DNA of 64,000 nt from assembly GCF_003469185.1 (NCBI RefSeq), contig NZ_QSIL01000004.1, positions 186,001-250,000 on the forward strand, in the 5' to 3' direction. Shown piece after piece: positions 1-64,000 of the stretch (position 1 is its first letter; each line of letters begins with the position of its first letter). The stretch comes from Collinsella sp. AM34-10. GTDB lineage: Bacteria; Actinomycetota; Coriobacteriia; Coriobacteriales; Coriobacteriaceae. The position numbers and the translations under genes are program-made. Under the pieces are notes generated by a model. The model was not told the DNA's origin. It ran no database searches and was given only the letters and a program-made list of their open reading frames with translations.

Positions 1-2343
1 ATTGCCGGCAACAGTGCTCCTAGTGGCGGTGGTGTGTATGCTAAAGACTCCACGGTCAACATAACTAATGGCGTAATCTCCGGCAACAGCACGCTTGCTA
101 CTGGTGTTGGTTTCGGCGGCGGCATCATGGCCGAAGGCGGCAGCGTTACTGTTTCTGGTGGCTACATTACTAACAATAAATATGCCAATTACTGTGGTAA
201 CGATGGTAATGGCGATCATGGCGGTGCTGGACTTGCCGCTAAAAACGGTACTCATGTCACCATTTCGGGCGGCCAGATCACGGGCAACTATTCTGAGGAA
301 GCCGGCGGCGGCGTCTATGTGACCGACATCGAACACCAAGGGGCGAGCTCGCGCAAGACAATGGCATGGCTCAACATTACGGGGGGAACTATTGCCTCTA
401 ACGTGAGTTTTCGCTCTGAGGGTGCCGGCATTCGCGTGGGCCAGATGGTTGACGCGATGATAAAAGGAGCGTCAAATTCAAATCCAGTCTATATCACTAA
501 TAACCACTGCATGTCTCGCTTTGACTGGGGTGGAGGCGGCATCTTCGTCCAGGGCGATTCTAAGGTCGCGTCTAATGCTGGTAGGCTATTTGTCTATAAC
601 TCCTATATAAGCAGCAATGAGGCCGGTGGCTACGGTGGCGGCGTTGCGGTTTGCCCGACGGGTAAGACTTTGGTGACAGGCACCGACGGCACGGCGATTT
701 TCGGTAATACTTCTGCCGGAAATGAGCAAAACGCGAACGATTACGAATCCGTGAGTAATACAGGCAATAACGGCACCCCCCATCTTTCCGGCGGTGGTCA
801 CGGTAAGGACCAGGACTCCGACGCCTACAATGCCGAAGTGTTTCGCGAAAACGGCCACGCGGACTTCTTCCTTGCGGCGGAGGGTCATACGACTCCGATC
901 GCGGCGGTGATTGGCAAAATGCTTGGCGGCGGCGATGCTAAGTATCGGGGAAGCTTAGAGCTCCAGAAAGCCATTACTATCCCCGCTAACGGTGGCGTGC
1001 AGGTATATAACAGCATCGGCCTGAGTTCGGATGTTAAGGCTCAAGACCCCGAGGCGATCAATGCGCGAAAGGCTGCGCTAGAGGCGGGCGCGACGTTTAT
1101 CACGGGCAATTATTCCTGGAACCATGGCGGCGGCATCATGTCGAACGGCGACCTGTACATGGGCGCGCCTGAGGACACGTATGTCTATCCGAGCCTCAAG
1201 CTCAAGGCGACCAAGAAGCTGGAAGGCCGCAAGCTCAATGATGGGGAGTTCTCCTTTACGGTGTATCGCAAGGATTCAGACGACCCTTTGGCTGGCACGA
1301 CAGCTGGCACGACATTCAATCGCGACGTTTGCACCGAGGTTGGAACAGCAGCAAATGATGCAGAAGGCAGCATTACGTTTGACCTTGGTGAACAATTCGC
1401 ATCGAGTGGCGCGGGTAACGAAATCACATACTACTTGGTCGAAGATCCCGGTGGTGATTCTGGCATCACGTACGACTCCAGCGTGTATAAGATTGTGGTG
1501 ACGGCCGAAGATACCAAGACCTTGCTCATGTCTGTTCCGAGTAAAGAAAACTCAAGCCAACTGAAGGATCTTTACATCCATAACTACACGATTAAAAACG
1601 TCGGTGTAACCAAGTACGAATTCCGCGAGTCGTCTGGGAAGTGGGAGAACGTAAAAGCGAGGAGCAAGGTGCAGAAGAGTGGAGACTATTATCCAATTAT
1701 CTGTGAGGGCGACTCCACGACTTTCACTAACAAGTTCACTCCGTACGACTCGAAGGGCTCCTGGACGCCTATGGCGACTAAGGTCGTTGAGGGTGGCGAG
1801 ATGAAGGAGTTCACGCTCAAGCTTGCGACCGACACAGATTTTACGGATATCGTTAGCAGCAAGTCCACCACTGCCGACGGCGACAAGTCCCAGACCCTGA
1901 GCTTCGACAAGATTGATTACAAACTCGATCAACTCGACCAGCTCGCGTCTGGCCCCACTGGCCGTGGTGCTTCCAAGACCTTCACGTACTACGTGCGCGA
2001 GAAAGACGACGGTTCGCTGTTCTCGCACTATACGTACGACAAGTCGGTCTATCAGATTACGGTTAACGCGACTGACGACTCTAACCACCATATCGACGTC
2101 ACTGCGACCTACAAGCAGATTCAGGATCGTGATGGCAATGAAGTGACCACTGACACGCCCCACGACCTCACCGGCAAGTCCACTCCCACCTTCACCAACA
2201 CCTACTCCACCTCTTTGCCCCTTTCTGGTATGTCGGGCGTCACTCTGACGTACCTTGCCGGCGCGGCGGTGCTTTGCGCTGCTGCGGCCTGGATGCACAT
2301 TCGTCGCAAGGCGAATGCGAAGGGAGGCGAGCGTCGTGAATAA
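1..2343 (+). CDS. Beta-helix surface protein with pilin-type domains (5' truncated)
   Basis: The frame is open from base 1, so the start lies outside the window; 780 residues are visible. Residues about 1-270 are Gly/Asn-rich repeats of the kind 'ITNN...GGGV', typical of right-handed parallel beta-helix adhesins. Two Spy0128-like pilin domains follow, starting near residues 396 (LKATKKLEGRKLNDGEFSF) and 591 (MATKVVEGGEMKEFTLKL); this family usually forms Lys-Asn isopeptide bonds. The C-terminus (from about residue 739) is a sorting signal: LPLSG, a hydrophobic segment, then RRK. It overlaps the next pilin by 8 bp and lies upstream of a class C sortase, so it is probably the tip or adhesive subunit of a covalently assembled pilus. 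Domain identity is well supported; the tip role is inferred from gene order. Confidence 0.85.
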   Translation: MAGNSAPSGGGVYAKDSTVNITNGVISGNSTLATGVGFGGGIMAEGGSVTVSGGYITNNKYANYCGNDGNGDHGGAGLAAKNGTHVTISGGQITGNYSEEAGGGVYVTDIEHQGASSRKTMAWLNITGGTIASNVSFRSEGAGIRVGQMVDAMIKGASNSNPVYITNNHCMSRFDWGGGGIFVQGDSKVASNAGRLFVYNSYISSNEAGGYGGGVAVCPTGKTLVTGTDGTAIFGNTSAGNEQNANDYESVSNTGNNGTPHLSGGGHGKDQDSDAYNAEVFRENGHADFFLAAEGHTTPIAAVIGKMLGGGDAKYRGSLELQKAITIPANGGVQVYNSIGLSSDVKAQDPEAINARKAALEAGATFITGNYSWNHGGGIMSNGDLYMGAPEDTYVYPSLKLKATKKLEGRKLNDGEFSFTVYRKDSDDPLAGTTAGTTFNRDVCTEVGTAANDAEGSITFDLGEQFASSGAGNEITYYLVEDPGGDSGITYDSSVYKIVVTAEDTKTLLMSVPSKENSSQLKDLYIHNYTIKNVGVTKYEFRESSGKWENVKARSKVQKSGDYYPIICEGDSTTFTNKFTPYDSKGSWTPMATKVVEGGEMKEFTLKLATDTDFTDIVSSKSTTADGDKSQTLSFDKIDYKLDQLDQLASGPTGRGASKTFTYYVREKDDGSLFSHYTYDKSVYQITVNATDDSNHHIDVTATYKQIQDRDGNEVTTDTPHDLTGKSTPTFTNTYSTSLPLSGMSGVTLTYLAGAAVLCAAAAWMHIRRKANAKGGERRE

Positions 2344-4006
2344 GAAAGTTTGCTCCTTCCCGATCTTGTTTGCGCTGCTTGCCCTCCTGATCGGCATCTG
2401 CGCGGTTGTGTTCCCCGCATCCGCGCAGGCCGCGCCGACCTCGACCGGTTCCATCACTGTGAGCGGCACCGTGGCGAGCAGCTACGACGCCTACCAGATC
2501 TTTAGCGCCAACGTCGTCGACGGCGACAGCGACGCCAGGATCGCCACCGACCTCGCCTGGGCAAGCGACGCCGCGCGCGACGCCGTCCTGCCCGTGCTGC
2601 ACAGCGCCGGCATGCCCAATTCCCAGACCACCGCGCAGGAAGCTGCCGAGTGGCTCAACGCCGATTCCCACCTTACGAGCGCGCTGAGCGCACAGCTCGC
2701 TCGTTCCCTCCAGAGCTCTGGCGTCGTGTTCGTGGCCCTTAACGCGGGCACGGAGGCCAAGCTGCCCTGCGGCTACTGGCTCATCGTCGCCGACGACGCC
2801 ACTATCGCCCAGGGCGAGGCCGGCACCGCGCCGATCATGGCCCTGGTGGGCGGCAGCGCCGTCACCGTCAAGCCCAAGGCGGCGACCCCCAAGGTCGCCA
2901 AGCACGTGCTGGAGGACAGCACCGACGCCTGGCAGAAGGCCGCCGACGCCACGGTCGCCGATGACCTGTACTGGCGCCTCTCTGCCACGGTCCCGGCGGG
3001 TCTTACCGCCTACGACACCTATACGGTGCGGTTCGTCGACACCATGAGCGCGGGACTCGACCCCTCCAAGGTGGCCGCGAGTATGCGCGTGTACGCGGCG
3101 GCGGGCGCGGACGGCGGCTTTGACACGGTCCAGACCGGCAAGGACGGGCGCGCCGGCACCGACCCCGCGAAGGGCTGGACCGATATCACGGCCCAGTGCG
3201 CCACCAAGGTAGCGGCCGACGGCAAGACCTTCACCGTGCGCACCGGCGACCTGATCGCCGCACTCGGCGGGGCCGACGCCTTCACCGCGGGCGCCCGCGT
3301 GGTCGCCGTGTACAACGCGCCGCTCAACAGCGCATGCAACCACGGCATCGCGAAGGGCAACCCCAACGAGGTCTACCTGCGCTACCCGCGCTCTCCCTTT
3401 GCCGATCAGTCCGGCGACGCGGGCTTCACCCGCACGCCGAGCGAGGATGCGTGCGCCTACACCTGGGATCTCGCGCTCACCAAGCGCGGCAGCGACGGCG
3501 ACAAGCCGCTTGCCGGGGCGGTCCTGAGCATCGCCGACGACCGCGGCCGCACGCTGGCGGCCGACGGCACGTGGGATGCGGAGGGCAAGGCCACCGTCAC
3601 CACGGGCGAGGACGGCCGCGTGACCGTCTCGGGCGTGGACTCGGGCAAGCTGGAGGTCCGCGAGCTCAAGGCGCCCAAGGGCTACACCGCCTTTGAGGGC
3701 ACGCGCTCCGTGACGGTCAAGGCTGAGGGCCTGGACGTCGACCAGGTGGCCGCCGCCAAGCCCAAACTCACCATCACGGCCGAGTCGCCCCTGCGCGCCG
3801 ACAGCGCGGACGGGTCGACGGGCAGCCTGGAGGCGTCGCTCATCAACACGCCCACCGGCACACCCCCTAGCATTACCACCGGAGGCTTTATGCCCTCGAC
3901 TGGCGATATGGCAATGTACGCCGCGGCCGCCGCAGCGGTCGCCGGAGCCGCGCTCCTCGTGGTCGCGCTCCTGGTCAAGCGGGGAGGTGGCAGCCATAAA
4001 GAGTAG
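2336..4006 (+). CDS. LPXTG-like fimbrial subunit (minor pilin)
   Basis: A 556-aa secreted surface protein. I chose the GTG at 2336 because GGGAGG lies just upstream and the product then begins with a clean signal peptide (MNKKVC, a hydrophobic stretch, cleavage near ASAQA-AP). The longer upstream frame overlaps the previous gene. A pilin-type N-domain contains a Lys in VKPKAATPK, the position used as pilin linkage motif in related fimbriae. Near residues 385-465 is a SpaA-like collagen-binding-B fold (KPLAGAVLSI ... LEVRELKAPKGY). The C-terminus has MPSTG at 519-523, a long hydrophobic helix and KRGGG, a non-canonical sorting signal. It is translationally coupled to the beta-helix gene. A minor or basal pilin role is inferred. 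Confidence 0.85.
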   Translation: MNKKVCSFPILFALLALLIGICAVVFPASAQAAPTSTGSITVSGTVASSYDAYQIFSANVVDGDSDARIATDLAWASDAARDAVLPVLHSAGMPNSQTTAQEAAEWLNADSHLTSALSAQLARSLQSSGVVFVALNAGTEAKLPCGYWLIVADDATIAQGEAGTAPIMALVGGSAVTVKPKAATPKVAKHVLEDSTDAWQKAADATVADDLYWRLSATVPAGLTAYDTYTVRFVDTMSAGLDPSKVAASMRVYAAAGADGGFDTVQTGKDGRAGTDPAKGWTDITAQCATKVAADGKTFTVRTGDLIAALGGADAFTAGARVVAVYNAPLNSACNHGIAKGNPNEVYLRYPRSPFADQSGDAGFTRTPSEDACAYTWDLALTKRGSDGDKPLAGAVLSIADDRGRTLAADGTWDAEGKATVTTGEDGRVTVSGVDSGKLEVRELKAPKGYTAFEGTRSVTVKAEGLDVDQVAAAKPKLTITAESPLRADSADGSTGSLEASLINTPTGTPPSITTGGFMPSTGDMAMYAAAAAAVAGAALLVVALLVKRGGGSHKE

Positions 4007-4114
4007 CTGGCAGCCCCACAGAGAGCGGGGCGAGACGTAGCGAAGTAGATGCTAAGACACAGACAGATGATGACCGATCGAATTGGAATCAAACGGAAAG
4101 TAGAGGAAAAGAAG

Positions 4115-5872
4115 ATGAGCATGAACAAGAATATCGCACGCCTGGCAGTAACCGCCGGCCTCACAGCAGCGTTGAGCTTCGGCGGCGTGATGGCCCCGGT
4201 GACCATGGCGTTTGCTGCTGAGGGTACGCCGACGGTGGCCACGGACGGCAATGTAAAGATTGACGAGAAGACCTATAAGGACACAACCTTTAAGGGTATC
4301 CAGATTTTCACGGCAAAGGTTACGCAGAATTATGATGGAAGTGCCTGGTCTGGCGATAAGACCCTTTCCGATATTGATTGGGCGTCGCCTGATGTTATGA
4401 GTGTTGTGACTAGTGCATTTGCTGACGTCGTGGGGGCTCCTGCTGCGAATGCAGGCGCTCAGGCTTGGGCCAAGTACATTAAAGAAAATGCCGGTGATAA
4501 AGTTGGCCAGACTGCCAAGGTTGACGCTGGCTCCACGTTGGATAAGATTGCTGCCGCACTTGAGGGTTCGACTCTAACCTGGACAACCCCAGGCGATTCC
4601 AGCAAGGGAGACTTTAAGGCTTTAAACACCGGCTATTGGCTCTTTGTGACTGCAAATGTTGGTTCGACCACATCTAGCGATTTGGCCAACGGCAATACCG
4701 ACGCCTATACCTCGCCAATCTTCACTGTCGTCGGTGGTGAAGATGTAAAGGCGGAGCCCAAGAAGGATGTCCCCAACGTGACCAAGGCCGTCAAGGATGA
4801 CAAGGACGGCAAGTTTGTTACGGACGATAGCAAGAATGTTTTCATCGCAGCCAACAAGGCCGCCGACTCCGCTGCTGAACAGCTTGTTGAATATCAGCTT
4901 GCCGGCACTGTGGCTAGCAACATTAACACATACGTCAAGTACAGCTACACTTTCACCGACAATCTTCCCTCCACGATGGTGCCGAATCTTAATGGAAATA
5001 ACCCGGTCGTTGAGGTCAAGATTAACGATTCAGTCGTAGATCCCACTTGCTACAGTGCGGCCTATGTCCCGGGGAAAAGCACGAATATGCTCACTGTTTC
5101 CTTCGAAAACCTCAGAGAAGCAAAGGATACGGCTGGCAATCCTATCACCGTTGACGGTAGTTCGACAGTCTATGTGAACTACAAGGCCAAACTGGATGCC
5201 AACAAGATTACGCAGGATATGCTCGGCAAGGCCCAGGTGAACAATGTCAAGTTGACCTATTCCAACAACCCGCACACCAATGGCACCGGTACCACGGTTG
5301 ACCATCCGGCCTACGACTACACCTATGGTATCGATGTCACCAAGGTTGGTAGCGACGAGGACAAGACTGGCAAACCCAAGACCCTCGAAGGCGTTCAGTT
5401 CACGCTGCAGGAGAAAGACTTCAGCGAATTTATCAAGGCCGACGGTACCACGACGTCAAATAAGGATGATGCAATTCTGACGACCGACAGCAACGGCAAG
5501 ATTAACGTTGTCGGTCTCGACGAGGGCACCTACGTTCTCACTGAGGTTAAGCCTGCGCCCGGCTACAACAACTCCGCGGCAAACGGCGTGACCTTTACTA
5601 TCAGCCGCACGCTCAATCAGGACGGTGCGGATGTGACGCCCGACACTACGAGCGCCATTGTAGCAGGTCAAGATGTTGTCCAGCAGAACTCCGCGAAAGC
5701 TGAAGTCGGCAAGCTCAGCTTTACCATTGTCGACCAGAAGGGCTCCGGCCTCCCGCTGACCGGTCTCAACGGCGTGACCTTCACTTGGATCGCTGGTGGC
5801 GCGGTTCTGTGCATCGGTGTGGCGCACCTCATCCGCAGCCGTAAGCAGGCCGAGGAGTCCGAGCAGGAGTAA
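4115..5872 (+). CDS. Major pilin, isopeptide-forming fimbrial protein
   Basis: A 585-aa protein starting at ATG 4115 (second ATG at 4121), preceded by AGAGGAAAAG. It has an N-terminal signal peptide (KNIARLAVTAGLTAALSFGG..., cleavage after AFA-AEG). It resembles D2-type isopeptide-forming fimbrial proteins: an N-domain ending in a Lys-containing AEPKKDVPNVTK segment near residues 214-225 (candidate pilin-linkage Lys), a middle domain, and a SpaA-like domain around 400-500 (LEGVQFTLQEKDF ... GTYVLTEVKPAPGY). The C-terminus has LPLTG at 546-550, a hydrophobic helix and RSRKQ. Its codon usage is noticeably less GC-biased than that of the minor pilin, as for the first gene. It is followed by a terminator, and the sortase lies 1 kb downstream. 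Probably the polymerised shaft subunit. Confidence 0.87.
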   Translation: MSMNKNIARLAVTAGLTAALSFGGVMAPVTMAFAAEGTPTVATDGNVKIDEKTYKDTTFKGIQIFTAKVTQNYDGSAWSGDKTLSDIDWASPDVMSVVTSAFADVVGAPAANAGAQAWAKYIKENAGDKVGQTAKVDAGSTLDKIAAALEGSTLTWTTPGDSSKGDFKALNTGYWLFVTANVGSTTSSDLANGNTDAYTSPIFTVVGGEDVKAEPKKDVPNVTKAVKDDKDGKFVTDDSKNVFIAANKAADSAAEQLVEYQLAGTVASNINTYVKYSYTFTDNLPSTMVPNLNGNNPVVEVKINDSVVDPTCYSAAYVPGKSTNMLTVSFENLREAKDTAGNPITVDGSSTVYVNYKAKLDANKITQDMLGKAQVNNVKLTYSNNPHTNGTGTTVDHPAYDYTYGIDVTKVGSDEDKTGKPKTLEGVQFTLQEKDFSEFIKADGTTTSNKDDAILTTDSNGKINVVGLDEGTYVLTEVKPAPGYNNSAANGVTFTISRTLNQDGADVTPDTTSAIVAGQDVVQQNSAKAEVGKLSFTIVDQKGSGLPLTGLNGVTFTWIAGGAVLCIGVAHLIRSRKQAEESEQE

Positions 5873-5972
5873 CGCTCACCCACCCATCCCTTTGGCAGGT
5901 GGGATGTGATGGCCATGAGACTTGCGGACACTTTTCTCGTCCATCGACGTTCTTGCTTTGCCATTCTCTTTA

Positions 5973-6010
5973 CGGGGCAGACTCCGCACTGGAGTCTGCC
6001 CCGTTTTTTT
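5973..6010 (+). terminator. Rho-independent terminator of the pilin genes
   Basis: A perfect 13-bp stem (CGGGGCAGACTCC with its complement) and 5-nt loop are followed by seven T residues. It lies 100 bp after the major pilin stop, so the pilin genes probably end here and the sortase has its own promoter. Confidence 0.9.
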
Positions 6011-6050
6011 GGGATAGCGCAGCTAGCCTCCATCGTCCGATGCGGACTCA

Positions 6051-6152
6051 TTCGTCATCGCGTTTCTTGACTCGTATGAGGTTCGGTTTAAGGTCCGTAG
6101 GCGCACGCTCGGTGCGGACGGTGGACGGCATTTGCGTCGAAAGCGCACATAA
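6051..6152 (+). pseudogene. 5'-truncated copy of the 49-aa small membrane protein gene
   Basis: It encodes the same 33 C-terminal codons as the intact gene at 6483-6632 (FVIAFLDSYEVRFKVRRRT then a basic tail) with a few changes, ending in TAA at 6150-6152. Upstream in frame there is a TAG at 6024 and no start codon between. The initiating Met and the first half of the hydrophobic segment are missing. The break falls exactly at the edge of the repeat. Confidence 0.7.
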
Positions 6153-6300
6153 GAATGCCCGGGGGTCGGATCCCGGGCATTTAACAAAAGCTGAAAACTA
6201 GGCCGCCCGTGCTCTCGTACACTTACGCGGGGTGCGTCGTTTCCTGTGGCTATTGTATTCTGAATCGCCCCGCCGATTCGGGACATTTTGAAAACGCAAA
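6051..6300 (+). repeat. Direct repeat copy A (small-protein gene plus flank)
   Basis: This stretch recurs 480 bp downstream (6531-6778) at roughly 85-90% identity by eye. It contains the 3' part of a small gene, then a hairpin with arms AATGCCCGGG/CCCGGGCATT (6154-6182), then about 110 bp of conserved non-coding sequence ending in CCGATTCGGGACATTTTGAA. The similarity runs well past the gene, so the duplicated unit is larger than the reading frame. Confidence 0.85.
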
Positions 6301-6482
6301 CACGTCGGGCAAACCCGGACAATGCGGCCAGGCTCCGCCGGGCGAGGAGCCGTGTGTGTAACTATCGAACAAATGTTTGTCAAAATCGCGTTTACCGGGC
6401 GTTGGTACATACACTCGCAGTAAAATATCCTTGCGACGTATCCCGTGCGCGGGCGGCCGACGACTCGATCGGAGGTCCCCAA

Positions 6483-6632
6483 ATGCTGAAATTCCTTAAC
6501 GCCCTCGCCGCCCTCGCGGCGGTGGGCACGTTCGTCATCGCGTTTCTTGACTCGTATGAGGTTCGGTTTAAGGTCCGTAGGCGCACGCGCGGTGCGGACG
6601 GTAGAAGGCATTTGCGCCGCAAGCGCAAATAA
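6483..6632 (+). CDS. 49-aa small membrane protein with basic tail
   Basis: ATG 6483 is preceded by an excellent ribosome-binding site (GGAGG, 6-nt spacing), which is the main argument for a real gene. The product starts MLKFLNALAALAAV and forms one hydrophobic helix (about residues 3-21), followed by DSYEVRFKVRR and an Arg/Lys-rich tail (LRRKRK at the end). That predicts an N-out or hairpin-like membrane peptide with a cytosolic basic tail. A hairpin (6634-6661) follows the stop. It sits between the pilins and their sortase. I do not recognise a family; a role in pilus assembly or membrane charge is speculation. Confidence 0.65.
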   Translation: MLKFLNALAALAAVGTFVIAFLDSYEVRFKVRRRTRGADGRRHLRRKRK

Positions 6633-6778
6633 GAATGCCCGGGGTTAGAGGCCCGGGCATTTAACAACACCGGAAACTGGTCGCCCGCGCTTTCGATCAC
6701 TTACGCGGGGTGCGTCGTTTCCTACAGACATTGTATCCCGAATTGCCCAGCCGATTCGGGACATTTTGAAAACTCAAA
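6531..6778 (+). repeat. Direct repeat copy B
   Basis: Partner of 6051-6300 at an exact 480-bp offset in the coding part, with small indels towards the end. It covers the 3' two-thirds of the 49-aa gene, its hairpin (arms AATGCCCGGG/CCCGGGCATT, 6634-6661) and the conserved tail up to about 6778. The sequence between the copies (6301-6530) holds the start of the intact gene and a possible promoter. Confidence 0.85.
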
Positions 6779-6891
6779 TGCTGGCTTATCCTCGACTGGA
6801 CGGTGCAGTCTAGCTGCGTTGTCCGGCGCATGAGCTCGCGAATCGGCTATTATTTGTTTAGACAACTTGAGTTGTAGAGGAGTGACCGGCG

Positions 6892-7830
6892 ATGGTGCAG
6901 GGCGCCAAACATATGAAGAGCAATAACGCCGCGGCCGGCGGTGGCTCAAGCCCTCAGCCCAAACCTCAACCAAAGCCCAAGCGCCGTCGCAAGCGACTGC
7001 CGCGCTGGGCCGACCGGCTCATCACCATCGTCATCATCCTTATCGGCGTGGGCCTTATGACCTGGCCGTGGATCTTGGACCGGCTCGAGGCCTCGGGCGT
7101 GTTCAACCAGATCAGCACCGTGTCCAGCACCGTGGACGCGCTATCTGCCGAGGAGCGCGAGCGCATCCTGCTCCAGGCGCGCTCCTTTAACGAGCAGCTG
7201 GCGGGCGAGGCCACCGAGCTCCCCGCCGACCAGATCGAGCCCTACGCCCAGCAGCTCATTTTTGACCGCGACCCCATGATGAGCTGGGTCGAGATCCCCT
7301 CCATCGACGTGAGTATGCCCATCTACCACGGCACGAGCGAAGAAGTCCTTATGGCGGGCGTCGGCCACCTGGAGGGCACGAGCCTGCCGGTGGGCGGCAC
7401 CTCGACGCATTGCGTGCTTACCGCGCACTCGGGCATGCGCAACCTGAGCATGTTCGACGACATCCACTCGCTGGAGCCCGGCGACCTGGTGCTGCTGCAC
7501 ACCATGAACAAGACGCTCGCCTACAAGATGGTGGACTCCGAGGTCGTGCTGCCCGAGGAGATGGAGTCACTGACCATCGAGCCCGGTGCCGACAAGGTGA
7601 CGCTCGTTACCTGCACGCCCTATGGCGTGAACGACCATCGCCTGCTGGTGCATTGCGTGCGCACCAAGTACAACAAGAAGGACGTCGACAAGCAAAAGTC
7701 GCTGGCCGGCCGCCACTGGGGCAAGCGCGAGTTTGCCGTCCTTATCGTGGTCATAGCCATTGTGCTGTTGCTGCTGGACATCGTGATCCACGCGGTCCGC
7801 AAGCGCCGCAAGGCCAAGGCCTCGGCATAA
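6892..7830 (+). CDS. Class C (pilin-type) sortase
   Basis: A 312-aa membrane transpeptidase expected to link pilin subunits through their LPXTG-like signals. ATG 6892 follows AGAGGAG at good spacing. An N-terminal Pro/Lys/Arg-rich cytosolic segment precedes a transmembrane helix (about 43-60). The sortase core carries the catalytic His179 (LTAHSG), Cys241 (VTLVTCTPYG) and Arg250 (NDHRLLV), and a second transmembrane helix (about 281-300) precedes a basic tail, the layout of pilus sortases. The TC-x-P-x-G-x-N-x-x-R pattern is the class C hallmark. It is the only sortase in the window and follows three sorting-signal proteins, so it is the natural pilus polymerase for them. Confidence 0.92.
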   Translation: MVQGAKHMKSNNAAAGGGSSPQPKPQPKPKRRRKRLPRWADRLITIVIILIGVGLMTWPWILDRLEASGVFNQISTVSSTVDALSAEERERILLQARSFNEQLAGEATELPADQIEPYAQQLIFDRDPMMSWVEIPSIDVSMPIYHGTSEEVLMAGVGHLEGTSLPVGGTSTHCVLTAHSGMRNLSMFDDIHSLEPGDLVLLHTMNKTLAYKMVDSEVVLPEEMESLTIEPGADKVTLVTCTPYGVNDHRLLVHCVRTKYNKKDVDKQKSLAGRHWGKREFAVLIVVIAIVLLLLDIVIHAVRKRRKAKASA

Positions 7831-7843
7831 GACATTCTCCAGA

Positions 7844-7878
7844 ACCACCGCAAAGGGGACAGGCACTTTTGTGGTGGT
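7844..7878 (+). repeat. REP-like hairpin with GGGGACAGGCAC loop
   Basis: It starts 13 bp after the sortase stop. Arms ACCACCGCAAA and TTTGTGGTGGT pair with a single G-U (plus-strand RNA) around the loop GGGGACAGGCACT. The reverse complement of nearly the same element follows another stop codon at 41102-41138, so this is a dispersed post-gene repeat. There is no T-run, so it is not a standard intrinsic terminator. Confidence 0.75.
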
Positions 7879-7892
7879 CGGGGCTTCCAAAC

Positions 7893-7949
7893 CATCACAA
7901 CATTCGATGAAAATCGCGATTTGGACGAAAAGCGTCGAATGTTGTGATG
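7893..7949 (+). repeat. Long hairpin with inner palindrome
   Basis: Perfect 15-bp arms (CATCACAACATTCGA and its complement) flank a 27-nt centre that itself contains the palindrome AAATCGCGATTT. The rest of 7831-8134 shows no gene; a TATACT at 8094-8099 may be the -10 box of the gat operon. Confidence 0.7.
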
Positions 7950-8134
7950 CTTTTCGTTGCGGGCGGGACGGTTTTCGCTATGGACGGTGCGGTTTCGCTG
8001 CAGAACCGCCAGCCCGCCGCCTGCCAGCCCGCCGCCCTCGTTACGTTTTCGCTGCATTTGGGTAAAGCATCTGCTCTAAGCGGCGTTGCCTTGTATACTA
8101 GAGCGGTTTATCTGTTATGCGGAAGGGAGCGCCT

Positions 8135-8446
8135 ATGGCACTCAGCGAGAAAGACGTGCGCGGCATCGCCGAGTACGCAAAGATCGCACTGACCGATGAC
8201 GAGCTCACCCAGATGACGTCCTACATGAACGACGCCGTCCAGATGCTCGAGCCCGTCTTGCAATATGACTTGCCCGACGTGGAGCCCACGTTCCATCCCA
8301 TCGGAAGCCTGTCCAACGTGATGGGCGACGACCTGCGCGAGCCCGAGCGCGACCTGCCGCTCGACGTTGCGCTGGAGAACGCCGGCAGCGCGCGCGAGCG
8401 TTACTTCCGCGTGCCGTCCATTTTGGGAGAGGGGGAGAGCGAGTAA
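8135..8446 (+). CDS. gatC: Asp/Glu-tRNA(Asn/Gln) amidotransferase subunit C
   Basis: A 103-aa GatC, the small clamp subunit of the GatCAB complex that converts misacylated Glu-tRNA(Gln) and Asp-tRNA(Asn) to the correct aminoacyl-tRNA. ATG 8135 has GGAAGGGAG five bases upstream. The sequence shows the family pattern: MALSEKDVRGIAEYAKIALT, a helical Met/Leu-rich middle, the DLPDVEPTFHPI segment and a conserved tail near FRVPSIL. Its length is normal. The stop shares one base with the gatA start, so the three subunits are translationally coupled. Confidence 0.95.
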   Translation: MALSEKDVRGIAEYAKIALTDDELTQMTSYMNDAVQMLEPVLQYDLPDVEPTFHPIGSLSNVMGDDLREPERDLPLDVALENAGSARERYFRVPSILGEGESE

Positions 8447-9960
8447 TGGCGCAGAGTTTCGATTCCCTTACCGCCGCCCAGATCGCCGCGGGCGTTGCCG
8501 CCGGCGACTTTACCGCTACCGAGGTGGCCCAGGCCTCCTTTGCCGCCATCGAGGCGCGCGAGGGCGGGGTCCAGGCATTCCTGCAGGTGGCGCCCGAGCT
8601 CGCGCTCGAGGCCGCTGCGCGCGTAGATGCCGACCGTGCCGCAGGCAAGCCGCTGCCCCCGCTCGCGGGCGTGCCGCTGGCCATCAAGGACAACATGAAC
8701 CTCGTGGGCACGCGCACCACCTGTGCTTCCCGCATGCTCGAGGACTACCAGAGCGTCTACACCGCCACCTGCGTCCAGCGCATGCTCGATGCCGGCTGCC
8801 TGCCCATGGGCAAGGCCAACATGGACGAGTTTGCCTTTGGCAGCTCCACCGAGAGCTCGGCGTTCCACCGCACCAACAATCCCTGGGATACCGAGCGCGT
8901 GCCCGGCGGCTCTTCGGGCGGCTCTGCTGCTGCCGTCGCCGCGGGCGAGGTCGCGCTCTCGCTGGGCTCGGACACCGGCGGCTCCATTCGCCAGCCGGCG
9001 TCGCTCTGCGGCGTGGTGGGCTTTAAGCCCACGTACGGCGCCGTGAGCCGTTACGGCGTGGTTGCCTTTGGCTCGTCGCTCGACCAGGTGGGTCCCTTCG
9101 GTCGCACGGTCGAGGATGTCGCGCTGGCCATGAACGCGCTTACCGGCGCGGGTCACGATCCGTATGACTGCACCAGCCAGGATTGCGCCGTCGACTTTAC
9201 CGAGCATCTTAACGACAGCATCGAGGGCAAGCGCGTGGGCATCATCCCCGCGTTTATGGAGGCCGAGGGTCTGACGCCCGAGGTCAAGGCCGCTGTTCAG
9301 CGCGCCGCCCAGGAGCTGCAGAACCAGGGCGCCGAGCTGGTCGAGGTTGACCTGCCGCACCTGGACGCCGCCATCGCCGCCTACTATGTCATCGGCCCGG
9401 CCGAGGCGTTCTCCAACCTGGCCCGCTTCGACGGTATTCGCTATGGCTACCAGGAGGAGGGCTGCGCCAACCTGTCCGACCAGAGCTCGCTTTCGCGCGC
9501 CCACGGCTTTGGCGCCGAGGCCAAGCGCCGTCAGATGCTCGGCGCCTACCTGCTGAGCTCGGGCGTGTACGACAAGTACTACTACGCAGCGCAAAAGGCC
9601 CGCACGCTCATCACGCAGGACTACGACGCCGCGTATGCCAAGGTGGACATCATCCTCATGCCCGCCTCGCCGCGCACGGCCTTTAAGTTTGGCGAGATCA
9701 GTGACCCCACGCAGATGTACCTCTCCGATCTGTACACCATCTCGCTCAACATCTGCGGCAACGGTGGTATCTCGGTGCCGCTGGGCCTGGGCGAGGACAC
9801 CAAGCTGCCCGTTTCTGCCCAGCTGGTGGGGCCTGCCTTTAAGGACCGTCAGCTGCTCACGTTTGCCCGCGCCCTGGAGCGCGGCTTTGCCGATGCCGCC
9901 ACGGGTGCGCCCGCACTTTCCGTCGCGCCCGATTTTGCCGGGAAGGGGGGCGAGCTGTAA
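8446..9960 (+). CDS. gatA: Asp/Glu-tRNA(Asn/Gln) amidotransferase subunit A
   Basis: A 504-aa amidase-signature enzyme, the glutaminase subunit of GatCAB that releases ammonia from glutamine. The Ser-cisSer-Lys catalytic set is visible: Lys81 (PLAIKDN), Ser156/157 region (PGGSSGGS) and Ser180 (DTGGSIRQPA). Length is slightly above the usual 480-490. It overlaps gatC and gatB by one base each, consistent with one operon and stoichiometric synthesis. Confidence 0.96.
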   Translation: MAQSFDSLTAAQIAAGVAAGDFTATEVAQASFAAIEAREGGVQAFLQVAPELALEAAARVDADRAAGKPLPPLAGVPLAIKDNMNLVGTRTTCASRMLEDYQSVYTATCVQRMLDAGCLPMGKANMDEFAFGSSTESSAFHRTNNPWDTERVPGGSSGGSAAAVAAGEVALSLGSDTGGSIRQPASLCGVVGFKPTYGAVSRYGVVAFGSSLDQVGPFGRTVEDVALAMNALTGAGHDPYDCTSQDCAVDFTEHLNDSIEGKRVGIIPAFMEAEGLTPEVKAAVQRAAQELQNQGAELVEVDLPHLDAAIAAYYVIGPAEAFSNLARFDGIRYGYQEEGCANLSDQSSLSRAHGFGAEAKRRQMLGAYLLSSGVYDKYYYAAQKARTLITQDYDAAYAKVDIILMPASPRTAFKFGEISDPTQMYLSDLYTISLNICGNGGISVPLGLGEDTKLPVSAQLVGPAFKDRQLLTFARALERGFADAATGAPALSVAPDFAGKGGEL

Positions 9961-11636
9961 TGAAGGAGCTTTCCGAGGTCCTGCAGGATTGGGAGGCCGT
10001 GATCGGCCTGGAGATCCATACCGAGCTCACCGCACTCGATACCAAGATGTTCTGCAACTGCAAGCTTAGCCACGATGACGAGCCCAACGCCAACGTGTGC
10101 CCGGTGTGCCTGGGCCTGCCCGGCGCCCTGCCGGTGCCCAATAAGCGCGCCATCGAGAGCATCGTCAAGGCCGGCCTCGCCACCAACTGCGAGATTCAGC
10201 GCCACTCGATGTTCTACCGCAAGCACTACTTCTATCCCGATATGGCCAAGAACTTCCAGACTACGCAGGGTCCGGTCGCTTTTGCCATGTACGGTCACCT
10301 GGACCTGGACGTGACCGGTCGCGGTGCCGCCGAGCGCCCCGACTGCGCGTTTGGCGAGGCCGAGGCCCAGAGCCTGGCGAGCGCCTCGGCCAACGCCGAG
10401 GGCCTGTCCACGTCCATGACGTCGACCATGCGCGAGGGCAATCAGCGCTCCGGTCATCTGGCCAGCTATGATGCGTCCAACCTGCAGATGCCCGAGCGCC
10501 GCGAGGACGGTTCTTACACGGTGCCCATTCGCATCCTGCGCATCCACATGGAGGAGGACGCCGCCAAGATGGTCCACGTGGGCGGTGCCGAGGGCCGCAT
10601 TACCGCCGCTGCCGAGTCGCTCGTCGACTACAACCGCTGCGGCACGCCTTTGATTGAGCTCGTCACCGAGCCCGATCTGCGCACGCCCGAGGAGGCCCGC
10701 CTGTTTATGGAGAAGCTCCGTCGCATTTTTGTGACGCTGGGCATTTCGGACTGCTCCATGGAGAAGGGTTCTATGCGCTGCGACGGCAACGTGTCGCTGC
10801 GCCGCCGCGGCGAGACCAAGCTGGGCACTAAGACCGAGCTTAAGAACCTCAACTCGTTTAAGAGCCTGCATGATGGCCTTGCCTACGAGATTTGCCGCCA
10901 GGCCGAGGTACTCGAGGAGGGCGGAATCATCTATCAGGAGACCCGCCACTGGGAGCCCAGTCGCAAGCGCACCGTGGTTATGCGCGTCAAGGAGACGGCC
11001 GACGACTATCGCCTGTTCCCCGATCCCGACCTGGCGCCGTTCGATTTGGACGACGAGTTCATCGACCGCTGCCGTGGCGAGATCCCCGAGCTGCCCGATG
11101 TCAAGCGCGTCCGTTTTGAGGCCGACTTTGGCATTAAGACGGCCGATGCCGAACAGATTGCCGGCGACCCCGAGTTTGCCGACTTCTTTGAGGCCGCCGC
11201 TGCCGGTATGGCTGGCAAAGAGGCCCAGACGGTCGCAAACCTGCTGGTCAACGAGATGATCGCCTACCTTAAGGGCGCGGGCGTCTCGCTGGCCGAGTCC
11301 GGCATCGCGCCGGCTCAGGTGGCGGCGCTTGCCAAGCTGCTGGCGACCGATGCCATCAGCTCCAACCAGGCGCACGAGGTCTTTGAGGCCATGGCCCAAA
11401 CTGGTGACGACCCCAACAAGATTGTCGACGAGCGTGGTATGCGTCAGGTGAGCGACGCCGCCGCGCTGCAGCCGATCGTGGACGAGGTACTGGCAAACTG
11501 TGCCGATCAGGCGCAGCAGTATCGTGACGGCAACCAGAAGGTTATCGGCTTTTTGGTGGGCCAGTGCATGAAAGCGAGCCGCGGCAAGGGCAACCCGAAG
11601 CTCTTCAACGAGTTGCTGAGAACGTCGCTCTCGTAA
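9960..11636 (+). CDS. gatB: Asp/Glu-tRNA(Asn/Gln) amidotransferase subunit B, with insertion
   Basis: A 558-aa GatB, the kinase and tRNA-binding subunit, which phosphorylates the misacylated residue before amidation. The N-terminus (WEAVIGLEIHTEL) and the zinc-binding cysteines C32, C34, C47 and C50 are present, and the C-terminal YqeY/tail domain ends NPKLFNELLRTSL. It is longer than the usual 475-500 residues. An extra stretch of roughly 65 residues (about 119-185, rich in Ala, Ser, Glu) lies between the HLDLDV strand and RILRIHMEEDA. The usual 'YQISQ' motif region is replaced by FQTTQGPVAFAMYG. Identity is certain; the effect of the insertion is unknown. Confidence 0.95.
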   Translation: MKELSEVLQDWEAVIGLEIHTELTALDTKMFCNCKLSHDDEPNANVCPVCLGLPGALPVPNKRAIESIVKAGLATNCEIQRHSMFYRKHYFYPDMAKNFQTTQGPVAFAMYGHLDLDVTGRGAAERPDCAFGEAEAQSLASASANAEGLSTSMTSTMREGNQRSGHLASYDASNLQMPERREDGSYTVPIRILRIHMEEDAAKMVHVGGAEGRITAAAESLVDYNRCGTPLIELVTEPDLRTPEEARLFMEKLRRIFVTLGISDCSMEKGSMRCDGNVSLRRRGETKLGTKTELKNLNSFKSLHDGLAYEICRQAEVLEEGGIIYQETRHWEPSRKRTVVMRVKETADDYRLFPDPDLAPFDLDDEFIDRCRGEIPELPDVKRVRFEADFGIKTADAEQIAGDPEFADFFEAAAAGMAGKEAQTVANLLVNEMIAYLKGAGVSLAESGIAPAQVAALAKLLATDAISSNQAHEVFEAMAQTGDDPNKIVDERGMRQVSDAAALQPIVDEVLANCADQAQQYRDGNQKVIGFLVGQCMKASRGKGNPKLFNELLRTSLS

Positions 11637-11639
11637 ACG

Positions 11640-11775
11640 GGAACCGAGGGGCCGGGCGCAGGGCCTTGCCTCTCAATTTCGGACAGTCCTGACTCACGAC
11701 GGAGGCGCCACTGGCGCCTCCTGTTCGTGCGGAACTCATTGAGAGGCAAGGCCCTGCGCCCGGCCCCTCGGTTCC
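11640..11775 (+). ncRNA. Candidate structured RNA / inverted-repeat element, copy 1
   Basis: It begins 4 bp after the gatB stop. Perfect 38-bp arms (11640-11677 and 11738-11775) enclose a 60-nt loop. Within the loop are TCGGACAGTCCTGACTC, an inner stem CACGA/TCGTG, an apical hairpin GGAGGCGCC/GGCGCCTCC and then GTGCGGAACTC. The minus-strand element at 26226-26357 has the same internal sequences in the same order and also follows a stop codon, but its arms and inner stems are different sequences that still pair. No T-run follows. It may be a structured 3'-UTR RNA, an unusual terminator or a mobile palindromic unit. Confidence 0.6.
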
Positions 11776-11822
11776 GTGACGACTCGGCCGTTCGGGTCAG
11801 GTAGGCTGAATGGAATTTGGTG

Positions 11823-11849
11823 AATGAGGGCGCCGTTGGCGCCCTCATT
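11823..11849 (+). terminator. Stem-loop, possible terminator
   Basis: A perfect 12-bp stem (AATGAGGGCGCC and complement) with a 3-nt loop is followed by CTTTAT. The T-run is weak. It is the likeliest end of the gatCAB transcript if that reads through the element at 11640-11775. Confidence 0.5.
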
Positions 11850-11868
11850 CTTTATGGATGTTGAAAAC

Positions 11869-12049
11869 GAAGGTGAATACTTTTCCGCGAAGTGAACGAC
11901 CTATTTTGGACCCCTGAAACATCAACACTTTTCTGGTTCGGTTTCCTGCGGTTTTTGTCGAGTTTTCCCTGCGGTTTTGCTGCGAAAAAATGCGGATGCT
12001 TCGGGGGCCCAATTTTGCTCGTTCACTTCGCGGAAAACCATTCACCTTC
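11869..12049. repeat. 181-bp extended inverted repeat
   Basis: Outer arms of 31 bp (11869-11899 and 12019-12049) match at 29 positions, and the inner sequence continues to pair imperfectly (ATTTTGGACCCCTGAAACAT with a matching right half near 11994-12014). The centre is T/G-rich without an ORF of note. It looks like a MITE-like or palindromic intergenic unit. The remainder of 11850-12280 shows only a possible promoter before the next gene. Confidence 0.7.
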
Positions 12050-12280
12050 AATTTGCTGGAGAGAAGAGGGACTCCTCTTTGGCGTCACGGATGTGCATCG
12101 CGGCGGGCGGATCGCCAGAAGCCGGCTGTTCCGCACCTTAAGATTTCCAAAAAGTTAACCTTTGTTGACCTCAATAGTTAGATAAACTAAACTCTTTTCC
12201 AAAAGTGTGCTCGAGCAAACTTGTTTACTCGAGTGCTGAGGCACCGTGCCGCGTCCAATGCGGCAAAAGGGAGAAGCAAC

Positions 12281-12526
12281 ATGAAGAAGTCGACGTTCAA
12301 TACCCTGCTTGTCGGTGGCGGTTTTCTGCTTGGCACGGCCGGCATCAAGCTGCTTACCAGCGCTCCGGTAAAGAATGCCTGCGTGCAGGGTATCGCGTGC
12401 GGCATGCGCATCAAGAATGGCTACCAGGACATGGTCGAGCAGGCCAAGGCTAATGTCGACGACATGGTTGCCGAGGCGGCCTACATCACCCAGAGCGAGG
12501 CCGCTGCGGACAAGGCAGCCGAGTAG
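12281..12526 (+). CDS. Small membrane-associated protein upstream of a P-type ATPase (DUF6110-like)
   Basis: 81 aa, starting at ATG 12281 after AAAGGGAGAAG. The first 30 residues include a Gly/Leu-rich hydrophobic segment (LLVGGGFLLGTAGIKLL). The rest is amphipathic and acidic (QAKANVDDMVAEAAYITQ) and contains Cys36 and Cys41. Position, size and sequence character resemble the DUF6110 proteins that I recall preceding heavy-metal P-type ATPases in Firmicutes and Coriobacteria; I could not check the family. It lies 18 bp before the ATPase, so it is probably co-transcribed and may be an accessory or metal-handling subunit. Confidence 0.7.
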   Translation: MKKSTFNTLLVGGGFLLGTAGIKLLTSAPVKNACVQGIACGMRIKNGYQDMVEQAKANVDDMVAEAAYITQSEAAADKAAE

Positions 12527-12544
12527 CACTCCCAGGCACAAACT

Positions 12545-14620
12545 ATGAGATTCTCGATTATTAGCGAGATCCCCGGCAGGACCCGTCTTCAATTGGCGGG
12601 TCCTGTGCCAGAGAGCGATCTCGACGCACTTCTTAAGCTCAGCGGCGATATCGACGGCGTGCACAAGGTGCGCGTCTACGGCCGCATCGGCCAGATGGCG
12701 CTCGAATATGACGAGCAATGTCGTGCGGGCGTGCTCGACGCCTTGGGTGCGCTCGATGCCCAGGCCATTGCCGACGCAAAGACGGGTTACGTGATGCAGC
12801 TTGAGCCACGCAAGAACAAGCTCGTCATGGATCTTGCCGCGCTTGTCGGCGCCCACTATGCGCGCCGATGGTTTTTGCCCACGCCCCCGCGTGCGGTGTT
12901 TGTCGTCGCCGGTTACATGACCTTTTTGCGCGCCGCCCTCCGTGAGCTCGCGCAGCCGCGCCTGACCGTTCCCGTGCTCGACGCTTCGGCCATCGGTATC
13001 TCGTTCGTCAAGCGTGATGTCGACACCGCGGGCCAGACAATGTTCCTGCTCAACGTGGGCGAACTGCTCGAGGACTACACGCGCGCCATGAGCGAAAACG
13101 AGCTCATCAACTCGCTGCTCGATGTGCCCGATAAGGCACAAAAAGTGATTGGCGACACCGAGGTGAGTGTTGCCGCTACCGAGCTTGAGCCCGGCGACTT
13201 GGTGGCCGTGCGCACCGGCATGTCCATCTGCATTGACGGCGTGGTCGAGCAGGGGAGCGCCATGGTCAACCAGGCGACCTTGACCGGCGAGCCGCTTGCC
13301 GTCGAGCGCAGCACGGGCGACGACGTGTTCGCTGGAACCGTCGTGGAAGACGGCAGCATCTTGGTGCGCGTGCGCGCCAACACGGCTCAGACCAAGCTCC
13401 GCTCGATTGTCTCGCTCGTGCAGGTGGCCGACTCGCTCAAGTCCGAGGGCCAGTCGCACATGGAAGACCTCGCCAACAAGATCGTCCCGTGGAACTTCCT
13501 GCTCGCGGGCCTTGTTGCGCTTACCACCCGCAGCCTCATCAAGACCTCAGCGGCACTGATGGTCGACTACTCGTGCGCGCTCAAGCTCACGGGTTCGGTC
13601 GCCGTCATGACCGCTATGAGCGATGCTGCCAAGACGGGCGTCATGGTCAAAGGCGCGAAGTACTTTGAGTCGTTTGCCAAGGCCGACACCATTGTGTTTG
13701 ACAAGACCGGCACGCTCACCGAGGCGCAGCCGCGTCTTGCCTGCGTACTCACCACCGATGGCTGGAGCGAGGATGAGGTCCTGCGCCTTTCCGCTTGCCT
13801 GGAGGAGCATTTTCCGCATCCGGTGGCACGCGCCGTGGTCAATGCGGCACGTGAGCGCGGACTCGAGCACCGCGAGCGCCATGCCGCGGTCGAGTACATC
13901 GTGGCACACGGCATTGCCTCGTCCATTGAAGAACGTCGCGCCATCATCGGTTCCGCGCACTTTGTATTCGAGGATGAGGGCGCGCGGCTCGATTCCGACA
14001 TTAAGGAGCGCATTGAGTCCCAGATGCAGGGCCTGTCGCCGCTGTATCTGGCGGTCGACGGCACCGTTGTGGGCGTGCTCGGTATCGAGGACCCGCTTAA
14101 GCCCGGGGTCCGCGAGGCCATCGCCGACCTGCACGCGTTGGGCGTCAAGCACGTGGTCATGCTCACGGGCGATTCCGAGCGCACGGCCGAGCGCATTGCG
14201 CGAGAGGCAGGGGTCGACGAGTTTAAGGCCGAGCTGCTGCCCGAGGACAAGTACGCTTATGTGGAGCGCATTAAGAGCGAGGGGCGCCACGTTGCCATGG
14301 TGGGCGACGGCGTCAACGATTCGCCGGCGCTGGGCCTGGCCGATGTGGGTCTGGCCATGGGCGGTGGAAGCGACATCGCCAAGGAGGTCGCCGACATCAT
14401 CCTGACCGACACGGATCTCGCCGCAATCGTGCGCCTGCGCCGCATGAGCCAGGGCCTCATTGATCGTCTGACGAGCTCCTACTCTAAGGTAATGCTCACC
14501 AACTCAGCGCTCCTGGCGTTGGGCATTGCCGGCGCGATTACCCCGCAGACGTCGTCGCTGCTGCACAATGGCTCGACGATTGCGTACAGCTTGGGCAACG
14601 CGAAAGCGTATCTGCGCTAG
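12545..14620 (+). CDS. Heavy-metal translocating P1B-type ATPase
   Basis: A 691-aa membrane pump. Residues 1-75 form an HMA_2-like ferredoxin fold (IPGRTRLQLAGPVPE) without the usual CxxC. Membrane helices follow, then the actuator motif TGEP (247-250), the phosphorylation site DKTGT with Asp386, and the GDGVNDSPAL hinge near the C-terminus. In the membrane motif that normally reads CPC or SPC, this protein has DYSCALK (341-347), so metal coordination differs from classical Cu or Zn/Cd pumps. The P1B class is certain. The ion (Mn, Zn, Fe or other) cannot be read from sequence. No metalloregulator gene is adjacent. Confidence 0.9.
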   Translation: MRFSIISEIPGRTRLQLAGPVPESDLDALLKLSGDIDGVHKVRVYGRIGQMALEYDEQCRAGVLDALGALDAQAIADAKTGYVMQLEPRKNKLVMDLAALVGAHYARRWFLPTPPRAVFVVAGYMTFLRAALRELAQPRLTVPVLDASAIGISFVKRDVDTAGQTMFLLNVGELLEDYTRAMSENELINSLLDVPDKAQKVIGDTEVSVAATELEPGDLVAVRTGMSICIDGVVEQGSAMVNQATLTGEPLAVERSTGDDVFAGTVVEDGSILVRVRANTAQTKLRSIVSLVQVADSLKSEGQSHMEDLANKIVPWNFLLAGLVALTTRSLIKTSAALMVDYSCALKLTGSVAVMTAMSDAAKTGVMVKGAKYFESFAKADTIVFDKTGTLTEAQPRLACVLTTDGWSEDEVLRLSACLEEHFPHPVARAVVNAARERGLEHRERHAAVEYIVAHGIASSIEERRAIIGSAHFVFEDEGARLDSDIKERIESQMQGLSPLYLAVDGTVVGVLGIEDPLKPGVREAIADLHALGVKHVVMLTGDSERTAERIAREAGVDEFKAELLPEDKYAYVERIKSEGRHVAMVGDGVNDSPALGLADVGLAMGGGSDIAKEVADIILTDTDLAAIVRLRRMSQGLIDRLTSSYSKVMLTNSALLALGIAGAITPQTSSLLHNGSTIAYSLGNAKAYLR

Positions 14621-14639
14621 GGTTTTCGATTGAGCTTAT

Positions 14640-14686
14640 GGCCTGCATTCGGGCGGTACCGCAGACGCCAGGGTGCAGGCCTTTTT
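14640..14686. terminator. Shared terminator between convergent genes
   Basis: Arms GGCCTGCA/TGCAGGCC with further inner pairing are followed by TTTTT on the plus strand. It ends the ATPase transcript and abuts the stop of the convergent gene at 14685. Confidence 0.75.
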
Positions 14687-15119
14687 AGGCAAACGCTGCC
14701 TTGATGACGGGGGCTTCGGCGAGCTTTTCGGCAGCCTTTTCGTCGGAATCGTTTAGTGCTGCCAGACTGCGGTAGACCCACTCGTTGACCTGGGTGTTCT
14801 TGACGCCTGCGGTCTGCATAAGGGCGCCTACCTCGCGGATTGCTGCGAGCAGATCGGCTTTGGGACCCGCGAGCTCGACCTCGATGCCGTGGTAGGCGGC
14901 CACGCCGCGGTTCTCACTCACGTGGTCGATAAAGCCCTCGACGGTCTCAAGCTGCTGGGCGAGAGCTGCATCATCGTCAGCGTCCAGCACGACAAGTGCG
15001 TTCGATACCGTGAGGGCGGGATGTCCGCAGGGGACAAAGCCTTCGATGACATCCATAGCTTCGGTAATGGTTGAGCCCAGGCCTGCGAGAGCATTGACGA
15101 GTTGCTGCTTGGTATCCAT
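14685..15119 (-). CDS. Hypothetical 144-aa protein
   Basis: ATG at 15119 has AAAGGA upstream. The product is acidic, soluble and mostly alpha/beta in appearance (MDTKQQLVNALAGLGSTITEAMDVIEG ... TVSNALVVLDADDDAALAQQLETVEGF). It has no signal peptide or membrane segment. I do not recognise a family. It stands alone between the metal ATPase (convergent) and the divergently placed tmRNA. Codon usage matches its neighbours, so it is likely a real gene. Confidence 0.7.
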   Translation of the reverse strand: MDTKQQLVNALAGLGSTITEAMDVIEGFVPCGHPALTVSNALVVLDADDDAALAQQLETVEGFIDHVSENRGVAAYHGIEVELAGPKADLLAAIREVGALMQTAGVKNTQVNEWVYRSLAALNDSDEKAAEKLAEAPVIKAAFA

Positions 15120-15356
15120 AACGGTCCTTTCGACGGGTCAATTTTGCTTGGCGAAAATATACGTGACGTGTCCGGTAGCAAAAGTGCGAAGTGTGGTGCA
15201 CATTATGGTCTTCACAGCTCGTGCATAGAGCAGCTGTCCGCCTTTAGAACGTGGTAAGATAGCTATCCACGAGCGGGGCTCACCCCGCGTGTTCCTTGAA
15301 AAGTCGACGGGTGTTGGGTGCTCGTGCCCAATGCCATCCAGACTTTCCCGACATTC

Positions 15357-15720
15357 GGGGGCGACTGGTTTCGACACGATAGCTCTGAGAGAGGAAGCAA
15401 GCCGAGGTCTCCTCGCCTCGTTAAACAGGGGTACCGTCAAATTGAATTGACAACAACTCTTCTTTTGAGCCTATGGCTCTCGCTGCTTAGTTTATAGCGG
15501 CGCGTCAACCCGGTGATTTCCCCGACACCGGCGCGACGTCATTTTAGGGGAATGCTCCTGCGCACGTAATCGGTATGGCGCAGGCTAAGACCGAACCGGT
15601 TAGGACGCCGCGAGCGTGTCGCTGCGCGCAAAGCGTCCGAGACAAAACCAGCGACTGAGCTTGGAGATGCCAATCAGGGGGCTTTCGTGGACCGGAGTTC
15701 GATTCTCCGCGCCTCCACCA
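15357..15720 (+). ncRNA. ssrA: Transfer-messenger RNA (tmRNA)
   Basis: The 5' end GGGGGCGACTGG pairs with the 3' end CGCCTCC-ACCA as an acceptor stem, and GGTTTCGACACG (5') and GGAGTTCGATTCTCC (3', T-arm) are diagnostic. The tag frame ends ...SSFEPMALAA followed by TAG at 15488-15490; an in-frame TGA lies just before the ATT-GAC codons, so translation resumes at or near 15446-15449. The encoded tag is therefore about (I)DNNSSFEPMALAA. CCA is encoded. tmRNA rescues stalled ribosomes together with SmpB, which is not in this window. Confidence 0.95.
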
Positions 15721-15730
15721 ATAGTTACAA

Positions 15731-15762
15731 GCAGGTAGAGAAGTGTCTCTACCTGCTTTTTT
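15731..15762 (+). terminator. tmRNA terminator
   Basis: Stem GCAGGTAGAGA / TCTCTACCTGC with a 4-nt loop, then TTTTTT, starting 11 bases after the tmRNA CCA end. Confidence 0.92.
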
Positions 15763-15776
15763 ATTACATATAGATA

Positions 15777-15975
15777 CCGCGGAGAATCGAACTCTGCGCA
15801 GGGCGCGGGCGTTAAGAAAACGCGTGAGCGTTTTTAGCCCGCGGGCGAGGACGCCGGCAGGCGGCCGAAGCCGGTGCGGATTTGCGAAGCAAATACGCGG
15901 ATTCTCCGCGCAAAGCCTCAACCCTATATAGATGCGATGATATCGAATCTCAGCCTGCCATGCGCCGCATCAACG
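15777..15975. repeat. 199-bp tandem repeat, copy 1, bearing tmRNA T-arm sequence
   Basis: Nearly identical to 15987-16185 (about two differences). Its first 17 informative bases (15778-15794, CGCGGAGAATCGAACTC) are the exact reverse complement of the tmRNA T-arm (15695-15711). An 11-bp terminal inverted repeat (15778-15788 with 15900-15910, GATTCTCCGCG) makes the first 133 bp one large foldback, with inner hairpins GCGGGC...GCCCGC around 15815-15845. No convincing gene is present. Confidence 0.85.
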
Positions 15976-15986
15976 GAACCCCAAAC

Positions 15987-16185
15987 CCGCGGAGAATCGA
16001 ACTCTGCGCAGGGCGCGGGCGTTAAGAAAACGCGTGAGCGTTTTTAGCCCGCGGGCGAGGACGCCGGCAGGCGGCCGAAGCCGGTGCGGATTTGCGAAGC
16101 AAATACGCGGATTCTCCGCGCAAAGCCTCAAACCTATATAGATGCGATGATATCGAATCTCAGCCTGCCATGCGCCGCAGCAACG
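15987..16185. repeat. 199-bp tandem repeat, copy 2
   Basis: Copy of 15777-15975 at a 210-bp offset, with the same T-arm-derived ends (15988-16004 and 16110-16120) and the same AT-richer tail (CTATATAGATGCGATGATATC). Together the two copies fill nearly all of the gap between tmRNA and the lipase gene. Confidence 0.85.
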
Positions 16186-16300
16186 CAGAGTGGGACGCGC
16201 TTTCCCGCCGACCGCCCCACCCCCTCAACTCCAAAACCTGTGCGCTCTCTATCCCAAAACTGGGTAGAAGAAAGCCAAAACGAAACAGCAGGAGGTCAAC

Positions 16301-17179
16301 ATGACTGCAGAAGATAAAGCAAAGAACGCCGGCAAGGTCGCGCTCGTCCTGGAGGGCGGTAGTTTTCGCGGGCAGTTTACCGCAGGCGTGCTCGACGTCC
16401 TCATGGAGGCTGGCGTCGAGATTCCGGCGGTATATGGCGTATCGGCCGGTGCCCTCAACGGCGTGAACTACAAGTCGCACCAGATCGGCCGTGCCAACCG
16501 CATCAACCTGGCTTTCTGCAACGACAACCGCTTCATGGGTGCCGCATCGTTTGCGTCCACGGGTTCTATTGTGGGCTACGACTTTATCTTCAACGATGTC
16601 CAGGACCGCCTGGATCCCTTTGACAACGTGACGTTTGATGCGAGCCCCATCGAGATGTACGCCGTCGCGACGGACATGCTCTTTGGAACTGCCGCGTACC
16701 TGCCGGTCAAAAGCGCCGTGCTCGACCTCGATGCCGTGCGCGCCTCGACGTCGCTGCCGCTGGTGACGCCGCCGGTCGAGATTGACGGACACAAATACGT
16801 CGACGGTGGCGTAGCCGATTCGGTTCCCATCGAGCACGTGCTGGAGGAGGCGGGCTTCGATCGCGCGGTTGTCATTGTCACGCAGGACCGCTCGTACGAG
16901 AAAAAGCCCTACGAGTTTATGCCCGCCGCGCGCGCCCGCTATGCCGACTACCCCTACCTGCTCGAGGCTATCGAGACGCGCCACGACCGCTATAACATCC
17001 AGCGCATGCATCTGTGGAAGTATGAGCGCGAGGGCCGCGCACTGGTCGTTGCTCCGCAAAAGCCGGTCGAGGTCGGTCACGTTGAGCACGATCCAGCAAA
17101 GCTCCTCGACCTGTATATTCAGGGCCGCCAGGAGGCAAAGCGCTTGCTGGGAGATATCGAGGCATTTGTCGAGCGCTAG
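16301..17179 (+). CDS. Patatin-like phospholipase
   Basis: A 292-aa putative lipid acyl hydrolase. ATG 16301 follows AGGAGG at ideal spacing. The patatin signature is complete: glycine-rich oxyanion loop LEGGSFRG (about residues 19-26), nucleophile elbow GVSAG (about 48-52) and catalytic Asp in VDGGVADS (about 168). No signal peptide is evident, so it probably acts in the cytosol or at the inner membrane face. The downstream half resembles the YjjU/RssA-type patatins. Substrate unknown. Confidence 0.9.
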   Translation: MTAEDKAKNAGKVALVLEGGSFRGQFTAGVLDVLMEAGVEIPAVYGVSAGALNGVNYKSHQIGRANRINLAFCNDNRFMGAASFASTGSIVGYDFIFNDVQDRLDPFDNVTFDASPIEMYAVATDMLFGTAAYLPVKSAVLDLDAVRASTSLPLVTPPVEIDGHKYVDGGVADSVPIEHVLEEAGFDRAVVIVTQDRSYEKKPYEFMPAARARYADYPYLLEAIETRHDRYNIQRMHLWKYEREGRALVVAPQKPVEVGHVEHDPAKLLDLYIQGRQEAKRLLGDIEAFVER

Positions 17180-17242
17180 TGTCGCGACGTCATGACCCAT
17201 GGACGACATGTGCAGAAAGTCTGGTCAGAACCAAAATACCTG

Positions 17243-17270
17243 TTGACTCGGGCGGCGAGCGGGGTAATAT
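17243..17270 (+). promoter_or_regulatory. Predicted sigma-70 promoter of rplM-rpsI
   Basis: -35 TTGACT (17243-17248) and -10 TAATAT (17265-17270) are separated by 16 bp. Transcription would begin near 17277, leaving a leader of about 60 nt before the GTG start of rplM, where L13-type autoregulation could act. Confidence 0.65.
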
Positions 17271-17336
17271 GGACGGGTTACTTGCAGAGCCCCGTGAATC
17301 TCTGTAACAACACGTACTGTACATGGAGGAGTCTAA

Positions 17337-17780
17337 GTGATTTCGAAATCGACTCACTACGCCAAGCAGGGCGAGGTCCAGCGCAACTGGGTTCTCGTCG
17401 ACGCCGATGGTGCTGTCCTGGGCCGTCTTGCCACCCAGATCGCAATGATCCTGCGCGGTAAGAACAAGCCCCAGTTCACGCCCAACAGCGACTGCGGCGA
17501 CTTCGTTGTCGTCATCAACGCCGATAAGGTCCAGCTTACCGGTAACAAGGCCGACACGAAGACCTATTATCGCCACAGCGGCTACAACGGCGGCCTCAAG
17601 GCTGAGAGCTTCCGCCAGGCTATGGAGAAGCACCCGGAGAAGGTCATCGAGCGCGCCGTTCGCGGCATGCTGCCCAAGACCACCCTCGGCCGTGCCCAGA
17701 TGACCAAGCTTAAGGTCTACGCTGGTGCCGAGCATCCGCACGCTGCCCAGAACCCCACGAAGATTGAGCTGGAGGCTTAA
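17337..17780 (+). CDS. rplM: 50S ribosomal protein L13
   Basis: 147 aa with the typical start of the family ([21 protein letters not shown]) and the conserved [19 protein letters not shown] block. It starts at GTG 17337 after ATGGAGGAG. The product is a component of the large ribosomal subunit. It is followed after 2 bp by rpsI, the standard bacterial L13-S9 operon. Confidence 0.97.
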
Positions 17781-17782
17781 AG

Positions 17783-18178
<396 letters not shown>

Positions 18179-18208
18179 GGTTTTATCTCCTTACGAGATA
18201 CAATGTAC

Positions 18209-18250
18209 AAGCGGGGCCTACCGACTGCTCGGTGGGTCCCGCTTTTCTTT
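18209..18250 (+). terminator. Terminator of rplM-rpsI
   Basis: Stem AAGCGGGGCCTACCGAC with a G-U/complement partner ending in GCTTTTCTTTT; the loop is 5 nt. Confidence 0.88.
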
Positions 18251-18300
18251 TCGACTAGGGTGGGCGGCTTCGTTTTGCCCACTTGGGAAGGAGCGATCCT

Positions 18301-19638
18301 ATGCCCCAGATCATCTTCGGTACCGATGGCGTCCGTGGCGTCGCCAACGCCGACCTCTCGTGCGACCTCGCGTTTCGCCTGGGCCGCGCGGCGACCAAGT
18401 TCCTTGGCCCGGACATCTGCATCGGCCGCGACACGCGTCTTTCGGGTACCATGCTCGAGAGTGCTCTGACCGCAGGCATTATGGCAGAGGGCGGCCGTCC
18501 GCATTGCTGCGGCGTTATCCCTACGCCGGCCGTGGCGCTGCTCACCGTCCAAAACGAGCTCGACGGCGGCATCGTCATCTCCGCTTCGCACAATCCGCCG
18601 GAGTTCAACGGCATCAAGTTCTTTAGCCGCAAGGGCATGAAGCTTCCCGATGCTGTCGAGGAAGAGATCAGCGCCTGGGTCATGTCCGAGGAGGCCATGG
18701 CTGCCGACACGCTGCCGACCGGCGCCGGTGTGGGTCACATCATCAAGATGAAGGACGCCCGCAAGGCATATGTCGATCATGCCATCAACACGCTCGACGG
18801 CCTTAAGCTCGACGGCTTGGTTGTTGCCGTCGACTGCGGCCACGGCGCTTCTTGCCAGACCACGCCCGCCGCACTGCAGCGCCTGGGCGCCACGGTCCAT
18901 GCCATCAACACCGACTACTGCGGCACCGACATTAACGTCGAGTGCGGCTCCACTCATCTTGAGCCCCTGCGTGAGCTCGTACTGCGTACCCACGCCGACA
19001 TCGGCCTGGCCCACGATGGCGACGCCGATCGCGTGCTGTTCGTGGACAGCGAGGGCAACGAGATCGATGGCGACTACATCCTGGCCATCTGCGGTTCCGA
19101 CTTGGCCGCTCGCGGCAAGCTCGCCAACTCCGAGATCGTCTCGACCGTTATGTGCAACCTAGGCTTCTCCATCGCCATGAAGGAGCAGGGCTTCGAGATG
19201 GTCCAGACCGCCGTGGGCGACCGCTATGTTCTTGAGCGTATGCTCGAGGACGGTGCCGTCATCGGCGGCGAGCAGTCCGGCCACATCATCTTCCTGGAGC
19301 ACAACACCACCGGCGACGGCTTGGTGACGGCCCTGCAGCTTCTGGCCGTGCTCAAGCGCACCGGCCGCACCCTCACCGACCTTGCCGGTATCATGAAGAA
19401 GTACCCGCAGGTACTTGTCAACGTACATTCCGACAATAAGGCCGGCCTGGACGATTGTCAGCCCATTTGGGACGCTGTCGCTGCCGCCGAGAAGGAGCTC
19501 AACGGTCGCGGCCGCATTCTGGTACGTCCGAGTGGCACCGAGCCGCTGGTCCGTGTGATGGCCGAGGCCGAGACGCACGAGTTGACCCAGCGTGTGGTTG
19601 ACGACATCGTCGAGGTTGTCAAGCGCGAACTTCCCTAA
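18301..19638 (+). CDS. glmM: Phosphoglucosamine mutase
   Basis: 445 aa. It interconverts glucosamine-6-P and glucosamine-1-P on the route to UDP-GlcNAc and peptidoglycan. I chose ATG 18301 because AAGGAG precedes it and the product then begins MPQIIFGTDGVRG as in the family. Visible motifs: phosphoserine loop ISASHNPPEFNG (Ser96), metal site DGDADRVL, sugar loop GGEQSGH and phosphate-binding RPSGTEPLVRVM. The nearby nagB feeds or drains the same hexosamine pool. Confidence 0.96.
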   Translation: MPQIIFGTDGVRGVANADLSCDLAFRLGRAATKFLGPDICIGRDTRLSGTMLESALTAGIMAEGGRPHCCGVIPTPAVALLTVQNELDGGIVISASHNPPEFNGIKFFSRKGMKLPDAVEEEISAWVMSEEAMAADTLPTGAGVGHIIKMKDARKAYVDHAINTLDGLKLDGLVVAVDCGHGASCQTTPAALQRLGATVHAINTDYCGTDINVECGSTHLEPLRELVLRTHADIGLAHDGDADRVLFVDSEGNEIDGDYILAICGSDLAARGKLANSEIVSTVMCNLGFSIAMKEQGFEMVQTAVGDRYVLERMLEDGAVIGGEQSGHIIFLEHNTTGDGLVTALQLLAVLKRTGRTLTDLAGIMKKYPQVLVNVHSDNKAGLDDCQPIWDAVAAAEKELNGRGRILVRPSGTEPLVRVMAEAETHELTQRVVDDIVEVVKRELP

Positions 19639-19709
19639 TGGTCAAAAACGGGTGCCAAGTGGTAAACTGTTAAAGCTATTTTGATTGATTGGTATGTCCG
19701 AGGGGGAGC

Positions 19710-20207
19710 ATGTTCACTAAAGTCCTGAGGTCTTTTGGTATGCGTGGTCGAGTCCTTACGCTGGATGCTCCCATCTCGGGCGACGTCATTCCGTTGTCCG
19801 AGGTCAAAGACCAGACGTTTGCCACCGGCCTTTTGGGTCAGGGCGTGGCGATTCAGCCTACCGGCACGCGTGTGATTGCGCCGGCAGACGCCAAGGTCGA
19901 GGCCATTTTTCCCACGGGTCACGCCGTTGCGCTCAACACGGTCGATGGTCTAGACGTGCTCATCCATGTTGGTTTGGACACTGTCCAGCTTGAGGGCAAG
20001 CATTTTAGCGTGCATGCACAGGTGGGTGATGTCGTCCATAAGGGCGACGTGCTCATCGAGTTCGATCGCGAGGCAATTGCTGCCGAGGGTTACGATGTGA
20101 CGGTTCCCATCTTGGTGTGCAACTCTGTTGAGTTCTCGAGCATCAAGGGCTCCGTTGGCGAGCATGTCGAGGAGATGGACCAGCTCATCGTTGCTCGCGA
20201 GCGCTAG
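19710..20207 (+). CDS. PTS glucose-type EIIA protein
   Basis: 165 aa, single-domain EIIA(Glc)/Crr-like. ATG 19710 follows GAGGGGGAGC. The phosphorylated His is His86 in LIHVGLDTVQL and the supporting His is His71 in PTGHAVAL; the domain ends with the usual VTVPILVCNS strand. It accepts phosphate from HPr and passes it to an EIIB. It is a stand-alone EIIA, so it may serve the EIIBC at 53338-54930, which lacks its own EIIA, and may also have regulatory functions. Confidence 0.92.
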   Translation: MFTKVLRSFGMRGRVLTLDAPISGDVIPLSEVKDQTFATGLLGQGVAIQPTGTRVIAPADAKVEAIFPTGHAVALNTVDGLDVLIHVGLDTVQLEGKHFSVHAQVGDVVHKGDVLIEFDREAIAAEGYDVTVPILVCNSVEFSSIKGSVGEHVEEMDQLIVARER

Positions 20208-20248
20208 TCGCTCCGCTTGGCCTTTAGCCTACAATTCAATCACGTTTA

Positions 20249-20280
20249 CGGAGGGCGCCCTTGAAAGAGGGCGCCCTCCG
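20249..20280 (+). terminator. Strong stem-loop after EIIA
   Basis: A perfect 12-bp stem (CGGAGGGCGCCC) with an 8-nt loop. No T-run follows, so it could end or protect the transcript. The remaining 20281-20479 holds the nagB leader, with nothing else I can identify. Confidence 0.6.
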
Positions 20281-20479
20281 TGGCAAGATGGGGATTGTCC
20301 GAAGCTAAACAGCTTTGGGTCACCGTGGACGGGCAGGGGCCTCGACGCGGTTAGACACGAGACACATATATTACGCGACCTCGCCCTGGTGGCCGCACAC
20401 GTTGGTTGCGGCCGACGCGGGCCGCGGGCAAGTGCTTGTAAGGGGAGCCTTGCCTCTCTTGTACGAGAAAGGACGCGTA

Positions 20480-21208
20480 ATGAAAATCATTAAAGCTAAA
20501 GACTACGAGGATATGAGCCGCAAGGCCGCTAATATCATCTCGGCTCAGGTTATCCTCAAGCCCGATTGCGTGTTGGGTCTTGCCACCGGCTCCACCCCGA
20601 TTGGCGCTTACAAACAGCTCGCTGCTTGGTACGAGAAGGGCGACATTGACTTTGCCGAGGTCAGCACCTATAACCTGGACGAGTATCGTGGTCTTTCGCA
20701 CGACGATCCCCAGAGCTATCACTACTTTATGCGCAAGAACTTCTTCGATCACATCAATATCGATCTGAACAACACGCACGTGCCCGATGGCTCCAACCCC
20801 GATGCCGCCGCTGCCTGCTCCGAGTACGACAAGATCGTCGCTGCCGCCGGTTACCCGGATCTGCAGCTGCTCGGCATTGGCAACAACGGTCACATCGGCT
20901 TTAACGAGCCCGATGACCACTTCTCCAAGGGCACGCACTGCGTCGACCTCACCGAGAGCACCATTCAGGCCAACAGCCGCCTGTTCGACAGCATCGATGA
21001 CGTGCCCCGTCAGGCTTACACCATGGGCACCCAGACCATCATGTATGCCCGCATGATCCTGGTTGTCGCCAACGGCGAGGCCAAGGCTCAGGCCGTGCAC
21101 GATATGTGCTATGGTCCGGTTACGCCCAAATGCCCGGCTTCGATCCTGCAGCTGCACACCAACTGCGTTGTCGTTGCTGACGAGGCCGCTCTTTCGCTCT
21201 GCGAGTAA
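20480..21208 (+). CDS. nagB: Glucosamine-6-phosphate deaminase
   Basis: 242 aa. It converts glucosamine-6-P to fructose-6-P and ammonia. ATG 20480 with GAGAAAGGA upstream gives the family start MKIIKAKDYEDMS; the longer open frame upstream has no homology-like sequence. Motifs: LGLATGSTPIG (phosphate loop), YNLDEYRGL with the catalytic Asp, and GIGNNGHIGFNEP. It is of the shorter Gram-positive length and lacks the C-terminal allosteric extension of E. coli NagB. Confidence 0.96.
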   Translation: MKIIKAKDYEDMSRKAANIISAQVILKPDCVLGLATGSTPIGAYKQLAAWYEKGDIDFAEVSTYNLDEYRGLSHDDPQSYHYFMRKNFFDHINIDLNNTHVPDGSNPDAAAACSEYDKIVAAAGYPDLQLLGIGNNGHIGFNEPDDHFSKGTHCVDLTESTIQANSRLFDSIDDVPRQAYTMGTQTIMYARMILVVANGEAKAQAVHDMCYGPVTPKCPASILQLHTNCVVVADEAALSLCE

Positions 21209-21237
21209 CGCGATCAAGCGATCTTACATAGTTTCTC

Positions 21238-21268
21238 AAAAGGCCCTCGCTTTGCGGGGGCCTTTTTA
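21238..21268 (+). terminator. nagB terminator
   Basis: Stem AAAGGCCC-CGC / GCG-GGGCCTTTT with a 3-nt loop and T-run. Confidence 0.88.
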
Positions 21269-21658
21269 GTGGACATACGCCGTGGCGTATACATGACGGA
21301 AACCTTGCCGCGTGCTTGACTGGAGGGTTTTAATTTTTTGTGATTCATTCTATAGCAGATTCTATGCACATTTGCCACCATAGAGTCGCAGGCGGTAGCG
21401 AGGAGTAGGCGAGTTGCGCAACTCAAATAAAAATAGCCGACTGCGCTACACTGCAAATGGGATGGGACATGCTGGCAAGCGCATTGACCTGCGCAAAGAC
21501 CTATTGGTCGGGGGATAAGTTACCATCGGGCCTCGCTGTACAAAAACTTGCCAAACACGTACCGGCAGACAATTAAAAACTCTAAGTCGCGCTATTCACG
21601 GGGCGGCTCATATGGTCCTGCAGCTACGGTGTCCATATGGTCGAGTTGAGGAGCAAGC
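21269..21658. other. Intergenic region upstream of the large regulator
   Basis: 390 bp without a gene. It is AT-richer than its surroundings. The only structures I can point to are a perfect 14-bp palindrome at 21411-21424 (GAGTTGC/GCAACTC) and a repeated CATATGG flanking 21609-21640, close to the start of the regulator. Either could be an operator. Confidence 0.5.
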
Positions 21659-24655
21659 ATGGTAAACGATCTGGGCAATACGGACGACCTCGAGTTGATG
21701 CCGACGGGCGGCGGCTATATGGTGCGGCGCGATCGCTTGATGAACGAGCTCATCGTTAAAGGGCGCAAGGCGGGAATTGTTTTGCTCTACGCGCCCGATG
21801 GGTTTGGTAAGACGTCGGTGTTGCTGCAATACGTGCAGGAGGTTAAATCGGACCCCACGCGAGGGCCGGTTCGGATTATCGAGGCCGACCGCGCGATTGG
21901 ACGCGAGCTCTTTATGCAGCTCGAGGTTGTCGCCGATGAGCTTAAGGACAAACCTCATTCGCTCGTTGCGATCGACAACGTGCCCAATCTCGAGCAGCAC
22001 GAAACCGAGGATCTCATCGATCGAATCCGCAGCTTACGTGCTACGGGGACGGGGGTCTTTATTGCCTGCCGCCCCTCCAACCGATTGCTTATCCACGGGC
22101 TGGGCGATTCTGTAAAAGTCAATGCGCAGATGCTCAAGGTGCACGCCTATGAGTATTCGTCATGGGCCACGACGTTCTCAATCAGCACATCGCTTGATTT
22201 CTATCGGCTCACACAGGGTGTACCCGAGCTGGTATCTGCCCTGCAGACGGGAATGTATGGACAGGGCGATGTTGCCGGGTTGCTCGAGAACGAAATCGTC
22301 AACGTGTACGGTGCGGCGCTGGCCGATCTCGCATCGCTCGAGAACAACCTGTTGTTTACCGTTGCCTGTTTGATGGTGCTGATGGGCGAGGGCCGCATTG
22401 CGGAGCTAGAGGCGTGCGGCGTGAGGCTTTCGATGGTCGACCAGTCCACCTTTGTGCGCGATTATCCGATTTTTGGCGTGGATCCGTCTGATCGCACCTT
22501 TAGGTGTTTGGGCGCTAAGGACAACGCGCGCCTGAGGCTGCGAAAGCTTGTTGCCGAGATCCGTCCCGAACTTGTATCGCGGGCTGCTCGCATTTTGATC
22601 AAGGCGGGCCGATGCGATTTGGCTATGGACCTGGCCGACGCGTTCTTGGACCGCCATGTGGTATTGGAACTTGCCGGGCAGTATGGGGCCGATCTTGCCC
22701 TGACCGGGCACGGAGGGGACATTTGCCGTGCGGCGTCGGCGATGATCAATGCGGAAAAGCAGGAGCAAGAGCCGGCACCCGCCGAGGCACTCGGCGTGTA
22801 TCTGGCGGCTGTCAGCGTGTGCAATACAAAGCTAGCAAGGTATATGGCGTCCGTTATCGAACGTGCGGGTGACCAGGCGGCCCGCGAGGTCGATCCCGCT
22901 ACCTGGAAAATAGCCCAGGCGCTCACCATCGCCTTTTATGGCGACAATGACCTGGGGCTTCCCGCCAACCCTGTTGTGCAAGAACAGACATCCTGCGAGG
23001 TGCTCGACATGCTGTCCGCGCATATCGAGGTCAAGCGCCACCTAACCGAGCGAGCGGAAGACGGCAATGTTCTCGCGAAGCTCAAGGCGTGCAAAGCTTA
23101 TGATTGCGAGCTCGACATCGCGGGGATTCTCATACAGGCCGACCATATGCTGGTGGAGCTGTTCGACGGCTCGTTTGCTAAACCCGACGAGCGCGATGAC
23201 AAGATGGCGCAGATACTCGAGGCGCTCGATATCCGCGGGCTTAAGGCGCCATCCATTTGGCTGCGTATGGTGCTGGCCGCGCGGCGCCTGCTCGCGGGCT
23301 TGCCCGTGACCGACGATGTGGCGTTTGGCGAGCTCGACCGCTTTGCGGTGCGTGTTCGTGACAATCAAATTCAGCTGTTTGGGTTATTGCTGGAGGGTTG
23401 GCAATCGCTGGCGGAGGGGCGGCCGGTCAACGCGAAGTTCCGTGCGGTTCAGGTGCTCAAGCTCGCCGACGAATCGATTGCGTACATGCGCGAAAACGCG
23501 TTGCTGCTGGAGCGCGTGGCGTACCTGCGCAATACGTCGCTGGTATCGGTTCGCGAAGAGGCGGAGCTGCTCGACATTAGCAAGACGCAGGTCGGTGGCT
23601 CAGAAGCCTGGATCGTGGCGCTGCACCTGGCCGCTGCGGGCCGCGATAGCGATCTTGCCGCCTGGATGTCTATGAATCGCTCGGGGATTTTAGACCCATC
23701 GTATCGGCTATTTGCGCGTCTTGCGATGCACTGTCTGGGCGAGCCTGCCGTCAGGATTCGCAAGAAGCTTCCGGTGCGTGAGCTGTCGCGGTATTCACTA
23801 CGCGATGATTTTGAGGGCGAAAGCGAGCACCTGTTCCAGGCGGGCGAGGTTAAGGCTGTCGATACGATCGGCCATATTGAGATGCGCATGTTTGGCACAT
23901 TTCGCGCCGAGCGCGACGGCTTTCCCATCACGGATAAGATGTGGCGTCGCAAAAAGGCGGCAACACTTGCCGAGCGGCTCGCGTTGGGCATGGATGCCAT
24001 GGTCGACCGCGAGACAATCGCCATGGAGTTGTGGCCCCATGCCGAGTTTAGCGCCGCGCGCAACAATCTGTATTCGACGGTATCGCGCTTGCGCTCGGCT
24101 TTGGGTCCAACGCCGGATGGCAAGTCGTGCGTGCTCATCCAAAACGAGTGCATAGGGCTCAACGGCGACTACGTTAAGACCGATGTAAGGCTCTTTGACC
24201 AGCTGAGCCGCGAGATCCTGGGAAACCGTATGGGCGCGAGAGGCCCTCACCTGGTTGAGCTTTGTCTTAAGGTTGAGCAGCTCTACGCGGGGCCGCTGTA
24301 TGTTCCCACCGGTTGCAACCCCACGTTTTTTACGCGCATGCGCCACATTATGCAATCCAAGTACATCGACTGCATGATTAGGGGAGCGAATGCCGCTCTC
24401 GAGGAAAATGACCTGCAATCGGCAATTTGGCTCGTTGAATCGGGGCTTCGCCAAGAGACTGCGCGCGAGGACATGGTTCGCTGTGCCATGCGCGTTTACG
24501 GTGCGGCGGGACGACGCCGCGATGTTGTCGAGCTATACAGCGGCCACATGCACCACCTGCGAGAGCAGGTTCAAGGCGTGCCCGAGCCCGAGACAAGGCG
24601 CCTGTATGAGCGCCTGGTCGAAGGCAGGCACAAGCGCGTGCTTGTCGAGCGATAA
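21659..24655 (+). CDS. Large ATPase-type transcriptional regulator with SARP-like C-terminus
   Basis: 998 aa. ATG 21659 has GAGGAGC upstream. Residues about 25-50 contain a P-loop (APDGFGKTS), followed by a STAND/MalT-like NTPase region (VAIDN Walker B-like segment near 105, then IACRPSN sensor). The middle 500 residues are helical, compatible with TPR-like repeats. Near residues 740-855 is a winged-helix domain of the OmpR/SARP type (MRMFGTFRAERDGFPITDKMWRRKKAATLAERLAL ... ELWP ... NNLYSTVSRLRSALG), followed by a BTAD-like helical tail. No LuxR HTH is seen. It stands alone, so its target and signal are unknown. Coriobacteria carry many such regulators. Confidence 0.82.
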   Translation: MVNDLGNTDDLELMPTGGGYMVRRDRLMNELIVKGRKAGIVLLYAPDGFGKTSVLLQYVQEVKSDPTRGPVRIIEADRAIGRELFMQLEVVADELKDKPHSLVAIDNVPNLEQHETEDLIDRIRSLRATGTGVFIACRPSNRLLIHGLGDSVKVNAQMLKVHAYEYSSWATTFSISTSLDFYRLTQGVPELVSALQTGMYGQGDVAGLLENEIVNVYGAALADLASLENNLLFTVACLMVLMGEGRIAELEACGVRLSMVDQSTFVRDYPIFGVDPSDRTFRCLGAKDNARLRLRKLVAEIRPELVSRAARILIKAGRCDLAMDLADAFLDRHVVLELAGQYGADLALTGHGGDICRAASAMINAEKQEQEPAPAEALGVYLAAVSVCNTKLARYMASVIERAGDQAAREVDPATWKIAQALTIAFYGDNDLGLPANPVVQEQTSCEVLDMLSAHIEVKRHLTERAEDGNVLAKLKACKAYDCELDIAGILIQADHMLVELFDGSFAKPDERDDKMAQILEALDIRGLKAPSIWLRMVLAARRLLAGLPVTDDVAFGELDRFAVRVRDNQIQLFGLLLEGWQSLAEGRPVNAKFRAVQVLKLADESIAYMRENALLLERVAYLRNTSLVSVREEAELLDISKTQVGGSEAWIVALHLAAAGRDSDLAAWMSMNRSGILDPSYRLFARLAMHCLGEPAVRIRKKLPVRELSRYSLRDDFEGESEHLFQAGEVKAVDTIGHIEMRMFGTFRAERDGFPITDKMWRRKKAATLAERLALGMDAMVDRETIAMELWPHAEFSAARNNLYSTVSRLRSALGPTPDGKSCVLIQNECIGLNGDYVKTDVRLFDQLSREILGNRMGARGPHLVELCLKVEQLYAGPLYVPTGCNPTFFTRMRHIMQSKYIDCMIRGANAALEENDLQSAIWLVESGLRQETAREDMVRCAMRVYGAAGRRRDVVELYSGHMHHLREQVQGVPEPETRRLYERLVEGRHKRVLVER

Positions 24656-24659
24656 AAAA

Positions 24660-24687
24660 CGGGCGCCCGAATCACTCGGACGCCCGC
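24660..24687. terminator. Bidirectional terminator between convergent genes
   Basis: Stem CGGGCG-CCGA / TCGG-CGCCCG. The plus-strand transcript of the regulator and the minus-strand yhbY transcript converge here. An A-run on the plus side (T-run on minus) lies at 24653-24659, so termination of yhbY is the better supported. Confidence 0.7.
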
Positions 24688-24713
24688 AGACTACTCGGTA
24701 TGGCCAGTCGGTT

Positions 24714-25013
24714 TTAGACGAGCTTGATCTTCTCGATATCCTTGCGCGAGGACTCGCGATACAGCGAGAACTTGCGGCCGATAACCTGAACGACGTCGGC
24801 GTGGCAGCGCTCGGCGAGCTCCTCGGCGGCCTCGCGGGCAGAAAGGCTGGAGCCGTCCAGCACGGAGCACTTAACGAGCTCGTGCTTCTCCAGGTAGGCG
24901 ACCGTCTGCTCGACGGTGCCTTCGTTGACATCGGACTTACCGATGATGATGGCGGGGTTGAGGTGATGGGCCATGCTGCGAAGCTGCTTGACCTGGGCTC
25001 CTGTCAGTGCCAT
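24714..25013 (-). CDS. yhbY: YhbY-type ribosome-assembly RNA-binding protein
   Basis: 99 aa, a single CRM domain. It begins MALTGAQVKQLRSMAHHLNPAIIIGK and contains the GxxG-type loop near the end (QVIGRKFSLYRES). The family binds pre-50S ribosomal particles. Length is standard. It has no operon partner; the methyltransferase upstream is 158 bp away. Confidence 0.93.
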   Translation of the reverse strand: MALTGAQVKQLRSMAHHLNPAIIIGKSDVNEGTVEQTVAYLEKHELVKCSVLDGSSLSAREAAEELAERCHADVVQVIGRKFSLYRESSRKDIEKIKLV

Positions 25014-25171
25014 GGGTTCTCGCTTTCTATGTATGGGGCGCCCCGCAATGGGGCCTTAATCTACGTGAGCTGTCCCACGATAGCGCAGGAACGGCGTGGT
25101 GTGGAGCGCGTTTGCCCAGTTCGCAAAGAATGCGGATGCCGGGCGGGAAGACGATGCAAGCTTTAGATGGG

Positions 25172-26059
25172 CTACGGGCGGGGTACGGAGACCGGCTCCC
25201 AGGCGATAAACGCCCATCGGACTTTGCGGATGTGGTCGAGCATGTAGCGTCCCTGCGGTACGCCCTTGGATCCCGGCTCACCGGCATGCGGGTTCTCGAT
25301 CATGTGGTGGGCGATATAGTTGCGCAGGCGGTCGATCTTGTCCTCGTTGCCGTGCTCGAGCATGCGAGAAAAGTCTGCCACGCCTGCCTCGAGACTATCG
25401 AAGGTGTCGCGGCGGGGTGATTCAAAATACGTGACCTGTGGCAGTGCACCCATCTGAATAAGGATGTTAAAGGCGTACACAAAACCATTGCTGCAGGTAA
25501 CCGAGGCGCCGATGGCATTCATCAAGTGCAGGTCATAACGCGGGCTCGAGTTGGCGACCATCGTAACGGCACAACGCCGACGAGCCGTTCGATCAAGCTT
25601 GGCAAGTGCGCCTTTTAGGTTGGTCGTGGTGACAGAGCGACTGGCAAAGGCAACATCCACCGCTTTTGCGACCGGTCCAACCAAATCCCAATCATCATCC
25701 CAAGCAAGCTCAAGCGGTGTAATAAGATCCTCGAGCCCGTAATACTCAACGCCGGCATCAAGGGTGCCCAACATAGCGGGGGAGAAGTCGGCTGCAATCA
25801 CAGGATGCCCAGCCTGAGCAAGCGGAATAGCAATCGACCCAGCCCCACACCCCATATCGAGCACCGACTCACCAGGCTCAAGCGCCAGCAGTTTTATAAA
25901 ATCCCGAGCATACGGGGCAGTCTCCGATGGCCGAAAATGCCGAGCCCGCTTATCCCACTCAAAAGGATCATCAGCCCGATGCCGATCAGCTTGCAAGCGC
26001 ATCCATTCGTCATTCCAATCAGCAGAAAGAAGCTCAGAGCGAGCATCCCCATCAACCAC
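25172..26059 (-). CDS. Class I SAM-dependent methyltransferase
   Basis: 295 aa if translation starts at GTG 26059, chosen because AGGAGG lies 7 bases upstream on the minus strand. A longer frame to 26119 would add a hydrophobic stretch (MLVAALLLGGVAFLLLGG) that looks like part of another coding sequence. The SAM-binding motif I is clear at about residues 60-72 (VLDMGCGAGSIAIPLAQ), followed by VIAADFSPAML. The N-terminus (SADWNDEWMRLQADRHRADDP) resembles small-molecule methyltransferases of gut anaerobes. Substrate unknown. Confidence 0.82.
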   Translation of the reverse strand: MVDGDARSELLSADWNDEWMRLQADRHRADDPFEWDKRARHFRPSETAPYARDFIKLLALEPGESVLDMGCGAGSIAIPLAQAGHPVIAADFSPAMLGTLDAGVEYYGLEDLITPLELAWDDDWDLVGPVAKAVDVAFASRSVTTTNLKGALAKLDRTARRRCAVTMVANSSPRYDLHLMNAIGASVTCSNGFVYAFNILIQMGALPQVTYFESPRRDTFDSLEAGVADFSRMLEHGNEDKIDRLRNYIAHHMIENPHAGEPGSKGVPQGRYMLDHIRKVRWAFIAWEPVSVPRP

Positions 26060-26225
26060 GGGCCAACCTCCTAGCAACAAAAAAGCGACTCCTCCCAAAA
26101 GAAGAGCCGCAACCAGCATATATCAGAAAGAACCGATCCAACGCCAAACCGCCATACCAGCAAAGTAGGGCAGAAGCGAAGCGACTGCCAAAGGGATAGA
26201 ACCCAACCGAGGTCCCGTTGTGCGT
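26060..26225 (-). other. Hydrophobic coding-like remnant before the methyltransferase
   Basis: On the minus strand one frame reads IPLAVASLLPYFAGMAVWRWIGSF, TGA, then YMLVAALLLGGVAFLLLGGWPVV, running into the methyltransferase frame. It looks like a small two-helix membrane protein or N-terminal anchor interrupted by a nonsense codon, but no start with a ribosome-binding site was found. The TGA is the only break I can see. Confidence 0.35.
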
Positions 26226-26357
26226 GAGCCCCGGGGAGGGCAAATATATAAGGTCGATCGCGAGTTCCGCACGAGCCGGAGAGCACTTAATGTGCTCTCC
26301 GTGCGAGTCAGGACTGTCCGAGCAGGCGACCTTATATATTTGCCCTCCCCGGGGCTC
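26226..26357 (-). ncRNA. Candidate structured RNA / inverted-repeat element, copy 2
   Basis: Perfect 31-bp arms (26226-26256 and 26327-26357) enclose a 70-nt loop. Read on the minus strand, it starts 18 bases after the UPF0210 gene stop and carries TCGGACAGTCCTGACTC, an inner stem GCACG/CGTGC, apical hairpin GGAGAGCAC/GTGCTCTCC and GTGCGGAACTC. These are the same conserved segments, in the same order and orientation relative to the gene, as at 11640-11775. Arms and inner stems differ but keep pairing. Confidence 0.6.
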
Positions 26358-26375
26358 CTCGCCAGTCCCCCTCAG

Positions 26376-27740
26376 CTAGTTCTTCAGCGAGTTCAGCGGT
26401 GCCGGGAAGCGTCCACCACGGTGTGCAAGCACGGTGCCGGCGTTGGGGTTCACCGGCATGATGGGCGCACGGCCGAACAGACCGCCGTACTCAACGCAGT
26501 CGCCCACACCCTTGCCGATAGCGGGAATCACGCGCACGGCCGTGGTCTTGTTGTTGATGACGCCGATGGCCATCTCGTCGGCGATGATGCCGGCGATGGT
26601 CTCGACTGGGGTGTCGCCGGGGATGGCGATCATGTCCAGGCCAACGGAGCACACGCAGGTCATGGCCTCGAGCTTCTCGAGCGAAAGTGCGCCGGCCTCG
26701 ACGGCAGCAATCATGCCGGCGTCCTCGGACACGGGGATAAAGGCGCCCGAGAGACCGCCCACGCTGGAGCTGGCCATGACGCCGCCCTTCTTGACGGCAT
26801 CGTTGAGCATGGCGAGCGCGCAGGTCGTGCCGGGGCCACCGCAGGTGCCCACGCCGATGATCTCGAGGATACGCGCGACGGAGTCGCCGATGGCGGGCGT
26901 GGGAGCCAGCGACAGGTCGACAATGCCCTTTTCGACACCCAGGCGACGGGCGGCCTCGCGGCTCATGAGCTCGCCGGCACGGGTGATCTTAAAGGCGGTC
27001 TGCTTAATCTTCTCGGCGACTTCCATCATCGATGCGGAATCGGGCAGCGTCTCCAGGGCTGCAGCCATAACGCCGGGACCCGAGACACCTACGTTGATGA
27101 CGGCGTCGGCCTCGCCACCGCCGTGGACGGCACCCGCCATAAACGGGGAGTCCTCGACCATGTTGGCAAAGCAGACAAACTTGGAGGCGCCAACGGAATC
27201 CTCGTCTGCCGTAAGCTTGGCGGCATCGATGATGGTCTGAGCCGCCATGAGCACGGCATCCATGTTGATACCGGCGCGCAGGCTGGCGACGTTGACGCTG
27301 GAGCAGACGCGGCTGGTGGTAGCGAGCGCCTGGGGGATGGACTGGATGACGCGGCGGTCGGCGTCGCCGATGCCCTTCTGGACGAGCGCGGAGAAGCCGC
27401 CCAGGTAATCGATGCCGAGCGTCTCGGCCGCGCGGTCGAGGGCATGCGCGATGGGGGTGAGGTCCTCATCCTTGCAGCATGCGGCGATCTGCGCCACTGG
27501 GGTGACAGAAACGCGCTTGTTGACGATGGGGATACCGTACTCGCGCTCGAGGTTCTCGGCGGTCTCGACCAGGTGCTCAGCCGTGTGCGTCACGTGGTCG
27601 TAGATTTTCGTGCACATGCGGTCGAGGTTCTCGTCGCCGCAACCCATGAGCGAAACACCCATGGTGATGGTCCTGATGTCGAGGTTCTGCTCCTCAACCA
27701 TGCCGCGGGTTTCCGCGATTTCTGCGGGCGTGATCGCCAT
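26376..27740 (-). CDS. UPF0210/PFL-like family protein (DUF711)
   Basis: 454 aa, the usual length for the family. I chose ATG 27740 because TAGGAGC precedes it; the longer frame lacks a ribosome-binding site. Recognisable blocks: [14 protein letters not shown] near residue 25, [53 protein letters not shown] and the C-terminal [18 protein letters not shown]. The family is structurally related to pyruvate-formate-lyase-like folds, but its function is not established. In many genomes it pairs with an ACT-domain protein, which is absent here. Confidence 0.9.
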
Positions 27741-27848
27741 CCTTGCGCTCCTATCTGCCAAAACGAGCATAGTCTTATCTATTCTAACGTGCCGCACGTG
27801 CTAAGTGGCGCGTGCGGCACGTTTTGGTGCTCGGTTGTTTCCGTTGTG

Positions 27849-30407
27849 TTACTGCCCAAAGACCTCTTCGGCGATACGAGCACTTTCGGCGGCGTCCTTG
27901 GCGTAGTAGTCAGCGCCGATCTGCTTGGCGTATTCGGGGGTGAGCACGGCACCGCCTACGATGATCTTGACGCCCGGCACCTCGGCATGAAGCAGCTTGA
28001 TGGTCTCCTCCATGGCGACGACCGTGGTGGTCATAAGCGCCGAGAGGCCGACGAGCTTAATGCCGCGTTCCTTGACGGTCTTGAGCACCTCCTGCGGGTC
28101 GACGTCGCGGCCTAGGTCAAAGACGGTGTAGCCGTAGTTGTCGAGCAGCATCTTGACGATGTTCTTACCGATGTCGTGGATGTCGCCCTTGACGGTGGCC
28201 ACGCAGATCTTGCCCTTATCGGCAATCTCGCCGGCGGGCATCAGCCGCTTGATGGTGTCGAAGCCCACGCGCGCGGCCTCGGCCGAGGCCATGAGCTGCG
28301 GCAAGAAGAACTTTCCCTGGTCAAAGAGGACTCCGACCTCGTCGAGGGCGGGGATAAAGTGGTTGTTGATGAGGTCCATGGCGTCGTGATCTGCCAGAAG
28401 ACGCTCGGTCTCGGCTGCGATCTCGCCTTTGCGGCCCGAGACGACCATGCGACGAATCGGGTCGTCGTTGCCGTCGGTGCCGGAGGTGCCAGCAGTGGGT
28501 GCAGTGTCGGTCGATGCCGCCTGAGCCGCTGCCGGGTTGGCGGCGATCTTGTACGGATCGGTCCAGCCGGCGTAGCGCTCGATGTATCCGCTCGAGCCCT
28601 CGTCCTCAACGCTCAAGACGCGATAGCTGTAGACGGTATCCATAAAGCGCTTGGAGCCCGGGTTCATGATGGGGGCGTCCAGGCCTGCGCCGAAGGCGGC
28701 AGCCAAAAAGACCGAGCCCAGCAGCGGGCGGGCGGGCAGACCAAAGCTGATGTTCGACACGCCGAGCGCGCACTTGACGCCCAGGCGTTCCTTGCACAGG
28801 GACATGGCGCGCAGGATCTGTTCGGCCTGGCGCTGGTTGGTCGAGGCGGTCATGACCAGGCAGTCGATGAGGATGCGGTCCGGTCCGATGCCGTAACGGG
28901 CAGCCTCGGCCACGATGCGCTCGGCGATGGCGAAGCGAGCCTCGGCAGTATCGGGGATGCCGTCTTCGTCGAGTGTGAGACCGACGACGTTGGTGCCGTA
29001 GTGGGCGACTAGCGGGAAGATCTCATCCATGATCTGCTGTTTGCCATTGACCGAGTTGATGATGGGCTTGCCGGCGTAGCGGCGCACGGCTGCCTCGACG
29101 GCTGCGGGGTCGGTGGAGTCGATCTGCAGCGGCAGCAGCGTGGAACCCTGGAGCTGCTCGGTCGCCTGCTGGATGATCTTGACCTCGTCGATCTCGGGCA
29201 GGCCTACGTTGACGTCCAGGATGTCGGCGCCCTGTTCCTGCTGGCTGATGCCCTGGCTCACGACGTAGTCTAGGTCGCCGTCGCGCAGGGCCTGTTGCAG
29301 GCGCTTTTTGCCGGTGGGATTGATGCGCTCGCCGATGACGGCGATCTTGTGGCCGTCGCAGGGGAGGTCCACGACCGTCTGGGCGCTCGTGACCGACATA
29401 CTGGGCTTGCGGTGACGCGGGCTGGGCGTGTGGTTGTCGATGAGGGTGCGAAGTGCCGCCATGTGCGTGGGCGTGGTGCCACAGCAGCCACCCACGACGC
29501 TCACGCCGTCCTCAATCATGCCGGCGACGGCCTCGGCGTATTCGGGTGCCTGGATGTCAAAGACGGTATTGCCGTCATCGTCCACGCGGGGCAGTCCCGC
29601 ATTGGCCTGCACCATAACGGGCTTGTCGGTAACGGTGAGCATGCGTGCGGCGAGCCCTCGGAGCTCGGCCGGTCCCTGGCTGCAGTTGATGCCTAAAACG
29701 TCGGCGCCGATGGCGTCGAGCGTGACGGCGGCCACCTCGGGACTCGTACCCAGGAACGTGCGACCGTCTTCCTCAAAGGTCATGGTGGCAAAGACGGGCA
29801 GGTCGGAGTTCTCGCGGCAGGCGAGGACGGCAGCCTTGATCTCGGCAAGGTCGGTCATGGTTTCGATAATAAAGAGGTCCACACCCGCATCGACGCCGGC
29901 ACGCACTTCCTCGGCAAAGAGGTCATAGGCCTCGTCGAAGCTCAGGGTGCCCAAGGGGCGAAGCAGCGCGCCGATGGGACCGATATCGCCGGCGACGTAG
30001 TGGGCGCCGGCCGCGCGGGCGCAGGCGACGGCGGAGGCAAAGACATCTGCCACGGTGGCGGCACCGTCGAGCTTGTGGGCGTTGGCACCAAAGGTGTTGG
30101 CGGTGATCACGTCGCAGCCGGCCTCGACGTACTGACGCTGAATATCGGTAATGACCTGGGGCTCCTCAAAGTTGAGCAGCTCGGGCAGGGCGCCGGCCTT
30201 CATGCCGGCCGCCTGCAGCATGGTGCCCATGCCGCCGTCGAACAAGAGGTGTCCCGTGCCCTCGATGGCGGCGCGCAGGCGATCGTCCTTAATGCGAAGG
30301 TCGCCGATCGTGCGCGTCTTGTACGTGGCGCCGTTACAACGCGCAGTATTGACGGGCGCTGCCAGCGCGGTACCGTCGGAATCATGGGTGATAAGCGGAG
30401 TAAACAT
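27849..30407 (-). CDS. metH: Cobalamin-dependent methionine synthase lacking the activation domain
   Basis: 852 aa. It transfers a methyl group from methyltetrahydrofolate to homocysteine via cobalamin. Order: an unusual 45-residue N-terminal leader; homocysteine-binding domain with zinc Cys in GINCSQGPAE and VGGCCGTTPTH (about 55-340); pterin-binding domain (about 365-620, IGERINPTGKKRLQQAL); and B12 cap and Rossmann domains with the cobalamin His744 in the D-x-H-x-x-G motif GDIHDIGKNIV. It stops after the B12 domain, so the SAM-dependent reactivation domain is absent. That domain is encoded by the gene immediately upstream (30417-31205). ATG 30407 follows TAGGAG. Confidence 0.95.
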   Translation of the reverse strand: MFTPLITHDSDGTALAAPVNTARCNGATYKTRTIGDLRIKDDRLRAAIEGTGHLLFDGGMGTMLQAAGMKAGALPELLNFEEPQVITDIQRQYVEAGCDVITANTFGANAHKLDGAATVADVFASAVACARAAGAHYVAGDIGPIGALLRPLGTLSFDEAYDLFAEEVRAGVDAGVDLFIIETMTDLAEIKAAVLACRENSDLPVFATMTFEEDGRTFLGTSPEVAAVTLDAIGADVLGINCSQGPAELRGLAARMLTVTDKPVMVQANAGLPRVDDDGNTVFDIQAPEYAEAVAGMIEDGVSVVGGCCGTTPTHMAALRTLIDNHTPSPRHRKPSMSVTSAQTVVDLPCDGHKIAVIGERINPTGKKRLQQALRDGDLDYVVSQGISQQEQGADILDVNVGLPEIDEVKIIQQATEQLQGSTLLPLQIDSTDPAAVEAAVRRYAGKPIINSVNGKQQIMDEIFPLVAHYGTNVVGLTLDEDGIPDTAEARFAIAERIVAEAARYGIGPDRILIDCLVMTASTNQRQAEQILRAMSLCKERLGVKCALGVSNISFGLPARPLLGSVFLAAAFGAGLDAPIMNPGSKRFMDTVYSYRVLSVEDEGSSGYIERYAGWTDPYKIAANPAAAQAASTDTAPTAGTSGTDGNDDPIRRMVVSGRKGEIAAETERLLADHDAMDLINNHFIPALDEVGVLFDQGKFFLPQLMASAEAARVGFDTIKRLMPAGEIADKGKICVATVKGDIHDIGKNIVKMLLDNYGYTVFDLGRDVDPQEVLKTVKERGIKLVGLSALMTTTVVAMEETIKLLHAEVPGVKIIVGGAVLTPEYAKQIGADYYAKDAAESARIAEEVFGQ

Positions 30408-30416
30408 CGAGGGCTC

Positions 30417-31205
30417 CTAATGGCTGGAATAGCAGGTGGTGTGGGCGGCGCGGAAGCGGCAGTGCTCGCGCATGCGGCAGATATTGCAGGTGGGGCGGCT
30501 CTGGGCGTCGTGGACCTCGCCGTCAAACAGACCGATCACTGCGGTCACACTCTTGGTGGGCATGAGCAGGCTGGTCGGCGTGACGGTAAGCCCGATGAGC
30601 CGCGTGGCGTTGAGTGCAGCAACGATTGAGCGCTGGGCCGTAAGCGGGCAGTCGCCGTAGCCGGGACTAAAGCGCCAGTTACCAGCGAGTCCGTGTGCGG
30701 CGGCCGCAGCCTTGACTTGCTGGTCCATTTGCTCGACGGCAGCTTCCACATAGGCGGAGCACGCGGCGTCGAGCACGGCTCCCTCTAGGGGTTGCTGGGC
30801 TCCCGTGGTGCGCAGACGACGCTCGGCTTCCATGCCGAGGGTGCATGCCATGAGTGCGGCAAAGCGGGCGTCTTTGAGATGTCGATAGATGTCGCGGCCA
30901 CGCAGCTCAACGTTGGTACCGACCAAGCGAATGCAAGGCTCTCCCTGCTCGTCCACGCCCGTGGCATCGATGGCAAATACGCGGCGCACGCCACGGGGCT
31001 CAATGTCCAGCTCCAGACGCTCAACGACAAGCTCAATACGCTGCGACAGCTCGGGCTCAATCTGCTGACCGCCGTAGCCCAGGTAGCGCAGCATCTCGGC
31101 ACGGTCGACGCGGGGATGGTGGGCATCATCGATACGGTAGAGCGCCGGCGACGCAAGGTCGGCCGGCACTTCAACAAAAGCTGTATCGATGTGCGGTTTT
31201 TCCAT
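30417..31205 (-). CDS. Stand-alone methionine synthase activation-domain protein
   Basis: 262 aa. It matches the SAM-binding reactivation domain of MetH, with the RFSPGYGDCPL signature near residue 200 that binds SAM and presents it to cob(II)alamin. The tail adds a Cys cluster (CNICRMREHC, then HTTC) not found in the fused enzyme, possibly a metal site. It shares one base with the metF stop upstream and lies 9 bp before metH, so the three genes form an operon. It presumably reactivates the truncated MetH in trans. Confidence 0.9.
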   Translation of the reverse strand: MEKPHIDTAFVEVPADLASPALYRIDDAHHPRVDRAEMLRYLGYGGQQIEPELSQRIELVVERLELDIEPRGVRRVFAIDATGVDEQGEPCIRLVGTNVELRGRDIYRHLKDARFAALMACTLGMEAERRLRTTGAQQPLEGAVLDAACSAYVEAAVEQMDQQVKAAAAAHGLAGNWRFSPGYGDCPLTAQRSIVAALNATRLIGLTVTPTSLLMPTKSVTAVIGLFDGEVHDAQSRPTCNICRMREHCRFRAAHTTCYSSH

Positions 31206-32077
31206 TACCCCAGGCGCTCCATAATGGTTGCGGCGATCGCAGGACGATTCATAGTGTACAGGTGCAGACCGTCGGCACCGTGCTCCTTAAGGTCGCAAAG
31301 CTGACGAGCAGCATAATCTACACCGGCCGCCTGCAGGCTCTCGGGGTCGTTCTCGTACTTGGCGAGAATCTTGATGACGGGGGAGGGTAGCGACGCGCCG
31401 CACATAAAGACCATGCGGCTGATCTGCGACTTGCCCATAAACGGCATGATGCCCGCGGTAATGGGCACGGTGATACCGGCCTTGTCGGCAAGCTCGCGAA
31501 AACGGTAGAAGCACTCGTTATCAAAAAAGAGCTGCGTCACAAAGAAGCTCGCGCCGGCGTCCTGTTTTTGCTTGAGGTGCTCGACCGAGAGGTTGAGATC
31601 CTCGCAGGCAATGTGGCCCTCGGGGTAGGCTGCGGCGCCCACGCAAAAGCCGGCGTCGACGAGCTCGGGGATAAGGTCGCGGGCATAGGCGTAGTCCGAG
31701 GCGGGCTTATCGTCCTCGGTCGCGCCGGCGGGAAGATCACCACGCAGGGCCAGGATGTTTTCAACGCCGGCGGTGCGATACTCGTCGATCTTGGCGGCGA
31801 TGTCGGCGTGGGTGCGGCCCACGCAGGTGAGGTGCGCTACCGAGGGCGTATCGAATTCGCTCGAAATCATATGCGCGATGGGGGCGGTGGTGGCACCGTT
31901 GCCCGAGCCACCGGCCGAGCAGGTGACCGAGACAAAGCTCGGCGAAAGCTTGCACAGATTGCCAGCAACCTCGCGGGCCGTGTCGAGGGTCAGCTCGCCC
32001 TTGGGCGGGAACATCTCAAACGAAACGGGCGCGGTGCCCTGGGATGCTGCCTGCTTAAAAACCTCGTCGACGCGCAT
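31205..32077 (-). CDS. metF: 5,10-methylenetetrahydrofolate reductase
   Basis: 290 aa. It reduces methylene-THF to methyl-THF, the methyl donor for MetH. ATG 32077 follows AAAGGAGC and gives MRVDEVFKQ...PVSFEMFPPKGE, the family start. The conserved VSVTCSAGGSG, LALRGDLP and FFVTQLFFDNECF blocks are present. It is the first gene of the metF-activation-metH operon. Confidence 0.95.
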   Translation of the reverse strand: MRVDEVFKQAASQGTAPVSFEMFPPKGELTLDTAREVAGNLCKLSPSFVSVTCSAGGSGNGATTAPIAHMISSEFDTPSVAHLTCVGRTHADIAAKIDEYRTAGVENILALRGDLPAGATEDDKPASDYAYARDLIPELVDAGFCVGAAAYPEGHIACEDLNLSVEHLKQKQDAGASFFVTQLFFDNECFYRFRELADKAGITVPITAGIMPFMGKSQISRMVFMCGASLPSPVIKILAKYENDPESLQAAGVDYAARQLCDLKEHGADGLHLYTMNRPAIAATIMERLG

Positions 32078-32458
32078 ATCGTGCTCCTTTAGATATTTAG
32101 TGCGATGTATTGTAAGGATTCTACAGCACCACTGTGTCACGGTGGAGTTTTACTCGCTATTTGGGAATACCAATCGAAGATGCTTCGCTATCGGCATTTC
32201 CTATAACAACGTAGCTCATTTGAGACGGGGCTTTTTCCCATCAACCAGGTACCTGGGGCAGTCTTTTTGGACGGGGCTTTTGGTTGGTATTGCGAGCGCT
32301 GTCTGGTGCGGTTAGAGCGGTCCCGTTTCCCTGAGCCGGCTCGGGCTGCGCGGTTGCGTGCTCCGAGGATGCGAGGTGCGCCATGATCAAGCGTACGCTC
32401 AAGAACCGCGCCGTCGATACGCAGCAGGTATCCGCCGAGCGGGAAGGTTGCTGTAAGC
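32078..32458. other. Intergenic region between metF and the PTS regulator
   Basis: 381 bp without a convincing gene. 32230-32330 contains two CGGGGCTTTT motifs and CAGGTACCTGGGGCAG, similar to the loop of the GGGACAGGCAC hairpins found elsewhere. On the minus strand 32300-32450 has GC3-rich, coding-like sequence without a start or ribosome-binding site, possibly the eroded 3' end of a gene. I see no SAM or cobalamin riboswitch upstream of metF. Confidence 0.45.
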
Positions 32459-34363
32459 CTAATTGGCCAGGCTGGCGAGCGCGTCGACGAAGGCTTCGTA
32501 TGACGTGCATTCCAAAAGTCGGCGTATGTTGGCGGGTTCGATGAGAGAGCCCGCCACGCGGTCGAATACCGTGTTGAACGACGAGCGCTCCGCCGGGCTA
32601 AAGCACAGCATGAGAACGAGGTTGACCTGCGTATCCTGCCATTGGATGGGCTTTTTGGAGATGAGCACGGAAATGCGGGAATGCTTGCCGACGAGTCCCA
32701 CGGTATGGGGCATGGCAAATGCTCCCATGGCAGTCGAGGACATTTCCTCGCGTTCAAATACCTTGTCGATATAGGGTCTATCCGCAAAACCGCTGTCGAC
32801 CAGGCCGCGCCCCATGTGTTCGATGCAGGCGGCGCGGTCGGAAAGATCGTCCCGAACCTCAAAGAGCACAGGATCGATGAGTTCGTGCAGCAGGTCTTTG
32901 AACGCGGAGCGCTTACGTGCGTCCAAGATGCCCTCGATCTTGCTTCTGAGGTTTGCGATGTCGGTGCTTGAGGGCACGGGGGCGATCTGGAGCGTTGGGA
33001 CTTGGAGCACGCTCTGGATGGGCGAGATGCAGATGACGAGGTCGTCGGGGCAGTCCGTGAGCTCCGCCTCGTCTGTCGCGATGCGCGTGATCATGAGCTG
33101 CTCGCCAAAGCGCCCAGCGAGCTGTTCGACGAGGCGTGGCCCCATATCGTAATAGGAGGGGCAGAAAATGGTTGCCTTTGCCTTGGCGTCAGCTTCGCGC
33201 TGGGTGCCGACGGCGCTGCCAAGGTGCAGGGCGATATACGCGATCTCGTCGTCGTTGATCGTGACGCCAAGATCGTTGGTGATGGTCGATGCGAGTGCGA
33301 CGGCGGCGTCGTAGATAAGGGGGCAACCGGTTTTGACGCTTTCGGTAAGCGGGTTGCGCGAGGGCTTTTGGGTGCGCGCCCGGACAAGGAGACCTCGCAC
33401 ATGCAGGCCAAAGCGCACAAGAAAGCCCCGATCAGAAAGGTCGATACCATAGAGCTCATTGAATTGCGCGGTGAGCTTTTCGACGAGCGCCATGCAGTCC
33501 GTGCCGATAAGCTCCGCAAGGTTGCTTTCGGTTGCCGAACGGTAGTCGATATCGGTCGAACGCGCCATGATGAGCAGGGTGAGCTCGCGAAGCTCTTCTG
33601 CGGGAAACTCAATCGAGAGGGAAGCCCCCAGGGCGTCCGCGAGCTCACAGGCGATGGTGCGGTCCTCCTCCGGTAGGTCCGCGGTATTGCCGGCATCGAG
33701 ACTTTCGGACCTGCGGATGCGATCGATTGAGATTGCGAGGTGCAGCAGCAGGTCCGAGAGCGCATAGTCGTTGATAAAGCGATGGTGGCGATAGAGCGTG
33801 TCGCTCACCAGCTGTTGAACGGACTTGATGTCGATATCGGGAAAGGCCCGTGAGAGCGCGCCGGTACCCATGAAGCCGTTGTTTGTCTCTTGCCGAAGCA
33901 TGCCCGAGAGGAGCTTGCGCTTGTTGCGCTCCGTTCCGTTGAGGGAGATGCGGTCTCGGTGGGTAACGAGCTCAAGGTCGTTGCGCGCGAGGGTGCGCTT
34001 GGCGCGCGCGAGGTCCGTTTTGAGCGTCGACATGCTTACCGACATCTCGTCACATAGGTCCCACAGGTCGATGGGGTCGCCATCGGGCTGCATGATCAGA
34101 TGGTTGACGATGTAGTCGCTGCGTTCCTTTGAAGAACCGAAGCGCTCTCCGTCGTCCGTCTTGAGGACGTCTGCCGCAAGGTTGCGGTCGATTGTGTAGC
34201 CGACAGGCGTTGAGGTGAGGATTCCTGGGCATGAGGTGTTGATCTCGCGCACATAGGTCCTGACGCTTCGCACACTCACATCGAGCGTCTCGGCGAGTGT
34301 CGCGGCCGTCTGCGGCGAGTTGCTGACAAGACTGCGGATAAGCTGATGATGTACCGCCCTCAC
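32459..34363 (-). CDS. PRD-containing PTS transcriptional regulator (HTH-PRD-EIIB-EIIA)
   Basis: 634 aa from GTG 34363, preferred because AGAAGGAGC lies directly upstream; a frame from 34408 is possible. Order: HTH_11/Mga-like helices at the N-terminus (SPQTAATLAETLDVSVRSVRTYVREI), two PRD domains in the middle with regulatory His residues, an EIIB-Gat-like segment (ATIFCPSYYDMGPRLVEQLAG) with its Cys, and a type-2 EIIA domain at the C-terminus (MGAFAMPHTVGLVGKHS, phospho-His). This is the LicR/ManR/MtlR class of DNA-binding activator. It is divergent from the cellobiose-type PTS operon at 34607-38048 and very likely controls it. Confidence 0.9.
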   Translation of the reverse strand: MRAVHHQLIRSLVSNSPQTAATLAETLDVSVRSVRTYVREINTSCPGILTSTPVGYTIDRNLAADVLKTDDGERFGSSKERSDYIVNHLIMQPDGDPIDLWDLCDEMSVSMSTLKTDLARAKRTLARNDLELVTHRDRISLNGTERNKRKLLSGMLRQETNNGFMGTGALSRAFPDIDIKSVQQLVSDTLYRHHRFINDYALSDLLLHLAISIDRIRRSESLDAGNTADLPEEDRTIACELADALGASLSIEFPAEELRELTLLIMARSTDIDYRSATESNLAELIGTDCMALVEKLTAQFNELYGIDLSDRGFLVRFGLHVRGLLVRARTQKPSRNPLTESVKTGCPLIYDAAVALASTITNDLGVTINDDEIAYIALHLGSAVGTQREADAKAKATIFCPSYYDMGPRLVEQLAGRFGEQLMITRIATDEAELTDCPDDLVICISPIQSVLQVPTLQIAPVPSSTDIANLRSKIEGILDARKRSAFKDLLHELIDPVLFEVRDDLSDRAACIEHMGRGLVDSGFADRPYIDKVFEREEMSSTAMGAFAMPHTVGLVGKHSRISVLISKKPIQWQDTQVNLVLMLCFSPAERSSFNTVFDRVAGSLIEPANIRRLLECTSYEAFVDALASLAN

Positions 34364-34606
34364 GATAGCTCCTTCTACCTTGATTTCCTGCGTCTCATAT
34401 TCCGTCAAATTGCAAAGGCGGGCAAGTGAGGACTTGCATGCAGGGGGTGAATCGGGACCGATACACGCGTTTCACAACGGGTGTGCAAAACGCAAGATGC
34501 GTTCTTGCGCGCAACGGGGTAGGGTTGAAGCGTCAAAAGGCAAGGGCCCTTGCAACGACACAAAACAGAAATCACGCGGACAAGCGTGGCAAGAAAGGAT
34601 ACGACC
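34364..34606. promoter_or_regulatory. Divergent control region of the beta-glucoside PTS operon
   Basis: 243 bp between the PRD regulator and the EIIB start. It contains the imperfect inverted repeat AACGCAAGATGCGTTCTTGCG around 34492-34516 and a CACGCGTTTCACAACGGGTGTG segment (34462-34485). Either could be the activator site. No gene fits here. Confidence 0.4.
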
Positions 34607-34918
34607 ATGTCTAAGCTCAACGTTCTGCTCGTATGCGGCTCGGGTGCAAGCTCTGGCTTTATGGCTGCCAATATGCGCAAGGTGATCAAGGAGCGCGGCC
34701 TCGATATCGCGGTGACCGCCCGTAGCGAAAGCGAGATCGAGAACTATATCGACGAGATCGATGCCCTTATGGTCGGTCCGCACCTCGCCTATATTCTCGA
34801 GGACATCGATGAGTACACGCAGGGCGCCGATGTGAAGGTGATCCTTATGAAGGCGGATTACTACTCAAAGCTCGACGGCGCAGCCGCGCTGGACGACCTG
34901 CTCAGCAATATCGGCTAG
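34607..34918 (+). CDS. PTS lactose/cellobiose-type EIIB
   Basis: 103 aa. ATG 34607 follows AAGAAAGGA. The phosphocysteine loop is at the start: LLVCGSGASSG (Cys10 by this start). It accepts phosphate from the EIIA encoded two genes downstream and passes it to sugar at EIIC. First gene of the operon EIIB-EIIC-EIIA-GH1. Confidence 0.93.
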   Translation: MSKLNVLLVCGSGASSGFMAANMRKVIKERGLDIAVTARSESEIENYIDEIDALMVGPHLAYILEDIDEYTQGADVKVILMKADYYSKLDGAAALDDLLSNIG

Positions 34919-34927
34919 GGGGATCGG

Positions 34928-36187
34928 ATGAAAAAGCTGCTCGACTGGATGGAATCCAGCTTCACCCCCATGATGAACAAGATCAACCACAACGTTTGGG
35001 TGATCACGCTCAAGGACTCTATCAACCAGACCATGCCCTTGATCTTCCTGGGATCGATCTTCTCGCTGCTGAGCATTCCGGGGTCTGCCTTTGGATGGGA
35101 ATGGTGGCCGCAGTTTGGCCAGCTCACCAACTGGACCATGGGTCTGATCTCGCTTATGATGGCGTTTCTCATCCCCTTTAACTTTATGGAGAAGAGCCGC
35201 CTGCGCAAATCGCGCATCATCGCCGGTATCAGCGGCGTCATCCTCTTTTGCATCTGCATCACGCCGCGCCTGCAGGCCGACGAGGCAATCGGCTTTGCCC
35301 ATAGCGCCTTCGGCGCGGGCGGAATGTTTGCCGCCATCGTCTGCGGCATTATCACGGGCCTGATCCTCAGGGCGTTTGGCAAGTTCTCGTTCTTTAGTGA
35401 GGAGTCCTCGCTTCCCGATTTCATCCGCGCCTGGTTTGACCAGATGCTGCCCTTGGGCACCATCGTGCTGCTCGGTTGGATCGTCGTGCTCAACCTCGGG
35501 TTTGACCTGTACAACACGGTTCTGATGATCTTCATGCCACTGCAGAACTTCGTCGAGACCTGGTGGGGCTTTGCGCTGTTCAACCTGATCGGAACAATCT
35601 TCTACGCCATGGGCATCTCCGCTTGGATCCTCACACCTATCACCACGCCGCTCAGGCTTGCGGGCATCGAGGCCAACATGACTGCGGGTGCCGCCAACGT
35701 CTTCACGAGCTCGTTCAACTACTCGTATCTGACGATCGGCGGCGTGGGGTGCACGCTTGGTCTTTCGCTGATGCTCTTCCTCTCGCGCTCCAAGCGTCTC
35801 AAGGCGCTCGGTAAAGCCGTCGTGGTCCCGGCATTGTTCAACATCAACGAGCCCACGGTCTTTGGCGCGATCGTCTGGAACCCGATCCTCATGCTCCCCA
35901 TGTGCATCAACACGGTGCTTGCGAGCCTGATCTCGTTCTTCTTTACCAAGATCGTGCTGTTTGCCCCCGTGCCCAAGATTTTGTTCCAGCTGTGGTATTG
36001 CCCGCTTCCCATCAGCACCTGGCTTGCCACCGAGGGCTCCATCCAGGCCGTGCTTCTGTGCGTGCTGATCTTTGTGGTGACGACGCTCGTGTGGTACCCG
36101 TTCTTCAAGGTGTACGAGAAGCAGGTTCTTGCCGAGGAGGCCGCAGAGGCCGGCGACAAGGACGCCCTCGATTCCGCAGAGGCATAA
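34928..36187 (+). CDS. PTS lactose/cellobiose-type EIIC permease
   Basis: 419 aa, about ten hydrophobic segments. It begins MKKLLDWMESSFTPMMNKINHNVWV and has the family's NINEPTVFGAIVWNPILMLPM motif near residue 305-325. It imports and phosphorylates a beta-disaccharide or beta-glucoside. It lies 9 bp after EIIB. A stem-loop at 36213-36242 (GGGCAG...CTGCCC) separates it from EIIA and may tune downstream expression. Confidence 0.93.
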   Translation: MKKLLDWMESSFTPMMNKINHNVWVITLKDSINQTMPLIFLGSIFSLLSIPGSAFGWEWWPQFGQLTNWTMGLISLMMAFLIPFNFMEKSRLRKSRIIAGISGVILFCICITPRLQADEAIGFAHSAFGAGGMFAAIVCGIITGLILRAFGKFSFFSEESSLPDFIRAWFDQMLPLGTIVLLGWIVVLNLGFDLYNTVLMIFMPLQNFVETWWGFALFNLIGTIFYAMGISAWILTPITTPLRLAGIEANMTAGAANVFTSSFNYSYLTIGGVGCTLGLSLMLFLSRSKRLKALGKAVVVPALFNINEPTVFGAIVWNPILMLPMCINTVLASLISFFFTKIVLFAPVPKILFQLWYCPLPISTWLATEGSIQAVLLCVLIFVVTTLVWYPFFKVYEKQVLAEEAAEAGDKDALDSAEA

Positions 36188-36265
36188 GCGGACGGTACGT
36201 ATTGTTTTCTGGGCAGGCGTGGCGCGACGCCCTGTCTGCCCTGCTCAAGTAAGGAATGTTACATC

Positions 36266-38048
<1,783 letters not shown>

Positions 38049-38155
38049 TTTGGTGGCCCATGCTATTGCGGCGCCGCGGCTGTCACGAGATCGGTATCTG
38101 GAAAGACGGTGTCTGCCTGTAGCGGCAAACGGGTTCGCATAGGGTGCTGTTGATC

Positions 38156-38193
38156 ATGGCCCCGTCGGGAGTGTTCCCGGCGGGGCCATTTTA
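38156..38193 (+). terminator. Terminator of the beta-glucoside operon
   Basis: ATGGCCCCG(TC)GGGA / TCCCGGCGGGGCCAT stem followed by TTTTA. Confidence 0.85.
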
Positions 38194-38481
38194 GCTACCT
38201 CGACCGTCAGTCAGGCAAAACGCTAGCGCTGGCAGCCGAGGCAGCTAAAATAGCCCCGTCCCTAATTGACTACCCTTACACCGTGCGGGGAGGTCTGCAA
38301 TTTATACAGTTCATTGGCTGTTAAGGGTGGCAATACTGCCGCGATGCGGTAACCTCATTGATTGGTTTCGCGACAGCAACACAACGGTAATGTCGCGGAA
38401 ACACGGCGAGCCTAAGCTATGACTCGTTCGTTAGTAATCAACACCGCTTCTCGCGCGGTGCCGATACGAAGGGAGTTCCGT
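38194..38481 (+). promoter_or_regulatory. Leader region of the glutamine synthetase gene
   Basis: 288 bp without a gene. A hairpin TTTCGCGACA / TGTCGCGGAAA lies at 38366-38401, and a TTGACT at about 38265 could be a -35 box, but I find no matching -10 at standard spacing. No known riboswitch is recognisable. Confidence 0.4.
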
Positions 38482-40569
<2,088 letters not shown>

Positions 40570-40592
40570 CAGACACGTTTGATTTTGCGTGC

Positions 40593-40628
40593 GAAGGGGT
40601 CTCGCCTGTGCGAGGTCCCTTCTTTTTT
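40593..40628 (+). terminator. glnA terminator
   Basis: Stem GAAGGGGTCTCGC / GCGAGGTCCCTTC (with G-U pair) and six Ts. Confidence 0.9.
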
Positions 40629-40767
40629 GTCGCCACCGGCGAAGACGGCAGAGGTTCTTGGCTGATTTGGCGCACGGGCTTGGCGCGCATGCGCCGAAAC
40701 GAAAACAGCCAAGACAAAAAACGAACCCGCACGACTTAACATCGCACGGGTTCGCACATTTTCGGGT

Positions 40768-40844
40768 TGGTGCCCCCAGCGGGATTCGAACCCGCGATAT
40801 CCACCTTGAAAGGGTGGCGTCCTTGGCCGCTAGACGATGGGGAC
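40768..40844 (-). tRNA. tRNA-Glu (TTC)
   Basis: On the minus strand the acceptor stem GTCCCCA pairs with TGGGGGC, the D-arm reads GTCTAGCGGCC, the anticodon loop CTTTCAA gives TTC, and the T-arm is GCGGGTTCGAATCCCGC. CCA is encoded (40768-40770). All four arms fold without mismatch. Confidence 0.97.
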
Positions 40845-40945
40845 AGCGGGAAAGAGTATAGCAGACTTTTTTGCCGGCGCGTATATCGTTGGCAAACTGG
40901 AAAACCACCACACAGGAGCCGACTCTCTATCCCGATTTTCAAATA

Positions 40946-41080
40946 TCTCAATCTGTAACATCTGGGCGAGCAAATCGGCTCTATCTGTTACAGATCGAGA
41001 CAGACGGCGGCAGTCGGGGCGAACATCTCAATCTGTAACAGTAAGACGACTTTTAACGGTCTGAATGTTACAGATCGAGA
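40946..41080 (-). repeat. 40-nt-period array of alternating 15-nt repeats (two hairpins)
   Basis: TCTCAATCTGTAACA occurs at 40946-40960 and 41026-41040, and TGTTACAGATCGAGA at 40986-41000 and 41066-41080. The four units alternate in orientation, with three unrelated 25-nt spacers. The two forms differ from perfect complementarity at one base, which is A-C in a plus-strand transcript but a G-U pair in a minus-strand transcript. A minus-strand RNA would therefore form two fully paired 15-bp hairpins. The array lies between the MurT-GatD gene and tRNA-Glu, both on the minus strand. The remaining bases of 40845-41136 show no gene. Confidence 0.75.
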
Positions 41081-41101
41081 CAAACTACCGTGGCGGGTCG
41101 A

Positions 41102-41138
41102 AACCACCACAAAGGTGCCTGTCCACTTTGTGGTGGTT
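41102..41138 (-). repeat. REP-like hairpin with GGACAGGCAC loop
   Basis: A perfect 13-bp stem AACCACCACAAAG / CTTTGTGGTGGTT around TGGACAGGCAC (minus strand). It overlaps the stop codon of the MurT-GatD gene. Read on the gene strand, it matches the post-sortase hairpin at 7844-7878 in arms and loop. Confidence 0.8.
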
Positions 41139-43314
41139 AGGGGAGGAGCTTCATCGCGGCGTCGTGGGCGGCGTGCTCGTAGGTGTCGTCGAGGGGCGTG
41201 AGCGGCAGCAGGGCGGCGGCCTGTGCGTCGCCACGGCGCTCAAGGGCGTGGGCGATGAGCCAGTCGGCGAGCTCGGGGTTCTTGGGTAGCGCTGGTCCGT
41301 GCAGGTACGTGCCGATGACTCCCTTGTAGATCAGACCCTCAAAGTCATCGTCGCCGTTGTTGCCGGTGCCCACGACGACGGACGTTCCGAGCGGCATGGC
41401 CTCTGCATCGAGCAGGGTGCGGCCGCCGTGGTTCTCGAATCCCACAAAGGGCTCGGGTGCCAGGTCGGTCTTAACGGCGACGTTGCCGATCAGGCGGTCG
41501 GAGCCGCGCACGGTTTCGGCGGCAACGACGCCCAGGCCATCGATGCGATTCTCGCCCATATAGTACGAACGGCCGAGCAGCTGATAGCTGCCGCAGATAG
41601 CGAGCAGCGAGCCGCCGTCCTCAACATAGGCTGCGACCTTGTCTTTTTGAGCGAGCAGCTCGTGTGCCACGGCCAGTTGGTCGCGGTCGGAGCCACCGCC
41701 CATCATGACGATGTCGGCGTCGGTGAGATCGAGCGACTCGCCCATACGGACTTCGTCCACGCGCACGGGAATGCCGCGCCAGGAGCAGCGGCGCTCGAGG
41801 ACAATGACGTTGCCGCCGTCGCCATAGAGGTTGAGGGCATCGGGATACAGGTAGACGATGCGTAGCGGGCGCGAAAGCTCGACCGGCGCAATGTCGGTGG
41901 GGACAGCGCTGCCATCGGCGCGCGTTACGGCGTGGGAGGCGACCGAGCTCGCATCGGTGCCCTTAAGCTCGTCGAGCTCCTTGACCAGCGGCGGGAAGGC
42001 CGTGTAGTTGGCGACTGCGTAGAAGGTGTCATCGGCGGCCTCGTCTGCCACGGCGCCAATTGCCTGCGCGACGTCCGAGATAATCGCGGCATCGATGCCG
42101 GCGTACTTGAGGCGTACCTGCATGTCGTGTGCACGCGTGCCTCCGGCAAAGGCGACAAGACCCGGCGTGTCGGCGATGCGCTCAAAGTCGACGTCGTAGA
42201 TCCACGATACATCGTGGCCGTCGGCATCGTTGTCGTTGAGGAAGAAAGCGCAGAGTCTGCCGCCTGCAGTCTTGATGGACTGGATTTGTCGATCGAAGCC
42301 TACGGGATTCTTAGCCAGGTTGGCCTCGACGGTGCGGCCGGCGATATCCCAGCGCCCCATGCGTCCGCCGGCGGGCACATAGGCATCGAGCGTGGGCTGC
42401 AGGTGCGCCGTATCCACGCCCAACTCATGTGCGGCAAAGAATGCGGCGGCAACGTTGTAGACCATGTACAGACCGTTGTAGCGCGTGGCGATGTGTACGG
42501 CAGCCGCGTTGGACGCAGATCCAAAGACCAGGTCAAAATCGTAGCCGTCGCAGCCGAGCTCCACGCCCGTCACGCGACGGACAAGCGCAGGGCGTGCCCA
42601 ACCGCACGAGGGGCAATGGTAGGCGCCGAGCTGGCCGTATTGCACGTAGTCGTACTCCAACGGGGTGTTGCACTGCGAGCAAAAGCGCGAGTCGCTAATG
42701 CGGTCAGACTCGGTGTCGGTGGCGCCGTCGATGCCAAAGGCGATGCTTGCATTGGGAACGCGCGCGGCGATCGCGGCACACAGCGGGTCGTCGGCGTTAT
42801 AGATGAGCGTCGTTGTCGGCGAAAGCTCCAGCGCGTGGGCGATGACGTCCTGGGTGTGGTCGATCTCACCGTAGCGGTCCAGCTGGTCGCGGAACAGGTT
42901 GAGCAGCACAAAGTAGGTCGGCTTGAGCTTGGGCAGGACGCGCACCGTGTAGAGCTCGTCGCACTCAAAGACGCCTACGCGCTTGCTGCTGGCGGTTCGC
43001 TTAAGGTTGCCGCGCGCCTCGAGCAATGCGCCCACCACGCCTGGCTCCATGTTGTTGCCGGCGCGGTTGCATACCACGGTGGCGCCGCTGGCGGCAACGG
43101 CATCGGCGATGAGGTTGGAGGTGGTGGTCTTGCCGTTGGTGCCGGTGATCACCACGCTGCGGTCGACAAGGCCCGCGAGGTCGCTTAGCAGCTCGGGGTC
43201 GATCTTCATGGCGATGCGGCCGGGGAGTACGCCGCCCTGGCGCTTAAGGACGGAGCGCAGCCCCCAGCGGGCGATATCGCTCGAGGTGCAGGCGAGAAAT
43301 GAGCGGAAGTTCAT
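41137..43314 (-). CDS. MurT-GatD fusion, lipid II isoglutaminyl synthase
   Basis: 725 aa. In most bacteria MurT and GatD are two proteins that together amidate the D-Glu of lipid II. Here the N-terminal ~450 residues are MurT: Mur-ligase P-loop VITGTNGKTTTSNLI (about 55-69), DELYTVRVLPKLKPTYFVLLNL, and a zinc ribbon CSQC...CPSC (about 214-241). The C-terminal ~240 residues (from about 485, LRIVYLYPDALNLYGDGGN) are GatD, with nucleophile Cys in LLAICGSYQLLG and catalytic His in GTYLHGP. Both active sites look complete. I checked that no stop separates the halves. The product modifies peptidoglycan precursors in the cytosol. Confidence 0.92.
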   Translation of the reverse strand: MNFRSFLACTSSDIARWGLRSVLKRQGGVLPGRIAMKIDPELLSDLAGLVDRSVVITGTNGKTTTSNLIADAVAASGATVVCNRAGNNMEPGVVGALLEARGNLKRTASSKRVGVFECDELYTVRVLPKLKPTYFVLLNLFRDQLDRYGEIDHTQDVIAHALELSPTTTLIYNADDPLCAAIAARVPNASIAFGIDGATDTESDRISDSRFCSQCNTPLEYDYVQYGQLGAYHCPSCGWARPALVRRVTGVELGCDGYDFDLVFGSASNAAAVHIATRYNGLYMVYNVAAAFFAAHELGVDTAHLQPTLDAYVPAGGRMGRWDIAGRTVEANLAKNPVGFDRQIQSIKTAGGRLCAFFLNDNDADGHDVSWIYDVDFERIADTPGLVAFAGGTRAHDMQVRLKYAGIDAAIISDVAQAIGAVADEAADDTFYAVANYTAFPPLVKELDELKGTDASSVASHAVTRADGSAVPTDIAPVELSRPLRIVYLYPDALNLYGDGGNVIVLERRCSWRGIPVRVDEVRMGESLDLTDADIVMMGGGSDRDQLAVAHELLAQKDKVAAYVEDGGSLLAICGSYQLLGRSYYMGENRIDGLGVVAAETVRGSDRLIGNVAVKTDLAPEPFVGFENHGGRTLLDAEAMPLGTSVVVGTGNNGDDDFEGLIYKGVIGTYLHGPALPKNPELADWLIAHALERRGDAQAAALLPLTPLDDTYEHAAHDAAMKLLP

Positions 43315-43359
43315 GAAGCCGTTCCTAACGTGAATGACATGGTCGTGGCGTTTGCGCCG

Positions 43360-44403
43360 TTAAAAGCCGTAACGGCGCGCAAATTCCTGGGCAAGCTGCG
43401 ATACGTCTTCGCAAGCGTTGGTCCAGGGGGCAAAGTCGGGAGTATCCGAGATGATGCCGTCGGCCTCCCAAACTGCCTGATGCGAAAGGTCCCAGGGGTC
43501 GTGCGGTTCGGGCCGGCAGGGAAGGTACGGTGTCTGATACATGGGGTTCAGCAAAAAGAACGCGCCGCCCTCGCAGCGGTTGGCAAACTCGCGCAGCGCG
43601 CGTGTCGCCGGGCGCATCTTGTTCGTTTTGAACAACAGGATCGTGCGGGCGAGTAGGTACCAGGGGGAGCTCTCGAGGGCATCGGCCCCCATCTGCTCCT
43701 CGAGCTGGTGGGCCAGGGCAAAAAAGCCGTCCTCGTCTTCCAGGCGAGCGAGGGCGAGTAGCACGGTGCCTGCAGCTCGGGTGGGATAGCCTTCCGCCTT
43801 AAGAACGCGGCGAGAATAGTTGGCGGCAGCACGGTAGCGAGCGCTCGCTATGCACAGCTGCGAGATGGCCTCGAGCGTGTGGAGCCACCCGATAAGAGCC
43901 GGCTCGCTTACGGTGAGATCGGCCGCCGTCACGCCGTCCGTCAAAACCTTGTTGGCCCAGTAGTGCGGGGCCTCCATGTCGAACCCGGGCACGCTTTGCT
44001 GCAAGTAATCGGCCGTGGTCGCCTCGAGCTTCATCAAGTCGCCTAGACAGGCGTCGACGGGCGTGTCCGCCAAAATGATGGCGAGCAGCTGGGCATCGAC
44101 GGCCAGCGCGTCGACGCGGACGATCTTGAGCAGCTCATCGCGCGTATCGTCGAACAGGTGGTTGCGCGTCTGTTCAAACTCCTCGTCGCTGCCCATGTCC
44201 TCGATACGATGGAGCTCGTCGAGCAGGTGGCGGTGGACGCCTGCATAGGACAGCAGTGCCTGGGCATGCTCGGTCTGCGCATACTTATGAGGGTTGACGC
44301 TCACGTCGTTATGGACAAGCTCGCGTGCTGCATCGGTGAGTTCGGGGTGCGACGCAAGGTAGGCGCGCTCCAGGTAGGCGGGGATGTAGACGCTCGGATC
44401 CAT
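43360..44403 (-). CDS. Helical protein of unknown function, paralogue-like pair, member 2
   Basis: 347 aa, acidic, predicted all-helical with repeated A-x-L-x-x-A spacing suggestive of TPR-like repeats (for example LHTLEAISQLCIASARYRAAANYSRRVLKAEGYPTRAAGTVLLALARLEDED). The C-terminal part has MYQTPYLPCRPEPHDPWDLS, resembling IPYLTNTPLRRRP-like segments in its neighbour. No signal peptide. It is coupled to the preceding gene by a one-base stop/start overlap and lies 45 bp before the MurT-GatD gene. Function unknown. Confidence 0.75.
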   Translation of the reverse strand: MDPSVYIPAYLERAYLASHPELTDAARELVHNDVSVNPHKYAQTEHAQALLSYAGVHRHLLDELHRIEDMGSDEEFEQTRNHLFDDTRDELLKIVRVDALAVDAQLLAIILADTPVDACLGDLMKLEATTADYLQQSVPGFDMEAPHYWANKVLTDGVTAADLTVSEPALIGWLHTLEAISQLCIASARYRAAANYSRRVLKAEGYPTRAAGTVLLALARLEDEDGFFALAHQLEEQMGADALESSPWYLLARTILLFKTNKMRPATRALREFANRCEGGAFFLLNPMYQTPYLPCRPEPHDPWDLSHQAVWEADGIISDTPDFAPWTNACEDVSQLAQEFARRYGF

Positions 44404-45479
44404 TAGAGGTCTCCTCCCTTAAACGGCAGGCCCTGCTCGGCCGCCCGCAGGATGCGCTCGTCAATCTGGGAACGCACGATATCGTTGGTGGCGACCCAGG
44501 CGGCAAAGCTGGCGTTGTCGGGGGCGCCCAAGCCCTCTTGCAGTACCGGCGTCGCCTCGGACAGCGCAAGGACAAGCTCGTCGGTGGAGCCCACGCCCAC
44601 GTTGACGCGGGCATAGACGCCATCGGGAAACTCGGTTTGGAAATAGAGCGCCTCGGCTGCGTGTGGGCACGAGCGTGCAAGGATGCGCAAGTAGTGCTCG
44701 GCACCCTCGTAGTCCAGCTCGCGCCAGGCAGCGCTCATCAGCGCGATGAGCGTCCATGGGTCCAAGTCGCGCTCCGCGTCCTTGGGACGACGGCGTAGCG
44801 GCGTGTTGGTGAGATAGGGGACGGAGTGGGCAGAGCGAAAGCGCTTGAGCTCCTCGGCGGGGTATTCGAGCTTCGCCATGGCGAGCATCGCGGTGTGACG
44901 GACGCCGGCCGGATCGTTGGGGGCAAAGTCGAGGCTGCGGTTTGCGGCTTCGAGCGACATGCGATAGCGGCCGCTAATGAGGGCGCGCGACGCAAGGGCG
45001 GCAAGCCAGCGCAGGTAGGGGCGGCGCATAAGGTCGCCTGCGGCCTCGCGCTCGTAGGGGTCCTGCGCCGAGGCGATCTTGAGTGCCAGGTCGTGCTCGA
45101 CTTCATCGCGCTTGGATACCAAGTACTGTACGTACTCCTCGTTGGAGTTGGCGGTGAGGGCGATCAGCATGCGCTGGGCATCCCAGTTGGTGGGGTCGAG
45201 CGCGGCTGCCTCGCGAAGCATGTTCTCGGCAGCGGCCTCTTCTTGCTCTGCCTGGGTATCGTCAGGGATAAAGGGAATGCGGTAGTCGACAGCCTCGACC
45301 ACCTTGGCAATGAGGTGCCCGGCGCGGTCGCGGTCGTGCACGATGAGCGGCGCGGGGTCGCGGGTGAATTGTTCCATCAGACGCTCTACGGCGGCACCGT
45401 CGGTGAGCGGGATATTGTCGCGGCGCAAGGCCTCAAGAACGAGGCGATGGCAATCCTCTTGAATGGGATCGAATGCCAT
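44403..45479 (-). CDS. Helical protein of unknown function, paralogue-like pair, member 1
   Basis: 358 aa from ATG 45479, chosen because GGAGG lies four bases upstream. Start MAFDPIQEDCHRLVLEALRRDNIPLTDGAAVERLM; the middle contains TPR-like helices (ALASRALISGRYRMSLEAANRSLDFAPNDPAGVRHTAMLAMAKLE) followed by VPYLTNTPLRRRPKD. It shares architecture with the next gene: repeats, a PYL-x-x-x-P-like segment and a long helical tail. Both may derive from a tandem duplication. No function recognised. Confidence 0.75.
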   Translation of the reverse strand: MAFDPIQEDCHRLVLEALRRDNIPLTDGAAVERLMEQFTRDPAPLIVHDRDRAGHLIAKVVEAVDYRIPFIPDDTQAEQEEAAAENMLREAAALDPTNWDAQRMLIALTANSNEEYVQYLVSKRDEVEHDLALKIASAQDPYEREAAGDLMRRPYLRWLAALASRALISGRYRMSLEAANRSLDFAPNDPAGVRHTAMLAMAKLEYPAEELKRFRSAHSVPYLTNTPLRRRPKDAERDLDPWTLIALMSAAWRELDYEGAEHYLRILARSCPHAAEALYFQTEFPDGVYARVNVGVGSTDELVLALSEATPVLQEGLGAPDNASFAAWVATNDIVRSQIDERILRAAEQGLPFKGGDL

Positions 45480-45979
45480 GGGGCCTCCTTTGCTGCGGTT
45501 AGGGTTCAAATGTCTCTATATAAGGTTCTAGTTTACCCGCATGTGGCACACCGGGGGTGCCGCACTTGGACATGCACCTTTGCACCACGAAGACGGATGT
45601 CGCACAAATGTCGGCACCTTGGACGACTGAGTGGTATCACGGTGCCGCAAACGGTCGATTTTTGGCGGCGAACGGGGCACATTTTGGAGGGCCACAGTCC
45701 TGCCCGGGATATGTGGTCAACCTTGATAAAACGTTTGCCCAGCTTGGGAGTATGAATGCCCCACAAGGGTCTTCAGGGATAGAAAAAACGTTTCATCATT
45801 GTCGGCTTTAGGTGAATAACTGACCAACCAGAACGGTAGAATAGTGTTTGTCTGAGCGTTGAGACGTTTAGACATCGCGCATTGTCATCGCCGGCAACGC
45901 GCAAAACGGTCCTAACGGAGCCAATTGGGTGCTCCGTTATATACGCAAGTCTAAGAGGGGCTTGTTTAGGAGGCACAGT
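45480..45979. other. Intergenic region between divergent genes
   Basis: 500 bp without a gene. 45540-45660 contains short repeated GTGCCGCA/GGCACC motifs in both orientations. A TAGAAT at about 45837 is a candidate -10 for the dehydrogenase. 45916-45945 has the hairpin TAACGGAGC...GCTCCGTTA just before the dehydrogenase, possibly a leader stem. No recognisable riboswitch. Confidence 0.45.
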
Positions 45980-47203
45980 ATGGGACGTTTTACCAATCCT
46001 CGCGATCTGTACTTTGGTGAGGGCGCTCGCCACGAGGTGAAGAACCTCAAGGGCAAGAAGGCCATCATCGTTTCTGGCGGCAGCTCTATGCGCCGCGGCG
46101 GGTTCCTGCAGGACGTTGAGGCCGACCTCAAAGAGGCCGGCATGGAGGTCAAGCTGTTCGAGGGCGTCGAGTCCGATCCGTCCATCGAGACGGTCATGAA
46201 GGGCGCCGAGGCCATGCGCGAGTTCGAGCCCGACTGGATTATCGCCATCGGCGGCGGCTCGCCCATCGATGCCGCTAAGGCCATGTGGGTCTTCTACGAG
46301 TATCCCGAGGAGTCCTTCGATAACATCATCCAGCCGTTCAGCTTCCCCGAGCTGCGTCAGAAGGCTCACTTCTGCGCCATCTCCTCTACCTCCGGTACCG
46401 CTACCGAGGTCACTGCCTTCTCCGTCATTACCGACTATGCCAAGGGCATCAAGTACCCGCTGGCCGACTTCAACATCACCCCTGATGTCGCCATCGTCGA
46501 CCCCGAGCTCACCTACACCATGCCCGCCAAGCTGTGCGCTCACACCGGCATGGACGCTCTGACCCACTGCATGGAGGCCTACGTTTCCACCTGCGCTTCC
46601 ATGTTCACCGACGCCAACGCTCTGCACGGCATCCGCGAGATCGTCGAGTGGCTGCCCAAGTCCTATGCTGGCGACCATGAGGCCCGTCAGCACATGCACG
46701 AGGCTCAGTGCATCGCCGGTATCGCCTTCTCCTCGGGCCTGCTCGGCATCGTTCACTCCATGGCTCACAAGACCGGTGCTGCCTTCGAGAACGGCCACAT
46801 CATCCACGGTGCTGCTAACGCCATGTACCTGGGCAAGGTCATCCAGTGGAACTCCAAGGATCCCCGTGCTGCCGAGCGTTATGCTTACGTGGCCAAGGAG
46901 ATCCTGCACCTTCCCGGCGAGACCAACGAGGAGCTCATCGCCGCGCTCGTCCAGAAGATTCGCGACCTCAACGACCAGCTCAACATTCCGCAGTCCATCA
47001 AGGATTACGCGAATGGTGGCGTGAAGGTCGACGCCGAGAACCCGCAGATGGTTTCCGAGGAGGAGTTCCTCGCCAAGCTGCCCGAGATCGCCGCGAACGC
47101 CGAGACCGACGCCTGCACGCCGGAGAACCCGCGTGAGACCAAGGCTGCCGACTTCGAGAAGATCCTCAAGGCCTGCTACTACGACACCGACATCGATTTC
47201 TAA
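45980..47203 (+). CDS. Iron-containing alcohol dehydrogenase
   Basis: 407 aa from ATG 45980 (TTTAGGAGGC upstream). NAD-binding GGGSPIDAAKAM and the metal ligands Asp/His in AHTGMDALTHCMEAY and IVHSMAHKTGAAFENGHIIHGA identify the group III Fe-ADH family (butanol/lactaldehyde/1,3-propanediol dehydrogenases). Substrate cannot be assigned. It probably reoxidises NADH during fermentation. Strong codon bias suggests high expression. Confidence 0.92.
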   Translation: MGRFTNPRDLYFGEGARHEVKNLKGKKAIIVSGGSSMRRGGFLQDVEADLKEAGMEVKLFEGVESDPSIETVMKGAEAMREFEPDWIIAIGGGSPIDAAKAMWVFYEYPEESFDNIIQPFSFPELRQKAHFCAISSTSGTATEVTAFSVITDYAKGIKYPLADFNITPDVAIVDPELTYTMPAKLCAHTGMDALTHCMEAYVSTCASMFTDANALHGIREIVEWLPKSYAGDHEARQHMHEAQCIAGIAFSSGLLGIVHSMAHKTGAAFENGHIIHGAANAMYLGKVIQWNSKDPRAAERYAYVAKEILHLPGETNEELIAALVQKIRDLNDQLNIPQSIKDYANGGVKVDAENPQMVSEEEFLAKLPEIAANAETDACTPENPRETKAADFEKILKACYYDTDIDF

Positions 47204-47224
47204 TCGACTCTTGTTATCGTAACG

Positions 47225-47266
47225 AGGGGCTCCGCACGTATCCGTACGGAGCCCCTTTCTTTTTTC
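47225..47266 (+). terminator. Terminator
   Basis: AGGGGCTCCG / CGGAGCCCCT stem followed by a T-rich run (TTTCTTTTTTC). Confidence 0.92.
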
Positions 47267-47286
47267 TTTTAGAGAATGGGATAGTT

Positions 47287-48387
47287 ATGGCTGCAATTTT
47301 CAATAGCCCCAGCAAGTACATCCAGGGTCCGGACGAGCTGGCCAAGCTCGGCTCCTATGTCGAGCCGCTCGGCGCTAAGGCCCTCGTCATCGTGACGCCT
47401 TCGGGCAAGAAGCGCGTCGGTGCCAAGATCGAGGGCAGTTTTGCCGAGGCCAAGGCCGAGCTGCTGTTTGAGGACTTTAACGGCGAGTGCTCCAAGGGCG
47501 AGGTCGATCGTCTGGTTGCGCTCGCTCGCGACAACGGTTGCGACATCATCGTCGGCGTCGGTGGCGGCAAGATCCTCGACACCGCGAAGGCCGTTGCCTA
47601 CTACCTGGAGTCCCCGGTCATCATTTGCCCCACCATTGCTTCGACCGATGCTCCGTGCTCGGCACTTTCGGTGCTCTACACCGACGACGGCCAGTTCGAC
47701 AAGTATCTCTTCCTTAAGGCAAACCCCAATATCGTCCTTATGGATACGACGGTTATCGCGGCGAGCCCGGTGCGCCTGACGGTTTCCGGCATGGGCGATG
47801 CGCTCGCAACCTACTTTGAGGCCCAGGCGACGCATGATGCCGACGGCGGCACTTGCGCCGGCGGCAAGGGCGGCATGGCCGGCCTGGCGCTCGCCAAGCT
47901 CTGCTACGAGACGCTTATGGCCGATGGCGTCAAGGCCAAGGTCGCGCTGGAGAAGGGTGCGCTCACGCCTGCCGTCGAGCACATCATTGAGGCCAATACG
48001 CTGCTTTCGGGCATTGGCTTTGAGAGCTCGGGCCTTGCTGCTGCTCATGCTATCCACAATGGCCTGACGATGCTGCCCGAGTGCCACGGCATGTATCACG
48101 GCGAGAAGGTCGCCTTCGGCACCATCGTCCAGCTGGTACTCGAGGATGCCCCGACCGAGAAGCTCGAGGAAGTCTTGGGCTTCTGCATTGAGCTGGGCCT
48201 GCCGGTCACGATGAAGGAACTTGGCGTTGCCGAGCTTACGCGCGAGCAGGCCATGATTGTTGCCGAGGCCGCCTGCGCACCCGATGACACCATGTGCAAC
48301 ATGCCGTTTGAGGTGACGCCCGAGATGGTCGCAAACGCCATCCTGGGTGCCGACGCGCTGGGCCACTACTATCTCATGGATGAGTAA
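47287..48387 (+). CDS. Glycerol dehydrogenase-like enzyme (paralogue 1)
   Basis: 366 aa, start MAAIFNSPSKYIQGPDELAKLG as in GldA. NAD site GVGGGKILDTAKAVAYY, zinc ligands Asp in GMGDALATYFEAQ, His in AAAHAIHNGL and His in MYHGEKVAFG. It oxidises glycerol or a related polyol to the ketone. It has 20 bp between the preceding terminator and its start, so it likely has a promoter inside or overlapping that terminator. Substrate not certain. Confidence 0.88.
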   Translation: MAAIFNSPSKYIQGPDELAKLGSYVEPLGAKALVIVTPSGKKRVGAKIEGSFAEAKAELLFEDFNGECSKGEVDRLVALARDNGCDIIVGVGGGKILDTAKAVAYYLESPVIICPTIASTDAPCSALSVLYTDDGQFDKYLFLKANPNIVLMDTTVIAASPVRLTVSGMGDALATYFEAQATHDADGGTCAGGKGGMAGLALAKLCYETLMADGVKAKVALEKGALTPAVEHIIEANTLLSGIGFESSGLAAAHAIHNGLTMLPECHGMYHGEKVAFGTIVQLVLEDAPTEKLEEVLGFCIELGLPVTMKELGVAELTREQAMIVAEAACAPDDTMCNMPFEVTPEMVANAILGADALGHYYLMDE

Positions 48388-48400
48388 ATCAAGCTAAGGA

Positions 48401-48436
48401 AGGGGCAAAGCAAGCAGATGGCTTTGCCCCTTTTTA
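48401..48436 (+). terminator. Terminator
   Basis: GGGGCAAAG / CTTTGCCCC stem, 11-nt loop, TTTTT. Confidence 0.92.
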
Positions 48437-48439
48437 CTA

Positions 48440-48501
48440 TGGTGCAAAGTGGCCTGTCTCCAATGCACAAGTTGGTGCAGGGGGCAAGTTACTTTGCACC
48501 A
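48440..48501. repeat. Imperfect inverted repeat with CCTGTCTCC motif
   Basis: Outer arms TGGTGCAAAGT / ACTTTGCACCA are perfect, and pairing continues imperfectly to a ~30-bp arm. The left arm includes GGCCTGTCTCC, close to the complement of the GGGACAGGCAC loops elsewhere. It sits directly after a terminator and before the second dehydrogenase. Confidence 0.6.
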
Positions 48502-48531
48502 ATCGTTGTTTGATGAAGGGCGGATTCTCGT

Positions 48532-49599
48532 ATGGCGCTTCCCATGGTTTATGGCGGTCCCGGCCGGTATGTTCAGGGGCCGGGCGAACTTTCGCGTCAG
48601 GGCAGGTATTTGTCATGGTTGGGCTGCGCTGCTTATGTCTTGTTTGACCAGGGCACCGAGGATCGGCTGTGCAAGCAGATTGTCGATGGATTTCTGGACG
48701 AAGATCTAAGTGAGCCGTTCTTTAAGATTTATGACGGTCCGTGTACGGAAGACGCCGTTGTCGAAATGGCTAAGGAAGCCCGGGCCGAGTATTGCGACAT
48801 GGTGGTGGGCATTGGCGGCGGCAAGATACTCGATATTGCCAAGGCCGTTGCGTTTTATGCCGAGGTGCCGTTGTGCGTATGCCCAACGGCGGCTTCGATG
48901 GACGGTCCGTGCAGCGCGATTTCGGTGCTGTATCACGAGGATGGGTCGTTCGACCACTACCTGATGCTCGAGAAGAATCCAGACCTGGTCGTGGTCGATA
49001 CCAACGTGGTCGCGGCAGCCCCACTGCGTATGACGGTCGCTGGCATGGGCGACGCACTGGCAACGTACTTCGAGGCGCGTTCGTGCGCCGCGGCGCACGG
49101 TGCCAACGAGCACGGTGGCGCGCCGGGGCACTTGGCCTTGGTTGCGGCTCGTGCCTGCTATGACACACTCATGGAGTGCGGCGTCGCTGCCAAGCGCGAT
49201 CTCAAAAAGGGCCGTACATCGCCGGCAGTTGAGCGCCTGATCGAGTGCTATATTCTGCTCTCGGGTGTTGGCTTTGAGAGTGGCGGTTTGGCGTTGGCGC
49301 ATGCGATCGCCAACGGCCTGACGATTTTGCCCGAGTGCAAGGCCATGCACGGCGAGGCCGTAGCGTTTGGTCTGATGGTTCAGCTTCGTCTGGAGCGTGC
49401 ACCCGAGCTTGATCGGGTGCTCGAGTTTTGCCAACGCGTCGGTCTGCCGACGACGCTCGAGGAGCTGGGCCTTGGCGAGATTTCCGATGCCGATCTGCAG
49501 AGTGTTGCAAATGCGGTCTTTAGAAACGAGCGTAACATGGCCAACGAGCAGACCAAGGTGACCAAACAGAAGCTCGTGCAGCTCATGTGCGAGGCATAG
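48532..49599 (+). CDS. Glycerol dehydrogenase-like enzyme (paralogue 2)
   Basis: 355 aa, clearly related along its length to the preceding enzyme (GIGGGKILDIAKAVAFY, GMGDALATYFEAR, LALAHAIANG, AMHGEAVAFG). The zinc ligands are kept. It is more diverged near the substrate loop (ECKAMHGE instead of ECHGMYHGE) and its codon usage is less biased. The ribosome-binding site is weak (GAAGGGCGGA). It likely arose by tandem duplication, with a different substrate or lower expression. Confidence 0.85.
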   Translation: MALPMVYGGPGRYVQGPGELSRQGRYLSWLGCAAYVLFDQGTEDRLCKQIVDGFLDEDLSEPFFKIYDGPCTEDAVVEMAKEARAEYCDMVVGIGGGKILDIAKAVAFYAEVPLCVCPTAASMDGPCSAISVLYHEDGSFDHYLMLEKNPDLVVVDTNVVAAAPLRMTVAGMGDALATYFEARSCAAAHGANEHGGAPGHLALVAARACYDTLMECGVAAKRDLKKGRTSPAVERLIECYILLSGVGFESGGLALAHAIANGLTILPECKAMHGEAVAFGLMVQLRLERAPELDRVLEFCQRVGLPTTLEELGLGEISDADLQSVANAVFRNERNMANEQTKVTKQKLVQLMCEA

Positions 49600-49749
49600 C
49601 TTGGCGCTTGATTGACCTTGTGCAATCGAGGCGGCGATAGGCATAGGCTATTTGCCGCAAAGATGCGCCGCGTGTAATTTGCCCGAGGCGTGGGCCGATA
49701 GCGTATCATTATCTCTTGCTTGTTTGCACTGCTCAGGGAGGGGCCGCGC

Positions 49750-51003
49750 ATGGCGCAGGAACACGATCTGTTTGATGACATTATCGAGATCAGCAAGGGT
49801 TTCGACTTTCTTAAAAACCCGCTTGGCGGTGTGACCGATGCACTCGATCCGTCGGCACCGCAGTGGAATCCTGCCGACTACAAGGAGCGTCCGCGCGGCA
49901 ACACCATTCCGTGCCTGACCTGCAAAAACGAAAAGAGCGGTTGCACCGCGTGCATGGACGTGTGCCCGGTCAACGCTATCGAGGTCGAGGAAGACGCCAT
50001 CGAGATCCTCGACTCCTGCCGCAAGTGCGGCCTGTGCGCCGCTGCCTGTCCGACCGAGGCGATCATCTCGCCGCGCCTGGCGCCTAAAAACCTATATGAC
50101 GATATCGTCTCTGCTGCTACGAGCCACGAGACCGCCTACGTCACCTGCACGCGCGCCCTCAAGCGCATGCCGCGCGAAAACGAGGTCGTCGTTGCCTGTG
50201 TGGGCGATATTACGGCCGAGACCTGGTTCTCGGTGCTGGCCGACTATCCCAACGTGAGCGTCTACCTGCCACTGGGCGTGTGCGATAAGTGTCGCAACAC
50301 CGGTGGCGAGGATATTCTGGGCGAGGCCATCGCCACTGCCGAGGAGTGGGCCGGTACGGGCATGGGCCTGGAGGTCGACCCCAAGAGCCTCAAGTGCCAT
50401 AAGCTTCGCGAGTACGAGCGCAAAGAGTACATGGAAAAGATCGCCCGTACAACGGGCCTGACGGTGACCAAGCTCAATCCGGCGACGGCGGCGCTGGCCT
50501 CGGTGACGCAGAAGTTGAAGGCCCACCGTCACCAGATTACGCAGCTGGAGCGCACGCTCAACACCATGTGCGGCACCACGACGACCAAGCGTCGCCGTAC
50601 GCTTACGCACGGGCGCCAGCTGGTACTCTCGACGCTGCAAAACCATCCCGAGCTTGCCCAGAACATGCAGGTGAGCACGCCGGAATGCGATTTTGACAAG
50701 TGCACGTCGTGTGGCGAGTGTGTCAACGTGTGCCCCACGTTTGCCTGCGATTTGGTGGGAAGCGGTCGCTTTGCACTGGAGTCCACGTATTGCCTAGGTT
50801 GCGGGGCCTGCGTCAAGGTGTGTCCCGAGCATGCGCTTAAGTTGGTTGAGCATGATGCATCTAACCTGGTCGTCGTCGATCCCGAGGCCGAGGAAAAGGC
50901 CGCTCAGAAGGCCAAGGCCCACGAGGAGGCCGAGAAGGTCAAGGCCGAGGCAAAGGCTAAGCTCGACAAGATGCTCGATCAGGTGGAGAAGCTCGCGGAC
51001 TAG
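49750..51003 (+). CDS. Multi-cluster 4Fe-4S ferredoxin-domain protein
   Basis: 417 aa from ATG 49750 (CAGGGAGGGG upstream). Two ferredoxin motifs are near the N-terminus (CLTCKNEKSGCTACMDVCPVN, partly atypical, and CRKCGLCAAACPTEA) and two near the C-terminus (CTSCGECVNVCPTF and CLGCGACVKVCPEH), together enough for up to four [4Fe-4S] clusters. The central ~190 residues have VCDKCRNTGG and no family I recognise. The tail is a charged Ala/Lys/Glu coiled coil. Soluble, no signal. Probably an electron-transfer protein; partner unknown. Confidence 0.82.
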   Translation: MAQEHDLFDDIIEISKGFDFLKNPLGGVTDALDPSAPQWNPADYKERPRGNTIPCLTCKNEKSGCTACMDVCPVNAIEVEEDAIEILDSCRKCGLCAAACPTEAIISPRLAPKNLYDDIVSAATSHETAYVTCTRALKRMPRENEVVVACVGDITAETWFSVLADYPNVSVYLPLGVCDKCRNTGGEDILGEAIATAEEWAGTGMGLEVDPKSLKCHKLREYERKEYMEKIARTTGLTVTKLNPATAALASVTQKLKAHRHQITQLERTLNTMCGTTTTKRRRTLTHGRQLVLSTLQNHPELAQNMQVSTPECDFDKCTSCGECVNVCPTFACDLVGSGRFALESTYCLGCGACVKVCPEHALKLVEHDASNLVVVDPEAEEKAAQKAKAHEEAEKVKAEAKAKLDKMLDQVEKLAD

Positions 51004-51022
51004 CTAAAAGAGCGTAAATGAT

Positions 51023-51053
51023 GGCCGGTGGGACAGGTACTGCCCCGCCGGCC
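51023..51053. repeat. Hairpin with GGGACAGGTAC loop
   Basis: GGCCGG / CCGGCC stem with inner G-C pairs around GGGACAGGTACTGCCCC, 20 bp after the ferredoxin gene stop. It is the same kind of post-gene hairpin as at 7844 and 41102, with a related loop. No T-run on the plus strand. Confidence 0.6.
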
Positions 51054-51125
51054 AAAAAAGTTGCGGTGGAATAGTTCCTGTTTTGCCCTTAAGCTGGCCA
51101 TTCTAGGAACTATTCCACCGCAACT
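51053..51125 (-). terminator. Terminator of the GntR gene with 21-bp perfect stem
   Basis: Arms AGTTGCGGTGGAATAGTTCCT at 51059-51079 and its exact complement at 51105-51125, with a 25-nt loop. On the minus strand it is followed by TTTTTT (51058-51053), so it works as an intrinsic terminator for the regulator upstream. The unusually long perfect stem resembles the other inverted repeats in the window. Confidence 0.8.
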
Positions 51126-51134
51126 AATAAATGG

Positions 51135-51890
51135 TTAGTTCATGCTGCTTTGGTGGCCGGTTCGACCGGTACCGTTGCGCGTCACGGTTTCATGGAGCAA
51201 AAAGAACCCGGGAACCTGTTTGGTCTCGGTGTATTCCATAAGGATACCGTCGGCGTTGTAGGTCTGTCCGCGTATAACGGCGAGTGCGTTAAAGTCGTCG
51301 AGATCGAGCACGCGCGTATCCTCGGGCGTGGGATGCTCGATCGTTACATCGCGTTTGCCCGTGGCAATCTTAATGCCAAGATCTTCTTCGAGGTAACGAT
51401 AGATCGAGTCGTTGACAATCTCGGGTGTCAGCCCCGGTACTTGTGAGCTTAGGTAATAGGAGTCGTCGGAGCACACGGCTTGTCCGTCTGCATAACGGAT
51501 GCGTTTGGCGCGTGTGAGCTCACAGCCTTCGGGAAACCCGGTAATCTTGGAGAGCGCCTTGCTACAGATGAGGAGCTCAAAGACGGTGGTGACAGTCTTG
51601 AGCTCAAAGCCTCGGTTGACCGCGATTTCCTTAAAGGTCTCGAGTCCGCCGCCACCACGACTCTTCTCGTCACTGATGTTGCGAATGACGCGCATGCCTT
51701 TGCCTTGCTGGGGGAGCACGTAGCCATCTGCCGCAAGCATCGAGATGGCGCGACGGACCGTCATGCGCGAACAGTCAAACAGCTGCGTGAGCTCAGTCTC
51801 CGAAGGCAGATAACTCTGATAGGCGTATGTGCCGTCGTCAATCGACTGCTTCACGTTGTCATAAATAGTTTGGAAGATGGCTCGCGCCAT
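51135..51890 (-). CDS. GntR-family regulator with UTRA domain
   Basis: 251 aa. N-terminal winged helix (IYDNVKQSIDDGTYAYQSYLPSE ... CSRMTVRRAISMLAADGYV) followed by a UTRA ligand-binding domain (from about residue 85), the HutC/TreR subfamily. Such proteins sense phosphorylated sugars and repress sugar loci. It follows a zinc dehydrogenase on the same strand and is divergent from an alpha-glucoside PTS, which is its likely target, with candidate sites at 53040-53064 and 53178-53193. Confidence 0.92.
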   Translation of the reverse strand: MARAIFQTIYDNVKQSIDDGTYAYQSYLPSETELTQLFDCSRMTVRRAISMLAADGYVLPQQGKGMRVIRNISDEKSRGGGGLETFKEIAVNRGFELKTVTTVFELLICSKALSKITGFPEGCELTRAKRIRYADGQAVCSDDSYYLSSQVPGLTPEIVNDSIYRYLEEDLGIKIATGKRDVTIEHPTPEDTRVLDLDDFNALAVIRGQTYNADGILMEYTETKQVPGFFLLHETVTRNGTGRTGHQSSMN

Positions 51891-51955
51891 GACGGTCTCC
51901 TAGAGCTGGGTGCGTGAACGACGGATGAGGGCCGTCCGCGCAGGTGTCAATCGAT

Positions 51956-52981
51956 TTACTTGCTGGGGTCGATTATATATTTACCCATGGCACGCAGAGC
52001 TGGGTCTGACAGGATGGCGCCGAGTTCGTCGAGGGAAGCCACCTTGGCGACCATCGAGGATACGTCGAGCCTGCCAGAGTCGATGAGCTCGAGCGCGCGA
52101 CGCTGCGTATAAGGGTTGATGTAGGACGAGGTAAGCACAAGCTCCTTCTGGAAGACCTCGAAGGGCTTGACGGTGATTGTCTCATCGGGCTTGGTGAGGC
52201 CGAACATCATGACCGTAGCCTTGTGGCCGGCGATCTGGATGGCCTGCTCGATGGTGACGGGCTTGCCAACACACTCGATAACGACATCGACGTTGCCGAC
52301 GCCCTCCTGCTCCAGGCGGGCCGGGACGTCCTCGTGGATGGAATCAATTGCCAGGTCGGCGCCGAGTTTGAGCGCAACCTCGCGCTTGCCTTCGACGGGC
52401 TCGAGCAAGACAACCTTGGTGGCGCCGGCGTTTTTAGCAAGCTGCATCATGAGCAGACCGATCATGCCACCGCCGATAACGACAACTGTGCTGCCGGGCT
52501 TGATGTTGCACATATCGATGCCGTGCAGGCAGCAGGCGACGGGCTCGGTCATAGCGCCCTGCTCAAAGCTGGTGTGATCGCCCAACTTGTAGACTTGCTG
52601 CATATCGACGGAGCAGTACTCCGCAAAGCCGCCGTTAACGGTGGTGCCGTAGCCGGTCATATGCTCGCAGTAGTGGTTGATTCCGTCGCGGCAGGGTTCG
52701 CAGCAGCCGCAGGGATGGTTTGGGTCGATGCACACGCGATCGCCCGGTTTAAAGCCAGCGACATCGCTGCCCACGGCCTCGACAACGCCCGCAAACTCAT
52801 GACCAAGGATCGTGGGCGGGGTAACGTCCGCTGCGCCCTTGTCGCCTTCATAGATATGAACGTCGGTACCGCAGACGCCGCAAGCTTTGACGTTGATCAG
52901 AACGTCGCGCCTGCCCACGGCCGGCTTTGCCGATTCCTCGACTCTGAGGTCGTGCTTTCCATAGAAGACCGCGCTTTTCAT
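51956..52981 (-). CDS. Zinc-dependent alcohol/polyol dehydrogenase (MDR family)
   Basis: 341 aa. Catalytic zinc region CGVCGTDVHIYEG and GHEFAGVVEAVG; structural zinc Cys in CGCCEPCRDGINHYC; NAD site VIGGGMIGLLMMQLAKNAG. It resembles sorbitol/xylitol or threonine dehydrogenases. It is transcribed with the GntR regulator and divergent from the alpha-glucoside PTS, so it may process a polyol released with that sugar. Substrate uncertain. Confidence 0.88.
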   Translation of the reverse strand: MKSAVFYGKHDLRVEESAKPAVGRRDVLINVKACGVCGTDVHIYEGDKGAADVTPPTILGHEFAGVVEAVGSDVAGFKPGDRVCIDPNHPCGCCEPCRDGINHYCEHMTGYGTTVNGGFAEYCSVDMQQVYKLGDHTSFEQGAMTEPVACCLHGIDMCNIKPGSTVVVIGGGMIGLLMMQLAKNAGATKVVLLEPVEGKREVALKLGADLAIDSIHEDVPARLEQEGVGNVDVVIECVGKPVTIEQAIQIAGHKATVMMFGLTKPDETITVKPFEVFQKELVLTSSYINPYTQRRALELIDSGRLDVSSMVAKVASLDELGAILSDPALRAMGKYIIDPSK

Positions 52982-53039
52982 GGTGACTCCTTAACGTGGC
53001 GGTGAATGTTGTAATGAAGTATAGGCGTGTATGCAGATA

Positions 53040-53064
53040 TAGACAAGCATATCTAGACAAGTAG
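53040..53064. promoter_or_regulatory. Candidate GntR operator (two half-sites)
   Basis: TAGACAAG at 53040-53047 and again at 53054-53061, 14 bp apart, the second within ATCTAGACAAGT, which is identical over 12 bases to the reverse complement of the site at 53178-53193. Located 59 bp upstream of the dehydrogenase start. Confidence 0.6.
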
Positions 53065-53177
53065 AAAAGAATTATGAATTGAGGCCATCAGCTATATCAG
53101 CTTTAGCAGGCGAAATACTGGACATATACCGTTTACGGCTAATAATCAACCGTTTACCGACCGTAGTATTAATGCTA

Positions 53178-53193
53178 ACTTGTCTAGATAAGT
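53178..53193. promoter_or_regulatory. Candidate GntR operator for the PTS gene
   Basis: ACTTGTCTAGATAAGT is a 16-bp near-perfect palindrome (one mismatched pair), 145 bp upstream of the EIIBC start. It shares its core with the sites at 53040-53064. Between them (53065-53177) is an AT-rich stretch that probably holds the divergent promoters. 53194-53337 is leader with no gene I can support. Confidence 0.65.
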
Positions 53194-53337
53194 GATATGA
53201 TAAAAAAGAAGTGCAAGAAGTCAGGGACACGGGCCCACCCGTCCTATTGCACGAGGTACACGCAAACGGCGCGTCTGCGGTCTCGAGTGAAGCCAAAACC
53301 GCAGTCGCTCCGAATGAAGAGAGGGGGATTCCCCGTC

Positions 53338-54930
53338 ATGATGCAAAAGATACAACGTTTCGGCGGTGCAATGTACACGCCTGCAATTCTTTTCGCATTT
53401 TCCGGAATCGTCGTCGGCCTGGGTACGTTGTTTACCACCGAGGCGATCTTTGGCGAGATGGCCACTGCGGGCCATCTTTGGTTTGATTGCTGGAATGTGC
53501 TGCTCCAGGGTGGTTGGACGCTCTTTAACCAGATGCCGTTGCTGTTTTGCGTAGCGTTGCCAATCTCGCTCGCGAACAAGCAGAACGCTCGCTGCTGCAT
53601 GGAGGCTTTGGCCATCTACCTTACCTTCAACTACTTTGTAAGCACAATCTTGGGGCAGTGGGGCCCTGTCTTTGGGGTCGACTACTCTGTCGAGGCGGGC
53701 AGCGGTACTGGTCTTGCCACTATCGCAAGCATCAAAACGCTTGATATGGGCATCATGGGCGCGCTTATCATTTCAGGTATCGCCACGATGCTTCACAACA
53801 AGTACTTCGACACCGAACTTCCTGAGTGGTTGGGCGTGTTCTCGGGCTCCGTGTTCATCTATATGATCGGTTTCTTCGTTATGGTTCCGGTCGCTCTTAT
53901 CGCCTGCCTGGTGTGGCCGCATGTCCAGGCTGCTATCTCCGCCTTCCAGGGATTCATCCTTTCCGCCGGTACGTTCGGCGTGGGCGTCTTTGCTTTCTTC
54001 GAGCGCGTGCTGATCCCTACAGGCCTGCACCACTTTATCTATACGCCGTTCTATTACGACAACGCGGCAGTCAACGGTGGCATCTTTGCTGCTTGGGCCA
54101 ACATCCTGCCCCAACTGGCTGCCGATCCGAGCATTGCTCTTAAGGATGCCGCACCCTGGGCTGCCTATACCTGCCCTGGTTGGACTAAGGTCTTCGGCTC
54201 GCTCGGCGTCGCCATTGCGTTTTATATGACCGCCAAACCCGAGCGCAAGCAGCGCGTCAAGGCTCTGCTCATTCCCGTCACCCTTACCGCTATGCTTTGC
54301 GGTATTACCGAGCCGCTTGACTTCACCTTCCTGTTCATTGCGCCCGGCCTGTTCGTCGTCCACTGCGTGCTCGGAGCGCTCGGCTGCATGGCTCAAAACC
54401 TCCTTGGCGTCGTGGGTATCTTCGACGGCGGAATCATCTCGATGCTCTCGTGGGACTGGCTGCCCCTTTGGGCCGCACACGGTCTGCAGTACGCCATCTC
54501 CATCCTTGTCGGTCTGTGCTTTACCGCTCTTTGGGTCGTGGTCTTCCGTTTCTTGATCATCAAGTTCGACTTTAAGACCCCCGGTCGCGAGGATGACGAT
54601 GTTGAGGTCGAGCTCAAGTCCAAGGCCGACTACAAGCAAAAGCAGAGCGGTGCTGCTGCTAGCAAATCGGTCGCCCAGAGTAAAGATGACGAGCGCTTGG
54701 TGCTTGCCGAGAACATTCTCGATCTACTCGGTGGCACGGACAACGTCATCGATGTAACTAACTGCGCTACCCGTCTGCGCGTTAACGTCAAGGACAAGGG
54801 CGCCGTTGCACCCGAGGCTTCCTTCAAGGCAATCGGTACGCATGGCTTGGTGGTCCAAGGCCAGTCAATCCAGGTCATCATCGGCCTTACCGTCCCGCAG
54901 GTTCGCGAGAAGTTCGAGAGTCTTCTGTAA
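53338..54930 (+). CDS. PTS alpha-glucoside-type EIIBC
   Basis: 530 aa from ATG 53338 (GAGAGGGGGA upstream); the frame extends upstream but without membrane-like sequence. EIIC: ten hydrophobic segments starting MQKIQRFGGAMYTPAILFAFSG, with the glucose-family motif GITEPLDFTFLFIAPGL. EIIB at the C-terminus (from about 455) has the phospho-Cys in VIDVTNCATRLRVNV. There is no EIIA domain, so phosphate must come from another EIIA, such as 19710-20207. The following GH4 enzyme indicates maltose or another alpha-glucoside as substrate. Confidence 0.92.
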   Translation: MMQKIQRFGGAMYTPAILFAFSGIVVGLGTLFTTEAIFGEMATAGHLWFDCWNVLLQGGWTLFNQMPLLFCVALPISLANKQNARCCMEALAIYLTFNYFVSTILGQWGPVFGVDYSVEAGSGTGLATIASIKTLDMGIMGALIISGIATMLHNKYFDTELPEWLGVFSGSVFIYMIGFFVMVPVALIACLVWPHVQAAISAFQGFILSAGTFGVGVFAFFERVLIPTGLHHFIYTPFYYDNAAVNGGIFAAWANILPQLAADPSIALKDAAPWAAYTCPGWTKVFGSLGVAIAFYMTAKPERKQRVKALLIPVTLTAMLCGITEPLDFTFLFIAPGLFVVHCVLGALGCMAQNLLGVVGIFDGGIISMLSWDWLPLWAAHGLQYAISILVGLCFTALWVVVFRFLIIKFDFKTPGREDDDVEVELKSKADYKQKQSGAAASKSVAQSKDDERLVLAENILDLLGGTDNVIDVTNCATRLRVNVKDKGAVAPEASFKAIGTHGLVVQGQSIQVIIGLTVPQVREKFESLL

Positions 54931-54948
54931 ACCATCGTCCATCGAAAC

Positions 54949-54988
54949 AATCGGCCTTGCAGAGCCGGTATGCACCGCAAGGCCGATT
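54949..54988 (+). terminator. Stem-loop between EIIBC and GH4 gene
   Basis: A perfect 12-bp stem (AATCGGCCTTGC) with a 16-nt loop and no T-run; it may be a partial terminator or mRNA-stabilising element giving unequal expression of the two genes. Confidence 0.6.
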
Positions 54989-55057
54989 CTAGAGATAAAA
55001 ACTCCACTTCTAGGTAACAATTCCAAACCGTGCAGGCCGCGTACGGGGATGGATTGA

Positions 55058-56428
<1,371 letters not shown>

Positions 56429-56555
56429 GGACTGCAGTCTCGAACTCTCACTCATCTCTGCTTCATTTGCGCCGCCGTGGCGTCCGGGTTCGCCCAGATG
56501 CTGCGGCGGCGCTATACTTATACGGTTTGAAGTACCTGTACCAAAAGGAGCTGTC

Positions 56556-57632
<1,077 letters not shown>

Positions 57633-57643
57633 GGACGACGCGC

Positions 57644-58027
57644 ATGTTTAAATATGGTAAAAAAGCCGGCTACATGGGTATTGCACTGCTCGTACTTGCG
57701 GTGATTCCGCTGGTGGTCGCAGCGTGTGTTATCCCCAACATTGGTCCCGAGGTGGCAACAAAGTTTAATGCCGCCGGCGAGGTGACGCGCTGGGGCAAGA
57801 GTTACGAGTTGCTGGCACTGCCGGTGCTCAATCTGCTGCTGAGCGTGGCGACGTACTTTACGGCAGGACGCCAGGCTAAAAACAATGATGACTCCGCCGC
57901 CATGGCGCGCATCGTGTGCGAGCGCTACCTGCGTAACGGTTGCATCACGGGTGTGTTCCTCAACGTGGTCAACGTTTACTTTATGTACTCGGCGATTACC
58001 GGAACGGGCTTTGGCTTTGGTTTCTAG
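57644..58027 (+). CDS. Small membrane protein with DUF1648-like domain
   Basis: 127 aa with three hydrophobic segments (IALLVLAVIPLVVAACV, LLALPVLNLLLSVATYF, GCITGVFLNVVNVYFMY). The segment IPNIGPEVATKFNAAGEVTRWGKSYE resembles DUF1648, found in SdpI-type immunity/signal proteins. It lies 11 bp after ychF, so it may be co-transcribed. Function unknown. Confidence 0.75.
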   Translation: MFKYGKKAGYMGIALLVLAVIPLVVAACVIPNIGPEVATKFNAAGEVTRWGKSYELLALPVLNLLLSVATYFTAGRQAKNNDDSAAMARIVCERYLRNGCITGVFLNVVNVYFMYSAITGTGFGFGF

Positions 58028-58036
58028 CCTGTCCTT

Positions 58037-58426
58037 TTAGGCAACGAGCCTGCACGCATATTCAAGGGCTGCTGCGAGGCCGCCGCTCGATCGTGGTTTA
58101 AAGACCATGTCGGCGGCGGCCTCGTTTTCGTATCCGGCGCCGCGAAGGGCGAGTGCGATACCGGCTTCCAGGAGAAGGGGCAGACCACGTTGGCTGGTTG
58201 CGATTACGGCAGCCTGATTGAGCGAGCAGCTGTGCGCTTGGCATTGGATGGCAAGTTCACCTTGCGCCGGGCAAGGGACCAGAACGGCGGCGACGCGACT
58301 TGATAGCAATGCAAATGCTGTGCGCTCATCGGGCGAAAGGCATTCGGCTTCAACGACGACGAGCTTGGGCGGTGCGCTGTTTGTGCGAAGCATGGCTCGG
58401 TACATGCGGACCGAAGAACCCGACAT
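58037..58426 (-). CDS. Hypothetical 129-aa protein
   Basis: ATG 58426 with AGGAG upstream. Alpha/beta-looking sequence (PPKLVVVEAECLSPDERTAFALLSSRVAAVLVPC ... CSLNQAAVIATSQRGLPLLLEAGIALALRGAGYE). No membrane segment. It is divergent from a small HTH gene across a palindromic operator, so the two may form a regulatory pair. No family recognised. Confidence 0.65.
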   Translation of the reverse strand: MSGSSVRMYRAMLRTNSAPPKLVVVEAECLSPDERTAFALLSSRVAAVLVPCPAQGELAIQCQAHSCSLNQAAVIATSQRGLPLLLEAGIALALRGAGYENEAAADMVFKPRSSGGLAAALEYACRLVA

Positions 58427-58449
58427 AGAAAACTCCTGTGTATTCGTTT

Positions 58450-58473
58450 AAACGTAAACTATAGTTTACGTTT
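58450..58473. promoter_or_regulatory. 24-bp perfect palindrome, probable operator
   Basis: Half-site AAACGTAAACTA followed by its exact complement. The centre CTATAG contains TATAGT in both directions, so it can serve as -10 for both divergent genes (58426 minus, 58503 plus). The neighbouring HTH protein is the obvious candidate to bind it. Confidence 0.75.
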
Positions 58474-58502
58474 TTGTTCAGCTCCATTTCAAACTCGGCT
58501 GC

Positions 58503-58721
58503 ATGGACGAACGTGCGAAACAGATTCTTGGCAAGCGAGTCGAGCAGACGCGCAGGGACCTTGGTATCTCCAAGGTCGATTTTTGTGTGGCGACAGGAAT
58601 CAGCCGACCCTACCTCGACCGAATCGAAGATGGGACGGCAAATTTCACGCTCAAGGTTCTATTTAAGATCGCGCCCGCACTCGGCATGACGGTATCAGAG
58701 CTTCTCGAGGGCATCGAATAG
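58503..58721 (+). CDS. XRE-family HTH regulator
   Basis: 72 aa, a single Cro/CI-type helix-turn-helix (GISKVDFCVATGISRPYLDRIEDGTANFTLKVLFKIAPALGMTVSELLE). ATG 58503 has only a weak ribosome-binding site. Probably a repressor of its own divergent promoter region at 58450-58473. Confidence 0.88.
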   Translation: MDERAKQILGKRVEQTRRDLGISKVDFCVATGISRPYLDRIEDGTANFTLKVLFKIAPALGMTVSELLEGIE

Positions 58722-58743
58722 GGGATACCCGTCGACAACTGAA

Positions 58744-59757
58744 TTACGCCATCGGGATGCGGTCGTGGTTGACTTGGCTGTAGAACAGGCGCTGGATCTC
58801 GGCGGCATCGCGTGACTGGCCGAGCGCCCACATGGTCTTGGCCACGAGCGTCTCGGTGGTCATGTCGTCGCCGCGCAAAATGCCCGGATGATCGGCGTAG
58901 GCACGGCCGACCTCATAAACACCCAGATCAAGGCCCTCTTCGGGGACCTGCGTGGTCATAACGACGGTGCGGCCCGAATCGACCCAGCGGAAAATCGCCT
59001 CTTGGAACGACTCGCCCGACTCGCCAAACTCGGGGATACCGCCAATGCCAAAGGTCTCAAGGATTACAGCGTCGTAGCTATCGGCAAGGGCGTCGAGGAT
59101 GCCCGGGTTTACGCCGGGCGTGAGCTTGAGTACAAATACGCGCGGGTCGATGCTGTCGTAGAAACGCACCGGGTTTTCGCCCTGATGCGTGCCGTGAAGC
59201 CCGTTGCGCACGATGCGGTCGTTGCGGATATAGGCGATGGGCGGATAGTTGACGCTAATGAACGCGTTAAAGCTCATGGTGCGCTGTTTGCGGGCGCGCG
59301 TACCGGCAATGGCTACGCCGCCAAACACGATTGAGACGTCGTGCGAGTGCTCGTCGAGCGCATAGAGCAGGCTCTGGTACAGGTTGAGCTTGGCGTCGGT
59401 AAAGGGATTGCCCATGGGCTTTTGCGAGCCGGTGAGTACGATAGGCTTGGGGCTGTCCTGAATCAGATAGGAAAGCGCCGCCGCGGTGTAGCTCATGGTG
59501 TCGGTGCCGTGCAGAATCACGAAGCCGTCGTGGTCGGCATAACCCTCGACGATGACGTCGCGGATACGCATCCAGTCACTGGGGCGCATATTGGTGCTGT
59601 CGATGTTCATGGGCTGCACGACGTCGAGCTCGCAGAGGCCCGAGATCTCGGGGACGCTCTGGGCGAGCTCCTCACCGGTCAGGGCGGGGGAGAGGCCGTT
59701 GCCGTCCTCGGTCGATGCGATGGTGCCGCCCGTGGCGATGAGAAGGATGCGCTTCAT
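58744..59757 (-). CDS. ansA: Type I L-asparaginase
   Basis: 337 aa from ATG 59757 (GATAGGAA upstream); the upstream extension in frame lacks homology. First catalytic Thr in IATGGTIAST (about residues 7-16) and second site HGTDTMSYTAAAL (about 88-100), plus VLTGSQKPM. It hydrolyses asparagine to aspartate and ammonia. No signal peptide, so cytoplasmic (AnsA type). Confidence 0.93.
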   Translation of the reverse strand: MKRILLIATGGTIASTEDGNGLSPALTGEELAQSVPEISGLCELDVVQPMNIDSTNMRPSDWMRIRDVIVEGYADHDGFVILHGTDTMSYTAAALSYLIQDSPKPIVLTGSQKPMGNPFTDAKLNLYQSLLYALDEHSHDVSIVFGGVAIAGTRARKQRTMSFNAFISVNYPPIAYIRNDRIVRNGLHGTHQGENPVRFYDSIDPRVFVLKLTPGVNPGILDALADSYDAVILETFGIGGIPEFGESGESFQEAIFRWVDSGRTVVMTTQVPEEGLDLGVYEVGRAYADHPGILRGDDMTTETLVAKTMWALGQSRDAAEIQRLFYSQVNHDRIPMA

Positions 59758-60025
59758 GCTGGTATTCCTATCGGTTTTGTCGCCGCAAGGGCGGAGTCGT
59801 TCGGCAGTATTGTGGCACAGGGCGTCCAATGTTCAAACGTAATACATCATCTGTAATGTTTAGTAATACTTCAATTGCCGTCAAATAAGGGCCCAGGTCG
59901 TGCGTTTGCCGTGCGCTGATGGCCGCGAGGGACGAGAAACCCCATATAACGTGTACACTATGGAAGTTATTTTCGTTCATTCACGCGGGTGGGCACCGGC
60001 TCCCCGCCAACAAGAGGGGGAAACC

Positions 60026-61624
60026 ATGGATCAAAAGGCTTCCGCAAAGGTCCTCGTACTCGACTTTGGTGCGCAGTACGGTCAGCTCATTGCCCGTCGC
60101 GTCCGCGACCTCAACGTGTATTCCGAGATCGTTCCCTGCGACATCTCGGCCGATGAGATTCGCGAGATGAACGCCTCTGCGCTCATCCTTTCTGGCGGCC
60201 CGGCCTCTGTGTACGCCGAGGACGCTCCGTCCATCGATCCTGCCATCTTTGACCTGGGCCTTCCCGTCCTGGGCTTCTGCTACGGCCATCAGATCACGGC
60301 CGTGACGCTCGGCGGCAAGGTCGGGCACTCCGAGGTGGGCGAGTACGGCCGCGCCACTATTACGCGCACTGCCGGCGCCAAGCTCTTTAACTCCACGCCC
60401 ATGGAGCAAACCGTGTGGATGAGCCACCGCGACGCCGTGTCCGAGGTGCCCGAGGGCTTTACCGTTACCGCCAGCACTGACGTGTGCCCGGTTGCCGCCA
60501 TGGAGTGCGTCGAGCGCAAGATTTTCACCACGCAGTTCCACCCCGAGGTCAAGCACTCCGAGTACGGTCAGCAGCTGCTGAGCAACTTCCTGTTTGAGAT
60601 CTGCGGCCTGGAGCCCAACTGGAGCATGGACAACCTGGTCGAGACCATGACGGCCGAGTTCCGCGAGAAGGTCGGCGACGACCGCGTGATTTTGGCCCTG
60701 TCTGGCGGTGTCGATTCCTCCGTCGTGGCTGCACTGGGCGCCCGTGCCGTGGGCAAGCAGATGACCTGCGTGTTCATCAACCACGGCCTGCTGCGCAAGG
60801 GCGAGCCCGAGCAGGTGGAGGAGGTCTTCACCAAGCAGTTTGACGTCGACTTTATCCACGTCCACGCCGAGGACCGTTATGCCGAGCTTCTGGCCGGCGT
60901 GACCGAGCCCGAGGAGAAGCGCCGCATCATCGGTACGCAGTTCTGGAAAGAGTTCTTCGCCGTGGCGCAACAGCTTGAGACCGATGGCAAGCCGGTCAAG
61001 TACCTGGCTCAGGGCACCATCTACCCCGACATCATCGAGTCCGGCGCTCGCAAGACGGGTGGCAAGACGGCCACCATCAAGAGCCACCACAACCTGATCC
61101 CGTTCCCCGAGGGCGTGCACTTCGACCTTATTGAGCCGCTCGACCACTTCTTTAAGGACGAGGTCCGCGCACTTGGTCTGGCGCTTGGCCTGCCGGGTCA
61201 TATCGTGTTCCGCCAGCCTTTCCCGGGCCCGGGTCTGGCCATCCGCATCATCGGTGCGGTCGACAAGGAGAAGCTCGAGATTCTCAAGAATGCCGACGCT
61301 ATCGTGCGCGAGGAGCTCGACGCCTACAACCAGCGTCTGTTTGAGCAGACCGGCGAGCGCAACTCCGAGCACAGCTGCTGGCAGTATTTCGCGGTCCTGC
61401 CCGACATTAAGTCCGTGGGCGTTATGGGCGACGAGCGCACCTACCAGCGCCCGATCATCCTGCGCGCCGTCGAGTCCAGCGATGCCATGACCGCCGACTG
61501 GGCCAAGCTGCCCTACGACGTCCTGGCCCGCATCTCGGGCCGCATCGTTGCCGAGGTCCCCGGCGCCAACCGCGTGTGCTACGACATCACGTCCAAGCCG
61601 CCCGCGACGATCGAGTGGGAGTAA
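60026..61624 (+). CDS. guaA: GMP synthase (glutamine-hydrolysing)
   Basis: 532 aa from ATG 60026 (GAGGGGGAAA upstream). Converts XMP to GMP. Class I amidotransferase domain with nucleophile in GFCYGHQIT (about 85) and HPEVKHSEYG; ATP-PPase loop LSGGVDSSVVAALG (about 230); C-terminal dimerisation domain ends in DITSKPPATIEWE. The guaA 3' end is a known integration site for mobile elements, and such an element appears to follow. Confidence 0.97.
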   Translation: MDQKASAKVLVLDFGAQYGQLIARRVRDLNVYSEIVPCDISADEIREMNASALILSGGPASVYAEDAPSIDPAIFDLGLPVLGFCYGHQITAVTLGGKVGHSEVGEYGRATITRTAGAKLFNSTPMEQTVWMSHRDAVSEVPEGFTVTASTDVCPVAAMECVERKIFTTQFHPEVKHSEYGQQLLSNFLFEICGLEPNWSMDNLVETMTAEFREKVGDDRVILALSGGVDSSVVAALGARAVGKQMTCVFINHGLLRKGEPEQVEEVFTKQFDVDFIHVHAEDRYAELLAGVTEPEEKRRIIGTQFWKEFFAVAQQLETDGKPVKYLAQGTIYPDIIESGARKTGGKTATIKSHHNLIPFPEGVHFDLIEPLDHFFKDEVRALGLALGLPGHIVFRQPFPGPGLAIRIIGAVDKEKLEILKNADAIVREELDAYNQRLFEQTGERNSEHSCWQYFAVLPDIKSVGVMGDERTYQRPIILRAVESSDAMTADWAKLPYDVLARISGRIVAEVPGANRVCYDITSKPPATIEWE

Positions 61625-61642
61625 ACGATATTCGTTGATTTC

Positions 61643-61682
61643 AAGCCTCTGACCTGCGAAAACAGGTCGGGGGCTTCTTGTT
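61643..61682 (+). terminator. guaA terminator
   Basis: AAGCC-C-GACCTG / CAGGTC-GG-GGCTT stem with a CGAAAA loop, followed by CTTGTTTTG. Confidence 0.8.
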
Positions 61683-61717
61683 TTGCAACCTCTGTGCAAC
61701 CTTGCGGTTTCGCGCCC

Positions 61718-61746
61718 CGTGAACAGGGGACGTAGCACTGTTCACG
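61718..61746. repeat. Short hairpin with GGGGACGTAGCA loop
   Basis: Arms CGTGAACAG / CTGTTCACG, perfect 9 bp, around GGGACGTAGCA. Another post-gene hairpin whose loop begins with GGGGAC. Confidence 0.55.
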
Positions 61747-61754
61747 TCTGGGCC

Positions 61755-61820
61755 CATGTCGGCACCGATCAATGCCCGTGCTGCTTCTACTTGCGCTTCA
61801 GCTTCCGCCGCTCGAAGCTC
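61755..61820 (-). pseudogene. Remnant of the 3' end of the gene at the right edge
   Basis: On the minus strand one frame reads SFERRKLKRK, stop, KQHGH, stop, which matches FEQRKLKRKQKHRGH, the C-terminus of the partial gene at 63827-64000; the nucleotides match at about 80% over 42 bases (61779-61820 against 63836-63880). The remnant carries a nonsense codon. It suggests that two related elements were inserted here or that the end was duplicated. Confidence 0.55.
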
Positions 61821-61880
61821 GTCGCCCGGGGTTCCTCGCCAGAGGAGAGCTGACCGTTCCTTGCGAAACCGCGAGACCAG

Positions 61881-62555
61881 CTATATCCGCTTGCTGCGGG
61901 CTTGCTTGAGCCAGTTCCTCTTGAAAGAGCCTATACCTCCGAAGAACTTGTTGTACGTCTCACCGTTCTCCTTGGCCTCGTACTTGACCAAGGCAAGTTC
62001 GATGGTGCAGAGGTAATCCGCCACTTGCTCGAGGCGGTAGTCGGTCATCGAGGTCTTGCGGCGTCGGACGACCCCTTTTGAGAGGACCTTGCCCACCGAG
62101 CGGTCGAGCGCCTGCTTGACAATGTCCTGACCGTTGTCGTAGTAAACCTTCACATCGTCGAAGGATTGAAAGAAGCCCAGGTGTTCAATCATGGCAGAGG
62201 AGATATCGCGCCCCATACGCTCCATTAGCCTTGCCGGGTCTTCGAACTGGCTGCGGCGGTAGACGAACGTGATATAGGAAATGGGAAGTTTGCGGATGAA
62301 CGAGGAGAAGTAGGCGAGCATCACCTTGCGCTGCTCGATGTCAAGAAACTCATAGTCCTTGTGCCCGTTCATGAGAGGCTCGGAGTGAAACGGAATGTTA
62401 GGGAGATCGGCCCTGGCAAGCTTGGCCTCATAGCCCGTGACCGCCCCGGCGATGCTGTCTGCCTGGTCGTGAAAGACGAGTGTGAGCAGGTAGTAACGGG
62501 CTTTGCCGCCGCGGTCGCCGCTCTCGTCGACGAAGATGCTGAGCTCCTTGGCCAA
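61881..62555 (-). CDS. DUF3800 domain-containing protein
   Basis: 224 aa, starting at TTG 62555 with TAGGAG upstream. N-terminal FVDESGD (about residues 7-13) and YYLLTLVF are diagnostic of DUF3800, an RNase H-like fold common on phages and mobile elements. Asp9, Glu10 and Asp13 would be the acidic site. The C-terminus is basic (RNWLKQARSKRI). Function not established; it marks accessory DNA. Confidence 0.88.
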   Translation of the reverse strand: MAKELSIFVDESGDRGGKARYYLLTLVFHDQADSIAGAVTGYEAKLARADLPNIPFHSEPLMNGHKDYEFLDIEQRKVMLAYFSSFIRKLPISYITFVYRRSQFEDPARLMERMGRDISSAMIEHLGFFQSFDDVKVYYDNGQDIVKQALDRSVGKVLSKGVVRRRKTSMTDYRLEQVADYLCTIELALVKYEAKENGETYNKFFGGIGSFKRNWLKQARSKRI

Positions 62556-62574
62556 TGGGGACTCCTAATGGAAT

Positions 62575-62606
62575 AGATAAAAAAATAGCCGGGGGACTCC
62601 CCCGGC
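62575..62606 (-). terminator. Minus-strand terminator upstream of the DUF3800 gene
   Basis: GCCGGGGG / CCCCCGGC stem (62588-62606) followed on the minus strand by TATTTTTTT. It separates the excisionase-like transcript from the DUF3800 gene. Confidence 0.85.
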
Positions 62607-62638
62607 ACTTGGAGGTAGCTTAATGAGCCACCAACAAC

Positions 62639-62791
62639 CTTATAGCATGCGCTGGCGGTGAATGCAAGGGGGGCGAGCCGGTACATTGCGTCGCGGCTGA
62701 TACGCAGCATCGCGCACGCCTCGTCGGTGCCGAATATCGCGTTGGTCGATGCGATGAGCCTCACCTGGCTCCCGCTAATGCTCTTGGTCAT
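62639..62791 (-). pseudogene. Degenerate small HTH (excisionase-like) protein, end uncertain
   Basis: ATG 62791 follows AAGGAG. The start MTKSISGSQVRLIASTNAIFGTDEACAMLRISRDAMYRLA resembles the first half of an excisionase-type HTH (…EAAxxLxISRxxxYRL). The expected second half is missing. The frame stays open through the terminator into the DUF3800 gene in a different frame, which is unlikely to be real. I read it as a truncated gene. Confidence 0.4.
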
Positions 62792-62869
62792 GGTTGTCCT
62801 CGAGCTCCTTTCGTCTCGAGGCTCCCTCGCGTCCCCGGCCGCGGGCGGCTCCCGGGGCGGTCGCCGCCG

Positions 62870-63088
62870 TCATTTCCTCCCGCTCCTCGACTCGATGTAG
62901 GCGTCTACTGACGCCCTCGAAACCAGGAGCTTCCTGCCGAGCCTGTACGAGTCGATCTTTCCCGACCGGATGAGGCCGTACGCCTTGTTTCGGCTCGCCC
63001 TCATGTACTCCTGCATCTCGATCACCGTCATCCATTCGTCGCGATCTTGGTTGCCCTCGGGCGCGACGCATTCGGCCGTGCGTGCCAT
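62870..63088 (-). CDS. Excisionase-family DNA-binding protein
   Basis: 72 aa from ATG 63088 (GGAGG, 4-nt spacing). HTH_17/MerR-like wing-helix: WMTVIEMQEYMRASRNKAYGLIRSGKIDSYRLGRKLLVSRASVDAYIES. Such proteins direct excision or regulate conjugation genes of integrated elements. No integrase is seen in the window; it may lie beyond the right edge. Confidence 0.88.
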   Translation of the reverse strand: MARTAECVAPEGNQDRDEWMTVIEMQEYMRASRNKAYGLIRSGKIDSYRLGRKLLVSRASVDAYIESRSGRK

Positions 63089-63288
63089 GGTTCCTCCAAT
63101 CTTCCCGTGCGGCACCGCGCGAGCACGCCGCACGGCACCGTGTCCCTTTTCGTCTGCGCGACGATTGAACCGCCTGATTGCGGTTGGCGCGCACGGCGGG
63201 AGCGGAGACGGGTCGAGGTGGGTCGAGCTGGTCGGGCCTTCACGAAACGGCCATGAGTTGCGCGCCTTAGCTCGTGGCTAAGTCCCCG

Positions 63289-63317
63289 AAAAGCAAAAGG
63301 CGCCCATGCGGGCGCCT
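63289..63317 (-). terminator. Minus-strand terminator
   Basis: AGGCGCCC / GGGCGCCT stem (63298-63317) followed on the minus strand by TTTTGCTTTT. It ends a minus-strand transcript coming from the SOS-type promoter near 63730. Confidence 0.7.
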
Positions 63318-63727
63318 GGCTAGGATCGAGGTTCGTTCGTTCGTGGTCGGAATGCACGTCTTCCGCGGTGCTGTGGTCCGGGGTCCGGCATCTGTCGTTC
63401 GCCTCTTCTGTCGTGTTTGATGTTGCGTGTTATGCGAGCGACCTTTCGCGGGCCTGCCGGCCCGTTGCCCCAGGTGCACCCGGGTAAATGGTACCCACCC
63501 ATTGGGACGTGGGCACCGCGGGAGGGGCGTCTGGGCAAACTGGAACGGACGAGCGGCGGGGTTCAAAATGCAATAATTCGAGCTAAAGGGCCTTGTACTC
63601 TCTTTTGTAAAACGCGAGGGCGCAATAAACTCGACGATCCCCCTGAACCTTTTCTGAACGAATCAGCTCTTAGGCGGTATGACGCGACACGCATCGGTAG
63701 TGCTCGGACTGGGTTAGTCATCGAGTG
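63318..63727 (-). other. Region between the SOS promoter and terminator
   Basis: About 410 bp on the minus strand bounded by a promoter and a terminator. No convincing gene: candidate frames are short and basic (for instance a 23-aa frame starting MPDPGPQHRGRRAF and ending in TAG just before the terminator). It may be a small RNA, a small-peptide gene or an eroded gene. Confidence 0.4.
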
Positions 63728-63745
63728 AGTATAGAACATACGTTC
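63728..63745 (-). promoter_or_regulatory. SOS (LexA) box with overlapping promoter
   Basis: GAACATACGTTC (63734-63745) fits the GAAC-N4-GTTC LexA site of Gram-positive and actinobacterial type. On the minus strand it is directly followed by TATACT (63733-63728), a -10 box. This arrangement predicts a damage-inducible minus-strand transcript. Confidence 0.65.
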
Positions 63746-63770
63746 TGTATAACGTTATAGCACCAGGTGG

Positions 63771-63800
63771 CAGGCGTAGTTTCAATCGAAGCTACGCCTG
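63771..63800. terminator. Hairpin after the partial gene
   Basis: CAGGCGTAGTTTC / GAAGCTACGCCTG, 13 bp with one G-U pair, loop AATC. It lies 27 bp beyond the stop of the minus-strand gene. No T-run. Confidence 0.55.
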
Positions 63801-63826
63801 CTGCTATATATGGGTCGATGGTGGTA

Positions 63827-64000
63827 TCAATGACCGCGATGCTTCTGTTTGCGCTTCAGTTTTCGCTGCTCGAAGCGCGCCTCCGCCTCATCCGCGCGAC
63901 GCTGGCTTCTTGCTTGGGCCGATTCCCGCTTCATCGTCTCCCGCTGATTCGCGAGCGCCTGCTGCGCCTTGGTGCTCATCGCCGGCTGCTTAAGTGCTTT
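63827..64000 (-). CDS. C-terminus of a mobile-element gene (5' end outside window)
   Basis: 57 codons plus TGA are visible. The sequence is strongly charged and helical: KAQQALANQRETMKRESAQA, then RSQRRADEAEARFEQRKLKR and a His/Lys tail. The start lies beyond the right edge. Charged helical tails like this occur on relaxases and other mobilisation proteins, but I cannot name the family. A decayed copy of the end is at 61755-61820. Confidence 0.7.
   Translation of the reverse strand, partial: KALKQPAMSTKAQQALANQRETMKRESAQARSQRRADEAEARFEQRKLKRKQKHRGH

Follow-up and report, generated by a model that had tools for sequence, protein, structure and literature searches.

Two perfect inverted repeats, one directly downstream of gatB and the other downstream of a DUF711 gene, stand out in the 64,000 nucleotides of Collinsella sp. 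AM34-10 analyzed in this work (the window), and raise the question whether they are copies of a structured RNA, as proposed in the initial annotation, or of a dispersed DNA repeat.

Two palindromic elements in the window

The features of the two elements, a and b, are listed in Table 1. Their perfect outer arms, 38 and 31 bp long respectively, were both verified, and of the eight inverted repeats listed in the window (arm length 22 nt or more, distance not above 300), only they are fully complementary (100%). The segments originally seen to be shared, TCGGACAGTCCTGACTC and then GTGCGGAACTC, do recur in the same order, and the overall succession is also the same: TCGGACAGTCCTGACTC, inner strand, apical hairpin, linker and TCGTGCGGAACTC. 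At up to 3 mismatches, TCGGACAGTCCTGACTC has just two matches in the window, to be compared with a mean of 0.19 in 100 shuffles. Both copies follow stop codons in the sense orientation, those of GatB and of the DUF711 protein. No third copy of the same kind was found in the window by model R1, the third row (E 0.033) being the first hairpin reversed.

Table 1. Coordinates of elements a and b and of the adjacent genes in the window
Feature	Positions	Strand	Basis and remarks
Element a, left outer arm	11640..11677	+	38 bp, perfect complement of 11738-11775
Element a, conserved 5' core strand TCGGACAGTCCTGACTC	11679..11695	+	sequence; conserved in alignments A2 and A3
Element a, 5' inner strand ACGAC	11696..11700	+	type CTCACGAC; only partner listed is TGTTCGTG on the 3' side
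Element a, apical hairpin GGAGGCGCC-ACT-GGCGCCTCC	11701..11721	+	sequence; hairpin covaries across the family
Element a, conserved 3' core strand TCGTGCGGAACTC	11725..11737	+	sequence, alignment
Element a, right outer arm	11738..11775	+	pairs with left arm
gatB	9960..11636	+	Pfam GatB_N and GatB_Yqey; stop 11634-11636, 3 nt before left arm
Element b, outer arm, 3' side of core strand	26226..26256	-	31 bp, perfect
Element b, conserved 3' core strand TCGTGCGGAACTC	26262..26274	-	sequence
Element b, apical hairpin GGAGAGCAC-ATTAA-GTGCTCTCC	26278..26300	-	sequence and fold
Element b, conserved 5' core strand (TCGGACAGTCCTGACTC)	26305..26321	-	pattern search
Element b, outer arm, 5' side of core strand	26327..26357	-	perfect with 26226..26256
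DUF711 gene	26376..27797	-	Pfam DUF711; stop 26376-26378, 18 nt before element b

The Collinsella-1 RNA motif (RF01700), which occurs in the same genus and had been considered as a possible identity, is a different entity: it has no match at either copy, even at E up to 10, and exceeds its cut-off in 9 of 25 relatives, at other places. When the Rfam 15 families were searched, only tmRNA and tRNA passed the gathering cut-off in the window, both elsewhere, and only tRNAs did so in 20 loci.

Other palindromes were also noticed. An imperfect inverted repeat with 69-nt arms (80%), including a 19-bp perfect stretch, is found directly after the gatB terminator (window 11864-12054). A second palindrome family, detected at 51059-51125 of the window and at L280:13549-13615, L281:16781-16847 and L282:6769-6835, combines outer arms that are conserved, AGTTGCGGTG(G/A)AATA, with an inner arm which changes on both sides (TAGTTCCTG, TAGGGACTG, TACGGACTG).

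Conserved core and spread of the family

The element is a member of a Coriobacteriales repeat family. Its 17-nt strand, with no more than one mismatch, is present in 17 of 39 relatives, all 17 belonging to the same genus, represented by 24 of them, while both core strands are found exactly in 37 stretches of the genome_contigs set, 35 from Collinsella and the other two from Eggerthellaceae (L051) and Rubneribacter (L054). Model R1 matches 39 of 43 Collinsella genomes, with 21-34 copies in 24 of the 43, numbers to be taken as lower bounds, since R1 misses short-core relatives (the orthologues of L123 in L274-L276) and L267. Within the class, it matches 149 of 396 genomes and 39 of 153 genera; outside the order, five genomes are matched, by one weak match each. 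In 241,718 bases fetched for missing sites, R1 produced two matches (E up to 0.1), both corresponding to the known site S11. The viral_contigs set contains no exact match to the long-core or short-core pattern that could point to a viral origin. Several contigs end within the repeat. None of the open papers found in literature searches describes the repeat in its title or abstract; the supplementary tables of PMC8040213, listing 3161 candidate RNAs, may include it.

Some features of the distribution were noted in passing. About 425 kb of G169 (731659-1157393) are devoid of R1 matches, and the equivalent region of G024 also seems to have none; that this is a terminus-proximal gap is a guess. 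Close inverted pairs of elements facing each other, 134-323 nt from start to start, are found for example in G399 (355941/356094 and 1170666/1170800) and in G169 (1555123/1555409). A related, diverged core missed by R1 lies in 37-bp perfect arms at L267:11696-11838 (GTCCTCGGACATGCAAAGAGG ... CTCTTTGCGTCCTGCGGAAT).

The unit common to the copies is a core of about 62 nt, which can be folded into a strand-asymmetric bulged hairpin. In the apical hairpin (82 matches, 68 distinct), 98.3% of 467 cells are paired and all 7 counted pairs change on both sides; the covariation score is 0.635, against 0.033-0.200 in slid versions, in an alignment that had been fitted to a model already containing this hairpin. 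Between the two copies in the window, changes indeed affect both sides of the apical hairpin, but the replacement is not complete, as had been claimed: GGAG/CTCC is common to both.

Inner strands fall into matched types in a set of 157 cores, at least one of which looks like a false find: GCGCAAGAC is found with TTTGCGTG, CTCGCAC with GGCTCGTG, CTCACGAC with TGTTCGTG, and ATGCAAGAC with TTTGCATG. No main type of the set is listed beside the partner of another type. The strands switch together, for example from GCGCAA/TTGCGT to ATGCAA/TTGCAT. This joint switching is visible only across many copies. The compensation initially described between the two copies in the window, from CACGA/TCGTG to GCACG/CGTGC, is absent there: the 3' strand TCGTGCGGAACTC is identical in both and the 5' strand alone differs (ACGAC in element a, GCAC in element b), so that the difference is a register shift and not a compensation. 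A conserved core with covarying stems is thus retained for the apical hairpin and the inner-strand types, and abandoned for the inner stem within the window.

In the fold of an isolated core of the second type, the conserved strands AGUCC and GGAACU are able to pair, with a bulged A. In hairpin pairs, A occupies the 5' side in 125 cases and T in 6 (52 distinct hairpins), and the core is therefore strand-asymmetric.

Private arms and the turnover of sites

Within 48 nt on each side, arms average 37 pairs over 110 elements, 97 of which have 30-44 pairs. They are private to each site: only seven pairs of elements from different groups have an arm 17-mer in common, one being accounted for by the inverted site 24 described below and six by a single string found in S3 and S22, and no exchange of arms between sites was seen in this comparison across groups. 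What had been noticed for the two copies in the window, namely that outer arms are unrelated from one copy to the other and yet self-complementary, holds across the sites compared.

Arms at one site can differ strongly between strains. Over 151 allele pairs, edits per nt amount to 0.193 in arms, compared with 0.108 for flanks and 0.086 for the core, and values larger than 0.3 are reached by 47 of the 151 pairs in arms versus 5 in flanks; of 30 sites, 20 have arms more divergent than flanks and 9 the reverse, orthologous elements not being independent. At the gatB site, where 30 loci were examined, the 21 core-bearing ones carry four arm alleles. Divergence mostly preserves pairing: of 11002 ungapped arm cells, 1338 are changed on both sides and paired and 187 changed on both sides and unpaired, with genome pairs counted in both directions and changes that are not independent events, while slid controls yield 245-376 matched cells. 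One-sided changes number 1168, and 373 of them remain paired as G.T. As to indels, 88 are matched in both arms versus 148 unmatched, a count without chance control.

Two related observations concern stems that vary between strains. In the hybrid elements L083, L111 and L252, the left arm resembles one allele and the right arm another, and the stem is partly broken. The terminator-like hairpin located after gatB (window 11828-11855, orthologues L164-L184) swaps its stem between strains and stays paired.

Most compared copies are residents at common sites beside gene ends. The 115 elements of G169, G014, G024 and G007 form 35 flank groups, of which 21 occur in every one of the four, 8 in three genomes, 1 in two and 5 in one. 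One of the five single-genome groups is site 24 of G169 (587888), whose core is inverted within flanks 91-98% identical to those of the three other genomes. Variation at other sites is diverse. S25 of G024 retains the stem, with a 4-nt loop instead of the core; S23 of the same genome resembles a deletion; S28 and S29 are lost together in G014; S26 of G169 is a remnant; S30 is missing from both G014 and G169; and S27 was not located in G007. The L123 site has a short core in G014, G024 and G007, and the L115 and L127 sites have different spacers in other genomes. S22 of G024 contains an insert of about 1.5 kb within the stem; this insert (L267:14060-15620) has GTGTAAGAG and the reverse complement of this sequence at its two ends. 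Core-less hairpins are found at orthologous sites for S25 (L269), for gatB (L185) and perhaps for gatA (L310), and may be either losses or ancestral states.

None of the nine site groups examined showed a clean empty site with target duplication, and conserved terminal inverted repeats were not found either, arms being private. A scan of 305,718 bases weakens another possibility, the insertion of the core into the loops of ready-made perfect hairpins: with arms of 30 bp or longer, four perfect inverted repeats contain the core, diverged in one case (L267), and none lacks it; lowering the length to 22 bp gives six with and seven without, several of the latter coming from other repeats. The extent of the shared unit was shown in the family of the Rubneribacter-like genome G225, in three genomes: CAGTC|core|TTGG is kept in 17 of 20 copies, followed by private arms, and CTCAGTC|core|TTGGTGAG in 13 of 20, the arms beyond being mostly complementary, so that the unit there is, in most copies, the core plus about 5-8 nt on each side.

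Integron attC sites are hairpins recognized as single-stranded DNA by a recombinase, and have conserved boxes at the base. By analogy, the elements might be sites of this kind, moved by site-specific recombination of a single-stranded hairpin. The strand-asymmetric core with bulges and variable stems, the single inverted site and the hybrid arms would all suit such an origin, which we nevertheless regard as unlikely: conserved boxes lie here near the tip and not at the base, most sites are common between genomes, and inversion as well as hybrid arms would likewise be produced by template switching and by recombination among strains.

Pairing in RNA or in DNA

Genomic localization was analyzed for 61 sites, 34 from the four-genome set and 27 from G399, on rough, home-made gene calls and with some G399 entries being paralogous pairs (such as L160 and L161). 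Four sites lie inside called genes and 57 are intergenic, as in dispersed repeats of the REP/ERIC/MITE-like type, which also occur in many similar copies. With respect to the upstream gene, 30 of the 57 are in sense and 27 in antisense orientation (28 and 23 in a first set of 51 elements). Near stop codons the picture is different: when a facing stop lies no more than 60 nt away, 23 copies are in sense and 1 in antisense. The left side of the core is at most 60 nt from a gene boundary in 32 cases, 23 at the stop of a sense gene and 9 at the start side of an antisense gene, while the right side is so in only 2, 1 stop and 1 start. Sense preference near stops favours either a role in the mRNA or polarity of insertion. 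No promoter common to the sites was seen, flanks and arms being private to each.

Position after stop codons could also suggest an unusual intrinsic transcription terminator, which we consider very improbable. T-runs follow neither copy in the window, whether beyond 11775 or, for the minus-strand element, beyond 26226; gatB has its own, separate hairpin and T-run about 50 nt beyond the element, varying independently between strains; and antisense orientation relative to the upstream gene is found at about half of the sites.

The chief rival explanation is that of an RNA acting at mRNA 3' ends, in which the core would fold between long stems and, through binding of a protein or through processing (by RNase III, for instance), would stabilize or mature the message. 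This is what may be expected from the near-exclusive sense orientation of copies close to facing stops (23 of 24), both copies in the window included, from the covarying apical hairpin and from the joint switching of inner strands. Against it, antisense orientation relative to the upstream gene applies to 27 of the 57 intergenic sites, 9 of which lie, according to the same rough calls, within 60 nt of its start side, and the gatA element of L054 is antisense and translated. In 3 of 30 gatA loci, the tail of the gene contains the element, antisense and translated in frame; the next most similar gatA loci, L306-L308, are without it.

Arm mismatches bear on the same point. If an RNA stem is under selection, G.U is expected to exceed A.C on its strand. 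In 107 elements, G.T mismatches are 40 and A.C 48; in 134 elements, after addition of G399 and omission of the innermost 5 nt, they are 58 and 53, respectively, and even in stop-adjacent copies the figures are 27 versus 23. Stems of T-tailed hairpins, i.e. terminators, in the same DNA feature 69 G.T versus 34 A.C (p=0.037 against the arms), some terminators being possibly counted more than once; when one stem per terminator is taken, the ratio is 117 to 75, significant alone (p=0.003), while the contrast with the arms is not (p=0.15). Arms thus have no wobble excess, and the terminator control is only suggestive. Compensating changes in the apical hairpin and in the arms form a pattern that does not discriminate RNA from DNA. 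What is preserved of the structured-RNA proposal is the conserved core, the covariation of the apical hairpin and the sense orientation near stops; RNA pairing as the cause of the arms is not supported by these sequence comparisons, which reveal no preference for G.U in the arms. They leave room for a transcribed RNA produced by the element. Overall, a 3'-end RNA appears to us a possible but rather improbable account, though one which gains some weight, at the expense of a DNA reading, from the control with one stem per terminator.

The family is best read as a REP/ERIC-like repeat of new design, made of a conserved hairpin core and private, self-matching arms. That it is a dispersed palindromic DNA repeat of the Coriobacteriales, of the REP, ERIC or RPE kind, with arms matched by DNA processes and a core spread in trans, seems to us slightly on the probable side. 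Rickettsia, where comparable palindromes are known, belongs to another phylum. The Rickettsia palindromic elements described in PMC10969869 are, like the element in the gatA tail in 3 of 30 loci, palindromic and in frame inside a protein gene; an element of that kind would be expected in frame in many coding genes, and such carriage is seen here for one, gatA. Sites are mostly intergenic (57 of 61, rough calls) and arms are not common between copies. According to the same review, ERIC/REP/MITE-like repeats are palindromic, mostly intergenic, present in tens of copies and in some cases reported near gene 3' ends; copy range, location and palindromic nature are the same here, but the centre alone is common, and most of the palindrome consists of arms specific to a given site. 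The RAYT/IS200-type Y1 transposase (PF01797) was rejected as a partner, not tracking with copy number: no PF01797 match is found in G178 despite its 23 copies, while G013, with two matches, has no copy.

In this repeat, DNA processes operating at the hairpin, either template switching or quasipalindrome correction, which also invert spacers, would both generate the arms and maintain their match; selection on RNA pairing would not be the main keeper of the arms, and the core would be spread by a putative enzyme acting in trans and recognizing its hairpin. Inversion of the core between its arms and joint changes of the arms are what template switching does. In PMC8794818 and PMC8604942, template switching is described as homogenizing the arms of inverted repeats and inverting spacers, as observed here; the cases covered in the abstracts are RNA genes and inverted repeats in yeast coding sequences, and no conserved dispersed core is named there. 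A mild effect on the host mRNA, on 3'-end stability or processing, would be compatible with such a DNA repeat. Several observations go against this reading: an orientation-blind DNA element leaves the ratio of 23 sense to 1 antisense near stops unaccounted for, and strand-asymmetric pairing of the apical hairpin and inner stem is also expected of an RNA. The weakness of the wobble control, the non-independence of orthologous elements, the failure to find a clean empty site in the nine groups and the missing link with Y1 transposases count against it as well.

A more daring idea, which we hold to be doubtful, is that the core hairpin might be the substrate of a putative insertion or repair machinery, building a new perfect inverted repeat from the flanking DNA at each settlement. 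If this were true, every copy would write its own arms, and the family would represent a palindrome-building mobile element; we know of no mode of this type.

Compensating changes are usually taken as evidence of RNA structure, while here long, matching and jointly changing stems are found, in a large natural set, with no wobble excess. The repeat has no Rfam entry, and could mislead searches for RNA motifs. Since its long matched stems lack such an excess, an origin of hairpins at the DNA level, by template switching, can be put to the test in a gut genus, at about 30 sites in each genome.
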